A stretch of DNA of 64,000 nucleotides, from positions 1 through 64,000 of the forward strand of contig NZ_JAJRCG010000005.1 in assembly GCF_028679125.1 (NCBI RefSeq), written 5' to 3'. Shown here in pieces: positions 1 to 64,000 of this stretch. Within the stretch, counting starts at the first letter, position 1; every line of letters starts with the position of its first letter. Source of the stretch: Methanoregula sp. GTDB taxonomy: Archaea; Halobacteriota; Methanomicrobia; Methanomicrobiales; Methanospirillaceae. A program made the translations under genes and the position numbers. The notes beneath the pieces are model-generated. The model was not told where the DNA came from. It searched no databases and saw nothing but the letters and a program-made list of their open reading frames with translations.

Positions 1-180
1 GGAAAATTTTCATAGGATTGGAAGATAATCTTCTCATGCCTACGGGCGGGACCGGGTTCAACACAGTTTAGTCGCTTGATGAACCCGTCCTTCACTTTTC
101 GGGACAACCTCCGGTCATCCACACTACGCAATTAATAATATGATAATATACAATTTCTGTCCCTATCATCGAACTGGCAG
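1..180 (-). promoter_or_regulatory. Promoter and structured leader element, copy 1 (its gene lies beyond the left edge)
   Basis: This stretch is nearly identical to 8398-8577 and shares its core with 58620-58800. Read on the minus strand it has an AT-rich TATA-like segment (about 131-150), then a conserved block. In that block GGGTTCA (complement of 80-86) pairs with TGAACCC (complement of 54-60) around a loop containing AAGCGACTAA. A second hairpin, AGAAGATTATCTTCT, lies at 20-34. In the other two copies a gene for a signal-peptide-bearing protein starts 45-50 nt past the element, so the gene served here should start just left of base 1 on the minus strand. Repetition and pairing are seen directly. 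A regulatory role is inferred. Confidence 0.6.
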
Positions 181-597
181 AGTATAGTGAAAAAGGAACT
201 GTTGCCTTTGTTTTGTTCATGAGGCAGATGAAAACAATAGTTCCTGATTAAAGATGCCAAAGTACCCGGCAAGCCCTCACCTCCTCCGCAGGTTCAGGCC
301 TGCGGCAGCCACCTACCCTCAAAAGAAACAGGTTCTGAACAGGCCGGTTTTTCTTCACGGAAAAATGCCCGTACCCAAATCGGGCGATGTGTAGCGTTTT
401 TCCATGAGACTTCCCGCAAAATACCCCAAAACAGGCCGGTCGGGTTACCCCCGGAAGTGGCGATCCGGGCCTGCTGCGGGCCCGGATGGGCTGGTGAGGG
501 GGTGTAGCCCTCTGTGAGGGCCGGGGATCCGGATGCCCTCTGCGTACAAAAAGCGATTATATCATCTGGTGAATACAATGTAGGGTAAGGAGTTCCC
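181..597. other. Intergenic stretch, no gene supported
   Basis: This is GC-rich DNA with a few short palindromic runs, such as GGGCC...GGGCC near 466-485. No frame shows a recognisable protein or good initiation signals. The purine-rich sequence GGGTAAGGAG at its right end serves as the ribosome binding site of the antitoxin gene at 598. Confidence 0.5.
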
Positions 598-816
598 ATG
601 AGTGCTGTTGAACAGCATGTAGTTGATGAGAACGGCAACAAGGTCGCAGTCATCCTCCCGCTCACGGAATATCAGCACCTCAAGGAAGATCTTCACGATC
701 TTGCCATGGTTGCCGAGCGGCGGGATGAGGGTACGATAAGCCTTGCCGAACTAAAAAAAACGCGTGATGTGATTCACGGGCATGGTAACATACGCTCCAA
801 TTCAAAAGAGCGTTGA
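598..816 (+). CDS. Antitoxin of a type II toxin-antitoxin pair (Phd/RelB-like)
   Basis: A 72-residue acidic protein. The N-terminal part (about residues 8-35) reads like the DNA-binding strand-helix region of Phd/YefM-type antitoxins, with a VVDENGNKVAV strand and LTEYQHLKEDL helix. The rest is a charged helical tail of the kind that wraps the toxin. ATG at 598 follows a TAAGGAG ribosome binding site. The last 35 bases overlap the toxin gene, so the two are translationally coupled. By family knowledge the protein would neutralise the downstream RelE-type toxin and repress its own promoter. The exact antitoxin subfamily is uncertain. The pairing with a clear RelE toxin is the main support. Confidence 0.75.
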   Translation: MSAVEQHVVDENGNKVAVILPLTEYQHLKEDLHDLAMVAERRDEGTISLAELKKTRDVIHGHGNIRSNSKER

Positions 817-1045
817 AAAAGATCTCCGGAAAATTCCTGGCGATCTCATCCCCAATATTTCTGAACACATCGAGAAACTCGCTCGTGATCCTGTACCGCA
901 CGAATCCTACAAGATTGCCAGTGCAGAAAATCTTTACCGGATTCGTGTCGGGGATTATCGCGTGATCTACCGGGTGCTTCATGATTCACGCGAAGTGACT
1001 ATATTTTTCGTGCGACACCGGAGCATAGCATATCGTGGATTATAA
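782..1045 (+). CDS. RelE/ParE-family toxin
   Basis: An 87-residue basic protein of normal RelE length. The diagnostic C-terminal half is present: PHESYKIASAENLYRIRVGDYRVIY, then a VTIFFVRHRS strand, with Arg54, Arg56, Arg61 and the HR pair near residue 80 in the positions used for mRNA binding in RelE-type ribosome-dependent mRNases. The start lies inside the antitoxin gene (35-bp overlap), the usual arrangement of a relBE operon. Likely role: an mRNA interferase held in check by the upstream protein. ParE-like gyrase inhibition cannot be excluded from sequence alone. Confidence 0.82.
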   Translation: MVTYAPIQKSVEKDLRKIPGDLIPNISEHIEKLARDPVPHESYKIASAENLYRIRVGDYRVIYRVLHDSREVTIFFVRHRSIAYRGL

Positions 1046-1085
1046 AATTTCTGCTCTGTAGAAATCCTCTTTTACAGAAAAGATC

Positions 1086-1260
1086 GCCCCCTCTTGCGCC
1101 CCAAGTCCCCCGTGGGGGACGGGGCGCATTACGATGCCCCCAGAATACACTATCAACACATCAATATTGAAAAATTTATTCCTGTAATACAGAGGCATCG
1201 TAACGTGGGGGATGCCCACGCGGCGGGGGCAGAGCCGAAGGCGGAGCCCCCAAGAGCGTC
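1086..1260. repeat. Hairpin-ended interspersed repeat, copy A
   Basis: The two ends match the ends of 14180-14326. The left block runs CCCCCTCTTGCGCC..AGTCCCCCG and on to GGACGGGGCGCATTA. The right block begins GGGGGATGCC and ends GCCCCCAAGA-CGTC. The middles differ. Each end folds: GTCCCCC/GGGGGAC at the left and GGCAGAGCC/GGCGGAGCC-type pairing at the right. No ORF of its own is convincing. It could be a decayed non-autonomous element or a pair of structured DNA or RNA elements. Confidence 0.6.
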
Positions 1261-1690
1261 ATGGTATAAATCAAATGATTTCTACAGAACAAAAATTTCC
1301 ACCAATTTTACAATTAGAGTGTGGAAAGACCCGGTCATCGCATGAGAAAGATCATCTTTCACTTACACAAGCGCGTGAATGGATTGTTGAGGCCCGCCAG
1401 GATCTGGATGGTGAAGCGTTACGGCCCGGTCTCATTGCGGTAGAGGGGATATTTCCATGCCGTCCGTAAGAGCATGAAACCGGGCCGACCATAAAAAATT
1501 TAATGAAAACTCACAGAGTTTAACAGGCTTTGAATATTCAACTCTCCAGATAGAAACGATCTGAATCGATCATTCCTCTCAGGTGCCCGTAACCAGATGA
1601 CTGCCCATAGGTGGTATTCTGGTACCGGGCAGGTACCTGATGAGTGGAACAGGTAGCGTGTAAAAAAATATCTTGAATCTGGAGACTACA
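1261..1690. other. Intergenic stretch with an unassigned short ORF
   Basis: An open frame ending at 1469 (+) encodes a tail with LTQAREWIVEARQDL, which recalls the first helix of HEPN-domain proteins. The reading is short, begins inside repeat A and has no convincing start, so it is at most a relic. Nothing else is seen up to the methyltransferase start at 1691. Confidence 0.3.
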
Positions 1691-2534
1691 ATGCAGATAT
1701 CCCGTCTATCAGAGACAATAAAAAAACCGGTACTCTATAAAAAAGGCAATGCAGGTATGTGGGAGGATGACCATATCTCCCGGCACCTGCTTGAGCTGCA
1801 CCTGGACCCGGACTGCGATGCAGCAAGCAGGAAACGAAGTACGATTGAGACAACAGTCCAATGGATAGAGACCCATCTGGACAACGATAAAAAATCAATC
1901 CTTGATCTCGGGTGTGGACCCGGTCTGTATTGTGAACTGCTGGCAGAACACGGACACCGGGTAACCGGCGTAGATTTTTCAAAACGCTCCCTAGATTATG
2001 CCCGGCAGAATGCCACAAAAAAAAGACCTGACGATAGATTATCTTCAGAAGAATTATCTTGATCTCTCGTTTGAGAACCAGTTCGACCTGGCAATCATGA
2101 TCTTCTGCGATTTCGATGTGCTTGTTCCGGTTGATCGAACGCGGCTGCTGAAAAATATTTACCGGGCATTGAAACCGGGAGGATTGTTCATCTTTGATAC
2201 GCTCAACGTAAAAGCACCGGCTGCAATGAAAATTCCCGGAAAATCATGGGAGGTGGCTGATGGCGGATTCTGGAAAGACGGCCCCTATCTTGCCCTTTCA
2301 GAGACGTTCCATTATCCAGAGGCACACGTTATACTCCAGCAGCATAGTGTCTGCTCAGAACCCGATCAGCATTCGGTGTACCGTTTCTGGACACATTATT
2401 ACCCGCGTGAGATCCTGGACTCCCTCCTGAATGAAGAGGGATTTACAGTAGCATCCACCTGCGAAGATCTACTACCGGACGATGGGTCCGGAACGCATGA
2501 TATGGTCACCTTCTATGTGACACGTAAAATGTGA
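1691..2534 (+). pseudogene. Class I SAM-dependent methyltransferase, frame broken at an A8 run
   Basis: The start at ATG 1691 is preceded by GGAG seven bases upstream (an upstream TTG at 1673 is less likely). The first frame carries motif I, LDLGCGPGLYCELLAEHG, and the acidic motif II strand GVDF. It then runs out of sense after base 2024. The second frame carries the rest without a gap: FDLAIMIFCDFDVL, LKPGGLFIFDTL and a C-terminal beta region ending at 2534. The two halves join if one A of the A8 run at 2017-2024 is removed. Together they make a normal methyltransferase of about 280 residues. The break is a real mutation, a slippage site, or a sequence error. The substrate is unknown. Confidence 0.75.
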
Positions 2535-2577
2535 TCACCGGACCCGGTCACATTTTTTCTCTCATCGGGATTTTCAC

Positions 2578-3016
2578 GTGTTTATCAGGGTACCCATTCC
2601 CATTCCCGGCACTTGTCAAACGGCTGCAATCACCGGCACCGGGTCCCATGTCCATGTTGTCACGGACGAAGTGTCAGGTTCCGGGGAACTCGATGCCCTG
2701 CTCGATACCCTGGCAACACGTCTCGTACAATGTGCCGATGCGGAATATATCCCCCCGAAAACATTCTACGCCATCGGCGGCCACAAGATCTTCCGGGATA
2801 CTATCTACGGAGGCATGAGATTCGTCATCCAGGCAGATTACCGGTATTACATGGCACACGGGATGTTCGATTTCCCGCAAGGGGGATCTCAAGGTCCGGC
2901 TTCTCAATGCAGTCCTCGTCCCGTTGACAAGGATCCCCGGTTTCCGGAAAAAAGTGTTTGCCGATATGAAACACCCTATGATCGAGCATTTCGCACCCGT
3001 GCTTAAGAACGCTTAA
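2578..3016 (+). pseudogene. Broken gene, possibly the C-terminal part of a flavodoxin-like oxidoreductase
   Basis: From about base 2650 the frame encodes sensible protein (AIGGHKIFRDTIYGGMRF, then YRYYMAHGMFDFPQ). At the G5 run 2881-2885 the frame changes. The +1 frame continues with GDLKVRLLNAVLVPLTRIP and MKHPMIEHFAPVLKNA to a stop at 3014-3016. Removing one G restores one protein. The pattern of basic and aromatic residues recalls the C-terminal extension of archaeal flavodoxin/NAD(P)H-reductase proteins, but this is a weak recollection. The N-terminal portion before about 2650 looks non-native, so the gene is probably also 5'-truncated. It is the second homopolymer frame break in a row. 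Confidence 0.5.
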
Positions 3017-3177
3017 TCAAATAAAACATAATTTTTTTCCGGGAGTCTTCCCGCACATTTTTTCCGGATGAACCGGACTCCGGGTACCCGTAAGGAGTTG
3101 GTCCAGACAAGAACAGGAGAAGGGATCCTATTGCATGACAGGGATCTTCTGCCCGACAGAGATTCCGGACCGCATGC

Positions 3178-4983
3178 ATGCCGTCGAATATATATGAGAA
3201 GAAGAAACAATGGCGGATTGCCAGAACAATGATGATCCTTTGGAAGTACCTCAAGTCGCAGAAGTGGCTGATCGTTGTGGCTCTCGTTTTAGCGGGTATC
3301 AGCCAGCTGTTCAACCTTGTCGATCCGATTATCTTCGGGAAGATCATCGATGATTATGCCCTGAATCCAAATTACATCCCGGAAAATGCCCTGGTAGCAG
3401 GGGTACTTTTCTGGCTGGGAGTGGCTGTCGCGTTCGCGTTGCTCGCCCGGTTTGCAAAAACATTCCAGGATTATTTCGCACGACTGGCAGTGGAATTGTT
3501 CGGGATGCAGATATACAACGACGGACTTGAGCAGACGCTCCGCTTGTCCTATGACGAGTACGAGGACCAGCGGAGCGGCGAGACATTATCGATATTGCAG
3601 AAAGTACGGTCAGATACCCAGACGTTCATCAATGCATTCATCAATGTCCTCTTCTCCGCGTTTGTCGGTATTGGTTTTCTCATCGTGTATTCCATCACCA
3701 GGAACTGGCTGCTGGTACCTGTTTTTGTGATCGGAATCCTCGTCCTGGGATCGTTCACCTGGTTGTTCTCTAAAAAGATCAAGACTACGCAGAGAGAGAT
3801 CAACCGCGAGACGACCGAGATCTCCGGCGTGATCACCGAATCCCTCCGGAACATCGAGCTCGTGAAAAGCCTTGGACTCACCTTCCCTGAAATAAAGAGA
3901 TTGCGGGAACGGAATTTAACGATCTTCAACCTGGAGATGACGAAAGTAAAACGGATTCGCATGCTGACGTTTTTCCAGGGAATGACGCTTTCCATCCTCA
4001 AGCAGTCGATACTGTTCATCCTTCTCTGGTTAATCTTCAGGAAAGTCTTAACAACGGGGGAACTGGTCTCGATGCAGTTCATCACCGCAATAATCTTTGG
4101 ATCCTTACAGGATTTTGGCACCGTGATCGTGAGTTACCGCGAGGCCGAAGTTTCCGTGAATAATTTCGACCATCTGATGCAGAAGCCGATTGAAGAAAGA
4201 CCGGAGAACCCGATCGAGATCGATGAGCTGAACGATATCCGGTTTGAAGACGTTGTCTTTCGCCACAAGACTGCCCGGTATAATGCCATTGACGGGATCT
4301 CGTTCCACGTGAAGACCGGCGAGACGATCGCGTTTGTCGGTCCTTCGGGTGCGGGCAAGTCAACACTCATGAAACTCCTGGCGGGGTTATACCGTCCTCT
4401 CAGCGGGGAGATCTATTTCAATGGCCAGCCCTCGACACTTATCCGGTATAACCCGTTACGCAGGCAGATTGGCCTCGTTACGCAGGACTCCCAGTTGTTC
4501 TCGGGTACGATAAAGGAGAACCTCCTGTTCGTGAAGTCGGATGCGACCGACGAGCAGATGATGGATGCATTGCACAAGGCTTCGTGTGATGGGATACTGA
4601 GCCGCTCTGTTCTGGGCATTGAGACGCTCATCGGGGAGGACGGGATGATGATGTCCGGCGGAGAGAAGCAGCGTATCTCTATTGCCAGGGCCCTGCTGCG
4701 TCATCCCCGCCTGTTAATTTTTGATGAAGCAACATCTGCACTTGATTCCCTGACCGAAGAGGATATCACCAATACTATCAGGGATATCTCCACAAGCAAG
4801 GACAAGATCTCTATTTTGATTGCTCATCGTCTGTCTACCATACTGCACGCAGATGTGATCTATGTCATGGAAGCCGGAAAGATTGTTGAGACCGGTTCTC
4901 ACCAGGGGCTTCTCGACCAGAAGGGGTTGTATTATGCAATGTGGCGCCAGCAGATCGGTGAACGCAGAGACAAGAACCTATGA
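3178..4983 (+). CDS. ABC exporter half-transporter (fused membrane and ATPase domains)
   Basis: A 601-residue protein. Residues about 20-330 form a six-helix exporter-type membrane domain. The ATPase domain follows, with Walker A GPSGAGKST at residue 388, a Q-loop in TQDSQLFSG, signature MSGGEKQR near 492, Walker B LLIFDEATSALD near 511 and the H-loop AHRLST near 549. This is the one-gene half-transporter layout of MsbA/LmrA-type exporters that work as dimers. The substrate cannot be told. ATG codons at 3229 and 3232 are alternative starts, since residues 1-17 are not membrane and not conserved-looking. No binding-protein gene accompanies it, as expected for an exporter. Confidence 0.93.
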   Translation: MPSNIYEKKKQWRIARTMMILWKYLKSQKWLIVVALVLAGISQLFNLVDPIIFGKIIDDYALNPNYIPENALVAGVLFWLGVAVAFALLARFAKTFQDYFARLAVELFGMQIYNDGLEQTLRLSYDEYEDQRSGETLSILQKVRSDTQTFINAFINVLFSAFVGIGFLIVYSITRNWLLVPVFVIGILVLGSFTWLFSKKIKTTQREINRETTEISGVITESLRNIELVKSLGLTFPEIKRLRERNLTIFNLEMTKVKRIRMLTFFQGMTLSILKQSILFILLWLIFRKVLTTGELVSMQFITAIIFGSLQDFGTVIVSYREAEVSVNNFDHLMQKPIEERPENPIEIDELNDIRFEDVVFRHKTARYNAIDGISFHVKTGETIAFVGPSGAGKSTLMKLLAGLYRPLSGEIYFNGQPSTLIRYNPLRRQIGLVTQDSQLFSGTIKENLLFVKSDATDEQMMDALHKASCDGILSRSVLGIETLIGEDGMMMSGGEKQRISIARALLRHPRLLIFDEATSALDSLTEEDITNTIRDISTSKDKISILIAHRLSTILHADVIYVMEAGKIVETGSHQGLLDQKGLYYAMWRQQIGERRDKNL

Positions 4984-4992
4984 CCGGATTTT

Positions 4993-5112
4993 TTATTTCA
5001 GGTTTTTTTCTTCTTCACTCACCGATGGGTTTTCCGGACTCACCATCGATACCATCGCCATCACTGCCAGCCATAGTGCCAGCAGGACGACGCCCATTTT
5101 GTGCAGGTCCAT
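4993..5112 (-). pseudogene. Truncated secreted-protein gene: only a signal peptide remains
   Basis: A 39-codon frame reads MDLHKMGVVLLALWLAVMAM, then VSMVSPENPS and a short charged tail, then TAA. It matches the signal peptide of the gene starting at 8355 (MQLRKLGIVLLALLLAAMVM), including the Val-Ser cleavage area and at nucleotide level. A purine-rich GGAAGAAAAAG precedes the ATG. The body of the paralogue is missing. It is best read as a deletion relic of the same secreted family, though a short exported peptide is possible. The 5113-5340 sequence upstream lacks the leader element found before the intact paralogues. Confidence 0.6.
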
Positions 5113-5340
5113 TCTTTTTCTTCCTTCAGCTTATGGGGTTTTGTTCAGAAAAATCCCGGTGCCTCGATAGAGTCACATCTTTTATTGAAAACGAGATCTC
5201 TAACGGAGTGTAGTCTGGATAGAGTTTTATCACAACCCCGTGTGTCGGACACATGTTCAACAGAGATTCTGACGCATTCTTCTGGTCGACAGCGATCCTG
5301 AAATGTTTCATAAATGCATGTATGCCTGGAAGGCTGCCAA

Positions 5341-5820
5341 TTATTCTACTACAACATTCAGGTTGAATACTGACTCAGAGCCGGTAACCCGTTCAGGGCG
5401 TCGAAGAATTGCCTTAATCGTCTGAATGCCCGGTTCCTTCGTGGAAATTTTCCATTCATGCACTGCTTTAATTCCCACAATCGTCGTCGGGAGATCGTTT
5501 TCATCAAACCATCTGACACCCTCATCAACTATTTCCAGCCCCGGACTGGCAGTCATCTGCCACTGGTATCCGGTCCTGCTGTTCTCCTTCAGCTGGATAG
5601 TAATCGTGCTTCCCGGTTTTGCGCATACCTTGGAGTTGCTGTGTGTCTCATTAATGGTCACAATTTTTTCTGATGACGCAGCGATCTGACATTGTACCGG
5701 CTCTGAAATATTGTTTGATTTCTGTTGATCAAATCCGATACAACCTGCCGATATAATGATCATAAGAAGAACCGTGGATATCATTATCACTCCAGTTTTT
5801 CGCGGAATGTGTTCTACCAT
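5341..5820 (-). CDS. Chagasin-type cysteine peptidase inhibitor (I42 family), lipoprotein
   Basis: A 159-residue protein when started at ATG 5820, which is preceded by AAGGGGGG at good spacing. An upstream ATG at 5838 would add six residues. A hydrophobic leader ends in a lipobox (IIISAGC, Cys about residue 27), so the protein should be lipid-anchored outside the cell. The inhibitor domain shows the family loops: NSRTGYQWQ (about 81-88), the central GIKAVHEWKI loop, and a C-terminal RRPE strand. Chagasins block papain-type (C1) peptidases by inserting these loops in the active site. It lies near two other inhibitor-like genes (6084-7106 and the serpin at 11009). Confidence 0.85.
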   Translation of the reverse strand: MVEHIPRKTGVIMISTVLLMIIISAGCIGFDQQKSNNISEPVQCQIAASSEKIVTINETHSNSKVCAKPGSTITIQLKENSRTGYQWQMTASPGLEIVDEGVRWFDENDLPTTIVGIKAVHEWKISTKEPGIQTIKAILRRPERVTGSESVFNLNVVVE

Positions 5821-5860
5821 TGATACCCCCCTTGTCATAAATATGGTACATAAAAAATGA

Positions 5861-6097
5861 TTAATTATTTGTCCACAATAATACAGGACTCATACCACTC
5901 CCTGCAACATTAAGATTTGTCAATTCCATACCCGTACTTACGTATCTATTCCAGCTTAATGTAACTGGGTTAAGGTTTACATCTTTAAATTTCATGTTGT
6001 AAAATGTAATCGTGCCTGAAACATCGTTGTCATCGTCAATATAGTATCCTTCTAAAGCACAAAACGCACCTAGCTTAATAATTTCATAATATCCCTC
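5861..6097 (-). pseudogene. Gene remnant, C-terminal part of an unrecognised protein
   Basis: The open frame reads as real protein (EGYYIDDDNDVSGTITFYNM, then a segment ending VLLWTNN before TAA at 5861). It has no initiator before an internal ATG and is cut by a stop at 6098-6100, just inside the end of the 6084-7106 gene. The composition (Asn, Thr, Val, Tyr; AT-rich) resembles the secreted proteins nearby. It is probably the 3' end of a deleted gene. If the internal ATG is used, the product would have 44 residues. No family is recognised. Confidence 0.45.
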
Positions 6098-7106
6098 TCA
6101 ACATTTCTCTAAAACCTCCAAGGAAAGCAGCGAATCCCCATGCGAGGACGGGGATTATCACGGGAAGCGGAGCTGATTTCGGTGTCGGCGATGTCGACAA
6201 ATGTGTCGGATTACCGATAACAATCTCTCGTGAGAGTGTCGTTCCATTACCCGATGTGCATTGTGAAAGCGAATCGAGAGGGACGGTGAAATTCCAATCC
6301 CCTTGGAATGGATCAAATTTTGTTGCCCTGACATTCAGTACCCCGGCACTGCAAGGTATCGGTGCGGTCTGCCAGGTTATTTCGTATACTCCATTCTCCA
6401 GAATTTTTCCGGATACATCCCTGAAGTTCATATTTGACCCGTTATCAACCCGGTATTCTGCAGTAATCTGGGAAAATCCGGGAAGCGAACCGGAATGAAT
6501 GGAAGTTGAAGGTAGAATTACCTGAGCCGTGACACGTCCTTCATTCTCATGCAATACGACCGATTCCAATCGTGTTGTAATTCCCTGGCTCGTGACATTT
6601 TGCTTGGGTGAGATGGTACCGGTCAATGCACCATCGGGAGACAGTATAACAACCTCAGCATATGCGTTCATTCCGGAAGCATTCATGGTCAGGTAATAAA
6701 CACCAGGTTGTACCTGCATTCCTAGGTCATCCTTTTGATCCCAGGAAACGATCCATCTTTGATTTGCATGCGGCCCAAGTGTCGGGGATTCACTCCCACC
6801 GGGTATCGTTCTTATGGTTCCCCGGTTCCAACCGGTTTTACGGGCGCTTATCACGATTTCAGGAGGGGTTCCTGTAAGGTTGATCGGGATGGCCCCAGTA
6901 TTTCGTATCTCTGCGGTTACGGGGATGATTTCCCCGTATGCGAACACCTCTTTTTTCATTATTGGTTCAAATGCCAGTGGTGTCGGTGCTGGAACGGGGG
7001 AAATTGGATCAGGAAGTGCACACGAAATCACCGGAAAAATACAAAAAATCATGCTGAATCCTAAAATCAGTAACCAGAGAATCCGTTTCTTTTTTTCTGG
7101 TTTCAT
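6084..7106 (-). CDS. Membrane-anchored extracellular protein with a BsuPI-like domain
   Basis: A 340-residue protein with an N-terminal signal or anchor helix (about 9-29) and a second hydrophobic helix near the C-terminus (about 312-332). The bulk is therefore outside, held by a C-terminal helix. Residues about 50-160 show the pattern of the BsuPI (intracellular proteinase inhibitor) beta-sandwich: FAYGEIIPVTAEIRNTG, then LGPHANQRWIVSWDQKD and VQPGVYYLTMNASG. The second half (about 175-300) is another beta-rich domain with several NxS/T sites. The BsuPI assignment rests on the pattern only. Such domains also occur as general adhesion-type folds. Proximity to a chagasin makes an inhibitor role worth testing. 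Confidence 0.6.
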   Translation of the reverse strand: MKPEKKKRILWLLILGFSMIFCIFPVISCALPDPISPVPAPTPLAFEPIMKKEVFAYGEIIPVTAEIRNTGAIPINLTGTPPEIVISARKTGWNRGTIRTIPGGSESPTLGPHANQRWIVSWDQKDDLGMQVQPGVYYLTMNASGMNAYAEVVILSPDGALTGTISPKQNVTSQGITTRLESVVLHENEGRVTAQVILPSTSIHSGSLPGFSQITAEYRVDNGSNMNFRDVSGKILENGVYEITWQTAPIPCSAGVLNVRATKFDPFQGDWNFTVPLDSLSQCTSGNGTTLSREIVIGNPTHLSTSPTPKSAPLPVIIPVLAWGFAAFLGGFREMLRGIL

Positions 7107-7122
7107 AATCCCTCATAAAAAA

Positions 7123-8355
7123 TTAAGATTGGGAATTTGCAGCCCGGTGATACGAATATATTGTGTCACCAATCTTATATGCATTCATCAGGACATAATT
7201 GGCATTTCCCGTGAAGTAATCGTGTGAAAAACGCTGACCTGTCCCAATCCAACTTGGGTTGCCTGAATCCTTTGTCTCGTATGCTTTCATAGTGTTCGTG
7301 ATTGAGTCAAACGAGTAATTAACCGTATCAGTAGTCAGTTCGGTAGATGGCACAATGCGGTTGATATATGTTGAGGGGTTATCACTGTCATTGTAGTTGA
7401 AAGTATACCATATTCCAGTACCTGTATTATAGAAGTTGATGCTGTACTGGCCATTGGTATTGACATAGAACTCATAATTCACCCGGTTTTTCGAGGTGAT
7501 ATCGATCCATTTCATCCCGGTTCCTCCAGTACCCCATTTTAAGACGCCCTCGTCATAGATGGGTGCAGATAACCAGATGTGCCCGTCATCACAATACCAC
7601 AACAGTAGTTCAACCGTATCATCAGCTCTGTTGAGATGAATTTCGGTCTCATGATAGATTGCAGTACTCTGTCCACTATTGGAAAACGTATCAGGTTTCA
7701 TATCCCCCCGTAATGCAACTGGGGTATAACTGGTGGATGATCGTTTCCACAGGTCCCATTCTGCATAGAGCGTGGATGCCTTTGGACTCATACCGGTTGA
7801 AACAGTTTTTTTATCTGAATTTCGAACAATCTCCAGATGCTGTTTCGAGATCCTCTCCATTTTTCTTTGCTCGGTTGCTTTTGTTAATTCAGTTATATCT
7901 GGATAGAATGAATAATAGGTGAGAGGATAATCCAGCGTTATTTCAGCAGAATTTTGTGTATTCTCTTGTTTTAACAGTTCTTTTGGGATCTGCAGCAAAG
8001 CAACGCGTTCAGTTTTTTCAATTGCCTGGTTCGTATTAACCTCAATTCCAGATCCATCATTCAACTTACTGGTCATAAGCTGAGTTCGGGGAATAGTGAT
8101 GGATACGGTATCATAAGTTGTTTTTTGCCTGATTAACCATTCTTCAGGAAACACAAATGATACAATTTCCGATTCGTTCACTGGTTCTTTCAGAATAATT
8201 TCCGATGGGTCAAATATGGGAGTAATCATTCCGGTTGTCGGATGATCGGCATCTGCTTTTATTGCAGCACCTTCCCCCGCACTCACCATCGGTACCATCA
8301 CCATCGCTGCCAGCAGCAGTGCCAGCAGGACGATGCCCAGTTTGCGTAGTTGCAT
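7123..8355 (-). CDS. Secreted protein of unknown function, paralogue of 58849-60216
   Basis: A 410-residue protein with a clear signal peptide (residues 1-27, MQLRKLGIVLLALLLAAMVM ending VSAGEG). ATG 8355 follows AAGGAG. The mature part is beta-rich and high in Thr, Ser, Asn and Tyr, with Trp-containing strands (YAEWDLWKRSS, VELLLWYCDDGHIWL) typical of extracellular beta-sandwich proteins. It shares the signal peptide and overall plan (short acidic N-region, a segment that names a first short domain, then a long beta-rich region) with 58849-60216. No enzyme motif is seen. Its upstream region carries the conserved promoter and leader element (8398-8577). Confidence 0.8.
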   Translation of the reverse strand: MQLRKLGIVLLALLLAAMVMVPMVSAGEGAAIKADADHPTTGMITPIFDPSEIILKEPVNESEIVSFVFPEEWLIRQKTTYDTVSITIPRTQLMTSKLNDGSGIEVNTNQAIEKTERVALLQIPKELLKQENTQNSAEITLDYPLTYYSFYPDITELTKATEQRKMERISKQHLEIVRNSDKKTVSTGMSPKASTLYAEWDLWKRSSTSYTPVALRGDMKPDTFSNSGQSTAIYHETEIHLNRADDTVELLLWYCDDGHIWLSAPIYDEGVLKWGTGGTGMKWIDITSKNRVNYEFYVNTNGQYSINFYNTGTGIWYTFNYNDSDNPSTYINRIVPSTELTTDTVNYSFDSITNTMKAYETKDSGNPSWIGTGQRFSHDYFTGNANYVLMNAYKIGDTIYSYHRAANSQS

Positions 8356-8397
8356 TTGTTTCCAACTCCTTTTGTATTCGCTACGCTCGGAGGCACA

Positions 8398-8577
8398 GGA
8401 AAATTTTCATATAATCAGAAGATAATCTTCTCATGCCTACGGGCAGGATCGGGTTCAACACAGGTTAGTCGCTTGGTGAATCCGTCCTTCACATTTCGGG
8501 ACAACCTCCGGTCATCCACACTACGCAATTTATAATGGGATAATATACAATTTCTGTCCCTATCATCGAACTGGCAC
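8398..8577 (-). promoter_or_regulatory. Promoter and structured leader element, copy 2
   Basis: On the minus strand the element has a TATA-like TTATAAATTG (about 8527-8537), then GGTTGTCCCGAAA, then the conserved core TTCACCAAGCGAC followed by GTTGAACCCGA (8451-8487), which fold against each other. A perfect second hairpin, AGAAGATTATCTTCT, lies at 8418-8432. The element ends about 45 nt before the ATG at 8355, placing the hairpins in a 5' leader of roughly 150 nt. The same order occurs at 1-180 and 58620-58800. Confidence 0.65.
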
Positions 8578-8784
8578 GATTTTTAATAAAAAATTTCAGT
8601 GTCTTCTCACAACACTCTGAAAAATTTTAAACGCCTGCCCTCATTACCCAAACAGGGTTTTGCTATTCATCGGATCAGGTTATTGGGAACGATCTTCAGG
8701 AGGTTAGATCACAATATCCCGTCAGCAACCAAAACGCTCATCTCTTTCCTGATGATACGATACAACGAATCAGGACTGGTAATC

Positions 8785-9480
8785 GTGAAGTATGAGATCA
8801 AGTACAAACCCGCGTACTCGCTCCTCGTTGTGCAGCTGAGTGCCGGTGAATCCCTCACGGCCGAAGCGGGATCGATGACCTACATGCAGCCCACGCTTGA
8901 AGTGAAGACCCATCAGCGGGAGAAAGGCTTCTGGGGCACCCTTGGCATGACGCTTGTTGGCGGGCAGTCATTTTTTATAAACGATTTCACCGCGACTGCA
9001 GGTTCCGGAGAAGCTGCGTTCAGTTCTGCACCGCTGGGCGATATCGAGATGCTCGATGTGAGACCGGAGAAGGGATTCATCATCCAGAAAGCGGCGTATG
9101 TGGCCTCCCAGCAGGGCGTCAACCTTGATATCCAGTGGCAGGGCTTCACGAAAGGACTCTTTGGCCAGGGATTGTTCATGATCAAAGTCACGGGAGCCGG
9201 GCCCCTCTTCATCAATACGTTTGGCGCCATCGACAAGCATACACTCGTTGCCGGTGAAAAACTGATCGTTGATAACCATCATCTCGTGGCATTCAGCGAC
9301 ACCTGCCAGTACAAGGTGATCAAATTCGGGGGACTCAAAGAGACCATCCTTGGCGGTGAAGGATTCGTCACCGAGATTACCGGGCCGGGTGAGATATACC
9401 TCCAGACCAAAAATATCCGTGAACTTGCTGACTGGATCTGGACGATCATCGAGCCCCGGGTACAGTCACGGGCACGATAG
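8785..9480 (+). CDS. TIGR00266/AIM24-family protein
   Basis: A 231-residue protein started at GTG 8785, because homologues begin at this point (VKYEIKYKPAYSLL). The open frame extends upstream to 8599, but that extension has no family character. Conserved features include LTAEAGSMTYM, a Gly-rich FWGTLGMTLVGGQSFF segment, and GPLFINTFGAI near residue 140. The family folds as a double-stranded beta-helix like the tryptophan RNA-binding attenuation protein and forms large oligomers. Its cellular role in archaea is not established. It stands alone here, with no operon partner. Confidence 0.85.
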   Translation: MKYEIKYKPAYSLLVVQLSAGESLTAEAGSMTYMQPTLEVKTHQREKGFWGTLGMTLVGGQSFFINDFTATAGSGEAAFSSAPLGDIEMLDVRPEKGFIIQKAAYVASQQGVNLDIQWQGFTKGLFGQGLFMIKVTGAGPLFINTFGAIDKHTLVAGEKLIVDNHHLVAFSDTCQYKVIKFGGLKETILGGEGFVTEITGPGEIYLQTKNIRELADWIWTIIEPRVQSRAR

Positions 9481-9582
9481 TGCACGACCGTGAATATTTT
9501 TTATCCTGGACAGGCAGGTGGGGACCAGGAATCGGGAATAATGAAGGGGAACCCTGCCATCCATCGGGTTATGACAGCACCG

Positions 9583-9760
9583 CCACGGAAGATCTGTTAT
9601 CTGACGATAAGTTAGGTACGCATGATAGGGTCACCTTCTCTGTGACACGTAACCTGTGATCACCGGACCCGATCACAAATTTTCTTTCTTTGAAATAATC
9701 ACGTGTACGTTCCGGTGCCCGTTCATGTACCGTCAATTACCAAACGGTATGCGATCGCCA
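9583..9760 (+). repeat. Decayed copy of the methyltransferase 3' end and its downstream DNA
   Basis: The stretch from GAAGATCTG through GGTACGCATGATA, GGTCACCTTCT and TGTGACACGTAA to CCGGACCCGATCACA matches 2462-2640 (end of the broken methyltransferase and the following spacer) with many substitutions. It no longer encodes protein. It shows that this segment was duplicated before it decayed. A weaker match to part of it recurs at about 10836-10925. The remainder of the 9481-10028 gap contains nothing else recognisable. Confidence 0.6.
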
Positions 9761-10028
9761 GCTAGCCCCCGGGTTTATGAGGGAACGGGTGGGGCCTATG
9801 CCGTCAGGTTCCAGAGTAACTGACCCTTTCCGGAATCGTTCAATTTCCCAAAAGGTCCGGTAAGTGAATTTCCAAAACCCCAAAAATGCCGGCACCGGCC
9901 TAACGAAGACATTGCATTCATTCAGGAGCCCCTCCATTAAAACCACAACCCCTTGAAGAAAAATGATACGAAAGTTATTCTGGTTTCCCGTAGATCGTGT
10001 ACTTATTACACCAGGCTTCTATCCGGGG

Positions 10029-10445
10029 ATGACGATGACCGAACAGGATACTGCAATTGCCAGGAAGTGGATAAAACAGGCACTGCATGATCTGGAGATG
10101 GCGGAGAAAAATATCGGCATCGAAGGGTATGACGTTGCGGCGTTTCTTTCGCATCAGTCCGTAGAGAAACTTCTCAAAGGGCTTGTCGCATATTCCGGTC
10201 AACCTGTTCCAAAAACCCATTTTATCGATGAATTAGGAAGGACACTCCATCTTCCGGATGAAATCCTCGAATGTATCATGGATCTTTCCGCAGATTACCA
10301 GTTTTCACGGTACCCGGATATCAGCGACAGTATTCCTTTTGAACAGTACAATGAGACTCTTGCCCGGCAGCGTATAGCGAGCGCGAAAAATATCTTTGAC
10401 CATGTATCCGATCGTACCCGGAAAATTATGGAGGATGCTCAATGA
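10029..10445 (+). CDS. HEPN-domain protein (toxin half of a HEPN/MNT pair)
   Basis: A 138-residue all-helical protein started at ATG 10029 or 10035, the latter with GGGGAT upstream. The upstream 22 codons from 9963 do not look native. The family signatures are present: RKWIKQALHDLEMAEKNI at the N-terminus, then YDVAAFLSHQSVEKLLKGL (the helix around the catalytic Arg/His region of HEPN proteins) and SRYPDI. Its stop codon overlaps the start of the nucleotidyltransferase gene (ATGA), the standard order of HEPN-MNT modules, in which the MNT partner adenylylates and inactivates the HEPN RNase. Whether this HEPN retains a full R-x4-6-H motif needs alignment. Confidence 0.85.
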   Translation: MTMTEQDTAIARKWIKQALHDLEMAEKNIGIEGYDVAAFLSHQSVEKLLKGLVAYSGQPVPKTHFIDELGRTLHLPDEILECIMDLSADYQFSRYPDISDSIPFEQYNETLARQRIASAKNIFDHVSDRTRKIMEDAQ

Positions 10446-10765
10446 AAGAGGACTGGTACCTTAAACAGTTTTACCGCGACGTTCTCCCCTCGCTCGTACG
10501 GATATTCTCCCCGGTAAAAGTCAAGGTCTTTGGATCCCGGGTGAAAGGCACCGCCACCGATGATTCTGATATTGATGTTATTATAGTCGCAGAATCCTTC
10601 CGAGAAATCCCGTTCGTAAACCGTATGGCGACAGTAATGAAATCTGTGCGATTTCCTAAACACGTGGACTATCTCTGTTATACACCCGATGAATATGAAC
10701 GATTGAAAGACCGGTCAAGTATTCTCAAAGACGCTGAGTCCTATGCAGTCGAAGTCATGTTGTGA
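10442..10765 (+). CDS. MNT-type minimal nucleotidyltransferase (antitoxin half)
   Basis: A 107-residue protein with the DNA polymerase beta-like nucleotidyltransferase motif: GSRVKGTATDDSDIDV at residues 31-46, giving GS followed by the two metal-binding aspartates D43 and D45. A third acidic residue is likely the Asp in HVDYLCY near 79. The size and motif match MNT domains that AMPylate HEPN toxins. It is translated by stop-start overlap with the HEPN gene. Confidence 0.9.
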   Translation: MKEDWYLKQFYRDVLPSLVRIFSPVKVKVFGSRVKGTATDDSDIDVIIVAESFREIPFVNRMATVMKSVRFPKHVDYLCYTPDEYERLKDRSSILKDAESYAVEVML

Positions 10766-10994
10766 AGTATTCATCCCGATACACTTTTTTATCTATTGCA
10801 GTCTCCAGCCACATTGCTACGTTCACTCTTCCAAAAACTTTGTAATGTACAAATTCCAGTACCCGTTCATATTCCGGCAATTGCCAGTTAGCATGCGGCG
10901 ACAGGCTCCCGGGCTTCAGCGTGGAGGTCCCCCCTTGAGCGATGGCAGGGAAAAATCTCATATCCTCCCCACTCTTTACCTGCAGGAAAAGCAC
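10755..10994 (-). CDS. Small unrecognised ORF or relic
   Basis: A 79-codon open frame whose C-terminal two thirds read as plausible protein (LPEYERVLEFVHYKVFGRV, then MWLETAIDKKVYRDEYF). The 10836-10925 part resembles DNA in the decayed segment at about 9700-9790 and, more weakly, at 2586-2640, where it is not open. This suggests a mobile or duplicated piece. There is no ribosome binding site and no known family. It converges with the MNT gene, overlapping its last 11 bases. Confidence 0.25.
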   Translation of the reverse strand: MLFLQVKSGEDMRFFPAIAQGGTSTLKPGSLSPHANWQLPEYERVLEFVHYKVFGRVNVAMWLETAIDKKVYRDEYFTT

Positions 10995-11008
10995 GAACTA
11001 AAATAAGA

Positions 11009-12346
11009 TCAGGAACCGGCCGGGTCTGACACCCGACCGATGAAGAGGATCGTTCCGGTCTCTTTATCCTGGATCAGGAAAACGAACGGATGATCGGCCC
11101 GGAAGACCGTCGGACTGCTGGGGGCAACAGCCCCCAGTCCCATGACAACCCCGGTTGCTGCCGCAGCTTCGGTTCCTTCCTCGTTCACATCGATAAACGC
11201 CTTATGGATGACATCGCTGATGTACAGGTTCTTTGTCCCGTCCATGCCGGAGAAATCCGCAGCTCCGTAAGTGAATGCCGTGGGCATCCCCATGACACTC
11301 AGGGTACCGGGCAGCCGGTACTCGGTTTCCATATGGAATTTCGGGAGGTACAACAGCACGCGCCGGGACGTTGCGGCGTCCTGTAGTGCTGACAGGTTAC
11401 GTTCATCCAGGACCGCCTCAACGGATTGTACGTCATCGTTTTTTGGGAGAATAATTATCATCGATAAGGCTTTTTTGGCAGTATGGGTATAGGGCAGCTC
11501 GATATACTGGACACGGTCGGTTTCTGCGTAACGGTATTTTGCGTCTTCACTCGTGTCCTGCATCATCCGGACGGTTACCGTTTTTCCGGTTTCTGTCCGG
11601 AAATCTGCATCCTGTGTCTGGTTAACATCAAACTGCCGGGCCCAGGTCCCCTTGAAGTAGACTGCGTTGGTGATGACGAGCCGGGTTAAGGGATCGATAC
11701 TTCCTGAGGGCAGGAGATCGCGGATCTTGTTCTCGGTCTTCTGTTCAACCCAGGTGTTGATGGTTGCGCGGGATTCCTCCGGGGTATTTTTGAAATCGAG
11801 GTTGGTTACATTGGCGGAATAACAGGTCCCGGCAATGTCGGTAAATGCCGGGAGGAAGGGATAACTCTTTTCCGCCCAGAGCGCGTTTGCGGTCCGGAGG
11901 GTGTACCCGGTATCTGCGGCATTAATCCCTTCATTGATCCCGGCAAAACCTTCCCTGCGTATCGTGTCATTGTCCGGAAAGTGGAATACCGCGATGATCT
12001 CGTCAGCAGTTGTTCCCTTCGCCCCTTCCCCGGTTATGGCAAGTGCGGATGAGATGGAGAACGGGGAATAAAACAGGTTCTGCCCGGCGCCCGCCGGGTT
12101 TTTGGCAAGGGTTGCATACAGGTCATACGCAAACCGGTTGTTTCCTGCTGATACGGACTGTGCCGCTGGTGTATTCCCGGAAGAACTTGTTGCAGGTACC
12201 GGAGTTATTGCATTCGTATCATGAGGAGAACCGTACGGTGAAGTATTCACAGCAGGTTTTTGCGTCGGGCCCGTGCAGCCGGATACCAGTATTGTGGCAA
12301 TGATCATAACGACCAGGATCCAAAGGCCGGCATGTTTTCGTTTCAT
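11009..12346 (-). CDS. Serpin (I4-family protease inhibitor), lipoprotein
   Basis: A 445-residue protein. The start at 12346 is chosen for the AGGTGATT ribosome binding site and the signal peptide that follows, with lipobox ILVSGC. A Pro/Thr/Ser-rich linker (about 25-65) precedes a complete serpin domain with NLFYSPFSISSAL, the TNAVYFKGTWARQF strand and DHPFVFLI near the end. The reactive-centre hinge, EEGTEAAAATG at about 389-399, has the Gly and small residues needed for loop insertion, so the protein should be inhibitory rather than a non-inhibitory member. The scissile bond is near GLGAV (about 403-407). The target protease is unknown. It is presumably displayed outside the membrane. Confidence 0.92.
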   Translation of the reverse strand: MKRKHAGLWILVVMIIATILVSGCTGPTQKPAVNTSPYGSPHDTNAITPVPATSSSGNTPAAQSVSAGNNRFAYDLYATLAKNPAGAGQNLFYSPFSISSALAITGEGAKGTTADEIIAVFHFPDNDTIRREGFAGINEGINAADTGYTLRTANALWAEKSYPFLPAFTDIAGTCYSANVTNLDFKNTPEESRATINTWVEQKTENKIRDLLPSGSIDPLTRLVITNAVYFKGTWARQFDVNQTQDADFRTETGKTVTVRMMQDTSEDAKYRYAETDRVQYIELPYTHTAKKALSMIIILPKNDDVQSVEAVLDERNLSALQDAATSRRVLLYLPKFHMETEYRLPGTLSVMGMPTAFTYGAADFSGMDGTKNLYISDVIHKAFIDVNEEGTEAAAATGVVMGLGAVAPSSPTVFRADHPFVFLIQDKETGTILFIGRVSDPAGS

Positions 12347-12648
12347 AATCACCTGTTTATCAAAAAAGGAAATATACCTGGCGATAACTGCGGTTTTTTT
12401 CGCAGGTATTTCCCGGTATCCCCGGCGTTCATGTTTCCCGTCACAGGTTTTTCTCATCGGGTTCTGCAGTGTTCCTGATCATGGCATGAATCGTTCCTGG
12501 CTCGTGTTGTGTATCAGCGATACCTTTTGAGAAACGGGAGGAGAATGCCGGAAAACGGTTCACGCTGGACAAGCCGCGTCATTCCCTTCCGATCCACCAG
12601 GATCCAGAAACGGTGCTCACCATCAGACCGGCCGGAAAAAATGCGTTA
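12347..12648. other. Intergenic stretch, nothing recognised
   Basis: About 300 bp between the start of the serpin gene and the end of the methyltransferase gene, both on the minus strand. A run of T on the minus strand (12636-12642) just past the methyltransferase stop may end its transcript. The serpin promoter must also lie here, but no convincing TATA box is picked out. Confidence 0.4.
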
Positions 12649-13362
12649 TCATCTCTTCGTGCAGACATAGGTTGCCTGGAGTCCATTGCTGAACTCTTTT
12701 GAGCTGATATCGAATCCGCTCCGCTGGATCAGTCCTTCCAGGATCCAGTCATAGGTACTGAACTCATCCTTTACGTGGATGACAGCCTCTTCTGCCAGCC
12801 TGGCCTCCACCATCGTTTCCATGGAACTGATCCACGCATCGATCGCCTGGTGCAGGTTATCGGTGCCGGAGGGAAACACAATATCGAACAACAGGAGTTG
12901 GCCTTTGGGTTTGAGCATGCCACAACACCGGGTGAGGGCGACCTGTTTCCAGAAGTCGGGAAGGTGGTGGAGTACGGCAACGCAGACTATGGCGTCGGCC
13001 GGTTCGCCTATGTGCTCATACGTGAGGAGACCCCCGTGGCAATATACGATGTTGGCGATGCCCTTCTCTTCTGCCTGTTTTTTACAGTAATCAAGCATTG
13101 CCCGGGATACGTCAACAGCGTAAATGGTACGGCATTTTCCTGCAGCGTGCAATGCAAATGCTCCCGTGCCACACCCGAGGTCGATCACCGTACTGCCGGA
13201 ATCCAGGGATAAGCGGCGGATGATCGCTTCGGTTGTCCTGGCATAATCGCGGAGCTTCCGGTGCATGGAGTCATACGCAGCCACTTCTTCCATCCGGGAA
13301 AAATCGACACCGGAGAATTTCATCTCGTCATAGTACCAGACAGGTATTTTTGTCATATGCAT
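12649..13362 (-). CDS. Class I SAM-dependent methyltransferase
   Basis: A 237-residue protein started at ATG 13362 with AAAGGAA just upstream. Motif I is DLGCGTGAFALHAA (residues 61-74), the acidic residue of motif II is in YAVDVSRAM, and the post-motif strand is ADAIVCVAVLHHLPD (about 127-141). The C-terminal region (KPKGQLLLFD and after) completes the Rossmann fold. The short N-terminal region (IPVWYYDEMKFSGVDF) is typical of a small-molecule methyltransferase group in methanogens. The substrate is not predictable. It stands alone. Confidence 0.88.
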   Translation of the reverse strand: MHMTKIPVWYYDEMKFSGVDFSRMEEVAAYDSMHRKLRDYARTTEAIIRRLSLDSGSTVIDLGCGTGAFALHAAGKCRTIYAVDVSRAMLDYCKKQAEEKGIANIVYCHGGLLTYEHIGEPADAIVCVAVLHHLPDFWKQVALTRCCGMLKPKGQLLLFDIVFPSGTDNLHQAIDAWISSMETMVEARLAEEAVIHVKDEFSTYDWILEGLIQRSGFDISSKEFSNGLQATYVCTKR

Positions 13363-13728
13363 GGTTCCTTTTAATAACGATCTGCATTCCGGTGGACCGT
13401 GGGGTTTTTAGAGAAATTGCCGGATTGGTAGGGGCTCGTGAAAATGGAGCGTGCTGTGACCGTTATCAGGTTAATCAACCGGATGAGTACCGTGCAGGAA
13501 CTATTCCCGGTTTTTAGTATAATGGGTTTCCCTGGGTTTTACAAAATGATTGTGGGTGCTCTTCCTTCAGCGTGAATCAGGTCACACACCATGGATTTTT
13601 CAAATCGGCCCGTCGCTTTCCCCTTTCGGCCTGTTTCAAATCTCCATCAACGTTCATGACCCTGCAACCCTTCCGGATTCAACCCGACAGGATTATTTTC
13701 CTTGAGGAGGAGAATAGTTCCCTTACCT
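13363..13728. other. Intergenic stretch, nothing recognised
   Basis: A divergent spacer between the methyltransferase (minus) and the SnoaL-like gene (plus). Short open frames here have no family character. The GAGGAGG sequence at 13704-13710 is the only purine-rich site near the next start. Confidence 0.4.
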
Positions 13729-14091
13729 ATGAAGCCACGCGAAATTGTCCGGGCGTTTGTCGAGGCCTTCAATCGTGCCGATGCCGATGCCCTTGCCAGC
13801 CTGTACGCGGAAGATGCGATCAATCATCAGGTCGCCGAATCACCGGTTGAAGGGCGGGAAGCCATCCGCCGGATGTTTGCAGAATCGTTTGCATCGGCAA
13901 AGATGATCTGCATTGTCGAGAACCTGTTCGAAGATGGTGAATGGGCGATCATGGAATGGCGCGATCCCCTCGGGCTCCGGGGTTGTGGTTTCTTTCATGT
14001 GGTCAACGATAAGATCGTCTTCCAGCGGGGGTACTGGGACAAGATCTCGTTCTTCCGCGTCCAGGGTATTCCCCTGCCAAAAGACCTGTGA
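13729..14091 (+). CDS. SnoaL/NTF2-like small domain protein
   Basis: A 120-residue protein with the cone-shaped NTF2-like sequence pattern: REIVRAFVEAFNRADADAL (first helix), SLYAEDAINHQVAESP (pocket loop with Asp and His), REAIRRMF, EDGEWAIMEWRDP and a final GCGFFHVVNDKIVFQRGYWD strand. This matches SnoaL-like polyketide cyclase or limonene-epoxide-hydrolase-like proteins. The reaction is unknown. ATG 13729 gives the family start, but the best ribosome binding site (GAGGAGG) lies 18 bases upstream. A TTG at 13702 would lie on the binding site itself, so the start is uncertain by a few codons. Confidence 0.8.
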   Translation: MKPREIVRAFVEAFNRADADALASLYAEDAINHQVAESPVEGREAIRRMFAESFASAKMICIVENLFEDGEWAIMEWRDPLGLRGCGFFHVVNDKIVFQRGYWDKISFFRVQGIPLPKDL

Positions 14092-14179
14092 GGCCGGGAC
14101 CCGACCCGGCACGAGCGTGCAGATCACCGGGATAAACGATTGGGTGATTCCTCAATATGGGCCACTAATTATAACCATA

Positions 14180-14326
14180 CCCCCCTCTTGCGCCACCAGT
14201 CCCCCGAGGGGGACGGGGCGCATTATGATTGGAAGAAGTCGGTAATAGGGGATACGTCGTCATCGCAATTTGGGGGATGCCGCAGTGGCGGGGGCGGAGG
14301 TGAAACCGAAGCCCCCAAGAACGTCT
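14180..14326. repeat. Hairpin-ended interspersed repeat, copy B
   Basis: Copy B of the element at 1086-1260. It keeps the outer blocks (CCCCCTCTTGCGCC, AGTCCCCCGAGGGGGAC, GGGGCGCATTA at the left; GGGGGATGCCGCAGTGGCGG and GCCCCCAAGAACGTC at the right) with a different middle. The perfect GTCCCCC/GGGGGAC hairpin is conserved. The rest of the 14092-14728 gap shows a GC-rich hairpin right after the SnoaL-like stop (GCCGGG/CCCGGC at 14094-14111) and no gene. Confidence 0.6.
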
Positions 14327-14728
14327 GATATATTGCTTATAGGATTGCCTTAAAAGCCTGAAACAAAAATTTACTGGTGGCGTTAATTAAGGAATCACCA
14401 AAGATTATGATCGTCGGTTATACTTCTATCATCGGAAGAGTATCACATCGTGCCGGAAAACTGTTCAGAACCTGTTTTGGAAAATCGGGAATGTCTCCTG
14501 GTATTCCGGGTTCATTCTCCCGGGTGAAACGGAAATCGTTCGGGAACCATCTCCCTGTTGGTTTCTCCCCGGATTACCCGTGAGTTACCGGTCCCTGAAG
14601 TCCCGGAAAACCGTGGTGAAAATCGAACCAATCCCGGGGGCCGGTCCCGTCAGTACCGATCTCCGCTATTATTTTCACGCTCCCCGCCATCCATTTATCG
14701 TCTCCCCGGACTCACGCTTCCGGGTAGT

Positions 14729-15202
14729 ATGGCAGCACAATGCAAACTCACGGCATTTGTCCTCATGGTAAAGGACATGGACGTGTCACGGAAATTCTAC
14801 GAATCGGTTCTTAGGCAGGAAGTTGCTATGGACCACAGCCTCAATGTCGGGTACACCAGCGGCCTCGCCCTCTGGCAGCAGGACTATGCCCTGAACGTGA
14901 TCCATGGCCGGACCGTGAAACCGGAGAAGGGCAACGATGTTGAGGTCTATTTTGAATCAGCGAATGTTGACGATGCGTATGCCTCCGTCCGGTCGTACGG
15001 TGCAGAGATCGTCCACGGAATCCGCGAACAGCCCTGGGGCCAGCGGGTCTTCCGGTTTCATGACCCGGACGGGTTCGTCATCGAGATTGGCGAGCCCATG
15101 GACGCACTCGTGCGCCGGCTGAACCGTGAAGGGATGACGGAAGCTGAGATCGGAAAAAAGACCACGCTGCCGGCCGGGATCGTGCGGGCAATCCTCGGGT
15201 AA
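14729..15202 (+). CDS. Glyoxalase/bleomycin-resistance superfamily protein (VOC fold)
   Basis: A 157-residue protein started at ATG 14729, because the VOC fold begins directly after it (CKLTAFVLMVKDMDVSRKFY). Two beta-alpha-beta-beta-beta repeats are visible, the second with DAYASVRSYGAEIVHG and ending in FRFHDPDGFVIEIGEP, where Glu is the usual metal ligand. About 25 residues after the fold (REGMTEAEIGKKTTLP) resemble a small helix-turn-helix, which is unusual for the family. The reaction is unknown. The long upstream extension of the open frame to 14558 is not protein-like. Confidence 0.85.
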   Translation: MAAQCKLTAFVLMVKDMDVSRKFYESVLRQEVAMDHSLNVGYTSGLALWQQDYALNVIHGRTVKPEKGNDVEVYFESANVDDAYASVRSYGAEIVHGIREQPWGQRVFRFHDPDGFVIEIGEPMDALVRRLNREGMTEAEIGKKTTLPAGIVRAILG

Positions 15203-15763
15203 CACCGGCAGGGTCCCGGTCGGGTTGGTGTTGTTCCCGAGAGCACATCCCCTGAATACCTCCCCCCGGGGATCCAGGATGTGCCGCAAATGACAAGAAA
15301 TACGAAAACGGCGACATGCCTTATGGAGAATACGTCACCGTTTGTAGTGTGGCATTCACGGATTTGATTGCTCCTGTGCTCCAGGTTATCCGTTTGGGAA
15401 CCTGGATGCCCCGGCATACGACCGCAGGCCGTTCCCGGGATCCCCGTACCAGGGCTGAGATATCTGATCCAATCCCCTGAACCCGGCGCGGATCTGAAAC
15501 AATCCTTCATTTTGATGCGGGGAGACACCATGGATAACCAGCCTGTTGCCCGGGAGATCGTATTTCCATCATTCCCTTTTTATGCCCGCTGCGGGATCAT
15601 CGGTCAGTGCAATAGCCTTTCCCGCGGCCGCAGCAGTATGCGTGGAACGGCCGGTTCGCCCAGACACGATCCCCATAATGCAGGTTTTTTATGCCTTCCG
15701 GATTACACCCCTCATAAAGGTTGTCCATTAGTCTTATGGTTACGGCAGCGTCATAGTGTTTGG
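15203..15763. other. Intergenic stretch upstream of tbp
   Basis: No gene is supported, although the tbp frame is open far upstream. Two similar TTTTTATGCC sequences (about 15575 and 15685) are candidate TATA boxes. The second lies about 75 nt before the tbp ATG, which would give a leader of about 50 nt. Confidence 0.35.
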
Positions 15764-16318
15764 ATGTCCGATAAAAAATACGAATCATTGAAGATTGAGA
15801 ACATCGTTGCATCAGGTGTTATTGCAGAATCCATCGATCTGGTTGAACTTTCCAGCAAGGTAAAGAACTGTGAGCTCAACAAGAAACGGTTTCCCGGCGC
15901 GGTATACCGTATCGCGGATCCCAAGATCGCGTGCCTGATCTTCTCGTCCGGCAAGATCGTGATCACCGGTGTCCGTAATGACAAGGCGCTTGCAGACGGG
16001 CTTGCGATTGTCATCAAATCGTTAAAGGATGCGGGCATTGAGCCTCTCAAGAAACCGCAGGTTGCAGTCACCAACATGGTCTGTTCGTACAATCTCGGCC
16101 GGTACATCAACCTCAACAAGCTGACCGTCACGCTCAATGTCGAGAATGTCGAGTACGAACCCGAACAGTTCCCCGGGCTTGTGTTCCGGATTGCCGAACC
16201 GAAGATCGTTGTCCTGATCTTCTCGTCGGGCAAGATCATCCTCACGGGCGGCAAGACCCTTGTCGATGTCAAGAACGGGCTTGACGTCCTTGAAAAGAAA
16301 CTTGAAAGCGTTATCTGA
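15764..16318 (+). CDS. tbp: TATA-box-binding protein
   Basis: A 184-residue protein, the normal archaeal length, started at ATG 15764. The saddle fold is made of two direct repeats. Residues about 8-93 contain FPGAVYRIADPKIACLIF and SSGKIVITG. Residues about 100-184 contain FPGLVFRIAEPKIVVLIF and SSGKIILTGG. These include the Phe pairs that kink the TATA box and the Ser-Gly-Lys stirrups. TBP recruits TFB and RNA polymerase to archaeal promoters. The ATG is preceded by no strong ribosome binding site. An inverted-repeat terminator follows the gene. Confidence 0.97.
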   Translation: MSDKKYESLKIENIVASGVIAESIDLVELSSKVKNCELNKKRFPGAVYRIADPKIACLIFSSGKIVITGVRNDKALADGLAIVIKSLKDAGIEPLKKPQVAVTNMVCSYNLGRYINLNKLTVTLNVENVEYEPEQFPGLVFRIAEPKIVVLIFSSGKIILTGGKTLVDVKNGLDVLEKKLESVI

Positions 16319-16372
16319 ACCGGGAATTGCATAACCCAATCATCCGGCAGCATCCCGGCCGGACGCTCTCAT

Positions 16373-16427
16373 GTCACCGGCCCCCCAGTACTGGCGGGTG
16401 ACCGGGCCGGCCATCACTCCTTTTTTT
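16373..16427 (+). terminator. Hairpin plus T-run after tbp
   Basis: GTCACC (16373-16378) pairs with GGTGAC (16397-16402), surrounded by further GGCC/GGCC pairing. T7 follows at 16421-16427, about 55-110 bases past the tbp stop. This suits termination of tbp transcription. The remainder of the 16319-16655 gap shows nothing else. Confidence 0.5.
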
Positions 16428-16655
16428 CTGTTTTCAATAGCCGGGCGTGCCGGATGGATCCCGTATACCGGGAGCTCTCAATCCGTATGACTGTGGTACT
16501 ACCGGAACAATCTGCGGTGTGCCGGTCGTACACCCGTCAATGCATAATGCCAACCGCAAGAATTGCGGGAAGAACAAAAGAGATATGAAAAGATTTCATC
16601 TGCCCGGGGCTGTTTTGATCGAACCGGGTTGCAGTCTCTCCGGAACGGAGGAATC

Positions 16656-16925
16656 CTATGCCTTGGGACCCCGGGTCACCCTGCCCCCGGCTGCCCGGAT
16701 GGTTGTCTCAATTTTAGTGAGCAGTTCATCGTCAGCGAGGGCATAAAAAAGCAGCTCATACCGGTTAACCAGCGCAATGGGCTTGAGGATGGCGAGCGGT
16801 GTCTGTCCCGCTTTATTTCTCTCAAAATCAATAGGCACCACGGTCATGGTATCATCTGCCCAGATTGCGATATTCCCGTTTCCCGCTTCATCCCAGAGTT
16901 TCTTCACAATATCCTGCGTTATCAT
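16656..16925 (-). CDS. Small hypothetical protein
   Basis: An 89-residue soluble protein (MITQDIVKKLWDEAGNGNI at the start, then IAIWADDTMTVVPIDFERN, a helical middle and a basic tail). The regular alternation of strands and helices and the absence of low-complexity sequence support a real gene. GAGG lies about ten bases before the ATG. No family is recognised. Confidence 0.6.
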   Translation of the reverse strand: MITQDIVKKLWDEAGNGNIAIWADDTMTVVPIDFERNKAGQTPLAILKPIALVNRYELLFYALADDELLTKIETTIRAAGGRVTRGPKA

Positions 16926-17107
16926 ACAATGGCGTCCTCACCGTGTTGGTACAGTCACAACGGTCCTGCACCCATATAATTCCCACGCACGAACGTACCG
17001 GGCCGGTTCTCATCGGGGGTCCGGACGAGTACCGGCATTTCATCCGGCAACGTGAAAAATAATGTCGCACTGGTATCCGGTGCCCGGCAGCCACGTTCCC
17101 TGGTATC

Positions 17108-18352
17108 TTACCCGGTATCCGCCAGAGACAGGAGATGGTGTCGGAAGAGATCCATGGCCCTGCGTGTTCCCTCCCTCGGTTTTTTACTGTCCTGGTATCC
17201 CATGGTGATCGTCATGCATCCCCGGAACGTGCTGGTGAGGAAGCAGGTAGTGGGCATGTAACCCCCCGGGTAGCAGAGATAGGCATCAGAGAGTCCTGCA
17301 ACCTCGGGAAGCGTGATCGTGCCGGGGTTCGAGATAAAAATGTCCGCAAGACCCGCTCTCTGGAGGGCTGCCATCTGCTCCACCATCCGGTGGATATTAC
17401 GGCCCTCCGGGTCAGAGGCCGTATCCATCTCAACCTGTTCGGCGATACCGATGCATCCCCCTGCCTTGAGCCGCTTTGTCTCTGCAATGACGCGGGGAAG
17501 GATCCCGTTCATTCCCTCACCCGACCTGCGTTCGAGAGCAAAACAGACATTGACCGCCTGGTTGCTCATCACCCGCGATCCATCGTTCTGGTGCTGGCGG
17601 AGATTGACGGGGAAATAGATATCAATCGGACCCGGGTGCCCCGTAAGATCACTCATGGCGAGGAAGTAGGCCGCCATCAGCGCATCATTGATACTGCCCC
17701 CGAGCCGTTTTGCCTCCGCCCGGATCGCTTCCAGAACCGAAGGAGTGATACATTCCCGGTGATACGTGGTGGGTTGCTGCGATGTCCCGAACGGATCGGG
17801 CCACATGGGGTTGATCACTTGCATATCGGAAGAGACCGGTTTTTCTTCATGGGGCCATCTCCTTGTCCAGAGCGTGTCACGCTCCGGGATCCCCCCTTCC
17901 GCGGGAGAGAGGCTGCCCGGCTGCATGTATTCCTGGAGCAGCTGGGACATGAGCGTCTGGAGGCCGAAGCCATCAGCAGCGGCATGCGCAAGGTTGATGA
18001 CGATCACATCTCCCGAAGAGCGTCGCAGGAGACGGAAACGGCATTGCAGCGGACCATACGGATCAACCGGCCCGATGACCAGAGGGTGATAGTTCCCGTT
18101 GGATTCCACGACTTGTAATGGTGGGAAAGATGCAGGTTCTGCCATCTCCCAGTATGCCGGGCCATTCCCCCGGACAAGCCGGCTGTGCAGGACCGGGTGA
18201 GCTAGGAGACACGCATGCGCTGCCTCTTCAAGGAGACGGGGGTCGAGCTGCCGGTCGAACTCCATCACCGCGCAGAGCGTGGCATCGCCCATAAGCCGGA
18301 CTGAATCGGTGAACAGATCGAGCGCGGATGCCTCGCGGGTGTACATGCTCAC
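17108..18352 (-). CDS. Condensation-domain-like acyltransferase
   Basis: A 414-residue protein with the H-x3-D-G active-site motif of the condensation/wax-ester-synthase/alcohol-acetyltransferase superfamily (LAHAAADGFG; His123, Asp127, Gly128). Other conserved segments are GSINDALMAAYFLAMS in the middle and the bridging IFISNPGTITLPEVAGL near residue 330. Such proteins transfer acyl groups from CoA or carrier thioesters to an alcohol or amine. No carrier protein or NRPS gene is nearby, so the substrate is open. The start may be GTG 18352 or ATG 18346. Confidence 0.8.
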   Translation of the reverse strand: MSMYTREASALDLFTDSVRLMGDATLCAVMEFDRQLDPRLLEEAAHACLLAHPVLHSRLVRGNGPAYWEMAEPASFPPLQVVESNGNYHPLVIGPVDPYGPLQCRFRLLRRSSGDVIVINLAHAAADGFGLQTLMSQLLQEYMQPGSLSPAEGGIPERDTLWTRRWPHEEKPVSSDMQVINPMWPDPFGTSQQPTTYHRECITPSVLEAIRAEAKRLGGSINDALMAAYFLAMSDLTGHPGPIDIYFPVNLRQHQNDGSRVMSNQAVNVCFALERRSGEGMNGILPRVIAETKRLKAGGCIGIAEQVEMDTASDPEGRNIHRMVEQMAALQRAGLADIFISNPGTITLPEVAGLSDAYLCYPGGYMPTTCFLTSTFRGCMTITMGYQDSKKPREGTRRAMDLFRHHLLSLADTG

Positions 18353-18578
18353 AACAAGAATTCCCGGATTAATAAATCTGTATCCTATCGGGGGGTGAAA
18401 GTAAGCTGTACTGGCCGGCGTAACGCTGACGTTTATTCCGGGTATTTATACTTTTAGCACAACGATTGCCCGGCGATCCCAGGAGTATTGCAGGCCCCGG
18501 CAGACGGACTCGCACACGGATACGCGGACGGTAGCAGATCAAACGGGGAATTAATAGTATGAAAATCTCATCTTATTC

Positions 18579-19598
18579 ATGGATGATACAAGTATTGCCC
18601 GCCATCAGAAACCGGGGAGAGTATCTGCCCGGGCATGTGGCCGATCCCGTGAAGGGACCCGCGGCATCTGTTGGTATTTCCTGTTCATCGCCTTCGCAGT
18701 TTTCCTGATAGCGGTCCCCGCTTCTGCGGGATCAGGTTCCAACATATCAGTACAACCGGCCGGAAATGCACCGGAAAATGTGACCATCAGCATCTATGTT
18801 ATAGATTTCAACCGTGTCGACGTGGGAGCCGGGACAGTTGGCGTGGATTATTACTTAAACCTCAAATCCGATACACCGGTATCGATCAATGATTTCGAGC
18901 TTATGAACGGGGCAGTAACATCGATCACACCCGTCACAGATACACCCCATGAAAAAGAGTACCGGATCGTTTCCGTCCTGACGACCGAACCCGACCTCAG
19001 CCGTTACCCGTTTGACCGGCATACTCTCTCTATCAAGATGGAGTCCAAACAGAAAAACGAACAAGAGCGGCTCTTTGTCATTGACCAGGAAACGAGTGGC
19101 CTCTATCGTGAAGCAGACCTCCCGGGATGGACCTTTTCCGGCACCCGTTTTGCTGTTACAAACGCGTCATATCTCCCCGGTGAGGTTCCGTACTCCCGGG
19201 CAGTCTTCAGTTTTGGTATTACGAGAGATGTTACCTCAACAGTCCTGAAATTTTTCCTGCCGATTATGCTCATCGTCATCGTCTCGCTTTCATCGCTGAT
19301 GATGAAGATCTCATCCCGTCTCGGCCTGAACGCCTCGATGTTCCTTGCCGCAGTGCTCATCCACTGGCGTATCGCCGATGCAATTCCGGCTGTTGCCTAT
19401 GCGACGTTCCTCGACCTGTTCATGATCATCACGTATGCAACGCTCGTCATGGCACTTCTTTCCGGCATCCTTATCATGAGATTCACCGAGACCCATAATA
19501 CCTCACGGGTTGAACAGATCGATTACTGGTCCATACGGGTTATCCCCCCGGTCACCATTACCCTGTATTTCCTGCTCTTCCTGACCCTGGTCATCTGA
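18579..19598 (+). CDS. Pentameric ligand-gated ion channel homologue (Cys-loop superfamily, prokaryotic type)
   Basis: A 339-residue protein. After a basic N-region and signal helix (about 31-50) comes an extracellular beta-sandwich of about 170 residues with the superfamily landmark SRYPFDRHTLSIKM (141-154) and the pre-M1 strand YSRAVFSFGI. Four membrane helices follow: M1 about 222-242 with the conserved Pro228 in FFLPIM, M2 about 247-268, M3 about 273-301, and M4 about 317-339 ending the protein. This is the plan of GLIC/ELIC-type channels. There is no cysteine in the extracellular domain, as usual for prokaryotic members. There is no long M3-M4 loop. The ligand is unknown. No ribosome binding site is evident, so the mRNA may be leaderless. 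Confidence 0.85.
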   Translation: MDDTSIARHQKPGRVSARACGRSREGTRGICWYFLFIAFAVFLIAVPASAGSGSNISVQPAGNAPENVTISIYVIDFNRVDVGAGTVGVDYYLNLKSDTPVSINDFELMNGAVTSITPVTDTPHEKEYRIVSVLTTEPDLSRYPFDRHTLSIKMESKQKNEQERLFVIDQETSGLYREADLPGWTFSGTRFAVTNASYLPGEVPYSRAVFSFGITRDVTSTVLKFFLPIMLIVIVSLSSLMMKISSRLGLNASMFLAAVLIHWRIADAIPAVAYATFLDLFMIITYATLVMALLSGILIMRFTETHNTSRVEQIDYWSIRVIPPVTITLYFLLFLTLVI

Positions 19599-19610
19599 AC
19601 GGGTGCTGGC

Positions 19611-19648
19611 CGTCCCTCCCCCCGGCAGGGACGGGCGGTCATATTTTT
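19611..19648 (+). terminator. Hairpin plus T-run after the ion channel gene
   Basis: CGTCCCT (19611-19617) pairs perfectly with AGGGACG (19627-19633), and a T6 run follows at 19643-19648. It lies just downstream of the channel gene stop at 19598. Confidence 0.6.
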
Positions 19649-19883
19649 TCCAACGATGGCTTGCCGTTTCCTGCATGACCACCAATCCGTGTCGGGGGCC
19701 AAAGGCCCCTTCGTATTTTTCTCCGGGGCCGTCCCGGTAACCCGTGTGGCATCAGGAAGATCTGGATGGGGCAATGGGGGGCTCATTGTTATAAAATCCA
19801 TGGGGTTATCAACCATTCCGGCGTACTAGTACCATTATCCATCCGGCCGGAAAACTACAACACCGGTACATACTCCTTCATGC

Positions 19884-22800
19884 ATGTTTGACCAGACCAT
19901 TCCCTTTGGTATCCGCAGAACCGATATCGATAGTGGAACCGAAAAACTGGTCCGTGCACTGGAGGGGAGTATCGGGGAACGCCGGCAGGATATCATCACC
20001 GGGCTTGCAGAAACGGGGACAACCATCCTCCCCTGTATCCTTCGTGCATTTGAGGATCCCGGAAAGAAAGACCTGATGGCCGCTGCCGGGGAGGTGCTCG
20101 TTCTCTGGGGAGATCCGGTATTTTCCCTTCTTGCAGAATTTTTTGAGAACACGGATCCCGCAACCCGGGCTGCAGCAGCCGGCGCATGGGGATACCTCGG
20201 AAAACCGGCAGGACCCTATCTTGTTACCGCGCTGAACGATCCCTCACGGGATGTCAGATACCGGGCCGCTCTTGCGCTGACCCAGATCGGATGGGTGTTT
20301 CCTCCCGAGCAGATCCGCGAGGAGGTCACCTGTGCAGTCTTACTGGGCGAGACAAAAGGGCTGATACGGAAAAAGAAAGCGGCAGTTCCCGTCTTACTCG
20401 ATCTACTGGATGACGAAGATTACCGGATGAAGGCCGGGGCGATCAAGGGACTCGGGGAGATCAAATCCGTAAAGGCCCTCCCCCGGCTCGCCCCGCTGAT
20501 CCGGAGCAATGAGATTGAAGTCCGTTCCGCTGTTGTTGAAGCGCTCGGCAAGATAGGGAATACCAGGATCATTCCGGTCCTTGTTCACGCGCTGGGTGAT
20601 TCCACGCCGTATGTACGGATCGAAGCGGTCTGGGCTTTAGAAAAACTGGGATGGAAGCCGGAGAACAACCAGCAGATGGTACGGCTCCTGATTGCCAAGG
20701 AACAATGGGAAAAACTCTCCCAGCTCCCGGCGGAGGCAATTCCTGCTCTTGTCCCGGCCCTCCTTGATGCAAATCCCAGCATCCGGAACAAGGTGACCGC
20801 GATCCTTGTCTCGCAGGGAAAAGCCGCGGTTCCGGCGCTTATCCAGGCACAGAAAAGTTCTCACGATCCGCTCAAAAATGCTGCAACAGAGGTACTTGCG
20901 CAGATACAAACCTCAGCGGGTACCCGGTCCATCTCGCCGGTTCTCAAAGGAATCAGCAACCATTCCTGGCTGCTGAGCGATGAGGCAATCCCCGAAGACC
21001 AGAAACTGACCGTAACGTTCGATGACCCCGAGGAGGATCTTGAACAGAAGATCGCAGAACCTCTTGAAGAGAAGATCCGGCGCCTGTCCGCACTGATCCG
21101 TGATCCGGACCCTGCGATACGGGTGGTTGCTGTTGAAGAACTGCGAGCAACCGGCCTTCCGGGATTCAATCCCCTCCACACTGCAGTACAGGATCCCGAT
21201 ACCGGGGTACGATCGGCCGCTGCCGAAGCCCTCGGTGCCATAAAAAGCGTCAGGGCACTCCCCTCTCTCATCCGCCTGCTCCGAACCGATCCTGAAACCG
21301 TCGTGCGGATTGCATCAGCACGCGCACTGGGCGTCATCCAGGATGCATACGCGATCCCGCCCCTCATCGAACAATTGTCTCATCCTGATGACGGGGTCAG
21401 GAGCGCAGCAGCGTCTGCACTGGGAACTATCGGCAGCCCGGCACTCCCGGCCATCCTTACCAAGACCCGGGACCGGAATACGAGGATACGTGCAGCCGCC
21501 ATACGGTCCCTGGGAGCGATGAAGGATCCCGTAGTGATACCCTATATCATCCGGGGTTTCACCGAACAGGATCCCGGGGTACGTACTCATGCGGCCCTGG
21601 CACTGGATGCCGTTGCAAAGACAATTCCCCAGAGATTTCTTGAGATCATCCCCGGGCTGATCCTGGCCGGAAGCACTGCTGAACGGGGTGGGATTCTTGA
21701 TACCCTGGCAACCATGGAGAACGAACAGGTTCTCTGGATTGCCTGTGCCGTGCGGGATGACCCGGATCCGATCGTTCAGAAAAAGGCTCTGGATATTATC
21801 CGCAAGTGGCAGCCGGACCTGCTGGCCGGGCCAAAGAAGGGTGCATTGCAGCCACGCGATGAACATACTCTCCGGATCCTTGTTGGACAACTGTCTGATC
21901 GCAATCCGGCAATCCGGAAAACAGCGGAGGATCAACTGAAGGAGACGGGACAACCGGCTGTCCTGATCCTCCTCTCTGCCCTTCGAGACAGTCCCACCGC
22001 GGTCTGCGGGATCATCACGGGCATTATCGCCTCCATGCAGGCAAGTGTTGTTGGCGACCTTATCGATGCGATCCATGACGAATCGCCGGTTGTCCGGGAG
22101 GTTGCAGTAACCCTCCTGGGACCGTGTCCAGAGGAACGTGCCATTCACGCAATCGGCTGGGTACTCTATGGTGAGACGGAACCGGATATCCGGAAAATTG
22201 CTGCAGTATCCCTCGGAAAAACCGGGAATAAATCCAGTATCCAGCCCCTGGTGAACAGTCTTGCCGATATTCCGGAGGTGAGCCGGGCCGCAATCGAAGC
22301 CCTGGGAACCATCGGGGGTGATGATGCCTGCAATGCGCTGATCACCTTCCTCGAGACTGCACCGGATGATGCAATCCCCGGCGTTGCACAAGCCCTTGCC
22401 CGCTGCGGGGAACCGGCCCGGGACGCTCTTTTTTTGGCCCTCATGAAGAAGGGTCCCGCATTCCGGCGGAATGTGGTCGCGGTACTGGATCACCTGTCCT
22501 GGCAGCCGGAGGATATGCCCGGCCGGATCCGGTACCTGGTGGCAAAAGGTGACTGGGACACCCTCCTTGCAATGGGTCTTCCTGCGCTCCAGTGCCTGAT
22601 CGCCTCGTTCGACGACGAGGTCAAAGAAAACCGTCTGGAAGTTGCACGGATCATCGGGCACCTGGGAGAACCGGCACGCATCCCCGTTGTCCGGGCATTG
22701 TCCGATGATCGTGCCTTTGTGCGTGAAGGCGCGGTTCTCACTCTTGGCTTCCTGGGAAAATCCTCGGAAAAAAATATCGCAGGCCGGCTCAGGGACCCGG

Positions 22801-25436
22801 ATGCACTGGTCCGGTACGCTGCTGCACAATCCCTTGACCGGATCCAATGGGTTCCCCAGGGGGAAGGGCCCGCTGCATTATACGATGTTGCCAAACGGGA
22901 CTGGGGCCATGTGGTAGTACACAAAAAAACTGCGGGGCCTGCCCTTGTCCGGGTGCTCGGCGACCTCGATTTCGAGGTACAGTCCGGTACAATCCGCACG
23001 CTGGGGATTCTTGGTGACCTGCGGGCAGTGCCGTACCTGATCCTGCTTGCGAAAAAAACCGAGGATATCCGGATCATCCAGGCTGCGATCTCTGCACTGG
23101 GGCACCTGGCATGTCCCGAGGTTCAGCAGTTCCTGCTCGAGTCCCTTTCGCATCCGGTCTTCGCCGTACGGACCCTTGCGGCAGTATCGCTTGAAAAGAC
23201 CGGCTGGACTGCCCGGGATACTGCCGAAAAAGTCCAGGTTTTCATTGCTCTCCAGAACTCCGGTGCCCTTGCAACGATGGGGCCGGCGATCATTCCCCTG
23301 CTTGTCCGGGCGCTTGACGACGATCAGGTGCTGGGCCGGCTGGTGATCACGGAAGCGCTGATAAGCATGGGTGAACCGGCGATTGCCGGTCTTACGGACA
23401 TTATCCATGGGGATGACAAGCACCTGATGGGTACAGCCCGGAACATGCTGGCGCTTCTCAAAAAACGGGAGCCGCCCCGGGATGGCACAGACCGGTACGA
23501 TACCTGCACTCCCTACGGTGCGTCGGGTGCGATCAGCCCTGCGGAGATAAAAAAACGCCTGGAGCAGATCCGCGAATTGCTTGCGGGTGCAGATGAGAGC
23601 ACAAAACTGAATGCCGTGGCCTTACTCCAGCCCCTTGGCCAGCCGGCGGTTAACGATCTCACCGCTCTCGTACGGGATGAGAATCCCGCGGTGACGATCG
23701 CCGCACTTCATGCACTGGGACGGATAAACGCCCCCGAGGCGCTGCCAGTAATGATCTCCCTCGTGGGCGATCCCAATCCCGATATCCGCAGGGCCGTTGC
23801 GGAATCGCTGGGATGTTTCCGGGATGCCTCCGTGATTCCCTCCCTGGTCCGGTGTTTCATGGACCCGAGTGCATCCGTCCGTTCCGAGGCAATCCGGGCA
23901 CTCTCCGGTATGGGCAGTTTTGCCATGCGGCCTGTGCTCGAAGCAACGGAAGATCGCGAGCCGCAGATCCGTTCCGCTGCGCTTGAAACCCTGGGAAAAT
24001 TCCCGGACCCGGTGGTTCTTCATCCCCTGGTAAAATCTCTTACCGATCCTGATGAGCATGTCCGGTTCACCTCGGCAAAAGTGCTGGGGTCCCTGGTGGC
24101 GCGACCCGATTCCCTGGTGATCGATGTCCTGACAAAGATCCAGACGGAAGGCGACCCTGAGACCCGGTTAGTCTCGCTGGATGTACTCTTGTTCACTGAT
24201 GATGTCCGTGCGCTCGATCTGCTGGACCTCCTGACGCATGATGAAAACGAGCAGATCAGTGCCAAAGCCCGGGAACTTGTTGCCAGGAAGGAGAATGAAG
24301 CGCAGCAGGCCTCCATGTCAGGGGAACCTGCCACGGTACCCGCTGAAAAGGATATCTCCCGGTGTATCCACGATCTGGCGAATAAAAACCCGAAGGTTCG
24401 CAAAGGAGCGGCCACGATCCTGCGGGGATTCGGGGAGCCCGCGGTCATTCCCCTCCTGCATGCCTATGCCCGTTCAGATCCCGAGGTCCAGGCGGTCATT
24501 GCCGGGGTGCTGGAATCAATGGGCGGATCTCTTGTCGATGAGCTTGACGGTGCACTGGATCATATTGATGCATCGGTCCGGATAGCCGCAGCCTGCGTTC
24601 TTGTGAAAATTCACGATCCCCGCAGCGTGCAGATTCTCGGGCACGCGTTGTATGGGGCGTCAGACCCAAAAACCCGCCAGGCTATTGCAGAATCGATCGG
24701 ACTCCTGGGAGACCGTCGCGGTGCAAAGGCCCTTGCCGATATCCTCGGGGATCCCTCCCGTGACGTGAACCTTGCTGCCATCCGGTCGCTGGTGATGCTG
24801 CGCGATGCCATTGCAATCCGGCCGCTTATCGGGCAATTGTACAACCCTGATGAGGATAGTGTTCTCGCTGCAACCGACTCCCTCCGGCAGCTCGGCGAAC
24901 CGGCCCGGGCAGACATGGTAAATCTGCTCTGTAAAGGAGATCATGCCCGTAAAGCGATTGCGGCGGGCATTCTTGAGGATCTCAACTGTGTTCCCCAGGA
25001 CCCGGTGGAGCGGGCCTATTTCCTGATCGGGAAAGAACAGTGGTATGCGTTTGAAGAGATCGGGGAGAAGGCGCTGGGCCCTCTTGGTGAATCTCTTGGC
25101 GACAACGATGTCCATATCCGCCTGGGGGTTATCACAGCCATTGCAAAAATCGGCGGCACCGGGGCAATCCGGCCGCTGATTTTTGCCCTCAATGATCCCT
25201 CCCCGATCGTGCGACATCGTACGGAAAATTTCCTGGTAAATATCGGGGCACCGGTTGTTGAAGCGCTGACAAATGCCCTGGATCACGGGGATATCCACGC
25301 CCCCTCACAAGCAGGGAAAATTCTCTTAAAAATCGAACAGGCAAAGCATTCCCCCCAGGAGGACCGTGCGCCCGAACTCCCGCCTGAGCATAATCCGGAG
25401 GATAATCCGGGAGATATTCCCCCGACCGGGGAATGA
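19884..25436 (+). CDS. Giant HEAT-repeat protein
   Basis: An 1850-residue soluble protein built almost entirely of PBS-lyase/HEAT-type helical repeats of about 31 residues (typical unit: DPDPAIRVVAVEEL...VRSAAAEALGAI). It should form a long superhelical scaffold. Six units carry a distinct insert with a Trp or Cys followed by Pro and a (Y/L)xxAKxxW stretch: Trp137, Trp257, Trp873, Trp989, Trp1108 and Cys1702. Several are spaced 116-120 residues apart, which reveals a higher-order repeat. A Pro/Glu-rich disordered tail ends the protein (PELPPEHNPEDNPGDIPP). There is no signal peptide and no enzymatic domain. HEAT proteins of this class bind partner proteins or act in lyase-type chromophore or Fe-S chemistry. 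Nothing here selects among these. Confidence 0.88.
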   Translation: MFDQTIPFGIRRTDIDSGTEKLVRALEGSIGERRQDIITGLAETGTTILPCILRAFEDPGKKDLMAAAGEVLVLWGDPVFSLLAEFFENTDPATRAAAAGAWGYLGKPAGPYLVTALNDPSRDVRYRAALALTQIGWVFPPEQIREEVTCAVLLGETKGLIRKKKAAVPVLLDLLDDEDYRMKAGAIKGLGEIKSVKALPRLAPLIRSNEIEVRSAVVEALGKIGNTRIIPVLVHALGDSTPYVRIEAVWALEKLGWKPENNQQMVRLLIAKEQWEKLSQLPAEAIPALVPALLDANPSIRNKVTAILVSQGKAAVPALIQAQKSSHDPLKNAATEVLAQIQTSAGTRSISPVLKGISNHSWLLSDEAIPEDQKLTVTFDDPEEDLEQKIAEPLEEKIRRLSALIRDPDPAIRVVAVEELRATGLPGFNPLHTAVQDPDTGVRSAAAEALGAIKSVRALPSLIRLLRTDPETVVRIASARALGVIQDAYAIPPLIEQLSHPDDGVRSAAASALGTIGSPALPAILTKTRDRNTRIRAAAIRSLGAMKDPVVIPYIIRGFTEQDPGVRTHAALALDAVAKTIPQRFLEIIPGLILAGSTAERGGILDTLATMENEQVLWIACAVRDDPDPIVQKKALDIIRKWQPDLLAGPKKGALQPRDEHTLRILVGQLSDRNPAIRKTAEDQLKETGQPAVLILLSALRDSPTAVCGIITGIIASMQASVVGDLIDAIHDESPVVREVAVTLLGPCPEERAIHAIGWVLYGETEPDIRKIAAVSLGKTGNKSSIQPLVNSLADIPEVSRAAIEALGTIGGDDACNALITFLETAPDDAIPGVAQALARCGEPARDALFLALMKKGPAFRRNVVAVLDHLSWQPEDMPGRIRYLVAKGDWDTLLAMGLPALQCLIASFDDEVKENRLEVARIIGHLGEPARIPVVRALSDDRAFVREGAVLTLGFLGKSSEKNIAGRLRDPDALVRYAAAQSLDRIQWVPQGEGPAALYDVAKRDWGHVVVHKKTAGPALVRVLGDLDFEVQSGTIRTLGILGDLRAVPYLILLAKKTEDIRIIQAAISALGHLACPEVQQFLLESLSHPVFAVRTLAAVSLEKTGWTARDTAEKVQVFIALQNSGALATMGPAIIPLLVRALDDDQVLGRLVITEALISMGEPAIAGLTDIIHGDDKHLMGTARNMLALLKKREPPRDGTDRYDTCTPYGASGAISPAEIKKRLEQIRELLAGADESTKLNAVALLQPLGQPAVNDLTALVRDENPAVTIAALHALGRINAPEALPVMISLVGDPNPDIRRAVAESLGCFRDASVIPSLVRCFMDPSASVRSEAIRALSGMGSFAMRPVLEATEDREPQIRSAALETLGKFPDPVVLHPLVKSLTDPDEHVRFTSAKVLGSLVARPDSLVIDVLTKIQTEGDPETRLVSLDVLLFTDDVRALDLLDLLTHDENEQISAKARELVARKENEAQQASMSGEPATVPAEKDISRCIHDLANKNPKVRKGAATILRGFGEPAVIPLLHAYARSDPEVQAVIAGVLESMGGSLVDELDGALDHIDASVRIAAACVLVKIHDPRSVQILGHALYGASDPKTRQAIAESIGLLGDRRGAKALADILGDPSRDVNLAAIRSLVMLRDAIAIRPLIGQLYNPDEDSVLAATDSLRQLGEPARADMVNLLCKGDHARKAIAAGILEDLNCVPQDPVERAYFLIGKEQWYAFEEIGEKALGPLGESLGDNDVHIRLGVITAIAKIGGTGAIRPLIFALNDPSPIVRHRTENFLVNIGAPVVEALTNALDHGDIHAPSQAGKILLKIEQAKHSPQEDRAPELPPEHNPEDNPGDIPPTGE

Positions 25437-25894
25437 GAAGATCTCGTTCGGTGAGCGTGAGTACAATGGCTCTCGTTCCGGCGTACGTCCTGTAGGAGGA
25501 TCTTCGCGACGTTTTGCTGTTACCCTGCCGGAAAAGTGCCCTTCGTATCAGCGTTTTAATCGCCTTTCCCGGGGTCGGATGGGGCAAACAGGGTGCCCGA
25601 ACTATTCGCGATTCGATGGCCCGTAATGGCCATTCTGTGAGGGGCAAATCTGCCGTATTTCGATAATCAAAGTTAAAATCGGGCTTATTTTCCACAGGAA
25701 ACGAAAACGGGGGTGTTACGGGTTTTCCCGGAATCGTCCTTAGCGGGAAACTGGGAATCGGAGCCCCGAACGGGCTTATTTCTCTGTAAGTCTTATCCCC
25801 TCAATCCGGGCCTCGCCCCCTTCCGGGACCGGTGGCGCAAGGTGGGTATATCGGCTGAAACGGTTTTTTCCATTTCCATTGTCCCGGGCTAAAA
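25437..25894. other. Intergenic stretch, nothing recognised
   Basis: GC-rich sequence after the HEAT-repeat gene. Open frames on both strands here are short extensions of neighbouring frames with no family character. The promoter of the next gene begins at its right end. Confidence 0.4.
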
Positions 25895-25912
25895 TTTTTA
25901 TAAAAATATTTA
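25895..25912 (+). promoter_or_regulatory. TATA box for the KTSC gene
   Basis: A strong archaeal TATA-like run (TTTTTATAAAAATATTTA) set in GC-rich DNA. Its centre is about 40 nt before ATG 25943, predicting a leader of about 15 nt. Confidence 0.65.
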
Positions 25913-25942
25913 ACCCGTCAACGCACGTGTAAGACAGTAGTG

Positions 25943-26167
25943 ATGTGTTTGGAACGACAGCCTGTTAAATCCCGAATTCTGAACTCTGTCGGCTATGATG
26001 ACAGCACAAAAATCCTGGAGATCGAATTTCACAACCGGCTTGTTTACCAGTACCTGGGAGTCCCGCCGAAAATCTACGCCGATCTCATGCGTTCGGAAGA
26101 GATAGGGAAATACTTTTCAGAGAAAATCCGGCCCAAGTTCCAGACAAAAGCACTGGCCGCCAAATAA
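25943..26167 (+). CDS. KTSC-domain protein
   Basis: A 74-residue protein that is just one KTSC domain: VKSRILNSVGYDDSTKILEI, then FHNRLVYQYLGVPPKIYADL and SEEIGKYFSEKIRPKF. The domain was first described at the C-terminus of some lysyl-tRNA synthetases and also occurs alone. Its function is not known. A GTG three bases upstream (25940) is the alternative start. Confidence 0.88.
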   Translation: MCLERQPVKSRILNSVGYDDSTKILEIEFHNRLVYQYLGVPPKIYADLMRSEEIGKYFSEKIRPKFQTKALAAK

Positions 26168-26200
26168 CCGGATTCGTGGCTGATTGTCCCGGCAGGGGGA

Positions 26201-26710
26201 TTACAACAGCACCGTGTAGCCTGCCGCACCCAGTACATGGATGAGCCGCTCGTCCCAGGCAGCATCATCGGGTTCGGTGATGGCGTTGATCTCGTTTTCA
26301 AAAATTTCTGTCAGCCGTTCCTCTTCCGATGCAAGGAATCTCTGGCACATGATCCGCCCGGCCCGTTTCCCCTCCGCGTCAAGGATCAGGATGCGCCAGC
26401 AGCCATAATCCCGGCAGATCTCCGGGCGTGTCAGGTGGACGGTGCAGTACCCTTTTGCCTCGTTCCGGTCGAACCGGAAGAACGGACATGCCTCGGGGCG
26501 TTCGGAAAATATACTCCGGTCCCGGAACAGTCCATACTTGTCCGGGTCAACCGTCACTTCCGTTTTCTCTCCGGTATACTCGTTGTTGACAAGGTACCGG
26601 TAGTTCCCGTAATCCTCCCGTATCGTATGGACAAGGCCAAGGTGGCTGCAACATTCCCCGCACTGGCTGCATTCAAACGGCATGTGGAATCTGGTACCGG
26701 GTATTATCAT
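26201..26710 (-). CDS. YkgJ-family cysteine cluster protein
   Basis: A 169-residue protein with the family signature at its N-terminus (FECSQCGECCSHLG), and further cysteines in EACPFFRF, KGYCTVHLTRPEICRDYGCW and MCQRF. These are the conserved ligand set of YkgJ-like putative zinc- or iron-binding proteins. The start is either 26710 or the internal ATG 26683, directly before the Cys motif. Neither has a clear ribosome binding site. A second family member lies at 38714-39136. Confidence 0.85.
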   Translation of the reverse strand: MIIPGTRFHMPFECSQCGECCSHLGLVHTIREDYGNYRYLVNNEYTGEKTEVTVDPDKYGLFRDRSIFSERPEACPFFRFDRNEAKGYCTVHLTRPEICRDYGCWRILILDAEGKRAGRIMCQRFLASEEERLTEIFENEINAITEPDDAAWDERLIHVLGAAGYTVLL

Positions 26711-26778
26711 TGCCGGGACTTAACCGTGGCGGAACCCCATCCGCATCACGGGATTGTGGCGGAGTATTTCCCGTGAAT

Positions 26779-28791
26779 TCAGCCTTTGATCACCAGCAGC
26801 GTGATGTCATCGAACTGAGGCAGATCGCCGGTATATTCGTTGACCGCCAGCAGGATTGCGTCGAGGATTTCCTGTGCCGGACATCGGGCATTTTTCCGGA
26901 TGACCTCATTGAGCCGCTCCTCGCCGAAAAGTTCTTCCTGTGCATTGATCGACTCCGTGACCCCGTCAGTATACATGACGATAACATCGCCAGGACCAAT
27001 CGATATTGTCCGGGAAAAGTACTTCCGGTTCTCGATTGCACCAAGCACGATACCCGTGGGCATGAGCTCCTCGAGAGTATCCATCCGGCTCCGGAAGACT
27101 ACCGGGGGATTGTGGCCGGCATTGACATAGGTCAGGGTCCTGTCCTTCTCTTGCAGTATGCCGAAAAAGAGGGTGACAAACATGCCGGATTTTGAATCCT
27201 GGGCAATGATATTGTTGGAATCGAAGATCGCTTTTGCCGGGTCGCGATGCCAGAGAACATTCACACGGACCACGATCCGGGATAATGCCATGAAGAGTGC
27301 TGCCGGTACGCCCTTTCCGGAAACATCGGCAATGAGGAGCCCGAGCGTTCCTTTGTCAAGAGCGATGATCTCGAAGGGGATCACGTCAAAGAAATCGCCG
27401 CCCACTTCCTTGGCCATGACCGTCCGGGCAGCGATATCGAACCCGGTTATCTGGGGGATCACCTCCGGCATGAAGCTCTTCTGGATGTCAGCGGCAATCT
27501 GGAGTTCGGCATTCGAACGTACAAGCTTGCCTTCCATCTCGCGGCGCTCGGTGATATCACGGATAGTCTCGATCGCTCCGGTAATATTTCCCTGAAGGTC
27601 ATAGAGCGGGCTGGCCTTTGCCCAGAAATACCTGCCCGAACTTCCCCGCAGGTTCTGGATGAACGTGTCCACGACAAGCGTGTCCCCCTCACGCTGCACG
27701 TGGGTATAGAGATTCTCCACCTCTGCCTCCGGCATGAGGATGAGGTTGGCGAGCATGGGCCTGCGGTCATGGTAAAACGGGATCGCATACTCGTACTCCC
27801 CTTTTCCCATCATGGATGCAGCGGGGATGCCTGTAATATCCTCCATCTCCTGGTTCCACGTGATGACCCTGCCGTCCTTGTCGATGGCAAACGTGGCATC
27901 GGGAAGAAAACTGATGATATCGGCAAGACTCCGCCGGGACCGCACGATCTCCTGTTCGGCACGCTTCCGGTCGGTGATGTCGCGGATAGTCTCGATCGCC
28001 CCGGTGATATTTCCCTGCGGATCACAGAGCGGGCTGGCCTTTGCCCAGAAGAATACCCCGCCGGGCCGGAAGTCCGGGATGAAGATGTCGACAACGAGCG
28101 TGTCCCCGATCCGTTCGATGGAATCATATCGTTTTTCGATCTCTGCTTCGGGCATGAAGATGAGGTTGGCAAGCATCGGTTTCTGCACGCCATAGAAGGG
28201 GATGGCGTACTCGTATTTTCCTTTCCCGAGCATGTCTTTGGCCGGAACCCCGGTCACCGCTTCCATAGCCTTGTTCCATGCAATGACCTTTCCGTCCAGG
28301 TCGATCACGAACGTGGCATCCGGTAAGAAGTCGATGATCTCCGCCATCTTCCGGGTAGTCCGCACGATCTCCTGTTCGGCACGCTTCCGGTCGGTGATGT
28401 CGCGGATAGTCTCGATTGCCCCGGTAATATTTCCCTGCGGATCACAGAGCGGGCTGGCCTTTGCCCAGAAAAAAACCCCGCCGGGCCGGAAGTCCGGGAT
28501 GAAGATGTCGACAACGAGCGTGTCCCCGATCCGTTCGATGGAATCATATCGTTTCTCGATCTCTGCTTCGGGCATGAAGATGAGGTTGGCGAGCATCGGT
28601 TTCTGCACGCCATAGAAGGGGATGGCGTACTCGTATTTTCCTTTCCCGAGCATGGCTTCAGCCGGAATTCCGGTCACCGCTTCCATTGCCTTGTTCCATG
28701 CAATGACCTTTCCGTCCAGGTCGATCACGAACGTGGCGTCCGGTAAGAAGTCGATAATTGCGTCATGAAAAGTCGGGTCCGGGGGTTCCAT
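26779..28791 (-). CDS. Triple-PAS sensor with SpoIIE/PP2C-type phosphatase domain
   Basis: A 670-residue cytoplasmic protein started at ATG 28791 behind GCAGGAGC. Three PAS/PAC units (about residues 8-135, 148-275 and 288-417) are followed by a PP2C-like SpoIIE phosphatase domain (FDIAARTVMAKEVGGDFFDV, LLIADVSGKGVPAALFMAL, IVMYTDGVTESINA). The metal-binding aspartates sit in GGDFFD, ADVSGKG and YTDGVTE. Such proteins dephosphorylate partner-switching anti-sigma antagonists in bacteria. In archaea the target is unknown. PAS1 and PAS2 are almost identical at nucleotide level, whereas PAS3 differs (IQNLRGSSGRYFWAKAS). No kinase or anti-anti-sigma gene is adjacent. Confidence 0.92.
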   Translation of the reverse strand: MEPPDPTFHDAIIDFLPDATFVIDLDGKVIAWNKAMEAVTGIPAEAMLGKGKYEYAIPFYGVQKPMLANLIFMPEAEIEKRYDSIERIGDTLVVDIFIPDFRPGGVFFWAKASPLCDPQGNITGAIETIRDITDRKRAEQEIVRTTRKMAEIIDFLPDATFVIDLDGKVIAWNKAMEAVTGVPAKDMLGKGKYEYAIPFYGVQKPMLANLIFMPEAEIEKRYDSIERIGDTLVVDIFIPDFRPGGVFFWAKASPLCDPQGNITGAIETIRDITDRKRAEQEIVRSRRSLADIISFLPDATFAIDKDGRVITWNQEMEDITGIPAASMMGKGEYEYAIPFYHDRRPMLANLILMPEAEVENLYTHVQREGDTLVVDTFIQNLRGSSGRYFWAKASPLYDLQGNITGAIETIRDITERREMEGKLVRSNAELQIAADIQKSFMPEVIPQITGFDIAARTVMAKEVGGDFFDVIPFEIIALDKGTLGLLIADVSGKGVPAALFMALSRIVVRVNVLWHRDPAKAIFDSNNIIAQDSKSGMFVTLFFGILQEKDRTLTYVNAGHNPPVVFRSRMDTLEELMPTGIVLGAIENRKYFSRTISIGPGDVIVMYTDGVTESINAQEELFGEERLNEVIRKNARCPAQEILDAILLAVNEYTGDLPQFDDITLLVIKG
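27951..28790 (-). repeat. Tandem 420-bp duplication encoding two PAS domains
   Basis: Two consecutive 420-bp units (about 28371-28790 and 27951-28370) differ at only a few positions. For example, ATCACAGAGCGGGCTGGCCT begins at 28021 and again at 28441. Each encodes 140 residues (PAS plus PAC plus linker). The third, diverged PAS unit is offset by 423 bp. The near identity implies recent duplication or ongoing gene conversion, and the array may expand or contract. Confidence 0.85.
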
Positions 28792-28929
28792 GCTCCTGCA
28801 CCTATGCAGGAATAGTCACCCGGGTATGATGATTCTTCCTCTCGACCCGGTCGGGGCATTTCCCGTCAGGTACCCTTGTGTTAACCAGCCACCCCCCGGT
28901 CGGAGGCCGGTTCCAAAGCAACCCTCAAG

Positions 28930-28938
28930 ATTAAATTC
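28930..28938 (+). promoter_or_regulatory. TATA box for the NYN gene
   Basis: ATTAAATTC, centred about 26 nt before ATG 28960, suggests a leaderless transcript. Confidence 0.5.
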
Positions 28939-28959
28939 TCTGAAACGAATGTTGAATCA

Positions 28960-29748
28960 ATGGAATATAATTCAGTCCCGATCGAACGCCAGAAGCGACT
29001 GGCGGTACTCATTGATGCGGATAACGCCCAGGCAAGCATCATCAAGAACCTGCTCGACGAAGTGGCCAAATACGGCGTAGCCTCGGTCAAGAGGATCTAC
29101 GGCAACTGGACAACGCCCCAGCACCAGGGATGGAAGGATGTCCTCCTCTCCAATTCGATCATCCCGATCCAGCAGTTCAACTATACGGTCAAGAAAAATG
29201 CAACGGACAGTGCGCTGATCATCGATGCCATGGACCTGCTCCATGCGGGGAACCTGGATGGTTTCTGCCTGGTGTCGAGCGACAGCGATTTTACCCGACT
29301 GGCTTCACGGATCCGGGAGTCCGGCCTGATGGTGTACGGGTTCGGCGAAGAGAAGACGCCCAAGGCGTTTGTCGATGCGTGCGACAAATTCATCTATACC
29401 GAGATCCTGCGGCCAACCGAACCGGCAACGGAGCACGTGGGGACTGCCACGCCCGTTTACCGGAACGCCACGGTCTTCAAGGATATGAAGAAGGATCAGA
29501 AATTCTTGAAACTGCTGAAGAACAGTGTCGAGGATTCCTCGGATGACCAGGGCTGGGTGGAGCTCGGGCTTGTCGGTCAGAACATCCAGAAGAAAAGCCC
29601 GGAATTTGATTCGCGGAATTACGGGTTCAAGAAATTCTTCGATCTCATACGCTCCCTTGACCTGTTCGAGATCGATGAACGGCAGTCAAAGGACCAGGTC
29701 GGAAAGATCATCTATATCCGGGAACGGATGAAGAAAAACCGTAAATAG
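28960..29748 (+). CDS. NYN-domain (PIN-like) putative RNase with C-terminal OST-HTH/LOTUS-like domain
   Basis: A 262-residue protein. Residues about 14-130 are a NYN domain: VLIDADNAQ with Asp19 and Asp21, ATDSALIIDAMDLL with Asp83, and LVSSDSDFTRLASRI with Asp108 and Asp110, the acidic residues of PIN-like nucleases. The segment ESGLMVYGFGEEKTPKAF follows, as in LabA/DUF88 proteins. After a linker, residues about 165-255 (LKNSVEDSSDDQGWVELGLV, then FDSRNYGFKKFFDLI) match the winged OST-HTH/LOTUS module that binds RNA. Likely role: RNA cleavage or processing. The target is unknown. Confidence 0.9.
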   Translation: MEYNSVPIERQKRLAVLIDADNAQASIIKNLLDEVAKYGVASVKRIYGNWTTPQHQGWKDVLLSNSIIPIQQFNYTVKKNATDSALIIDAMDLLHAGNLDGFCLVSSDSDFTRLASRIRESGLMVYGFGEEKTPKAFVDACDKFIYTEILRPTEPATEHVGTATPVYRNATVFKDMKKDQKFLKLLKNSVEDSSDDQGWVELGLVGQNIQKKSPEFDSRNYGFKKFFDLIRSLDLFEIDERQSKDQVGKIIYIRERMKKNRK

Positions 29749-29802
29749 GTTTTGTGGGACAGTCATTAACCGGATTATATCCCCATTCCATTTTCCCCAA
29801 CC

Positions 29803-30151
29803 CTGCCGGACACTATCTGCTTCCTCGATAACCCGGGAGTATCCCAACGCATGATGTTCTCCATGGCCATGGGGGATTTTGTCACCGCAGTGAACTATCA
29901 CCTGCCGATGGTAGTCATCCTTCTGGATAACCGGCAACCGGGCGTGATCCAGGTGGAACAGATGACGGAGCATTACCCGGAGTTTGCCACCGGCCAGCTC
30001 AACCCGGACTCTGCGAAGGATGCTGACATGTGCGGCGGTGTCGGGATCCGGTGACTCACCCGGAGGATTCCGGACCTGCGGTCATGCGTGTAATGGCGAT
30101 GGACAGATCTGTAATCATCGACGGGGACACGGACGCGAAACGGTTCTGATC
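29803..30151 (+). pseudogene. Remnant of a thiamine-diphosphate enzyme (pyruvate oxidase-like)
   Basis: The open frame around 29851-30054 reads FSMAMGDFVTAVNYHLPMVV, LLDNRQPGVIQVEQMTEHYP and CGGVGIR. This is the cofactor-binding region of PoxB/acetolactate-synthase-type enzymes, from the GDF after the GDG motif, through the Asn that binds Mg, to the following helix. A one-base shift at about 30050 is needed to continue into VTHPEDSGPAVMRVMAMD, ending at a stop at 30149-30151. Both ends of the enzyme are missing, so this is a fragment of a gene of about 550 codons. It fills most of the gap between the NYN gene and the thermosome gene. Confidence 0.65.
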
Positions 30152-30201
30152 CCTGGTGACCCGTCCGAATAAAAAATGAGAAAAGAATCTCCGGGCTGCT
30201 A

Positions 30202-31839
30202 TTATCCCATTCCGGGAGGCATCCCGCCCATTCCGCCCGGTGGCATGCCGCCGGCAGGCCCTGCGCTCCGTGCGGATGCAATGACATCGTCGATGCGCAG
30301 GATCATGACCGCGGCCTCGGTAGCGCTCGAAATGGCCTGCGTCTTCACTTTCAGAGGCTCAACGACACCGGCCTTGAGCATATCGATCGGTTTTCCCTTG
30401 TACACGTCAAGCCCGAAGGTCCGGTTCCCGGTTTCATGGGCAGCCCGGATCGCGACGAGCATGTCGATAGGATCGAGACCGGCGTTATCAGCAAGAGTCC
30501 GCGGAATGATCTCAAGTGCCTTGGCGAATGCCTCGATCGCGAGCTGGATCCGGCCCCCGACCGTTGAGGCGTACCGGTGCAGCTGGAGCGAGACCTCGAT
30601 CTCTGGCGCTCCGCCACCGGGAACAATCTTCTTGTCCTGCACGACAACGCTGACGACCATCAGGGCATCGTGGATCGCACGTTCGAGATCCTCGATAATG
30701 TGCTCGGATCCGCCCCGGATGATCAGGGAGACTGCCTTGGGATTCTTGCATTTCGAGACATAGATCATGTCGGACTCGGAGAGTTTCTTCTCCTCGACAA
30801 GACCGGCAGACCCGAGATCGGCCGCAGTTATCGCGTCAATCGTACTGACAATCGTTGCTCCGGTTGCCCGTGCAATGTTCTCCATGTCGCTCTTCTTGAG
30901 CCTGCGTGCCGCAAGGATGCCCGCCTTTGCCAGGTAGTGCTGGGCAATATCATCGATGCCTTTCTGGCAGAACACGACCGTTGCACCGGTCTTGATGACC
31001 TTGTCCGCCATCGCATGGATCATCTGTTCATCCTCGTCAAGGAATTCCTGCACCTGGCCGGGCATGGAGATATTGATCTTGGCGGAGACCTCGGTCTTTT
31101 TGTATTCGAGCGCCGCGTTGAGGAGAAGGATCTTTGCGTTCTTCACTTCCTTTGGCATGCCCGGGTGCGCCCGTTCCTTGTCAATAACCATTCCATCGAT
31201 CAGCTGGGTGTCCTCAATGGCCCCCCCGACTTTCTTCTGGACGTTCACGTGCCCGATATCAACCGTGCCATCGGAATCCGTGACCTTCGTTATTGCCTTG
31301 ACGACCATGTCGCAGAGCAGATCCTTGTATGCCTCTGCCCCTTTACCGCTGATTGCCGTTTCGGCGACTTTTCTCAGCATCGCGTGATCGCCGGGTTTCA
31401 CCGTAACTGCGATCCCTGAAAGGATCTCGAGGGATTTTACTGCCGCCTGCTGGTATCCTTCCGCGATAACGGTCGGGTGGAGATGCTGTTCAAGAAGATT
31501 CTCCGCATTTTTCAGGAGTTCCGCGGCAAGTATGACCGCCGATGTCGTGCCGTCACCGACTTCCTTGTCCTGCGTCTTTGCAATCTCCACCATCATCTTT
31601 GCGGCAGGGTGCTCGATGTCCATCTGCTGCAGGATCGTGGCGCCATCGTTCGTGATGACGATCTCTCCCATGCCGTCGATGAGCATTTTGTCCATTCCCT
31701 TCGGCCCGAGCGTTGACCTGACCGCTGCTGCTACCGCCAGTGCGGCAGCAATGTTGTTGTTCTGGGCTTCCTGCCCCCGGTTCCGGGTAGTTCCTTCCCT
31801 GAGAATGATGATCTGCTGCCCGCCAAGTTGTTGTGACAT
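30202..31839 (-). CDS. Thermosome (group II chaperonin) subunit
   Basis: A 545-residue protein started at ATG 31839 with TGAGGAACGAA upstream. The longer open frame to 31971 is not conserved. Characteristic segments: [29 protein letters not shown], the ATP-site [16 protein letters not shown], the apical and intermediate domains, and [19 protein letters not shown]. The C-terminus is the Gly/Met-rich tail [16 protein letters not shown] that lines the cavity floor. Thermosomes form hetero- or homo-oligomeric double rings that fold proteins. Other subunits are not in this window. A T-run lies just past the stop on the minus strand. Confidence 0.97.
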
Positions 31840-32361
31840 TTCGTTCCTCAAATTTATGGTTGGTTCCGGGTCTTCCCTCCTGAGTGCAGAAGAGTTGTCC
31901 CTGTTCATGCCGGTGTGCACGGCCAGGCGCCCCGGGTCCCGGTAGGCCGGTTTTTGCGCGTGGGGGCACACGGTTGATCAAACAATATCGTTGTGAAAAA
32001 ACAAAGTCCGGAACAGATCTGCCCCAACCGTACCGGGTTGTGGGGGCATGTTCGCGGTGCAACGATAGATGTAATGACGTTGTTACTCAGTTGTTATGGG
32101 GGAGAATTGCTTCGTGGGTTCATAGATGTATCTGTCGGGGGAATGCGACATGTTCCTTTGATCTGATCGATAAAATCCCCGTGCAACCATCTGCGCACAA
32201 GTAAAATGATGACTGCTTGTGTTCTCCGGGTTTTTTTCAAGGATGGGCTCCGGAAAACCATTCATGGATTTTTTATTTTATTTTTTTAATGTTGGATCGA
32301 TACATACTACTATCCCCCGGTAAACCAAAGAGGGACAAAAGCATGAAAATGGGAGCAGATA
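31840..32361. other. Intergenic stretch upstream of the thermosome gene
   Basis: A 520-bp divergent spacer with no gene supported. It should hold the thermosome promoter (minus) and the promoter of the small gene at 32362 (plus). A very AT-rich run at 32263-32290 (TTTTTTATTTTATTTTTTTAA) may act as a promoter element or a terminator. No operator was identified. Confidence 0.4.
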
Positions 32362-32661
32362 ATGGGGCACAGGAGGACAGATTCCACACGGAGATACAAT
32401 TATGCTCATCTCATCTGTGCCTACCTGCTCCACAACAATCTCTCCCGCGCTGACGTGACGGCACGGGACATTGCACAGTTCCATCACCTGGCAGGGAGTT
32501 CCTCCCAGTCCATCAGCGCCCTGCTGAATTTTCTCTATTCCAACCACATCCGGGAGACCCGTTTCGGGTTTTACATCATGGGGACTGCACCCTTCAAAAA
32601 AAGCGATTACCCCCACCATTACACGATCGAGCTGATCGATCAGGCTCATGGACTGCTCTGA
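32362..32661 (+). CDS. Small basic hypothetical protein, possibly DNA-binding
   Basis: A 99-residue protein rich in His, Arg and Tyr, with a helical layout (YAHLICAYLLHNNLSRADVT, then ARDIAQFHHLAGSSSQSISA, LLNFLYSNHIRE). This resembles a winged-helix fold: the second helix and SSQSISALLNFL look like helix-turn-helix. GGGAG lies six bases before the ATG. It is not assigned to a named family. Confidence 0.6.
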   Translation: MGHRRTDSTRRYNYAHLICAYLLHNNLSRADVTARDIAQFHHLAGSSSQSISALLNFLYSNHIRETRFGFYIMGTAPFKKSDYPHHYTIELIDQAHGLL

Positions 32662-32761
32662 TGCTGCCTGTTACCTTTCCCGTTCCGGGAAAAAAACCCG
32701 ACATGAATGCATGCTGTTGCGTATTTATCCGGGTCGCCGGAGCAGGGTATGGGCGTGCAGT

Positions 32762-32920
32762 ATGACACGGACCTGGTGGCAATGGGCCCTGCAAAGATAT
32801 GATACAGATCTTCTTTCGTATGAGTTTTATGCGGGGTGCCCGGTCTGGAAAGCATGGTGGTTCCGGATCCTGGTTGTTACGGTCTGTATCTGCCTTGTCT
32901 GGTTTTTTTGGCTGGCCTGA
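32762..32920 (+). CDS. Possible small membrane protein
   Basis: A 52-codon frame begins MTRTWWQWALQRYDTD and ends with one hydrophobic helix (FRILVVTVCICLVWFFWLA). It is Trp-rich. The single terminal helix suggests a tail-anchored peptide. There is no strong ribosome binding site and no family, so it could be chance. Confidence 0.3.
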   Translation: MTRTWWQWALQRYDTDLLSYEFYAGCPVWKAWWFRILVVTVCICLVWFFWLA

Positions 32921-33073
32921 AAGAACTATCCCGGTATAGTCCTTCTGGTTGTTATTTTCCGATAATTATCCGGTATGATCCGGTATTTCCTATCTGTATC
33001 TCATGGCAGGGCATGAGGGCATCCCAGATACTACCGGCTTAAAAAAAATCCCGCCGTTGAACACCCGGAAAAG

Positions 33074-33083
33074 CATAAATATT
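33074..33083 (+). promoter_or_regulatory. TATA box for the cyclo-ligase/ftr operon
   Basis: CATAAATATT, centred 26 nt before ATG 33104, so transcription should start at or next to the start codon (leaderless mRNA). Confidence 0.6.
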
Positions 33084-33103
33084 CTCGTTCTCTACTACTG
33101 CCC

Positions 33104-33664
33104 ATGCGGGAGCAGAAAAACAGCATACGGAAGATCCTGCGGGAACGGAAGGATGCCATGGAACCCGAAGACCGGCTGAAGAAGAGCAATCGTATCTGTG
33201 GCCATCTTATGACCCTCATCGATGAGCACGAGACCGTGATGGCCTATACCTCCAAGGCGCTGGAGGTTAACACGGTGCCGATCATCACTGCCTTGCTTGA
33301 ACGCAGGAACCCGGTCATTGTCCCGATCATCGTCAAGGAGGACGTAAGCCTCCGGCTCTCGTACCTGCGGGACCTTGCGGTACTGGTCCCGAGCACATTC
33401 GGCGTCCCCGAGCCCATTGGGAGCGAGATCCCGGCACGGGGCGAGGAGGTGGATACGATCCTCCTCCCGATGCTCGGGTTCGACAGGACCGGCGGGCGGA
33501 TCGGGTACGGTGCCGGGTATTATGACCGGTTCCTGGAAAAATTCCCCGACCTCCGCAAGATCGGCATCGCGTTTGCCTGCCAGGAGATCGACAGCCTTCC
33601 GCTGGACGAGACCGATGTCCGCATGGATTCTATTGTCACGGAAGAAGGGATCGTATATCCCTGA
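33104..33664 (+). CDS. 5-formyltetrahydrofolate cyclo-ligase family protein
   Basis: A 186-residue protein, the usual length. It shows the N-terminal basic helix KNSIRKILRERKDAM, the mid segment VIVPIIVKE, and the signature GGRIGYGAGYYDRFL (130-144) that binds ATP phosphates and the formyl-folate. The family makes 5,10-methenyl-THF from 5-formyl-THF with ATP. It lies 14 bp before ftr in one operon. Methanogens use tetrahydromethanopterin for main C1 flow, so the protein may salvage formyl-folate or act on a methanopterin analogue. The context favours a C1 role either way. Confidence 0.93.
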   Translation: MREQKNSIRKILRERKDAMEPEDRLKKSNRICGHLMTLIDEHETVMAYTSKALEVNTVPIITALLERRNPVIVPIIVKEDVSLRLSYLRDLAVLVPSTFGVPEPIGSEIPARGEEVDTILLPMLGFDRTGGRIGYGAGYYDRFLEKFPDLRKIGIAFACQEIDSLPLDETDVRMDSIVTEEGIVYP

Positions 33665-33678
33665 GGGATGACGCGATT

Positions 33679-34569
33679 ATGGAGATCAACGGTACTGAAA
33701 TCCTTGATACCTTTGCCGAGGCATTCCCGACCTGGCTCTCGCGTGTTGTCATCACGGCAGCCACGAAGGAATGGGCGTATACAACCGCGGTAACCTCCAC
33801 GGGTTTTGCGACGTCCAAGATCTTCTGCCCCTGCGAGGCCGGGATAGAGTGCGGGATGCTCCCTGGCGAGACCCCGGATGGGAGACCGGGTGTCTCGATC
33901 CTGATCTGCGCCGAGAAGAAGAATATGAAATCCAATGTTGCCGCCCGAATCTCCCAGTGCGTGCTCCCGGCACCGACTGCCAGCGCATTTGACGGCCTGC
34001 CGGATGCGGCCTCCCGGTTTTCTATCCGTATGCATTATTTCGGGGACCGGTATGAAGAGCGGTGTGTCGTCGGAGGGCGGAACTGCTGGAAGATCCCTGT
34101 CATGGAAGGCGATTATACCGGTGAGGAGCGGTTCGGCACGGTGAAGGGAATCGCCGGGGGAAATTTCCTTGTCATGGGAAAAGACCCGCAGTCTGCTCTT
34201 CTGGCGGCAACGGCAGGAGCCGGTGCCATACGGGGGATGAAGGGAATTATTACCAGTTTTGCCGGCGGAATCGTAAAGAGCGGGTCGAAGGTGGCCTGCA
34301 AGAATTACCGGTTCCCGATGCCGGCGAGTACCAACCACATGTTCTGTCCCTCCCTGAAGGGCAGGATTGCCGATTCACTCGTGCCGGATGGCGTGGGCTC
34401 GATCTACGAGATTGTCATGAACGGGACAGATGAAGCAGCGATACAAAAAGCCATGGCCGCGGGTATCCGGGCAGCCGCGGAGACCGGACAGGCAAGCCAT
34501 ATCGGGGCATCGAATTTTGACGGGAGGCTTGGCCCGCACCGGTTCTCCCTGCATGACCTGTTCAGGTAA
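33679..34569 (+). CDS. ftr: Formylmethanofuran--tetrahydromethanopterin N-formyltransferase
   Basis: A 296-residue protein of normal Ftr length. It has the family N-terminus (EINGTEILDTFAEAFPTWLS) and conserved segments TSKIFCPCEAGIE, DGRPGVSILICA, GGNFLVMGKDPQSALLAA and the C-terminal GASNFDGRLGPHRFSLHDL. Ftr carries the second step of CO2 reduction to methane, transferring the formyl group from formylmethanofuran to H4MPT in the cytoplasm. It shares an operon with the cyclo-ligase gene and is the best single marker of methanogenesis in the window. Confidence 0.97.
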   Translation: MEINGTEILDTFAEAFPTWLSRVVITAATKEWAYTTAVTSTGFATSKIFCPCEAGIECGMLPGETPDGRPGVSILICAEKKNMKSNVAARISQCVLPAPTASAFDGLPDAASRFSIRMHYFGDRYEERCVVGGRNCWKIPVMEGDYTGEERFGTVKGIAGGNFLVMGKDPQSALLAATAGAGAIRGMKGIITSFAGGIVKSGSKVACKNYRFPMPASTNHMFCPSLKGRIADSLVPDGVGSIYEIVMNGTDEAAIQKAMAAGIRAAAETGQASHIGASNFDGRLGPHRFSLHDLFR

Positions 34570-34786
34570 GAAATGAGGGAATTATTCCGGAGATCCCTTA
34601 TCCTGACAGGGAGTCCGGAATACCCGGGCCGGTTCCGGTTTTCCGGTCACCGTGACCGTTGTTCCTGACAGGGAAGTTCCGGCATGAGGATCGTGAACCC
34701 GCTCACGTTACGTTCCCTGCCCCGTTCAAAGGGTAATTCGTACGATGTGACATTCTCATCACTACATGTCGGACCGTTGACCATGA

Positions 34787-35377
34787 TCAGGATGGAGCCT
34801 TTTGGGACACGCGATTCCACTGGTCGCCGTACACAAACCTGTTCCGGACCGCCGGCTCGTAGAGTAGCCAGAACAGGATCGGGCCTCCGATCATGGCCCA
34901 GATGATGCTGTTGCTGAAATAACTGTAGAACTTACTCTCAAACGGCCGGCCGAAGAAGAGCGTGCCGCACACCGCGAGGAGCAGCATACAGGCAAACGTT
35001 ACGAGGAAGGTGACTGCCCAGAAACAGCCAAGAGCATAGGTGTCCATCCGGATTTCCCGTCCCTGCATCAGCCGGTGCCAGAGCCGGTACGAGATATACG
35101 GGTACAGGAAATTCGCGATGCAGCCCACAATACTCATCGGGGACCACGAACCAAAGAGGTCACCCACAATATTACCGGTACACAGTCCCCATGCTGCGGC
35201 CGGGCCCCAGAAGATCCCGCAGACCACCGGCAGGATCGCAGCAGGACGTACGCTGATCCCCGCAATCACCCACTGGTACTGGTTAAAGGGGACCAGAACG
35301 AGCACGTAAAAAAGTGCTGTTACGAGAATCCATGCCTGGCCTTTCCGGTCGGACAGCACCCGGAGAAGTTCGTGCAT
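34787..35377 (-). CDS. Membrane protein, ECF/QueT-like substrate-binding component candidate
   Basis: A 196-residue protein with about five to six hydrophobic helices (LVTALFYVLVLVPF, ISVRPAAILPVVCGIFWGPA, GNIVGDLFG, TFLVTFACMLLLAVCG, IIWAMIGGPILFWLLY). The VRPAAILPVVCGIFWGPAAA stretch with the following GDLFGS resembles S-components of ECF vitamin or queuosine transporters. There are no ATPase or T-component genes beside it, so the match is tentative. The start is ATG 35377, or GTG 35419 with 14 more residues. Confidence 0.55.
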   Translation of the reverse strand: MHELLRVLSDRKGQAWILVTALFYVLVLVPFNQYQWVIAGISVRPAAILPVVCGIFWGPAAAWGLCTGNIVGDLFGSWSPMSIVGCIANFLYPYISYRLWHRLMQGREIRMDTYALGCFWAVTFLVTFACMLLLAVCGTLFFGRPFESKFYSYFSNSIIWAMIGGPILFWLLYEPAVRNRFVYGDQWNRVSQKAPS

Positions 35378-35457
35378 ACAGATAGTTTGGGAGCCTTTGG
35401 GGAAAAGGATCGCTGTCACCGGATCTGTTTCCCGACGTGAGTCCGGTCAGCGTGCAG

Positions 35458-37209
35458 TTAGTAAACCAGCAGGAAATACGCCATCGCGGTTGTCAGGAAT
35501 GCGCCCAGGATGATGATCGCTGCAACGGGAACCAGGAACCCTATCATCCCGTTGACCGTGGATGCGATCTGGGAGATCCGCTGCGAGCCGAAGACCACGA
35601 TCCCCCGGCACCACGCGGTTGAACCGGCCGTGCGGGCAGGAGCGGCATCTGCAAGCGCTTCCCGGACTGCTTCCTCGACAAGGGGATAAAACGTATCAAC
35701 ACTGACCCGGAGACCCACCTGGTTCCTGCCGGAGATCGTATTGACGACATGGGTATCGGTGGTCGTGACCTCGCATTCATCAACAATGCCAAGCAGCCTT
35801 GTGCGGATCTCGTCGCGGGTTCCGGTCTGCATGTTGTTGCCATCAAAGAGGACGTATGCGGTCTTCTGTCCGCCGGCATTCACGACCAGGACCTGGACAC
35901 CGAGATCCCCAAACCCTTCCTGTCGTGAGAACGGGAGTTTCCGGTGGGCATATCCTGCTGAGAACGGGACCTGCTCTTTTCGTGCGGTTGCGGCAAATGC
36001 ACTCTCCGCTGCGCCGAGATACTCCATGCCGAGTTCCGTACCCGAATACACCCCGTCCGCCAGGGTATCCATGCAGTTATGGGCATCGATAAATCCGACA
36101 TGGGGGAAATATCTCTCCCCGGTTTTCATAATGGAAAAACCAAGGGCAAAATCGAGGTCTTCCGTAACCAGCGGCGACCGGGTTGCAATAGCAAGGACGG
36201 TGTCCCCGAACGCCTGCGCAAGCACATCCACCGAGCCGCACCGGTACCGTGCTGACGGTGTGCACCCGTTATTGGAGCAGGAGCGGGGACGAGCCGCGAG
36301 AACCGCGTCACCCACCTTCCCGACTTCCACTTCATCGACCGGGTTGAAATCATGCGAAGCCGAGCCGTGAAAGACCATCGAGGCATTGCCAAACATCCCG
36401 TGGAGAATCTTTGGCAGGTTACTCCCCCCGATCTCCCCGAGAGGACCGGGGTGGACGTTGGGGATCGTAACGAAGATCTCCTCCTTTCCCTCCCGCTGCA
36501 TAACAAGGGAGACCTGCGGAACCACCACGCTCTCGCCAATGCTCCGGAAGAAGTCGTCGAGCTTCCTGCTGCCTTCGGACAGGTGTGAAAGGAACGCGTT
36601 CACCAGTTCGAGCGGTCCTACTTTGAAGTTTGCCTTCATGGGGCGTTCGACAACAATGATGAAGAGGTATACCCCGATGGCGAAACTGATGTGGAGCAGG
36701 ATGGAGATCTGCACGAACTGAAGGCCGAGAAATGATGCCGCACCAATAACCGCAATACCGGAATGGAGAAGCGCCGGGATTACGACCCGCCTGAGGTGGA
36801 AATCGACCACCGCTGCAAGGAGGAGCATACGAAACGCGAAGACGAGTGCCAACGATACCGCAAAGAAGAGCGGGAACGAGAACCGGAACAACAGGATCGG
36901 CGAGAGGGAGATGAAAATCGAGATGATGAGGCCGAGCGCTGCTGTGAGTCCCGACCAGCCAAGATCCAGTTTCCCGGAGAACCGCCGGGCCAGCCAGGGT
37001 GTCAGGGCAAGGGCAGCGAGTGCGGGGATGAGGTATGCTGCAACGGGGAAGAGGGCCGGGTTCGTGAGATTTTTTCCGCTTCCCAGCATCGCCATGACCT
37101 CCACGCAGCCGGAGAGGATGAGGATGAGGGCAAGCGACCGGGCCCATGACGGGCTGGTAACGATATATTTTGAGAGCGCCTCCAGTTTGAGGTCCATCTC
37201 ACCAGACAC
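35458..37209 (-). CDS. DUF2070 family archaeal membrane protein
   Basis: A 583-residue protein. The N-terminal half has about six membrane helices (residues about 22-200). A soluble region (about 210-545) follows with NVHPGPLGEIGGSNLP and VFHGSASHDFNPVDEVEVGK. A last hydrophobic pair ends the chain (IGFLVPVAAIIILGAFLTTA). This layout and the HPGP...HGSASHD segments are those of DUF2070, found widely in archaea and of unknown function. GTG 37209 is preferred as start because GGGAGGG lies seven bases upstream. An ATG at 37197 is in frame. Confidence 0.88.
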   Translation of the reverse strand: MSGEMDLKLEALSKYIVTSPSWARSLALILILSGCVEVMAMLGSGKNLTNPALFPVAAYLIPALAALALTPWLARRFSGKLDLGWSGLTAALGLIISIFISLSPILLFRFSFPLFFAVSLALVFAFRMLLLAAVVDFHLRRVVIPALLHSGIAVIGAASFLGLQFVQISILLHISFAIGVYLFIIVVERPMKANFKVGPLELVNAFLSHLSEGSRKLDDFFRSIGESVVVPQVSLVMQREGKEEIFVTIPNVHPGPLGEIGGSNLPKILHGMFGNASMVFHGSASHDFNPVDEVEVGKVGDAVLAARPRSCSNNGCTPSARYRCGSVDVLAQAFGDTVLAIATRSPLVTEDLDFALGFSIMKTGERYFPHVGFIDAHNCMDTLADGVYSGTELGMEYLGAAESAFAATARKEQVPFSAGYAHRKLPFSRQEGFGDLGVQVLVVNAGGQKTAYVLFDGNNMQTGTRDEIRTRLLGIVDECEVTTTDTHVVNTISGRNQVGLRVSVDTFYPLVEEAVREALADAAPARTAGSTAWCRGIVVFGSQRISQIASTVNGMIGFLVPVAAIIILGAFLTTAMAYFLLVY

Positions 37210-37404
37210 GGGATATCCCTCCCGCCGGGGGTGTCCCGCACACCGTGAAGGGACTGATCATGGCATCGGGGCTGCTGTGGATACCGGGGAGGGGTCGTGT
37301 GATCATGCTATCTGTGGTGTATCTGGATTATAACGGGATGAACGTTTCCGCTGTTCTTGTATGACGGAATCAGTTCACTCACTCGGCGAACGTTATAAAA
37401 AAAG

Positions 37405-38571
37405 TTAGAACGTATTCCCGCTGGTTGCAGGATTATATCTGGTGACTGCGGTCTGGGACGGGATGGTGGTCGCAGTTGGCTGTGGGGTAACTATGACGGT
37501 ACTTGGTACTGTGGGAAGAACGGTTCCCACTGTTGTTCCGCTCACGGTACCGGCCTCTGTATTGTCGCTGACCCGGCAGAGCCCGTTAATGGATTTGCAA
37601 TAGGCATTTGCCAGGTTCTGTGCGCCCGGTTCGGGAGTCCAGCGATTGATGGCCGTTGTCTGCCCGAGATACGTGGTATAGGTGACCGCATCGTCAAACG
37701 TCATAGCCGGGTTCGCCTTTAAGAGATACCCGATCGTGATCCCCCCGGTCCGGTCTGCGCCATGATTGCAGTGGTAGTAGATCAGGGTTTTTTTGCCGGA
37801 TGGGTCTTTTTGTTTCAGCATGGCCGAGATGTTGTTGACCGTGTCAGCGTAACTGCAAAAACCGTCGTTATCCGTCCAGAGCCGGTTATTGATGCACGTA
37901 TCATCATTGCCGGGGCAGCCGATCGTGTTCGACCAGATCAGGTTCCCGGTGCCACTCCGTATCGTGGATGGGATCTTCGCGCTTCCCGAACAGGTGCTGA
38001 AACTTCCCCCGTATGCATTCTTCTCGGCAGCGAAAAGAGCCGCGTTCGAATCCCCGGCATTGAGGAGGCTGATATCGATGAACTGGTAATCCGAGAGGTT
38101 GAAGTCCTGTAAATCCCTGATCAGCGCTGCTTTTTTGCTGTCGGAGAAATAGGCCGGTGCAACATCCTTCTCATGCCGGATCATCCCGTTGAGTTCATCG
38201 TAGGCAAAATGCCATTCATTGCTGTTCAGGCATCCCTTCTGGTTTCCTGCGCCGCTGCGGAGGATGACCGGTTCAGGTCCCCGGATGAGAAGGTTGCCGG
38301 TCGCTTCCGAGTAATCGACAACGGTCGGTGATGCCATCTGGTTCCGGTTCTCTTCCTGGAGATTGAAGATATTCTTGCAGCAGGTACTGCCGTCAGCAGA
38401 CGAGTCCGAACAGGACATGGCGGCAGCATCGTTCTCCGGTGCCTGCACAGGATTCTGCGACGGGGTAAGTACGGCCCATGAGAAAACTGCCACAGCCACA
38501 ACAACAACTGCAAGCACGACAAGGGAGATCCATCGGAATGCCGGTTTTTTTATCGGGGTTTTTTCAGTCAT
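37405..38571 (-). CDS. Exported tyrosine-phosphatase-like protein (copy 1)
   Basis: A 388-residue protein with an N-terminal membrane anchor (about 13-31) and a large outside domain. The CX5R phosphatase signature is YYHCNHGADRTGG with Cys268 and Arg274, as in dual-specificity and tyrosine phosphatases. A candidate acid lies in upstream loops. After the domain comes a Pro/Thr/Val linker and the terminal motif RYNPATSGNTF, shared with 39292-40482 and 47594-48805. The Cys pair in STCCKN (about 60) may bind metal or form disulphides. Substrate and lipid or protein specificity are unknown. The start has GGTG just upstream. Confidence 0.85.
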   Translation of the reverse strand: MTEKTPIKKPAFRWISLVVLAVVVVAVAVFSWAVLTPSQNPVQAPENDAAAMSCSDSSADGSTCCKNIFNLQEENRNQMASPTVVDYSEATGNLLIRGPEPVILRSGAGNQKGCLNSNEWHFAYDELNGMIRHEKDVAPAYFSDSKKAALIRDLQDFNLSDYQFIDISLLNAGDSNAALFAAEKNAYGGSFSTCSGSAKIPSTIRSGTGNLIWSNTIGCPGNDDTCINNRLWTDNDGFCSYADTVNNISAMLKQKDPSGKKTLIYYHCNHGADRTGGITIGYLLKANPAMTFDDAVTYTTYLGQTTAINRWTPEPGAQNLANAYCKSINGLCRVSDNTEAGTVSGTTVGTVLPTVPSTVIVTPQPTATTIPSQTAVTRYNPATSGNTF

Positions 38572-38713
38572 TAAACACCAGAAATAAGTCCTTGATTAGT
38601 GGTTTGGGAACCGTGTTAATAAAGACACGGAAATTGGAAGAAAAAGGGCAATTAGGTTCCAACCGGGTATGCTCTCATACGATCCCGTATGCCTGGCATG
38701 CCAGTACCGGCAA

Positions 38714-39136
38714 TCAGAGCGGCCACCGGCAGGGATGTTCAGCCTTTTTGAGCGCAGGACACTTGTTGAAGTAGGTCTCACCCCAGACCCATGGCTGGTA
38801 ATGGCAGCACATCTCGGGCTTCACCAGATGGATCCCGCAGAGGTACCGTGACTTTGCCACCCGGCGTAAAAACGGGCAGACGGTGACATACTCCCCGCTT
38901 TCCGGATGGCGCATCTCAAAAGAGATAACCTCTCCGAGGTCTTCGGCCCGGAGGCTGGTGCAGGAAACGGGATCCCCGTGTTCCCTGAACGCGACATACC
39001 AGCGGAGAATATCGGATCTCCCCTGCTCTATCCAGATATACACGTTTGCCGGGGTCGGTGCAATACCGGGGCCGAAGATACGGCAGCAGAGCCCGCACTG
39101 CTCACAGGGCTCGTCATCGGGTTGGGGCTCGTCCAT
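38714..39136 (-). CDS. YkgJ-family cysteine cluster protein (copy 2)
   Basis: A 140-residue protein started at ATG 39136 behind AGGATTTTT. In-frame upstream starts at 39151 and 39268 are less likely. The signature PCEQCGLCCRIFGPG is near the N-terminus, with later cysteines in VTVCPFLRR, YLCGIHLVKPEMCCHYQPW and NKCPALKK. It sits between the two exported phosphatase genes, on the same strand. Likely a zinc- or iron-binding protein. There is no evidence of a functional link beyond position. Confidence 0.85.
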   Translation of the reverse strand: MDEPQPDDEPCEQCGLCCRIFGPGIAPTPANVYIWIEQGRSDILRWYVAFREHGDPVSCTSLRAEDLGEVISFEMRHPESGEYVTVCPFLRRVAKSRYLCGIHLVKPEMCCHYQPWVWGETYFNKCPALKKAEHPCRWPL

Positions 39137-39291
39137 AAAAATCCTGTTCATTGTTCGCCCGGAATCTGGATAAGTGTTTGCGGGCCGGACCTGCACAGGA
39201 TATGGCAGAGTACCTCCTGTATACCTGAGGAGTAACCGCAGAACCGTTCCCGGAATGTGCTGTTGCAATAAAAAAATTCAGGTTAAGAAAA

Positions 39292-40482
39292 TCAGAATGT
39301 TGCCCCGCCGGTCCCTGGGGTGTACCGCGCTCCGGATACTGCGGTCTGGGCAGGCATGAGTGTTGTCGCCTTGGCTATTGCTGTTGTCGGGACAGCCGTT
39401 GTGACCGTTTCAGCGGGCGTGAGTGCAGCAGCAACCGCAGTATCAGAACACGTGCCATGGATCATGTTGCAGTATGCCTTTGCCAGGGTCCTGGATCCGA
39501 GATTCGGTGCATGGGGTGTGCCAGAGTCTTTCCCGAGGTACGTGGTATACGTCAGCGCATCAGCATAACTCAGGTTGGATGCTTTCATGAGATATCCCAT
39601 CGTGACGCCCCCGGTTCGGTCAGTCCCGAGCACACAGTGATAGTAGATAAGCCGTTTCTTGCCGGATGCCGGTTTTTCGGACATCAGGGTATCAATACGC
39701 GAGATAAGGTTGGCATAACTGCAGTAGCCATTCACATCCATGGTGAGGTACTGCTGGCATTCGCTGTTGTCAGGATTTCCGGCATTACAGAATCCTGTTG
39801 TCGAGATGAGCAGGCTCCCGGGCTGGCCATGGATCGTTCCTTCAGCGAGCGGTTCTGAACACGTGCTGGCTTTTCCACCGAAATCCCGTTTCTCGATATT
39901 AAGGTAGTGGCTGTCGACATCCCCATTATCCACAAGGGAGATGACGATGAGCTCGTAATCGGCGAGATTGAATCCTGCAAGATCTGCCTGGAGTGCCGCA
40001 GTTTTCCCGCTCGTGAAGTAGGCCGGGCTGGACGTGCTCTCATGCCGGATCATCCGGCTTAAGTTGTCATAGGCAAACGACCAGTCCTTCTCGTTTTTAC
40101 ATCCATAGGTTGCCGGAGGATTTCCGGCACCGTTACGGATAGTGAGGGGCATGGGTCCCCGTACAAGCAGGTTCCCGGTTGCCTCATTGATATCCACCAC
40201 TGTCGGGGCTCTCAGATTCTCCCGGTTCGCTTCCTGGAGGTTGAACCTGCAGTAGCAGCAGGTAGTGTTGTCCGGAGAAAGATCGTCGGTGTTGCAGTTG
40301 AGCTGGTGTGTGCCTGCATCGGCCGTGTTTTCCGGCGCCTGGGGAACGGTATTCTGCCTAGGGAGAAGAATGCCGCTGAACATGAGCCCGAGTACGGCAA
40401 GGATCACGGCGATTGCAAGGACAACTACAATCGCAAGAACCTTACGGGATACCGGACGGGAAGAACTGTCTGTACCTGTCAT
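39292..40482 (-). CDS. Exported tyrosine-phosphatase-like protein (copy 2)
   Basis: A 396-residue paralogue of 37405-38571, started at ATG 40482 with GGTGA upstream. Same plan: N-terminal anchor helix, a Cys-rich entry segment ([13 protein letters not shown]), the shared [10 protein letters not shown] and LRPD-like regions, the CX5R motif [13 protein letters not shown] (Cys283, Arg289), a Thr/Ala/Val linker and the terminal motif [11 protein letters not shown]. The two copies are diverged enough to be an old duplication. The active-site pocket differs (NHGAD versus VLGTD), so substrates may differ. Confidence 0.85.
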
Positions 40483-40728
40483 GGAGTGAATCACCGGTGG
40501 TTTTCGTATTCTCTATCGTATGTGTGAGAAGCAGTGATAAATGGTGGGAATTTGGAATCTTTTCGGTGTTTTTCTTCCAATGGGTATTCCGGTTGCTGCA
40601 TGCCGGTATTTTCATGAAGAACTCTGTCCCGATCCTGATGGTGGCAGGAAATACGGGACAATAAAAAGACGCATCCGCTCAATCGCTGAACCGGCACGGC
40701 TTTTCCTATATTACATTCTCCCGCTTGA

Positions 40729-40974
40729 TTACCGGGCCCTGTATCCACTGGGGGAGATTACCGGTGCAGAACCGGATCCCTGGGTCATCCGGGGGGTGAG
40801 TACACGCGACCGCGTCCTGCATTTTGAACAGTTCGCGTCCCGGGACTCCTTGTAATGGTCTTTCGGGGTTTTGCTGACGATATGATTCTCTGCGGCGCAC
40901 TCGGGACAGATGAACCGGATGACATACCCGGTCCTGGTTCCCAGAATTTCTGGTTTTCCTGATTGTTGTGTCAT
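40729..40974 (-). CDS. Small zinc-ribbon protein
   Basis: An 81-residue protein with two CxxC knuckles (IRFICPECAAEN and ANCSKCRTR, spaced 21 residues) in a basic setting, as in zinc ribbons. The C-terminal 20 residues look disordered. ATG 40974 has no ribosome binding site, so the transcript may be leaderless. A competing plus-strand frame (40541-40855) lacks family character and is rejected. Confidence 0.6.
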   Translation of the reverse strand: MTQQSGKPEILGTRTGYVIRFICPECAAENHIVSKTPKDHYKESRDANCSKCRTRSRVLTPRMTQGSGSAPVISPSGYRAR

Positions 40975-41258
40975 TGAACTATGGATCTTGTTTTTCACAT
41001 TGCTTCCGGCCTTACATCGGACCGGCTACTCAGTACACAAAATGTTTGCAAAAGAGGAATATTGTGTCCTTTATCCGGGTATCCCGGATATAACTATTGC
41101 TAAACGTTGTACGATGGTATACTATTCGCGGTCCCGGTGTAAAGAATGATTGGATGGATGAGCCGGGGTTTCGGTGATTTCGGATCCCGGGGTCAGCCGG
41201 TTCAGGCCCGTGATGGCGGGAACGTCGGGATTCCCAGTTTCACTCCCCGCACCGTTCC

Positions 41259-41789
41259 TTGATAATCTCCCCGGTCAAATTCCGGAATGTGACAATCGCG
41301 GAAATCCTCGTTATCCTTGCAGCATTTCTCGCAGGCATATCCGTGGCATACTGCTGGTACCGCATGAAGGTCTGCGTGATCACCGGAATGGTGCAGAATG
41401 ATTTCGACCGGTGGAAGAATGAGCATACAAAAGAGATCCGTAAGGACTCCGTCAACCGCTCGCGGTCAACACTGAAAGGCAGGATCTCGGAGCAGATGGC
41501 ACCGCTCCTGCCTGAGTTTCCGTATGCTCCCGCTGATGCCCGGTTCATCGGCAATCCTGTCGATTTCGTGGTCTTTGACGGGTACACAGATGCAAAGGAC
41601 GGGGATGGATCCGCAATCAGCGTGGTTCTTGTTGAGGTGAAAAAAGGAGGGGGACGGCTCTCGCGGACAGAGCAGTTGATCAAAAAGGCTGTTGAAGAAG
41701 GACGTGTCTCCTGGAAGACGATTGTTATCAGGGACGATGAAGAACCGGAGCCGGATGCAATGGAGGGCTCTCGTTGCATAGGGCTGTGA
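41259..41789 (+). CDS. Membrane-anchored Holliday-junction-resolvase-like endonuclease
   Basis: A 176-residue protein. An N-terminal helix (EILVILAAFLAGISVAYCW) is followed by a charged coiled segment and a PD-(D/E)xK nuclease core: GRISEQMAPLLPEFPY, RFIGNPVDFVVFDGY and VVLVEVKKGGGRLSRTEQLI. Asp and the E-x-K triad are in place. This is the Holliday junction resolvase-related family of archaea. The start is uncertain: TTG 41259, or GTG 41289, which would begin MTIAEIL just before the helix. Confidence 0.82.
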   Translation: MIISPVKFRNVTIAEILVILAAFLAGISVAYCWYRMKVCVITGMVQNDFDRWKNEHTKEIRKDSVNRSRSTLKGRISEQMAPLLPEFPYAPADARFIGNPVDFVVFDGYTDAKDGDGSAISVVLVEVKKGGGRLSRTEQLIKKAVEEGRVSWKTIVIRDDEEPEPDAMEGSRCIGL

Positions 41790-41958
41790 ATCCCTAGCGA
41801 TCCGGGAACTATCCCTCATCGCGTCTTTGTTACCGGATTGGGAATATGTGTTTCATGCCCCTCACTGTCCGTTCCCGGTGAAGCGTCATACAATGGATGG
41901 CACAAAAATAAACCATAAATGGTTCCGGGACAATCACCTGATCTGTCAAGGTCCCGTC

Positions 41959-42648
41959 ATGCGCAAATCCTGCATTCTCACCATCATTCTCCTCGCCCTC
42001 CTTGCAGGGAGTATCCTCTCATCCGGCTGCGTCAGCGGATCTGCTCCGATACCTGTCATGCCCAGTCAGACCGTACGGACTGCGGTCCCCGGTCTTATTG
42101 ATACCGTCCCGGATCTCCGCCAGAGCCAGCCGTATTCCTGTGGTGCATCTGCCCTGCAGGCAGTCCTCAATTACTGGGGCATCGACAAGCGCGAGGGCAC
42201 GCTCATCCAGGAACTGGGTACTACAGAAGATGCCGGGACTCCTCCCGAATCCATTGTCCGTGTTGCACGGGCTTATGGCCTGGATGCCGGGCTGAAGACC
42301 AATCTCACGCTTGGCGATCTCGAATCTGCCATTGCCAACAAGACGCCGGTGATCATCGACTGCCAGGCATGGCGCGATGAGAGCGAGGCCAACCTCTCGT
42401 GGGAGAACATCTGGGAGGACGGGCATTATATGGTCGTGGTTGGCATTGATCGGGACAATGTCTATTTCGAGGATCCCTCCCTGCTTGGGTCACACGGCAT
42501 CATCCCCCGGGAGGAATTCGTCTCCCGCTGGCACGATTATGAAGGAGCGGCCCCGTTCAGTGCGAATTCAACGGTCTACAACCATGCCGGCATCTTCATA
42601 CGGGGTTCGCAGCCGGCAGCATATCCGGATTTCACGCACGTGGATTAG
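41959..42648 (+). CDS. C39-like cysteine peptidase, lipoprotein
   Basis: A 229-residue protein started at ATG 41959 (AAGGT seven bases upstream). The signal peptide ends at the lipobox ILSSGC. The peptidase domain has the nucleophile in SQPYSCGASALQAVLNYWG (Cys about 61) and the His in DGHYMVVVGIDRD, followed by FEDPS with the third catalytic residue. This matches the peptidase_C39-like (C39_2) family. It should act outside the membrane. The substrate is unknown. The adjacent exported genes suggest surface processing. Confidence 0.87.
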   Translation: MRKSCILTIILLALLAGSILSSGCVSGSAPIPVMPSQTVRTAVPGLIDTVPDLRQSQPYSCGASALQAVLNYWGIDKREGTLIQELGTTEDAGTPPESIVRVARAYGLDAGLKTNLTLGDLESAIANKTPVIIDCQAWRDESEANLSWENIWEDGHYMVVVGIDRDNVYFEDPSLLGSHGIIPREEFVSRWHDYEGAAPFSANSTVYNHAGIFIRGSQPAAYPDFTHVD

Positions 42649-42776
42649 GTATATCACCGGTTGGGACTGACCATCCGGAACAAAATTGAACTTGTTCCCT
42701 TCCGACCCCGTTACGTCCCGGCAATCCCCGTTTCCCCGGGCGAAACAGTTAATGCGTTGCCGGGTGAACACCGACT

Positions 42777-43298
42777 ATGCCGGATGAACCTGGACAGGAT
42801 AAAGCCGCACTGGAAGATGGCCCGGAAGTTGCGGGACCGGGCGGGTTCATGATGTACGTTGCTGTCGTACTCATAGCAATTCTCATAATCCTCGTTGTCT
42901 TCATGAATTTCTCGGGCCAGGGTGCCACTGCTGCCACTACAATCACGGAAAATCCCTGGGCGCTTTCGTCCTTTGAGAACCCTGACGGTTCTACAACCCC
43001 GGTGATGAACGGCACGATCATCACCGCAAAATTCTCAACTGACGGGAAACTGACCGGGTCGGGAGGCTGCAACCAGTACTCCGGCCGGTACATGGTCCAG
43101 TCAACGCTGATGGTCGTTTCCCGTGTGACAACCACCTCGATGGCCTGCGCAGATGCACATGCCACGCTTCAGGAGCAGCAGTATTATGCAGCGATCGAAG
43201 ATGCAGCTGCGCTGCGGGTCCATGACCGTGTCCTGACCCTGTATAGCCCGGACGGAAAACCGATCCTTGTCTTTACCCCGGCCCCGCCGGGGAACTGA
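42777..43298 (+). CDS. META-domain (HslJ-like) membrane-anchored protein
   Basis: A 173-residue protein. A short acidic N-terminal tail is followed by one membrane helix (MMYVAVVLIAILIILVVFMN), then a META domain with WALSSF, KLTGSGGCNQYSGRY and TTTSMACADAHATLQEQQYY, the family core, and VHDRVLTLYSPDGKPILVFTP at the end. META domains are found in heat-shock or motility-linked exported proteins. Their precise function is unknown. The single helix leaves the META domain outside. Confidence 0.88.
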   Translation: MPDEPGQDKAALEDGPEVAGPGGFMMYVAVVLIAILIILVVFMNFSGQGATAATTITENPWALSSFENPDGSTTPVMNGTIITAKFSTDGKLTGSGGCNQYSGRYMVQSTLMVVSRVTTTSMACADAHATLQEQQYYAAIEDAAALRVHDRVLTLYSPDGKPILVFTPAPPGN

Positions 43299-43320
43299 AG
43301 TATCTCCCCGGAGATCCTTC

Positions 43321-43330
43321 ATATTTAAAC
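43321..43330 (+). promoter_or_regulatory. TATA box for the cache-domain gene
   Basis: ATATTTAAAC, centred about 30 nt before ATG 43355, predicts a very short leader. Confidence 0.6.
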
Positions 43331-43354
43331 GGGAATGCAACCCATTGAATAGGC

Positions 43355-43927
43355 ATGAAATCCGTATCGATCATCATCTCCCTCCTCCTCATCCTTTCTC
43401 TCCTGCTCGTTGCGGCGGGATGCACGCAAGCTGCATCCAGCCCCACAGCAACAGTTCCGTCCGTAACCCAGCAAAGTTCCTCAAAAGAAGAGATGGTTGC
43501 GTTTGTCAGGGAAGCAGTCGCGTACGCCCATACGCATGATAAAAATGTCACCCTGAATGAATTTTCGAATCCGAACGGCTCGTTCGTCCGCGGGGATCTC
43601 TACATCTATGCCTATGATTTCAACGGGACCACCATTGCCCACCCGTTCAGCCCGGAAAAACTCGGCGTGAGCAGGATCAATGAGCCTGATGCGCTTGGGA
43701 CACTGTTCATTACGAATCTCCGTAATGCAGCAGTCAACGGATCCGGATTTGTTGAGTTCTCGTACAAAAACCCGGCCAACAAATCGATCGTAGAGAAGAA
43801 ACTCGGTTACGTGGAAAAAGTCGATGATGCCTGGTGGCTGGGCTCCGGCATCTATTATGGCCCGGTCGGACCCATGACCTCTCCCTCCGGTAATAATACG
43901 GCAGCATCGCCCTCCAGAACCGGATAA
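43355..43927 (+). CDS. Single-cache-domain lipoprotein
   Basis: A 190-residue protein with signal peptide and lipobox LLVAAGC. The domain (about 45-170) reads KEEMVAFVREAVAYAHTHDK, LYIYAYDFNGTTIAHPF, VNGSGFVEFSYKNPA and the terminal WWLGSGIYYG. This is the pattern of extracellular cache (sCache_2-type) ligand-binding domains normally fused to chemoreceptors or kinases. Here it stands alone as a lipid-anchored sensor or binding protein. A Ser/Pro/Asn-rich tail follows. Confidence 0.87.
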   Translation: MKSVSIIISLLLILSLLLVAAGCTQAASSPTATVPSVTQQSSSKEEMVAFVREAVAYAHTHDKNVTLNEFSNPNGSFVRGDLYIYAYDFNGTTIAHPFSPEKLGVSRINEPDALGTLFITNLRNAAVNGSGFVEFSYKNPANKSIVEKKLGYVEKVDDAWWLGSGIYYGPVGPMTSPSGNNTAASPSRTG

Positions 43928-44019
43928 ATATCCTTATCATCCTGTTTTTCCCATCTTTTCGTATCTCATACCGAAGGTCACCTGCCGATTCACACCCTTC
44001 CGGTACTGTCAGTCATCCC

Positions 44020-46116
44020 GTGGTGATATCCATCGAACGAAAAACCATCGGGCTTATCGCCCTTGTTATCCTGATCCTTGTTGGTGCGATCTTCACCGGG
44101 TATACCCTCTGCCATGCCATGACACCGGTAAAAATCGGGGTTCTTCTCCCGATGACCGGCGATATTGATTTTAAAGAGCCCCTGGAATGGGCAAAGGACA
44201 ACATCAACCGGGAAGGCGGTATCGGTGGCAGGCAGGTCGAACTGGTGTATAAGGATACCGGAACCGGCAATGCCACGCGGATGGCGCAGGAGCTCCTCGC
44301 GGACAGTTCTATCCAAATAGTGATCGGTCCTTCGACCAGCACCGAGGTCTTCTCACTTGCCCCTCAGTTCATTGCACAGAAGAAGATCCTGATAAGCCCC
44401 ACGGCAACCTCCGGCGATATCGTCCGGGCATTCGGGAAGAAAGACTATTTCTGGCGGACCACCCAGGGCGATGTGGCACAGGTGAAGACGATGGTCTCGA
44501 TCCTGAACGGGAAGGGAGTAAAGACCGTTGCCCTGCTTGCAGAGAACACCACCTACGGGAAGACCTTCCATGACTGGACAGGATTCTTTGCAACCGAGTA
44601 CGGTCTCAATCTGGCATCGATTGAACAGTTCGAGCCGGGCAGCACGGATCCTGACCGGTATGTTGCCCGTGCCCTGGAGAAGAACCCGGAGTACCTCATC
44701 GCTGCATGCGGACCATCCGATGCCGCAGCAATCAAGCGGGCTCTTGACCGGTCAGGCAAACCTGTGAAACTCCTCCTTGCCGATGCTGCAGAAACGCCGG
44801 TTCTTACGACCCTGCTGGGAACCGCAGCCGAAGGCATTGAAGGAACCTCCCCGACTGCAGATCCCACCACCGGTTTCTCTGTTGCCTACCAGGATCGGTT
44901 TGGCCACGCTCCCGACGATTACGCAGCACCAGCATATGATGCGCTCCTGCTTGCCGCGTATATCTCGGCACGCCAGGATGCCACATTCTTCGAATCGCCT
45001 GCCGACTCGGCCCGGACCGTCATCTATGGCAATGGTACGGCAAAAGGCTGGGATGCACAGGACGTGCACGAGGCGCTCTCCCTGATCCGGGGCGGCGCAA
45101 CACCGGCGATCTCCGGTACAAGCGGACCCCTTGATTATGATATCGATTACGGGGTTGATCCGCTTGTTACCTGGTACTCCCACTGGATTGTTGAAGACGG
45201 GCAGTACCGGACCGTTGCGACCTATACCTCGGCAAAGACCGGCACCGGGACCAAGACCGGGGAATCGGTTGCACGCTCGCGTGCATCATCCCGCTTCATG
45301 TCCTCATCGCTGAACACGACCGGTGACGGGCTCCCCACCATTGCGAAGACCGGCCTCTGGGCCGTGGTGGTCGGACCCTCGCGGGGCTGGACCAATTACC
45401 GGCACCAGTCCGATGCCCTGAACGTGTATACCCTGCTCCGGCAGAATGGCGTTGACGACGATCATATCATCCTGATGATCTATGACGACATCCCCACCGA
45501 TTCTGAAAATCCCCTCAAGGGCGATGTCCACAATATCCCCAAAGGACAGAACCTCAGGTCCGGGGCCGTGGTTGATTATTCCGGTACGAACGTCTCGTCT
45601 GAAACAGTACGGAATGTCCTGACCGGAACCCGGACTGCGCAGACGCCCGTCGTACTTGAGAGCAATGAAAGTACCAATGTGTTCGTCTATATTGCCAGTC
45701 ATGGCTCTCCCGGCGAGATCGTCTTCCGGTACGATGATGCGATCTCCACAGAGGAATTCACGGAAATGACCAGTGCCATGTACGCGAACCAGAAATACCG
45801 TCAGGTCCTCTTTGTCATCGACACCTGTTTTGGCGAGAGTGTTGCCACCACCATCACCGCACCGGGTATTATTTACCTCACGGGTGCAGCAGACAATGAG
45901 CCTTCCCTGGGCGCAGTCTATGACATGGACATCAAACAATGGCTTTCGGACGAGTTCTCTTCAACCGCCATGAGCCTGATCAAAACCGACACCACGCTCT
46001 CAATCCGGGATCTCTATATTGCTGCATACGAGAAGGTTACCGGATCGCATGTCAGCATGATCGTAACAGACAATACCAGTATCGACCAGCCGGTGACAAA
46101 TTTCCTGATACCATGA
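44020..46116 (+). CDS. Fusion of type I periplasmic binding protein and legumain-like (C13) peptidase
   Basis: A 698-residue protein started at GTG 44020. After a signal or anchor helix (about 10-30) comes a branched-chain amino acid-type binding domain (MTPVKIGVLLPMTGDIDF... about 34-410). A spacer follows, then a C13 peptidase domain (about 445-690) starting WAVVVGPSRGWTNYRHQSDA, close to eukaryotic legumain, with IILMIYDDIP, then VYIASHGSPG with His561 and VLFVIDTCFGES with Cys603. Both catalytic residues are present. It should be exported and cut after Asn or Asp like legumain, perhaps gated by ligand binding. No permease genes accompany it. Confidence 0.9.
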   Translation: MVISIERKTIGLIALVILILVGAIFTGYTLCHAMTPVKIGVLLPMTGDIDFKEPLEWAKDNINREGGIGGRQVELVYKDTGTGNATRMAQELLADSSIQIVIGPSTSTEVFSLAPQFIAQKKILISPTATSGDIVRAFGKKDYFWRTTQGDVAQVKTMVSILNGKGVKTVALLAENTTYGKTFHDWTGFFATEYGLNLASIEQFEPGSTDPDRYVARALEKNPEYLIAACGPSDAAAIKRALDRSGKPVKLLLADAAETPVLTTLLGTAAEGIEGTSPTADPTTGFSVAYQDRFGHAPDDYAAPAYDALLLAAYISARQDATFFESPADSARTVIYGNGTAKGWDAQDVHEALSLIRGGATPAISGTSGPLDYDIDYGVDPLVTWYSHWIVEDGQYRTVATYTSAKTGTGTKTGESVARSRASSRFMSSSLNTTGDGLPTIAKTGLWAVVVGPSRGWTNYRHQSDALNVYTLLRQNGVDDDHIILMIYDDIPTDSENPLKGDVHNIPKGQNLRSGAVVDYSGTNVSSETVRNVLTGTRTAQTPVVLESNESTNVFVYIASHGSPGEIVFRYDDAISTEEFTEMTSAMYANQKYRQVLFVIDTCFGESVATTITAPGIIYLTGAADNEPSLGAVYDMDIKQWLSDEFSSTAMSLIKTDTTLSIRDLYIAAYEKVTGSHVSMIVTDNTSIDQPVTNFLIP

Positions 46117-46342
46117 ACCGATCGAATCTTACGCTGGGCATGGTGATTACCGCAATTCTCATTCTCCTGGCAGCAGCTGTTTTTCTTATCCTGCCGCAGG
46201 AAAAGGAACTCCCTTAGTTTACATTATTTACAGCTCCGGGAAGGGCGACCTGCCGTATACCGACAGTGCGTACCGCGGCCTGTTTGTTGCACAGGAGACG
46301 CTTCCGTTCTCCAAGCATGAATTCTCCTCCGACCCCTCCTGA
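46113..46342 (+). pseudogene. Remnant of a BMP-type binding-protein gene
   Basis: The ATG overlaps the stop of the peptidase fusion (ATGA), so it is coupled to it. The first 34 codons give a lone signal helix (LGMVITAILILLAAAVFLIL) and then TAG. One base off, the sequence continues as VYIIYSSGKGDLPYTDSAYR and GLFVAQETLPFSKHEF before stopping at 46340-46342. These resemble the first strand and helix of BMP-family ABC binding proteins (KGDLPYTDSAYRG). The rest of the gene is gone. Either the frame and the remaining gene are lost, or a 34-residue membrane peptide is made. Confidence 0.55.
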
Positions 46343-46411
46343 TGTCGTGCAGGAACGATGGGGCAGAGTGACATGACGAGTCCGGGTCTGACAAACCGGA
46401 AAAAAAGTGAA

Positions 46412-47479
46412 TTACATGTCGCAGCAATAGCAGGTGGTATTCATGAGAAGTTTGGAATTTTTAATCCACTTGCAGGTACCGAACTTGTCCCATGCATTGA
46501 TCGGAGAATTCTTGTCGATCTTGCCCAGGGTGGTCATATGTTTGAGGTCGGCGACAACCTTCCAGACATAATCGACCGGCCCATATTCCTTTGTCCCGTT
46601 CCCTACCGGGTATATCATGGGGTCGCTCGCCGTTACGAACGTGTCCGGGACGCTCCCGATAAACCGTGAGACGCTGGGATCGACAAAGATATAATCCTTC
46701 TTCCCGTTTGAGAACACCTTCAGGGAGGCATCGGGGACTTCCTTGTGGACATGAATCCCCGTTGCCGCATACCCGAGATCCTCGTACACAAGGATTGCGA
46801 CATCATATCCTTCACGGGAAAGAAGTCGTGTCAGGAGCTGGGTCTTCTCATCCGAATCACCGGCCTTGTCGTAGATCACCTCAATGGCATATTTCCTGTC
46901 TGATGACGGGTTCTCGACATAGGGGATCTGCTGGACGAATGCAACGATCAGTTCCAGGTACTGGTCATCGGACAGGTATTCCCCGTCCTGGTAGCGGAGA
47001 TTGCGCAACTGGACGAGAAGATCCCGGTAGAGTTCCTCCATGGCCGGGTCGGATTCGAATGTGGCGATATACTCTTTGACCTCTTCCGGGTTCTGCATGT
47101 TTGCCGGCAGGGAGATCGTCTTCTGCCGGGCTCCGTAATAGACGGACATGTTGACCGGCACCCGGATCGTGTACTCCTTTGCGATGCCATCCGGGGCATA
47201 GTAGAAGGTGAATGTCCGGTGACCGATGCGTGAGGTATCGCCGACCGGTGTGATAAAACTGGAGGATGCGGTTTTCGTATCTGTGCTGCCCGTCGGGACA
47301 GACCGGGTTGTGACTTCCACTTCAGGTATTTCCGTGACAACGGGAGCAGTGACCGATTGTGAGGCAGAAGACGTCGTGTTTCCCGGCATCTGGGGGACAT
47401 TGATGGTGATCTGGACACAGCCGGCAAGAAGGATAATCGTCATGAGAAGTATGATTGCTGCGAATCCGCTGGCCTTCAT
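46412..47479 (-). CDS. Transglutaminase-like lipoprotein with Ser in place of the catalytic Cys
   Basis: A 355-residue protein started at ATG 47479. A signal peptide ends at ILLAGC, so it is lipid-anchored. A Ser/Thr/Val-rich linker leads to a transglutaminase-like core at about 180-290: LIVAFVQQIPYVENPSSDRK, then KAGDSDEKTQLLTRLLSREG and YDVAILVYEDLGYAATGIHV. Active enzymes have GDC at the GDS position; here the codon is TCG. His in TGIHV is kept. The protein may be a non-catalytic binding domain. The C-terminus is Cys-rich (TTCYCCDM). It is divergent to the thaumatin-like gene. Confidence 0.8.
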   Translation of the reverse strand: MKASGFAAIILLMTIILLAGCVQITINVPQMPGNTTSSASQSVTAPVVTEIPEVEVTTRSVPTGSTDTKTASSSFITPVGDTSRIGHRTFTFYYAPDGIAKEYTIRVPVNMSVYYGARQKTISLPANMQNPEEVKEYIATFESDPAMEELYRDLLVQLRNLRYQDGEYLSDDQYLELIVAFVQQIPYVENPSSDRKYAIEVIYDKAGDSDEKTQLLTRLLSREGYDVAILVYEDLGYAATGIHVHKEVPDASLKVFSNGKKDYIFVDPSVSRFIGSVPDTFVTASDPMIYPVGNGTKEYGPVDYVWKVVADLKHMTTLGKIDKNSPINAWDKFGTCKWIKNSKLLMNTTCYCCDM

Positions 47480-47593
47480 AGGTATCTTTCTTTTTATGTT
47501 CAGTTCTATTTTATTATTGGCATTTATTTTCCCCGAGAATAAACCGAAATACTGAAAAACAGAGGACTCTATCATCATTATCAAGGTTTTATT

Positions 47594-48805
47594 ATGAACG
47601 AACGAATCCTTCTCAGTATGCTGCTCTTGGCCACATTCCTGATCATTCCTGTTAGTGCCGCAGAGCACACGATCCAGTTCCAGAACCACTGCTCGTACGA
47701 TGTCTCGGTCGTGATCGTTGGCGGCCAGCAGTATCTCAACCCGGGGGACAACAAGGTCTATGGCGCATGCCAGTGCCTCCCGGATTCCACGTGTACTCCC
47801 AAGACCAACTGCCCTGCTGTCGCATGCGGCGAGGGAAACAAGAACACCTGCAGCAAGGGAACTCCGCTTGTCGACAACGGGGGGTTCCTGCTTGCTGCAA
47901 AGACCGGCACGCATACCAGTACCCTAGAGAAGTCCTGGCAGGGAACATTCTGGCCCCGGTCCAGCTCCAGCTGCACCTCTGATGGAAAGGGAAACTACAA
48001 GTGCGACCAGGAACTCCAGAACTGCCGGGCATATTATGACGGGCAGCCGAAACTCGAGTGCGGCGGCCATGGCATTGCGCTTGCCACCAAGGGTGAGATC
48101 AACTTTGATCAGAACGGGATCGACACCTATGATATCAGTGCCGTGGACGGTTTCAACATCCCGATGACCATGGAACTTGTCCCCGGCACCAAAAACGCAT
48201 CAGGTCTCCAGCCTCCGGAGTATGCCTGTACAAAAGCTGGTAGCGATCACGATCTGATCGGAGAATTATGGTCCAACCTGAGTGCAGACAAACTTGAGAT
48301 GAAGAATGCAGCCGGTACCCCAATTGCCATCCGGAGTGCCTGCGCTTATGCCTCTGCTCTCAATCTCCAGAAAAATAATGGAATGGATGCCCTTGATGCT
48401 CTCACCAATATGACCTGCTGCAGGGATCCGTGGGGATCGGCCCAGGATTACCAGGTACACGGGAATATGAAGTGCGATCCGGACAACTGGCCCCAGGATA
48501 TCAACACAGCCCGGTTCTTCAAGCACTATTTCCCTCTGGGATACAGTTATGCCTACGATGACAGCACCTCCACCTATACCTGCCAGAACATTAATGCCGA
48601 TACCCTGACCCAGTATATCGTCACGTTCTGCCCGGCAAATGAGGGGGAACGTACAATCCTTCCGGGCACAACGGAACATGTCCATGTCGCGGATATTGGC
48701 GATCCCCAGGTAGTGACACCGGTCCCGACAGCAACCCCGGTACCGGCCCAGACCCCGGTGACCGGCAGGTATAACCCGACAACCAGCGGATCACCGAACT
48801 TCTAA
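47594..48805 (+). CDS. Thaumatin-like secreted protein
   Basis: A 403-residue protein with signal peptide (1-22) and a cysteine-rich body. The thaumatin fold is recognisable from QNHCSYDVSVVIVGGQQYLN (30-49), YDISAVDGFNIPM (179-191), the usual family signature, TCCRDPWGSAQDY, and FFKHYFPLGYSYAYDD (308-323) before STYTC. About twenty cysteines suit the many disulphides of this fold. It ends with a Pro/Thr/Val linker and the terminal motif RYNPTTSGSPNF, shared with the two exported phosphatases. Thaumatin-like proteins are known in plants, fungi and animals; an archaeal one is unusual. The function is unknown. Confidence 0.88.
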   Translation: MNERILLSMLLLATFLIIPVSAAEHTIQFQNHCSYDVSVVIVGGQQYLNPGDNKVYGACQCLPDSTCTPKTNCPAVACGEGNKNTCSKGTPLVDNGGFLLAAKTGTHTSTLEKSWQGTFWPRSSSSCTSDGKGNYKCDQELQNCRAYYDGQPKLECGGHGIALATKGEINFDQNGIDTYDISAVDGFNIPMTMELVPGTKNASGLQPPEYACTKAGSDHDLIGELWSNLSADKLEMKNAAGTPIAIRSACAYASALNLQKNNGMDALDALTNMTCCRDPWGSAQDYQVHGNMKCDPDNWPQDINTARFFKHYFPLGYSYAYDDSTSTYTCQNINADTLTQYIVTFCPANEGERTILPGTTEHVHVADIGDPQVVTPVPTATPVPAQTPVTGRYNPTTSGSPNF

Positions 48806-48807
48806 TC

Positions 48808-48814
48808 TTTTTTT
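48808..48814 (+). terminator. T-run after the thaumatin-like gene
   Basis: T7 immediately after the stop codon, the typical archaeal oligo-T termination signal. The remaining DNA up to 49082 shows no gene. Confidence 0.5.
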
Positions 48815-49082
48815 CGTGGTGAATCTGCTCCCCCATGAGAATTTCTTGATGGTACAGATACCCTGTAGCCGTCAGGTACCTGGTCCTGTTATCTGATCCC
48901 CGGGAAAACGTTCGAATCCTGTTTTGACCCGGTATTATAACCAACCGGTGTGGTGCGACCATCGCATACCTGTCTGCAAGGCGACTTAAGCAGACCTGAA
49001 CGGCGGTAATAATTCCGGATGGAGCGGGAGAATTCCCGGGTCTCTTTGAACGTCGTCCAGTCAGATGGCTGTAAAAAAGTGT

Positions 49083-49496
49083 TTAAGAGAAGATTGAGAA
49101 GTCGTTCTTGATGGCGATCGCTTCGATGATGGGCTTGATGGTTGCCTCGGATACGCCGAACTTTTCCATGTACATCTCGAGTACCTTCTTCTCTTCACCG
49201 GCAAGAACGCCGTCAGCCATGGCGATATCACAGAGGATAGCGAGGGTCGCGATCTTCTGCTTCTCGTCAAGAACCGCGGCAACCATGTCGATCACGCCGG
49301 GGAACTTGTTTCCCTTGAGCACCTGCATCGCGGTGTCGATGGACTTGCGGTCGCCGCGAACGATCTTTCCGAGGTCATTGATCTCGGCATCGTCAATGAC
49401 ACCATCAGCGGCGATCACGGTGATTGCCGAGAGCACGAGTGCCGATTTGGGTGTGAGCGTTGCAGACTTTCCGGTTAATTTGTCAAAAATTCCCAT
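49083..49496 (-). CDS. TerB-like protein
   Basis: A 137-residue all-helical protein with two acidic metal-site-like repeats characteristic of TerB/DjlA folds: VIAADGVIDDAEINDLGKIV (about 28-47) and DIAMADGVLAGEEKKVLEMY (about 89-108). There is no tellurite-resistance operon around it, so it is an isolated domain. TerB-like domains are thought to bind metal and partner proteins. GGTGAAG precedes the ATG. Confidence 0.87.
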   Translation of the reverse strand: MGIFDKLTGKSATLTPKSALVLSAITVIAADGVIDDAEINDLGKIVRGDRKSIDTAMQVLKGNKFPGVIDMVAAVLDEKQKIATLAILCDIAMADGVLAGEEKKVLEMYMEKFGVSEATIKPIIEAIAIKNDFSIFS

Positions 49497-49632
49497 GTTT
49501 CTTCACCATTCGTATGGATTTCTCTAGTAGTTGTCCGGCCGGCCTATTGACCGTTTCGGTTATCTCATTCCGGGACCCTGCGCGGGAATCCGGGCGCATT
49601 GCGCCCGTTCTGTACCGGAACCGTGACGATAA

Positions 49633-50145
49633 TCAGGGGGTCCGGTTGCCGGTTCCGGCAGATCTTTTCCGGTAGATAACCAACAGTGCTGCGAGAAATA
49701 CCGGGTAGATGAGATCGATATACATCACGGCACCGGCATTGTTCGCGGCAGTATTCCCCTTGACCACCAGTTCCCAGACATGGCCGAGGCCCGCCCCGAA
49801 CGAGAACAGCCCGGCACCGATGACCATCGCGGTCCAGAACTCTCCCCGGAATTTCAGGCAGAACAACCCGACAATCCCCATTGCCGCATCCCACATCCCG
49901 ACTTCGCTCTGGAACGGGCTGCCGGTTGCCCAGCCGATCGATTCTGCAACCCGGTCAGGGAAGGCAAGATGACCGAACCCCCCGTAGAGAAGGGAGAGAC
50001 CGAACCCTATGGCAAGCTGCCACATCAGGAAATTTTCCAGTGCCGCAGTGCCCGTGTACTTCCGGATCCCGATGTTCAGGGCTGCCACAAACGCCGCAAG
50101 CAGGGGAAAGAACAGCGGCCAGATGATTCCTGCGATATCCATCAC
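49633..50145 (-). CDS. Small integral membrane protein (DUF6790-like)
   Basis: A 170-residue protein with about five hydrophobic segments (IIWPLFFPLLAAFVAALNIG, WQLAIGFGLSLLYGGFGHL, AAMGIVGLFCLKF, AMVIGAGLFSFGAGLGHVWE, LIYPVFLAALLVIY). It contains conserved-looking polar motifs in membranes (YGGFGHL, GLGHVWE). It resembles a family of four- or five-helix proteins of unknown function. GTG 50145 or ATG 50142 is the start. Confidence 0.65.
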   Translation of the reverse strand: MMDIAGIIWPLFFPLLAAFVAALNIGIRKYTGTAALENFLMWQLAIGFGLSLLYGGFGHLAFPDRVAESIGWATGSPFQSEVGMWDAAMGIVGLFCLKFRGEFWTAMVIGAGLFSFGAGLGHVWELVVKGNTAANNAGAVMYIDLIYPVFLAALLVIYRKRSAGTGNRTP

Positions 50146-50327
50146 GGTCTGTTGGGTGTCATTGGCAAAAAGCTATGAGGAACTGATGCGGAGGATGTCG
50201 CGCAGATCCTGAACGGTACCAGGGAAACAAAACACGACCGGGTGCCCTCATGGTGCATACCCTGGGATAAACCTCATACAGAGAGGAACAATGAAAAATC
50301 CTGAATGAATAAGAGAACAGAAAAAAT

Positions 50328-50507
50328 TTAGAACCGGGGTTTCCGGTGCTTGGGGAGGCAGTCGCGGCAGTATACCGGCCTGCCCTCGGTCGGCTTGAAC
50401 GGAACTTCACATTCCTTTCCACAGTCCGAACAGGTTGTCTTTGTCATTTCGCGGGGTCCGAAGTCTCTGGGCCCTCTGTTGCCACCAAAATTATTTGATC
50501 CGTACAT
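50328..50507 (-). CDS. CxxC-x17-CxxC zinc-binding small protein
   Basis: A 59-residue protein begins MYGSNNFGGNRGPRDFGP and continues MTKTTCSDCGKECEVPFKPT with PVYCRDCLPKHR. The two CxxC pairs with the KECEVPFKP segment between them are the hallmark of a small archaeal and bacterial zinc-ribbon family of unknown function, often made with glycine/arginine-rich tails. The ATG is at 50507 and TAA at 50328-50330. A TATA-like ATTTATTATA lies about 50 nt upstream. Confidence 0.85.
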   Translation of the reverse strand: MYGSNNFGGNRGPRDFGPREMTKTTCSDCGKECEVPFKPTEGRPVYCRDCLPKHRKPRF

Positions 50508-50608
50508 GATTATTTCTCAAACAGTCTTTCACAACTGTGATACAATATAGGCAGACAGAGTATAATAAATAATGCTACCCTGCAGGTTGGCGGGCTGAAT
50601 GAAAAAGG

Positions 50609-50937
50609 TTAAAGATAGTTGTTCTTCCGGAGCCAGTCTGCCTGGGGGGGCAGGTACCGGTACAGGATATCGCATTTCTCGTCCTGGAAACTCCACGGGA
50701 CGATGATCACGATGTCGCCTTCACGGATCCAGGCGCGTTTCTTGATCTTGCCCTTGATCCGGCCCATCCGTTCAACGCCATCCTGGCAACGGACGCGGAT
50801 ATGGTTTGCCCCCATCATCAGCTCGGCGATGGCAAACTGCTCGTTCAACCGCTTCTTTGGCAGCCTCACGCGGACAACGGGTGTCCCGTCAGGATTGAAC
50901 TCCGGGACACCGGCAGAGCCATCTGGTTTTTTTGCAT
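50609..50937 (-). CDS. eif1A: Translation initiation factor 1A (frame of the start disturbed by an A7 run)
   Basis: The conserved body is VVRVRLPKKRLNEQFAIAEL, MGANHIRVRCQDGVERMGRI, then KKRAWIREGDIVIIVPW and YRYLPPQADWLRKNNYL, a full aIF-1A OB fold with C-terminal helix. It places initiator tRNA on the small ribosomal subunit. The open frame continues upstream to KPDGSAGVPEFNPDGTP but contains no ATG, GTG or TTG before the VRVR segment. An ATG at 50937, with a TATA box 30 nt upstream, is in frame only if the A7 run 50927-50933 had one more A. GTG 50869 would give a truncated N-terminus. The factor is essential, so a one-base sequence error is the simplest explanation. Confidence 0.9.
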
Positions 50938-50961
50938 TATTATTAATTACAGCAACTCCGG

Positions 50962-50975
50962 TCTATATTTAGGGC
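50962..50975 (-). promoter_or_regulatory. TATA box for the aIF-1A gene
   Basis: CCCTAAATATAGAC on the minus strand, centred about 30 nt before the ATG at 50937. This supports that ATG as the true start of a leaderless or nearly leaderless mRNA. Confidence 0.55.
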
Positions 50976-51006
50976 GTAGAGCATGATGAAGGTATTGATA
51001 GCGGGA

Positions 51007-51594
51007 CTATCCCTGTTGGATGGATAATTCTTCTTCAAGAATGGCAAGGAACCGTACAAGAAATGCGTGCCGCTCCCGTGCAATGCGCCGGGCAGTTCCC
51101 GTATACATCAGGTCCGGCAATTTCAGCAGTTTATCATGGAAATGATCGATGCCGTCCTGGATCGATCCCCCGTGTTCCCCGGCCCGCACGAACGTCCGCG
51201 CAATTCCGATGGCTCCCAGCGCATCAAGTTTATCGGCATCGGACAGGATCTGCGCCTCGGGTGCAGCAGGCCGTTCTTTTGAGCGGTACCGGTGCGTGCG
51301 TATGGCTGCGGCAATGGCCGGGATGCAGCGGGCATCGTACTGTATGGACCTAAGAAATTCCTCTGCCATCCGGGCCCCCTCCTGTTCATGGGGAAGACCC
51401 TGTTCTTTCTCAAGCGGCCGGGCGATATCGTGGAGCAGGGCAGCAGGGATCAGGATGGCCATGTCGGCATGCTCTTCCCGGCCGATCTGTTCGCAGAGCG
51501 CCGTGACTCGCTCAATGTGATCGAGACCATGGGAACCCGACCCGTTGAGGACATTCCGCACATGATCGCGTATTATTTCGATATCCGGATCCAT
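51007..51594 (-). CDS. HD-domain phosphohydrolase
   Basis: A 195-residue protein of the HD superfamily: HGLDHIERV (first His), ALLHDIARPLEKE (HD pair), a later His in AAIRTHRYRS, and SDADKLDALGAIG with the closing Asp. The SDADKLDALG motif places it near the YedJ/uncharacterised metal phosphohydrolases. The substrate is unknown. AGGAAATACGGT precedes the ATG. Confidence 0.9.
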   Translation of the reverse strand: MDPDIEIIRDHVRNVLNGSGSHGLDHIERVTALCEQIGREEHADMAILIPAALLHDIARPLEKEQGLPHEQEGARMAEEFLRSIQYDARCIPAIAAAIRTHRYRSKERPAAPEAQILSDADKLDALGAIGIARTFVRAGEHGGSIQDGIDHFHDKLLKLPDLMYTGTARRIARERHAFLVRFLAILEEELSIQQG

Positions 51595-51676
51595 ACCGTA
51601 TTTCCTGTTGGTTATTGTTCTCCTATGCCGGAAAAAATGTTCGTTTGGTTATTTCCCTTCTGTCTGCTTTTTTAAG

Positions 51677-53080
51677 TTATCCGTTGGCAATCAGCCGCGA
51701 GATGTAATACCGGGCCCAGAGATAGGCGAAGGTTCCCCCGATGATGTCCCCGACAACAATCCCCCACCAGACCCCATGCTCGCCGAATCCGAGCACGATG
51801 CCGAACAGGTAGGCAAAGACCGCAATAAATGCGAGGTTCCGCATGACCGAGATGAACAGGGATGACATCCCCTTGCCGGTTGCCTGGAAGATCGAGCCCG
51901 ACATGATGCCCGGCGGAACGAACGGGTAGAAGAAACACATCGTGGCAAGGAAGAGGGCGATCTCCGGCGCCAGGTGCGCACTATCCGGTGAGTAGGTGAA
52001 GATGAGCGCAATCTGGCTGGCAAAGACGAATGTAATGGCGCTGATGGCAAGCGAGATCGCAATACCGATCTGGATCGAGAAGTTGTGCACCACGCGGATC
52101 TTCTCGTACGTCCGTGCGCCATACGCAGCCCCGGCCACGGAGATGACCGATGTGGCGATGGCAACCAGGGGGATGATCGCAAAGAACACGACCCGCCAGC
52201 CTGCCGTATAGACTGCCACGGCGTCCGTGCCGGCGGTTGCCACCAGCAGGCCGTTGATGAAGATCGCGAGGATCGACATGAGGAAGAACTCGAAACTGGC
52301 CGGGATGCCAACCCCCATGATAGCATCAATGGTCTTCCGGTCCCACGAGAATGAGCGGTACGAGAGGGAGACATAGGTATCCTTCTTGACATAGAACCAG
52401 TAGAGAAGAACAACGGTCACCATCACGAGCGAGATTATCATCCCCCATGCGGCCCCGGCAATGCCCATCCCCAGGGTGTAGATGAGGATCGGGTCGAGTA
52501 CCATGTTCAGGACGGAGGACGCACCCATGACATACATCGCCCGTTTCGTATCTCCTTCCGCACGGAGGATGGCGTACGCGACATTGGTGAAGAGGAGGAG
52601 AACCAGGCCGAGGAAGATGACCTGTCCGTACTCTGTTGCAAGCCCTACGGTCTCTCCCGCACCGAAGAGCGTCATGATCGGGCCGGTGAGAAGGATCAGC
52701 GGAACGGTCAGGAGGGCTGAGATGATGATGGTGATGAGGATCGCATGTATGGCGGCATTATCGGCACCTGCCTTGTCCTTTGCACCGATGCGCCGTGAGA
52801 TGACAGATGCGGCGCCGGCTCCGATCCCGTTCCCGAGCCCCATCAGGATCATAAAGAGCGGGGTGATGAACCCGACCGCTGCCAGTGCATCGGACCCAAG
52901 CCCGGCCACCCAGATGGCGTTGACGATGTTGTAGGTGGACATCAAAAACATTGCCACGATCATCGGGCCGGAGAGTTTGATGATCGCTTTCCTGGGATCG
53001 CCCATCAGGAGCGATATCCCCGCCTTCATGTCTTTGCTATGCGGGATTTCTGTGGCCTGTTCCTGGTTATTCGCCTGCAT
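51677..53080 (-). CDS. MATE-family multidrug/sodium antiporter
   Basis: A 467-residue protein with about twelve membrane helices in two six-helix halves. Family patterns include GPMIVAMFLMSTYNIVNAIW at the start, GLGNGIGAGAASVISRRIGA in the first half, and FLMSILAIFINGLLVATAG in the second. Start ATG 53080 has GGAGGT seven bases upstream and overlaps the end of the marR gene, so the two form an operon. MATE pumps export cationic drugs or metabolites in exchange for H+ or Na+. The upstream regulator likely controls it. Confidence 0.95.
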   Translation of the reverse strand: MQANNQEQATEIPHSKDMKAGISLLMGDPRKAIIKLSGPMIVAMFLMSTYNIVNAIWVAGLGSDALAAVGFITPLFMILMGLGNGIGAGAASVISRRIGAKDKAGADNAAIHAILITIIISALLTVPLILLTGPIMTLFGAGETVGLATEYGQVIFLGLVLLLFTNVAYAILRAEGDTKRAMYVMGASSVLNMVLDPILIYTLGMGIAGAAWGMIISLVMVTVVLLYWFYVKKDTYVSLSYRSFSWDRKTIDAIMGVGIPASFEFFLMSILAIFINGLLVATAGTDAVAVYTAGWRVVFFAIIPLVAIATSVISVAGAAYGARTYEKIRVVHNFSIQIGIAISLAISAITFVFASQIALIFTYSPDSAHLAPEIALFLATMCFFYPFVPPGIMSGSIFQATGKGMSSLFISVMRNLAFIAVFAYLFGIVLGFGEHGVWWGIVVGDIIGGTFAYLWARYYISRLIANG

Positions 53081-53522
53081 CAAGGGGACCTCCGGATTTC
53101 TTCATATAGGTGAGACAGTTTCCTGCTATCGTGTGCATCAGGACGTTTACGATTGTTTTGTCCTGTGCAGTAAGAGTCCGGTATGCCAGGGTCTCCCAGT
53201 CATTATTTATCGCCCTGAGAACGGGCACGGCATCTTCGCCTTTCCCGGTCAGGAAGAGCCGGACGGCCCTGCGGTTGGCAGGATCGGTGATCCGCCGGAT
53301 ATACCCGGCGTCCTCCAGCTTGCGGACTGACCGCGCAATCGTACCCTTGTCAAGATGGTAGTGCCGGACAAGCCTCTCCTGCATGATATTCTGCTCCTTT
53401 GCAAGCAGCATGATGATCGGGAACTGGGCTGCAGTGAGACCCATGGGCCTGAGCCGGTCATTCAGATAGATATATTTTCCCCGGTTGGTGAGCGATACAA
53501 CCGCACCAAACGGGATCTCTTC
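53067..53522 (-). CDS. MarR-family transcriptional regulator (start region disturbed)
   Basis: The winged-helix body is complete: TAAQFPIIMLLAKEQNIMQE, RLVRHYHLDKGTIARSVRKL, EDAGYIRRITDPANRRAVRL and a C-terminal dimer helix. The dimerisation helix at the front (PFGAVVSLTNRGKYIYLNDR) is encoded upstream of the first internal ATG (53444), back to 53522. It is then cut off from a well placed ATG at 53540 by an in-frame TAG (53523-53525). There is no alternative initiator. The gene is thus mutated, miscalled at one base, or starts at a non-standard codon. It is the likely repressor of the MATE pump. Confidence 0.85.
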   Translation of the reverse strand, partial: EEIPFGAVVSLTNRGKYIYLNDRLRPMGLTAAQFPIIMLLAKEQNIMQERLVRHYHLDKGTIARSVRKLEDAGYIRRITDPANRRAVRLFLTGKGEDAVPVLRAINNDWETLAYRTLTAQDKTIVNVLMHTIAGNCLTYMKKSGGPLDAGE

Positions 53523-53538
53523 CTATGGGGATGAGCTC

Positions 53539-53552
53539 ATATGTAGCCATAT
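53539..53552 (-). promoter_or_regulatory. Inverted repeat at the marR start, candidate operator
   Basis: ATATG-TAGC-CATAT, a perfect 5-bp inverted repeat with a 4-bp spacer, overlaps the ATG at 53540 and lies just downstream of a TATA-like CATTTATT (about 53570-53577, minus). The position suits autoregulation by the MarR protein. The short arms make it tentative. Confidence 0.35.
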
Positions 53553-53776
53553 ACAAGGAGGGGATGGGGAATAAATGTTGTCAATGCAACAATTAAATTC
53601 CGGGGTTATCCCCGAGGGTATGGATCGCAATTCATTCAGGCAATCCATAATAATGGTTGATAAAAACTATTTTCATCTCGTATCACAAATATTCTCAAGC
53701 ATTTTTCTGTACTGATATAAAATGCACAGCCGACCGGGACAATCCGGCAGAGCTCAGACCAGGTTCTGATACACAA

Positions 53777-55483
53777 ATGATACTTTTTCCCGTCCTGACA
53801 ATTTTCTGTCTTCTATCAGCATTTACTGCCGGTGCCCTGGGTTTTTTTGTCTATGCCCAGAATACGAAATCATTGGTAAACCGCCTCTTTCTTGCCAGTA
53901 TGCTGGGGGGCATGTACTGGGCTCTCGGGGAATTTTTCATCTGGTATACCGGCTCGTACGAGGGCACTCTTTTCTGGCTGAAGGCCAGTTCGTTCTGGCC
54001 GGTTGTCATCGTCATAACAGTCCACTTTGTTCTTGTGTATACAAAAAACGCGTTTGCACAACGGGAACGGTTGCCGTACCTCATTGTTTTCCTCTATCTG
54101 CCGGCGTTTTTTTTCAGCCTGCTGGGATTATTCACGAACACGATCTTTTATGTCGTGAATATGCCGGGCACCGGCTATATTTACCGCTCCGATATCCACA
54201 GTCTCGCCCACATGGCAGTAAGCGTCTTTGTCCTTCTTGCACTGTTCTTCGCAATCCTTGCCGTGTACCAGGCATGGACCCGGGCTGAAAGCGAGAAAAA
54301 GCGACGGCAGGTGGGGCTTATCTGCATTGCCCTTGCAACCGCGATCGCGTTTGGCTCCATCTCCGGCGCCATCTTACCTATCTTCGGGATCTACCTTCCC
54401 AACACCGTCTTCATCGGGTTCTTCCTCTTCGCCCTCATTATCACCTATGCCATCAACCGGTACGATCTGTTCACGCTCAGCGCGGAGACGGCGCTGCCGG
54501 ATATCCTCAGGACCATGCCGGACGGCCTGGTACTTATCGCCATGAACGGCGGGGTTATCAAGGTCAATGAGTCAGCAGCCCGGATCTTCAGGACCGATGA
54601 GAACCGTATGGCAGGCCAGCAGTTCTCCCGGTTCCTGCCGGAACCGGAATGCGGGAACCTCATGACCACCCTCCAGGAGCAGGGGGCACTCACTGATTTC
54701 GAATCGGTCATTGATCCTACGGAAAATACCGTTGTCAGCATTGCCGGTTCCCTGGTAAAGGATCCCGCCGGGGAACCTGTCGGTGTTGTCCTGATCATCC
54801 GGGATATCAGCAACCGGAAGATGCAGGAGCGGGCGCTCACGGTGGCCAACGAGAAGATCTCCCTGTTAACCCAGCTGACCCGCCATGATATCAACAACCT
54901 GGTCACCGGTCTGTCGGGGTACCTGCTGCTGCTTGAAGAATTCAATACCACCTCCCCCGGGAAGGAATATCTCCGGACATCCATCGATCTGGTGGAGAAG
55001 ATCACCCGGCACCTCCGGTTCTCCAGCGAGTACCTGTATATCGGGACCTACCACCCGGACTGGCAGGAGCTGGAGACCCTGGTCGCCCATGCCGTGAACG
55101 ATCTCCCCCATGAGAATGTTACGATTACCCGGACGATCATTCCCGCAGAGATCTATGCGGACCCCCTTTCCGTCAAGGTCCTCTACAACCTGCTGGAAAA
55201 TGCCCTCCGGCACGGGGGGAATCTGACCGCGATCACCCTGGCTGCTGCTGTCCAGAAGAGCGGCGAACTGCTCATTACCGTTGAGGATAACGGTACAGGA
55301 GTTCCTGATGCCGATAAGGAGCGTATCTTTAAGTACGGTGTCGGGGCCAATACGGGTTTTGGCCTGGCGTTCGCCCGCGATATCCTTGAAGTGACCGGTA
55401 TCACGATCCGTGAGACGGGAATTGCCGGGAAAGGTGCACGGTTCGAGATCCATGTTCCGCCGGCAGCGTGGAGACGTATCTGA
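53777..55483 (+). CDS. Membrane histidine kinase with 7TM N-terminus, PAS and HATPase domains
   Basis: A 568-residue protein started at ATG 53777, directly before the first helix. Seven to eight membrane helices occupy residues about 5-225, the pattern of N-terminal 7TM sensory kinase domains. A PAS domain spans about 240-360 (LPDILRTMPDGLVLIAMNGG). The kinase core has an H-box in LTRHDINNLVTGLSGYLLLL, an N-box LYNLLENALRHGG, and G-boxes VEDNGTGVPD and ANTGFGLAFARDI. The first His, in RHDINN, is the likely phosphorylation site. There is no response regulator beside it, so it is an orphan kinase. The ligand is unknown. Confidence 0.92.
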   Translation: MILFPVLTIFCLLSAFTAGALGFFVYAQNTKSLVNRLFLASMLGGMYWALGEFFIWYTGSYEGTLFWLKASSFWPVVIVITVHFVLVYTKNAFAQRERLPYLIVFLYLPAFFFSLLGLFTNTIFYVVNMPGTGYIYRSDIHSLAHMAVSVFVLLALFFAILAVYQAWTRAESEKKRRQVGLICIALATAIAFGSISGAILPIFGIYLPNTVFIGFFLFALIITYAINRYDLFTLSAETALPDILRTMPDGLVLIAMNGGVIKVNESAARIFRTDENRMAGQQFSRFLPEPECGNLMTTLQEQGALTDFESVIDPTENTVVSIAGSLVKDPAGEPVGVVLIIRDISNRKMQERALTVANEKISLLTQLTRHDINNLVTGLSGYLLLLEEFNTTSPGKEYLRTSIDLVEKITRHLRFSSEYLYIGTYHPDWQELETLVAHAVNDLPHENVTITRTIIPAEIYADPLSVKVLYNLLENALRHGGNLTAITLAAAVQKSGELLITVEDNGTGVPDADKERIFKYGVGANTGFGLAFARDILEVTGITIRETGIAGKGARFEIHVPPAAWRRI

Positions 55484-55593
55484 ACCGTCCGCGATCCGCC
55501 TTCCCGTACCAACCTCACGGCGTTCTCAGATTGATCTCCCGGATCCATGTACCCGATTCGGGATCGTGAACCGGCAGGAAAAAACAGGGGAGG

Positions 55594-55869
55594 TTATAAC
55601 CGGAATCCCGGCGTGGAATCGAAGAGTTTCTGGTACAGCGAACTGAAGAGTGCGGTATATTCGGCAGCCTTTGGCGTTGCATGATACAGGGTCTTTTCGC
55701 CCTCAGCCAGGGTCTCCAGGTATCCCCGTGAAACCAGGAATTCAAGATAGTCCTGGCCGGTCTTTGAATTGAGATCGCAGCGGTTGATGATCGCGGTAAA
55801 ACCCCGGGGTGTTTTACAGTACACGAGGATCTCCCAGTAGATCTCGTATACTGTCCGTCGTCCGCTCAT
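55594..55869 (-). CDS. Winged-helix transcriptional regulator (ArnR1-like)
   Basis: A 91-residue protein that starts at 55869 with GGAGGACCC before the ATG. It has RRTVYEIYWEILVYCKTPRG, then FTAIINRCDLNSKTGQDYLE, FLVSRGYLETLAEGEKTLYH and a final helix. This is the layout of archaeal single winged-helix proteins of the ArnR1/HTH_45 type. Its ATG overlaps the stop of the membrane protein upstream (ATGA), so both come from one operon and may act together, as membrane and DNA-binding components. Confidence 0.8.
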   Translation of the reverse strand: MSGRRTVYEIYWEILVYCKTPRGFTAIINRCDLNSKTGQDYLEFLVSRGYLETLAEGEKTLYHATPKAAEYTALFSSLYQKLFDSTPGFRL

Positions 55870-56504
55870 GGGTCCTCCAGCCCCAGCGTCTTTTTTAATG
55901 CGCATTCCGATGTTTCGATCTCCGCGATACGCTGGTTCCATGCTATGGCGAACTTAGTAACATAATGCGACGCGAGAAGACTGGACACCACGATTGCGAG
56001 GGTGAGGGCCTGGGCGAGGATAGTAATCCGGTTGTTCAGGGTAAAGGATATGCCGCCGTGAGTGAGGGTAAATGCTTCAAGACCGGCCATTATCCCGAGG
56101 ACAAAGATACATAATCCGCAGAGCGGGCCAATCAGGATTATCGTGCCAAGCGTTCTTCTGATGTCCCGGTAACAGGCGATCATCTCTACGATAAGGCAGG
56201 TTATGCGGTCATCCGTGATAGCCGGACCTTCTGCATCGAGCTTCTTTTTGATGGTCCTGATGCCCCGGGAGATCCCGAGTGTAAAGTGGAGTACGCTTAC
56301 CCCGAGCCCGAAGCAGACCATGGCGATCACCCCGGCAAGTATCCGGAATTCGGGGGAGACAAGACTTGTCGTAAGTCCGAGTATTGCCGCAATGATGTAC
56401 AGTATTCCGGCTGCGATGGCAATGGTACCAATGATAAGGTTCGTTGACACTACGAGCGAGAAGTGCCGGATCTCTTTCTGGAACTGGCTGAGTGCTGGTT
56501 TCAT
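55866..56504 (-). CDS. Membrane protein of unknown function
   Basis: A 212-residue protein with four hydrophobic helices (LIIGTIAIAAGILYIIAAIL, ILAGVIAMVCFGLGVSVLHF, TIILIGPLCGLCIFVLGIMA, LAQALTLAIVVSSLLASHYV) and charged helical segments between the second and third. No named family is recognised. It is co-translated with the winged-helix regulator downstream. Confidence 0.7.
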   Translation of the reverse strand: MKPALSQFQKEIRHFSLVVSTNLIIGTIAIAAGILYIIAAILGLTTSLVSPEFRILAGVIAMVCFGLGVSVLHFTLGISRGIRTIKKKLDAEGPAITDDRITCLIVEMIACYRDIRRTLGTIILIGPLCGLCIFVLGIMAGLEAFTLTHGGISFTLNNRITILAQALTLAIVVSSLLASHYVTKFAIAWNQRIAEIETSECALKKTLGLEDP

Positions 56505-56660
56505 GATTCACCGGCTTATGTGTATTTTGGCGTTCTGCAAATAAAGAGCATGAAACTTAGATACGTACCTGTACCCTGAGTGCATACCCAGGTGCCAACC
56601 GGCCCCGAAGACCACAGGTACTTAATTTCCCGGACTGCTAACATACAAGCAGGTGAACAG

Positions 56661-56843
56661 ATGTCAAAACGGGCAGTCGACATGACCTTCCAGGCGATCT
56701 ATACGCTCACGGATCTCCGCGTCCTCCTCCGGGAGACCGCGCCATCCCACGAGTTCGATGCGGACCAGAAGGTAAAGGCCCAGCGGCTCCTGGAGAACCT
56801 CGAACGCCAGGTCGGGTCGCTGAAGCAGGAGATGCTGAAATGA
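56661..56843 (+). CDS. Short conserved-looking protein coupled to pscS
   Basis: A 60-residue helical protein (MTFQAIYTLTDLRVLLRETA, then a charged DADQKVKAQRLLENLERQVG coiled helix). AGGTGA precedes ATG 56661. Its stop overlaps the ATG of the Sep-tRNA:Cys-tRNA synthase gene (ATGA), so the two are translationally coupled. The sequence does not match SepCysE as I know it (that protein is much longer). The tight coupling suggests a partner of the synthase, but this is an inference from position only. Confidence 0.65.
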   Translation: MSKRAVDMTFQAIYTLTDLRVLLRETAPSHEFDADQKVKAQRLLENLERQVGSLKQEMLK

Positions 56844-58021
56844 GGTGCGGGAACGGGATCGAGGCCCGGCAGGTTGACGAACTCTGCATCAACATCGATC
56901 CGATCCAGGCCGGCGGCCGGCTCACGGCCGATGCGATGAAAGCGGTGGTTGCCTACGGTGACGGGTACTCGGTCTGCGACAACTGCCGGAAGCCCAACCG
57001 GCTGGACTATATCACTAAACCGCCGATCGCGGAGTTCCACAAGGATGTCGCCGCGTGGCTGAACATGGACGCGGTCCGGACCGTGCCCGGTGCAAGGCGG
57101 GGATTCCAGGCGGTTGCCCAAACCTACGTGAACAAGGGAGACCCGGTGCTCCTGACCTCGCTCTCGCACTACACGGAGTTCCTGGCAGTCGAAGAGTCCG
57201 GGGGTATTGCCCGCGAGATCCCGGCAAACGACCAGAAACTTGTCACGCCCGATGCCGCTGCCGAGAAGATCGAGGCCGTGAAGCGCGAGCTCGGGCGGGT
57301 GCCCGTCCTTGCCTTCATCGACCATGTCGATTACCAGTACGGCAACATGCACGATGTTACGGGCATTGCGAAGGTGGCGCACCAGTACGATATCCCGGTT
57401 GCGTATAACGGCGCTTATACGGTCGGCATCCTGCCCGTGGACGGGAAGGCGATGGGCGTTGATTTCGTGATCGGGTCCGGCCACAAGAGCATGGCGGCGC
57501 CGGCCCCCTCCGGTATCCTTGCTGCAACCGCAGAGCGGGAGAAGGAAGTGTTCCGGACAACGGCCATTGTGGGCGATGTCACGCAGCGGAAGTTCGGGAT
57601 CAAGGAGCCCGAGATGATGGGCTGCACGCTGATGGGCGTAACGCTCGTTGGCATGATGGCCTCGTTTCCGCACGTGAAGGAGCGGGTAAAACATTTCGAC
57701 CGCGAACTTGCGAACCACAAGATCGTGATGGATGCCCTGCTCTCTGTTGAAGGGACGAAGTGCCTCTCGGAGTACCCGCGGAAGCACACGATGACCCGGA
57801 TCGATACCATGGGATCGTTCGACAAGCCGGCCGAGACCCACAAGAAACGCGGATACTATCTCTCGTCCGCGCTGGAAGAACGCGGGATCACCGGTGTGAT
57901 TCCCGGCGCGACAAAAGTCTGGAAGTTCAACACGTACGGCATGACAACGAAGCAGGCGGAGCATGTCGCCCGGTCGTTTGTGGAGATTGCCCGGGAGAAC
58001 GGGCTTGCCGTGAAAGAATAA
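56840..58021 (+). CDS. pscS: O-phospho-L-seryl-tRNA:Cys-tRNA synthase
   Basis: A 393-residue PLP enzyme. Landmarks: LCINIDPIQAGGRLTADAMK near the N-terminus, YSVCDNCRKPNRLDYI with conserved cysteines, GARRGFQAVAQTYVN, and the PLP lysine in GSGHKSMAAPAPSGIL (Lys about 217). It converts Sep-tRNA(Cys) to Cys-tRNA(Cys), the route used by methanogens that lack CysRS. SepRS and SepCysE genes are not in this window. The gene is in an operon with the short ORF before it. Confidence 0.96.
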   Translation: MRCGNGIEARQVDELCINIDPIQAGGRLTADAMKAVVAYGDGYSVCDNCRKPNRLDYITKPPIAEFHKDVAAWLNMDAVRTVPGARRGFQAVAQTYVNKGDPVLLTSLSHYTEFLAVEESGGIAREIPANDQKLVTPDAAAEKIEAVKRELGRVPVLAFIDHVDYQYGNMHDVTGIAKVAHQYDIPVAYNGAYTVGILPVDGKAMGVDFVIGSGHKSMAAPAPSGILAATAEREKEVFRTTAIVGDVTQRKFGIKEPEMMGCTLMGVTLVGMMASFPHVKERVKHFDRELANHKIVMDALLSVEGTKCLSEYPRKHTMTRIDTMGSFDKPAETHKKRGYYLSSALEERGITGVIPGATKVWKFNTYGMTTKQAEHVARSFVEIARENGLAVKE

Positions 58022-58031
58022 AAATTTGAAA

Positions 58032-58038
58032 TTTTTTT
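58032..58038 (+). terminator. T-run after pscS
   Basis: T7 eleven bases past the pscS stop, within AT-rich DNA, a typical archaeal terminator. From here to 58619 there is no supported gene. One isolated copy of the repeat seen at 61.2-61.6 kb (AAAATTTAAAGGGAGGTCCG) lies near 58562-58581. Confidence 0.5.
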
Positions 58039-58619
58039 GATTTATTATTCGTGGACCACGAAACGGTTATGGCGCCCGGGCTTTGCGCACTTCTCCTGCC
58101 GTCTCCCGCCACTCTGGGGAATAGTGAACCGGGGGATACCCCCCAGAGATCCCCCCGTCAGAGGGTGATTCGTACAATCGCTTTTTTGCCACAGGGTGGT
58201 GTGACTCCCCTGTTTCCAGGAAGCCGGGCAATCCGGGCCCGTATCGGGCTCCGTTTCCCCCCTTTTGCTGGATCGCGACCGGTCAGTTTCGGCCCTTTTT
58301 TGGAGGAGTTATCTGGAAAATCACGCTATCTGCCCGGTTTGTCAAACAGGCGGTTTTGCACTGAGAAAAACCGGAGAGTACAGAGCTGTTCCAGCAGAGG
58401 ATCGGGTCCGGGGCCGGAGTTCTGGACGTGGAGGGGAAAACGGGGCTGGACCAGCCGGAATGGAGTTTTTTCGACTTCTTCACTAACCGGGACAGGCTCA
58501 TACCGTTTGTCTGGATCCGGGCTTTCTCCAGAGCAAAGTTTTCCGGACAGGGGCGGCTGAAAAATTTAAAGGGAGGTCCGGGTTAAGATTTTTTTGAAGG
58601 TTATTCCAGTCCGCAGTTC

Positions 58620-58800
58620 CGAAAGCGGAAGGTACCGGGTGAGAACGAGTATAAAGCAACGTTTCGAATTGCTCGTTGCGGACAACACGTATTGTCCCGA
58701 AAGAAGAGAACGGGTTCACCAAGCGACGAACTTCGTTGAACCCGACTCCGCCCGTTGGCATGTGGATTTCATCATCCGATCTTATGAAGGTTGGCTTCGT
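58620..58800 (+). promoter_or_regulatory. Promoter and structured leader element, copy 3
   Basis: Plus-strand copy. It has TATA-like GTATAAAGC at about 58649, then a local stem (GCAACG and CGTTGC flanking TTTCGAATTGCT), then ATTGTCCCGAAAG, then CGGGTTCACC (58711-58720) pairing with GTTGAACCCG (58735-58744). The last hairpin has GGAT (58764-58767) pairing with ATCC (58774-58777). At the same place copies 1 and 2 have AGAAGA/TCTTCT instead, so the pairing is conserved although the sequence is not. The element ends about 50 nt before the ATG of the secreted protein gene. Confidence 0.65.
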
Positions 58801-58848
58801 CCCCCCCCGGGTGTAACAAGGTGAAAAAGAAACGGAGATGAAAGAAAA

Positions 58849-60216
58849 ATGTCTCTTCGGAAAACAATCGCTATCCTGCTGGTACTGTTGCTGGCCGGGA
58901 TGGTAGTGGTACCGATGGTGAGTGCTGGAGAAGAACAAGGGGTAAACCTTTCTGATTCAGGCAATCTGGATATACCTGAAAAACCTGCACCTCACCATAT
59001 CCCAGATGATTACCTCAAAGACTCAAAACCCGCAAAATGGCTTCCCGAATCTGAGATGGTTAATATCATTCTCTCTCAGAAAATCCTTGCAAAATACGGT
59101 CAAAACAGCAATTCTGATCTCATTGAAATTCCCATTTCGTATTTGGAGTCGAAATCGAATTTTGCAGAAAATAAAAATTTCCCTTCTGCATACAAGGTCG
59201 AGGCGGGAATTTATCCAGATGAACCGATTGTTCTGATACGGATGCCAACTCAGTTATACCTCACCTTCATCAAGGAAGATGTTAACGGAAAACTGACACT
59301 GCCTCCTGCATATTTCTGCCGGTTCTATGCGAATTTTACGGATCTGAAATCACATACCACAACCGTGGATGGATCAATTCAGATAACACCAAGTAGCCAG
59401 TATCCCGTTCCTGGTTTATTGGATGAGAACAGCATGCCGATAAATGCAGAAAAGATATCATCTGATAAATCGGGAATTTCCGCATCCTTGCAAAAAATAA
59501 CGAATGCAACAACGTTAAGTGTGCCCCAGAATTTTTCGCAATGGTCCGTATCCGGGAAGGCGTTATCAACGAATTATAAATACTGCATAGGGCGGATCAG
59601 GCCATACAGCTGGACATTATCTGGATCAGGAGCAGATTTGTTTAAACTGTTTGCCGAAAGGGAGTATAAATTCAATAACGGTGAAGCCCTGGAAATTATT
59701 GTCCAGTATTTCGATCGAAATGAGTTGGCTGGAATCGAGCTTTATCCGGCGCTTTATAGGAATGGAGCCGCAGGTCCCATCCTACCAGCCGGTTGGTCCC
59801 ATTGGGAGGGGCATGTAGCAATTGATCCTTTTGATCTTCCTCATTCATACGGGTATCATGTCCAGACAACCAATTCCGGCTATGGATACCAGGTGGATTT
59901 TGAAGATATGGATACTCAACGATGGATCAAATCATATACGGTTACTGCAGCATCAACCGTCTCATCATTTACGGAATTAGACGGATCGAGCGAGTATAAC
60001 CAGATAAATGTTCCTTCTACGGACACATTCTCTGCAACAACGAGTCCGGTAATCGACGAATGGGTTATCGATGTGTATGATGGCTGGAACTACCCCATTA
60101 ATGCATGGCAGGAACCAGTCTTGGTTCCGGCTGCTGCACAGCCATATGTCAGCGTTGTTCCATCATGGGATAGCACTGGGAGACTGATAACAGAATCCTA
60201 TGCGCACTATCCCTAA
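58849..60216 (+). CDS. Secreted protein of unknown function, paralogue of 7123-8355
   Basis: A 455-residue protein with a signal peptide (MSLRKTIAILLVLLLAGMVV ending MVSAGEE) nearly identical to that of 7123-8355. The mature part has a short acidic region, an N-terminal domain (to about 195) with repeated PISYL and AGIYPDEPIVLIRMPT strands, and a beta-rich C-terminal domain with many aromatic residues (WSVSGKALSTNYKY, EWVIDVYDGWNYPINAW). GGAGATGA precedes the start. No catalytic motif is seen. The leader element and the signal peptide show common origin and probably common regulation of the two genes. Confidence 0.8.
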   Translation: MSLRKTIAILLVLLLAGMVVVPMVSAGEEQGVNLSDSGNLDIPEKPAPHHIPDDYLKDSKPAKWLPESEMVNIILSQKILAKYGQNSNSDLIEIPISYLESKSNFAENKNFPSAYKVEAGIYPDEPIVLIRMPTQLYLTFIKEDVNGKLTLPPAYFCRFYANFTDLKSHTTTVDGSIQITPSSQYPVPGLLDENSMPINAEKISSDKSGISASLQKITNATTLSVPQNFSQWSVSGKALSTNYKYCIGRIRPYSWTLSGSGADLFKLFAEREYKFNNGEALEIIVQYFDRNELAGIELYPALYRNGAAGPILPAGWSHWEGHVAIDPFDLPHSYGYHVQTTNSGYGYQVDFEDMDTQRWIKSYTVTAASTVSSFTELDGSSEYNQINVPSTDTFSATTSPVIDEWVIDVYDGWNYPINAWQEPVLVPAAAQPYVSVVPSWDSTGRLITESYAHYP

Positions 60217-60218
60217 AA

Positions 60219-60228
60219 TTTTTTTTTT
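60219..60228 (+). terminator. T-run after the secreted protein gene
   Basis: T10 beginning three bases past the TAA, the clearest oligo-T stop in the window. Confidence 0.65.
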
Positions 60229-60328
60229 ACAAAGCAGGGATACTATCCGAAAAGATATTCGATCTTAACAATAATGTTCATCAGATGAAAAAGATCAATC
60301 AGATATCAATCTTGTTGAGTGATGTTAC

Positions 60329-60967
60329 ATGAAAATACTGAAAGAAAATTTCACAATTTTAATTCTAATCGGCCTGTTCATTGTTGCCGGCATCATTCTA
60401 TATTCCCTGATTCCCGGATCAGTTTTTCAGTCACAACTGGAAAATAGTACGAAACCGGGGAACCTGACCCCTCCGGTCCCGCTAAAAACTGATTCAAGTT
60501 TTGACATCCAGGAAGCGGATGTGCGGATAGTCAAGTACATCAACAGCACCCGGGTGACGTATGAAGATCTCCAGATGTACCCGGAACTTGAGAGCTATCT
60601 GCATGGCGTGAACAATGACCCGGGGGTCTGGTACAGTGGCTGGAGATATGTGAACTCGTTCGAGGGAAACGTGAGCAGGTATGATGCTTTTATAAAGAAG
60701 ATCTGTCAGGGAAAAACAATCTTTGAATGCAACCGTGGCACACTCATCGAGTACCACAATCAATTCTATCATGTGACCTGCAGTGAGTACGGCATGTTGA
60801 GTCGCACCCTCGTCGGGATCACGACTCTTTCTACGCCGATAGACGACAGGGCCATGAATAACGGATTATCCAATTCTTCGTTCTCCGTGAACAGGACAGA
60901 AAACCGGTCGAGTTACAACAGATCTCCACCGGTTCCCCCTATCGCACCAACACCCCAACGAGTTTAG
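60329..60967 (+). CDS. Membrane-anchored exported protein of unknown function
   Basis: A 212-residue protein with one N-terminal helix (FTILILIGLFIVAGIILYSL) and an outside domain containing VRIVKYINSTRVTYEDLQMY, WYSGWRYVNSF, and a CNRGTLIEYHNQFYHVTCSE core with two cysteines that may pair. It ends in an Asn/Ser/Pro-rich tail. No family is recognised. AT-rich like the gene before it. The cysteines and the exported topology are consistent with an extracellular binding domain. Confidence 0.65.
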   Translation: MKILKENFTILILIGLFIVAGIILYSLIPGSVFQSQLENSTKPGNLTPPVPLKTDSSFDIQEADVRIVKYINSTRVTYEDLQMYPELESYLHGVNNDPGVWYSGWRYVNSFEGNVSRYDAFIKKICQGKTIFECNRGTLIEYHNQFYHVTCSEYGMLSRTLVGITTLSTPIDDRAMNNGLSNSSFSVNRTENRSSYNRSPPVPPIAPTPQRV

Positions 60968-61199
60968 TGTGTCTGATAATTAACATCTGAAAATTCTCTC
61001 CATTCGAGAATGCCTTGGGAGGATATAATTGGGGCACTAAGAAGAGATCCATGACTCGTCCCGGAGAGAACTGATCCGTCCCGATGCAGGTTTCTTCTTC
61101 AGCTGGATCGGTTCGAATGTGAGTCTTTTCTCGATGGTCCCCCGAATCCGCTCCCCTTTTTTGAGGGGCACCTTGCCAACCGCAGAGAATATTCCGGCC

Positions 61200-61617
61200 C
61201 GGAAAATTTTTCCAGCCAGACCCTGCTGAAAAAAATTTACGCAAGGTCCGGTTGATCGGCTCGCGCAAATCGAGCAGGGGCTGAAGGGGTGATGAAAATT
61301 TTTTGAGCAGGGTCCGGTTGAAATTTTCCGGGCAGGGTCTGATCAAAAGTACTTCAAGCAGGGTCTGGTTGAAAGCATGTTGAGCAAGGTCTGGTTGAAT
61401 TACCGGATTTTTTTACGACGGAGACCAATCTACCTGGTTTTCCGGTCAGAAAGATCTGGTTAACTTTTTGCATGCAAGGTCTGCTCAAAATTTTTCAGGC
61501 AGGGTCTGCTGAAAAAATTTCAAGCAAGGTCTGGTTGATCGGCTCGCGGATTTTGAGCAGGGGCTGAGGTGGTGATGAAAATTTTTTGGGCAGGGTCCGG
61601 TTGAAATTTTTTGGGCT
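61200..61617. repeat. Degenerate tandem repeat array, about 25-bp unit
   Basis: Roughly ten units of a sequence like TGAAAATTTTTTGAGCAGGGTCCGGT or with TCTGGT follow each other. The first unit is inverted (61200-61227). Two composite 78-bp blocks (61251-61328 and 61533-61610) share GTTGATCGGCTCGCG, GAGCAGGGGCTGA and the following unit. Nothing in either strand resembles a protein family, and the minus-strand frames here simply reflect the repeats. The units are too variable, and the gaps too short and similar, for a CRISPR array. Confidence 0.75.
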
Positions 61618-61812
61618 GTAGAGATCATTCAACAACTTTTGAGGCTCTCGGGGCTTCGAAGATCTGTAATGGGTTCTTCTTATCTTCATGGTTCTGATGA
61701 ACTATTCAGACTTCATTCCGCCATTGAGGCACCCACGTATTCGATGACAACGTATTAACCTCCCCTTTAAAAAATAAAAATTTTCAGATTCCTTGGATGA
61801 CTAGTAATTGAG

Positions 61813-61881
61813 GCCGCCACGGGGCGCCCTTCGGGGCGGCGGCAATCATCCATCAGGGTTATGGGGGCATCAGCCCCCATC
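61813..61881. other. Two GC-rich hairpins in an AT-rich spacer
   Basis: CGCCCTTCGGGGCG within GCCGCC/GGCGGC forms one stem. ATGGGGGC and GCCCCCAT form a second. They stand out in otherwise AT-rich DNA between the repeat array and the HEPN gene. They resemble the hairpin style of repeats A and B but share no long sequence with them. Confidence 0.4.
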
Positions 61882-61969
61882 TTTTCGAAAGAGGATTTCT
61901 ACATAGTAAAAATCAAATCAGGATCATTTCGGCCTTTTTAAAATACTTGAATGTTCAGTATTCAATGAA

Positions 61970-62899
61970 ATGCCAGTTCAAAAATTGTATTTTTTTGCCC
62001 CGGTAGCAAATGTAGATGCATCTATTTTGAAAATAAAACTGAATGTGGGCTTCGAATTTGCCTCAATGACCAAAATGGATGGTATTTCATTTATTGCCAA
62101 TCTCGAAAAGATTCCCCTCAAAAATTTTTACAATTACTGGCGATTCGGTCATACTGTATTGCAGTCCGAAAGATTGTATTTAATAAAAAAATCATTTGAA
62201 TTTGACCTTCCGATAAACGAGGCTGGAAAACCCGAAACCAATCACAATTTTTACTTGTTCATTTATGATTTTGTGGAAAAGAATGTTGAAGAATCACTTC
62301 GCCTTTTGCGATTATTCAAAGAGGGAAATGTACACATTCCCTACTGGATCGTATACTATTTTGATAAAGATGAACCCATTGTTCTGTTTGCCCGAGGACT
62401 ATCTTCATCACAATCACAAAATATCTATCATCTCGATGATATGGAAATTCAATCAGCTCAAAATTTTATTGAAATAACTCTGATTCCCAAACCACCCAAT
62501 TACATAACTCTGGCACATGAGAACTATGAAGTATCATATTTTATCGATAATGATTCCCATGCGTTTTTGTCATTGATGATTTCCCTTGAGGTGCTTTTCA
62601 AACCGAAACAATATCGAAATTTTTCTAGAATACTTTCTGATGAGGTCGGAATATTACTTGGGAACTCAAATTATGAAATTCAAAACATACGCAATGAGAT
62701 TACCAGACTCTATGATAAACGATCAGAATTGGTTCATGAAGGAAAACCGGTTTTTCACTATGCTGGAGAAACAGATGATGTCAAAATTCTTCGACATTAC
62801 ATCAGAGAATCTTTGAAAAAAATTATCCGGTTGGATCTTTCAAAGGATGATCTTCTGGAATATCTTGGAAAAATGAATGTCTGCAAGGAATCAGAATGA
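61970..62899 (+). CDS. Apea-like HEPN-domain protein
   Basis: A 309-residue protein in AT-rich DNA. The N-terminal two thirds (about 1-190) are mixed alpha/beta and unassigned. The C-terminal third (about 195-300) reads LSLMISLEVLFKPKQY, ILSDEVGILLG and LYDKRSELVHEGK, the Apea-like HEPN core with an R-x4-H catalytic motif (RSELVH). HEPN domains of this type are RNases, often in defence or toxin systems. It overlaps the next gene by an ATGA junction, so the two are coupled. Base composition differs clearly from the window average, consistent with transfer. Confidence 0.8.
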   Translation: MPVQKLYFFAPVANVDASILKIKLNVGFEFASMTKMDGISFIANLEKIPLKNFYNYWRFGHTVLQSERLYLIKKSFEFDLPINEAGKPETNHNFYLFIYDFVEKNVEESLRLLRLFKEGNVHIPYWIVYYFDKDEPIVLFARGLSSSQSQNIYHLDDMEIQSAQNFIEITLIPKPPNYITLAHENYEVSYFIDNDSHAFLSLMISLEVLFKPKQYRNFSRILSDEVGILLGNSNYEIQNIRNEITRLYDKRSELVHEGKPVFHYAGETDDVKILRHYIRESLKKIIRLDLSKDDLLEYLGKMNVCKESE

Positions 62900-63210
62900 A
62901 ATATCGCGTAAATCACACAGGAATCGCAATGCGGAATATTTCCCATGTGGTCAATTATGTCAAAGATGATCCTGCAAGATGGTACAAAGTAAATTGGATA
63001 ATCGTCAGTACTTCTCATGCAATTTACATAACACACGGAGCACGTGGACATAAAGTAAGGCAGAAAATTCGCCATAAATTATGGAACATCGCTCAAAGAA
63101 AATATCCCGTTCTTAAACGGTATTCAATTCCCTATGAAGTTTCTGGGGATAGCAAATGCAAAGTTAAATGGTATTATCGGATTTGGGATTTCTTTTCGTT
63201 CTTCCGATAG
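62896..63210 (+). CDS. Small basic protein coupled to the HEPN gene
   Basis: A 104-residue protein rich in Lys, Arg, Tyr and Trp (ARWYKVNWIIVSTSHAIYIT, then ARGHKVRQKIRHKLW, and KVKWYYRIWDFFSFFR at the end). It has no signal peptide; the basic face suggests nucleic-acid binding. Its start overlaps the stop of the HEPN gene. No family is recognised. It could be the partner of the HEPN protein, but this rests on position only. Confidence 0.6.
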   Translation: MKYRVNHTGIAMRNISHVVNYVKDDPARWYKVNWIIVSTSHAIYITHGARGHKVRQKIRHKLWNIAQRKYPVLKRYSIPYEVSGDSKCKVKWYYRIWDFFSFFR

Positions 63211-63359
63211 GAAAAATAGCAGTTATCTCGCTAGAAATAAAAAATCGGTCTATTAGAAAATTGAATGATAATTAAACGTAATAGAAAACTATCGCATCCA
63301 TTTCGAATAATTAAAGTTACGCCAATCACCATTCTCAACAAAGTGAGAGATTTTATTCT

Positions 63360-64000
63360 ATGAAAAAATGCATGAATTGTGGAGGTCCAAACCCCAACCA
63401 AGAGATATATTGTGATTATTGTGGAGCGTTATTACCGAGTAAACCAACGAATAGGATTATTCACATTATTCGTGGACTGTTCGAAATATTGGTTATTAGA
63501 TTTCAAACAGGATATCTGCAATATATGAAAAAAGTGTCCAATCGGTTTTGCATTTTCCATATCTGGTGGAAATTTCTCTCGTTTTTTATTACATTTTTAT
63601 TCGTATTTATTCCTAGTGCGATTGGGGTCTATTGGATTTTCAAAACGGAAAACCTTCAGGAATTTTTCACAGGATATGATATCTCTATTTTAATATCCAA
63701 TTCGCAGAACAGCTTAATTAATTCAACATCATTTCAGAATTCTATACTCGGAAATCTGATTTATCCAAAGGGTATTACTGACATTGCATTTTTATTTGGT
63801 TGCATTATCGTGTATTGTGCTTTTTTCGAATATGTGAAAAACCGAAATATTTTTGATTCAAACCAAACGACGGATTATGCCAAATTGTTGAATTTTTTTA
63901 CATATGCGTTTTTTGCAAGCCTTTTTTATGATTGTATAATTATTTGGGGTTATTTTCAAGGATGGTTTAAAGATCTATCAAACGATCAATTCATTGAAGT
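63360..64000 (+). CDS. Zinc-ribbon membrane protein, incomplete at the right edge
   Basis: The open frame begins MKKCMNCGGPNPNQEIYCDY with a CxxC...CxxC zinc ribbon (CMNC and CDYC) and continues without stop to the window end (213 residues visible). After the ribbon there are three or more hydrophobic helices (WWKFLSFFITFLFVFIPSAI, IAFLFGCIIVYCAFFEYV, FFTYAFFASLFYDCIIIWGY). Zinc-ribbon plus multi-helix proteins of this style are common in archaeal accessory regions and have no known function. It is AT-rich, like the two genes before it. The rest of the gene lies outside the window. Confidence 0.7.
   Translation, partial: MKKCMNCGGPNPNQEIYCDYCGALLPSKPTNRIIHIIRGLFEILVIRFQTGYLQYMKKVSNRFCIFHIWWKFLSFFITFLFVFIPSAIGVYWIFKTENLQEFFTGYDISILISNSQNSLINSTSFQNSILGNLIYPKGITDIAFLFGCIIVYCAFFEYVKNRNIFDSNQTTDYAKLLNFFTYAFFASLFYDCIIIWGYFQGWFKDLSNDQFIE

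Follow-up and report, generated by a model that had tools for sequence, protein, structure and literature searches.

An apparently undescribed family of structured RNA leaders precedes genes of exported products in two orders of methanogens, the Methanomicrobiales and the Methanosarcinales, a finding that is well supported. What was observed directly is the family with its fold, its place and its link to exported products, and a regulatory action may be added to them. With a probability of about 0.6 we read the element as a cis-acting structured mRNA leader for exported products in both orders. Archaea have few structured regulatory leaders, and to our knowledge none is known in which export rather than a pathway is the trait common to the targets. 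The leader would point to an unrecognised shared RNA control of what methanogens export and could serve as a handle on which of their exported proteins and peptides act together. The family occurs in Methanosarcina, for which genetic tools exist, and frames the question of what effect the antisense RNA sRNA162 has on its cis target.

Copies of the leader in the window

The window, i.e. the whole analysed stretch of 64,000 nucleotides of Methanoregula sp. DNA, contains the same element at 58669-58848 on the plus strand (copy 3) and at 8356-8525 (copy 2) and 1-128 (copy 1) on the minus strand. Copy 1 is 93% identical to copy 2 over 179 nt, and copy 3 aligns with copy 2 at 77% identity over about 97 nt (blastn, E 8.7e-13). 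The covariance model R2, the alignment of which held copies 2 and 3 and not copy 1, matches all three in their own genome (E 1.5e-9, 3.7e-17 and 3.6e-12 for copies 1, 2 and 3), so that sequence comparison and model bear out the initial annotation, which had taken them for one element. The same annotation had correctly recognised in every copy a TATA-like box, a GTCCCGAAA block, a core pairing GGGTTCA/TGAACCC, which has GGATTCA in copy 2, and a hairpin further downstream, and had missed the additional hairpin P1, of which the GTCCCGAAA block forms the 3' side. The pairings AGAAGA/TCTTCT and GGAT/ATCC, proposed as alternative versions of a second helix, turned out to be local sequences; the conserved helix is P3. 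The proposed 45-50 nt to the ATG need correction: the ATG lies 34 nt from the end of P3 in copy 2 and 43 nt in copy 3, and that of copy 1 is out of view because the contig start cuts this copy. P3 of copy 3 contains a C.C mismatch and its inner helix one mismatch. The parts of the three copies are listed below; boxes and Shine-Dalgarno sites were assigned by sequence.

58650..58655, plus strand: copy 3, TATA-like box, putative promoter
58680..58697, plus strand: copy 3, P1 hairpin GGACAA/TTGTCC
58708..58748, plus strand: copy 3, P2 hairpin (R1/R2 match 58706-58805)
58749..58755, plus strand: copy 3, conserved joint GCCCG, from P2 to P3
58756..58804, plus strand: copy 3, P3 hairpin with one C.C mismatch
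58834..58837, plus strand: copy 3, Shine-Dalgarno site GGAG
58849..60216, plus strand: copy 3, target gene, 455-aa protein with signal peptide, no Pfam match
8528..8537, minus strand: copy 2, TATA-like box, putative promoter
8499..8517, minus strand: copy 2, P1 hairpin GGATGACC/GGTTGTCC
8446..8487, minus strand: copy 2, P2 hairpin (model match 8390-8489)
8439..8445, minus strand: copy 2, conserved joint TGCCCGT
8391..8438, minus strand: copy 2, P3 hairpin AGGCATG...TGTGCCT
8366..8370, minus strand: copy 2, Shine-Dalgarno site AGGAG
7123..8355, minus strand: copy 2, target gene, 410-aa protein with signal peptide, no Pfam match
102..120, minus strand: copy 1, P1 hairpin
1..92, minus strand: copy 1, P2 and part of P3 (model match), cut by the contig start, target gene outside

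The signal peptides of the two visible targets read ...LLALLLAAMVMVPMVSAGE (410 aa) and ...LLVLLLAGMVVVPMVSAGE (455 aa), and the two proteins are related (BLASTP 5e-06, 23% identity, signal peptide counted in). A remnant of the same signal-peptide start with an early stop is found at 5034-5118 on the minus strand, where no model match to the leader was obtained. Close to copy 2, at 5344-5838 on the minus strand, lies a gene for a Chagasin-family (I42) peptidase inhibitor; some targets elsewhere are cysteine-peptidase-like.

Fold of the leader and covariation

The core of the family consists of the hairpin P2, a near-invariant GCCCGnAGGCAUGA joint and the hairpin P3. P3 has the form AGGCAUG...CAUGCCU with an inner helix AUCUUC/GAAGAU, and the joint GCCCGnA and the subsequent GGCAUGA vary little. 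The stem of P2 takes forms such as GGACGGGUUCA/UGAACCCGGUCC, GGCCGGGUCCA/CGGACCCGGGCC and GGAUGAGUUCA/UGAACUCAAUCC, and in Methanosarcina-type copies UGCAGG(A/G)UUCAG/CUGAA(U/C)CCUGCA. The consensus folds that RNAalifold derived from the first MAFFT alignments were weak (-1.8 and about -5 kcal/mol). A number of single folds then guided a structure drawn by hand on the 31 copies of the seed alignment A2, which left out copy 1, L015 and near-duplicates, and this structure was tested by counting. In A2, which was not fitted to a model, both partners have changed in 9 of 24 pairs, as compared to a shuffled mean of 4.1 (equalled by 3 of 500 shuffles).

The larger alignment A3 comprises 103 matches, which come from 98 loci out of the 172 that have an examined match; it was aligned with the model R1 and thereby fitted to it, which favours the structure. 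Standard pairs occupy 88.6% of its 2403 cells versus 75.5% after shuffling, two-sided change is seen in 309 cells versus 89.5 ± 9.8 (0 of 500 shuffles), and the covariation score is 0.387 versus 0.157 ± 0.007 (0 of 500), with shuffles that ignore kinship. Sliding the structure by 1-3 columns on A3 leaves at most 80 such cells and a score of at most 0.097. Counted by pairs, 19 of 24 change on both sides against a shuffled mean of 16.1, a measure that is weak when taken alone since 21 of 500 shuffles equal it. The strong covariation in the 103 copies supports the earlier proposal of a selected RNA structure in the leader. Moreover, the paired columns contain G.U in 167 cells and A.C in 107 when read on the sense strand, which points to the sense strand as the one that folds, with the reservation that cells are not independent.

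P1 is less general. A strong hairpin was found in 88 of 226 distinct 48-nt stretches upstream of the core, some of them off the place of P1, as compared to 11 of 226 mononucleotide-shuffled stretches. Its stem differs by lineage (GGACAGCC/GGTTGTCC, TGGAGTACC/GGTATTCCA, TGCGGATGCT/AGCGTTCGCA), and it is mostly missing from Methanosarcina-type copies. Two further pairings were considered and rejected. Pairing of ACGGG in P2 with CCCGU of the joint is lost or weakened where P2 covaries (L017, L016, L052), the joint remaining unchanged. A local GCC-CGnA-GGC hairpin in place of P3 would require that GCC follow GGC; in L055 and L123, where GGC has become UGC, GCC is constant and it is the far side of P3 that follows (GUGCA).

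Distribution among methanogens

How widespread is the leader? Three copies had been annotated; the genome of the window holds eight good ones by R2 (E up to 1.4e-6, the next model matches being at 0.03 and 0.33) and five by blastn (E up to 5.4e-9). Four copies of this genome lie clustered at L123:434-8864 (G000:C1:294433-302863). Among 60 genomes including this one, blastn detected the element in 13, all of the window's genus. Model searches reach further, with per-genome counts that are lower bounds, as 17 or 10 candidates were scored per genome under strict filters. Within the window's order R1 found the element in at least 50 of 232 genomes, which belong to 13 of 40 genera, and in a phylum sample it did so in at least 38 of 392 genomes (14 of 136 genera); R2, built from A3, found it in at least 82 of the 232 (19 of 40 genera) and at least 85 of the 392 (25 of 136 genera). 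Phylum matches outside the window's order fall nearly all into a single family, f8, which appears to be the Methanosarcinaceae. One genome (G033) carries at least 17 copies among 17 candidates scored. The element nevertheless seems dispensable, since some genomes of the window's genus have no match among those listed, e.g. G001, which is 99% complete and gave no match among the 17 candidates scored.

A sequence-pattern scan that covered 84,980 species, each represented by a single genome, returned 38 stretches, 37 of them archaeal by name. Methanoregula, Methanolinea, Methanoculleus, Methanosarcina, Methanohalophilus, Methanococcoides, Methanoregulaceae, Methanomicrobiales or Methanosarcinales account for 36, and the other two are assigned to Euryarchaeota (L230) and Syntrophomonadaceae (L207). 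The latter is an 11 kb contig of a metagenome-assembled genome that encodes exported proteins with signal peptides resembling those of Methanosarcina, for which reason it is probably misbinned. Viral contigs gave 0 matches to one sequence pattern. No family of Rfam 15 (4227 models) reached its gathering score in the window, nor was there a gathering-score match on the strand of the element at 40 further sources; when E was relaxed to 5 for four loci, three matches appeared, each scoring far under its gathering threshold.

Genes behind the leader

Among the matches listed, 240 places were examined: 150 from R1 in the order, 30 from R1 in the phylum and 60 that were new with R2. The 60 are held out and not independent, being homologues of training copies, and new R2 places that were left out include at least G222:C31, G471:C39 and G536:C167:4127. 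By a loose test, 148 of the first 180 places are followed by an ORF of at least 60 aa with a hydrophobic N-terminus, 28 by another ORF and 4 by none; in several of these 32 a gene of this kind is still visible that has suffered a frameshift or runs off the end of its contig. The loose test was also passed in 49 of the 60 new places. As 117 of the 221 neighbouring genes and 13 of the 36 genes in the window also pass it, a stricter test was adopted, which demands a hydrophobic stretch and a small-residue cleavage-like motif without a later membrane segment. Both tests are heuristics distinct from SignalP and were applied to mechanically picked ORFs. An ORF of at least 60 aa is present at 218 of the 240 places and one of at least 100 aa at 209, the remainder standing outside the strict count. 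Strictly judged, 169 of these 209 target ORFs look exported (38 of 51 in the later set), as compared to 7 of the 36 remaining genes of the window and 43 of 168 further genes from the named loci; the excess is significant at 1e-12 and 6e-28, respectively (Fisher, uncorrected for kinship). Likewise, 34 of 41 pattern-scan matches precede an N-terminally hydrophobic ORF. The covariance-model search suggested in the initial annotation thus returned matches that mostly precede genes of exported-type proteins. For the 181 exported-type ORFs that start within 60 nt, the median distance from the end of P3 to the start codon is 29 nt.

The exported proteins themselves are diverse. Of the 148 exported ORFs at the first 180 places, 146 had sufficient length for comparison; with the first 28 residues taken off, their mature parts formed 35 clusters in BLAST (E 1e-4, 50 aa). 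The idea of one secreted family accordingly holds for the two window targets, which both bear a signal peptide and are related, and does not extend to the targets of the whole family. A Pfam scan of 20 downstream proteins (one for each of 19 clusters plus a second C39-like protein, taken from a single-member cluster) gave matches above cut-off in six, namely Peptidase_C39_2 (two), transglutaminase-like, M12 reprolysin-like, subtilase S8 and PKD; the other 14 received no Pfam name. Pfam named no RNA-binding or ribosomal protein, as an autogenous ribosomal-protein leader would precede, among these 20 proteins and both window targets, and a PDB sequence search with two target proteins gave 0 matches.

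Among the targets that lack an evident signal peptide there are short Cys-rich ORFs. At L154:401-2194, L113:128-2104 and L015:1549-2530 a radical-SAM protein adjoins the Cys-rich peptide ORF behind the leader. In NCBIfam this protein comes closest to a Cys-rich peptide maturase, with a score under the curated cut-off, and the three loci are possible archaeal RiPP systems. Because some of the targets lacking a signal peptide are such Cys-rich ORFs beside a radical-SAM protein, what unites the targets may be the export of peptides and proteins alike and not the signal peptide as such.

Transcription start and the antisense RNA sRNA162

One member of the family has been studied before. In Methanosarcina mazei, RACE placed the start of the MM2442 transcript 184 nt before the annotated start codon, the transcript overlaps sRNA162 in antisense over 65 nt, and no ribosome site was found ahead of the annotated start (PMC3510493). 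In vitro binding of sRNA162 to this leader was shown as well (Jaeger et al. 2012, PMC3510493), and the available parts of the report treat it as a single antisense-bound leader with possible small ORFs and not as a member of a structured family. No description of the leader family was found in the open-licence literature; the initial view of an undescribed leader therefore appears to hold for the family, whereas the MM2442 leader is already in print as an sRNA162 target. The sRNA162-bearing MM2442 homologue L166 carries the element. When the 65-nt overlap is transferred to L166, the mRNA start falls on position 1491, 10 nt ahead of P2, and the ATG of the annotated type follows at 1674, 183 nt after this start. 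L166 has a GAGGTG and, upstream of this ATG, an in-frame TTG, which yield a longer signal peptide and suggest that translation of MM2442-type genes may begin earlier, at the upstream TTG.

A transcription start just before P2, or before P1 where P1 is present, is supported by this one published member and would apply to the others by analogy; transferred to L166, the published start lies upstream of the hairpins, in line with the initial annotation. A TATA-like match (at least 6 of 8 positions) was found at 114 of the first 150 places, 57 of them at -65 to -56 of P2, and at 79 of 90 later places, there without a sharp peak of position.

In scans of 20 plus 20 sources, the Rfam family RF02792 (sRNA162/sRNA171) was found opposite 15 distinct Methanosarcina-type copies in several genomes, two in the first 20 sources and 13 in the second 20 (L166, L167, L168-L171, L182-L185, L189, L253/L322, L280, L284 and L288, with L253 and L322 being the same place). 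The 5' end of sRNA162 lies opposite element position ~55, and P2 and the joint are covered. RF02792 gave no match on the element's own strand, and sRNA162 had no match in the window nor in 18 of the first 20 loci scanned. The antisense RNAs thus overlap the element, but from the opposite strand and, in our scans, at Methanosarcina-type loci only.

Ribosome site and proposed mode of action

How might the leader act on its gene? In many copies the 3' strand of P3 ends in UGCCUC(C), which can pair with the GAGG/GGAG of the ribosome site to form a further helix, P4. The pairing is somewhat better between partners of the same copy than between shuffled ones (124 copies, 11.77 versus 10.84 ± 0.17, 0 of 300 shuffles), also within groups (71 copies, 10.54 versus 9.84 ± 0.20; 86 copies, 13.94 versus 12.41 ± 0.18; 0 of 200 each). 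Stems that extend or replace the usual one include CTCCTAG/CTAGGAG, CCACC/GGTGG and CTCCTG/CAGGAG, and many Methanoregula copies end in GCCGG without P4. Since P4 and P3 share bases, a switch between them is possible. The predicted pairing of the Shine-Dalgarno site at 37 °C is not above that of control genes (mean 0.525, n=169, versus 0.612, n=123). Sequestration of the site as judged by fold energy is accordingly unsupported, pairing being if anything below that of controls (p 0.019). The same 37 °C values bear on an RNA thermometer, in which a hairpin would close the ribosome site in the cold. The evidence for sequestration is hence mixed, the P4 pairing speaking for it and the predicted pairing of the site against it.

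In the preferred reading the leader RNA folds into P2, a near-invariant single-stranded GCCCGnA joint and P3, with the ribosome site usually some 20-45 nt further on, ahead of the gene of the exported product. A common factor, ligand or protein, may read the core of P2, joint and P3, and the leader would in this way set the translation of these genes together; translation is probably the level at which it acts. The UGCCUC of the P3 3' strand resembles an anti-Shine-Dalgarno sequence, and P3 could compete with P4, formed with GGAGG. In a subset of Methanosarcina copies P2 and the joint are additionally covered by an antisense RNA of the sRNA162 type.

What kind of leader is it? It is possible that the joint together with P2 and P3 forms the binding pocket of a ligand-sensing riboswitch, for which the exchange of P3 and P4 would be the expression platform. 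The unpaired joint is conserved as the stems change freely, P3 and P4 overlap with mild covariation of P4, and there are several copies per genome over unlike genes. Signalling riboswitches, e.g. those of the cyclic di-GMP class, are likewise present in many copies per genome before unlike genes that serve one physiological theme; this leader resembles them in that respect and differs by having no Rfam match on its own strand. Against a riboswitch stand the lack of a metabolic gene among Pfam-named targets that would hint at a ligand and the Shine-Dalgarno pairing, which is not higher than in control genes. Fluoride (crcB) and TPP riboswitches are classes present in both archaea and bacteria (PMC2864571). 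They share with the leader the position in the 5' region and archaeal members, whereas the tested copies have no Rfam match on the element's strand and no transport or vitamin gene was seen among the targets. A short near-invariant single-stranded motif flanked by two stems would equally suit a translational operator, at which a conserved RNA-binding protein reads the joint and sets the translation of an export regulon; the distribution of copies is regulon-like, and we hold this reading tentatively. Rather unlikely in our view is a constitutive role without any switch, be it as a stabilising or translation-enhancing 5' end or as a mark that targets the mRNA to the membrane. It would account for targets that are defined by export and not by a pathway and for a ribosome site predicted to be slightly more open than in controls, yet a near-invariant joint and the overlap of P3 and P4 exceed what a stabiliser needs, and genes of Cys-rich peptides without evident signal peptide also carry the element.

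Two explanations that dispense with a selected leader RNA are very improbable. Recent duplication of a cassette of promoter and signal peptide would produce the near-identical copies within genomes and the signal-peptide sequence common to Methanoregula targets, and duplication does spread copies inside the genus. As the full explanation it is refuted by compensatory change across two orders; moreover, signal peptides and mature proteins downstream differ, and distant matches were found by structure. Selection could also have acted on the other strand, where RF02792 lies opposite the 15 Methanosarcina-type copies. It matches neither the window nor the remaining 18 of the first 20 loci scanned, paired columns hold more G.U than A.C when read on the sense strand (167 to 107), and the distance to the start codon is narrow, all of which argues against this. 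If the cis-acting leader is taken to be a riboswitch or riboswitch-like sensor of a new archaeal class, found in two methanogen orders, a single signal might set the translation of an exported arsenal of proteases, Cys-rich proteins and radical-SAM-modified peptides, and the Methanosarcina antisense RNA might disable the sensor via P2; this is a speculative proposal, to which we attach considerable doubt.

Copies of unusual architecture

Some copies depart from the common arrangement. In L046 (1881-3299, with a gene of the PKD type), L045 and L096 the exported gene starts about 131-136 nt past P3, and a short ORF that has a ribosome site of its own can lie ahead of this gene or run into its start. 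The copy at 302767 in the genome of the window, the last of the cluster of four, has no intact gene visible behind it and looks decayed. In genome G366, from L170:1501 and from L184:401 onward, a head-to-tail repeat of joint and P3 follows immediately on the first P3.
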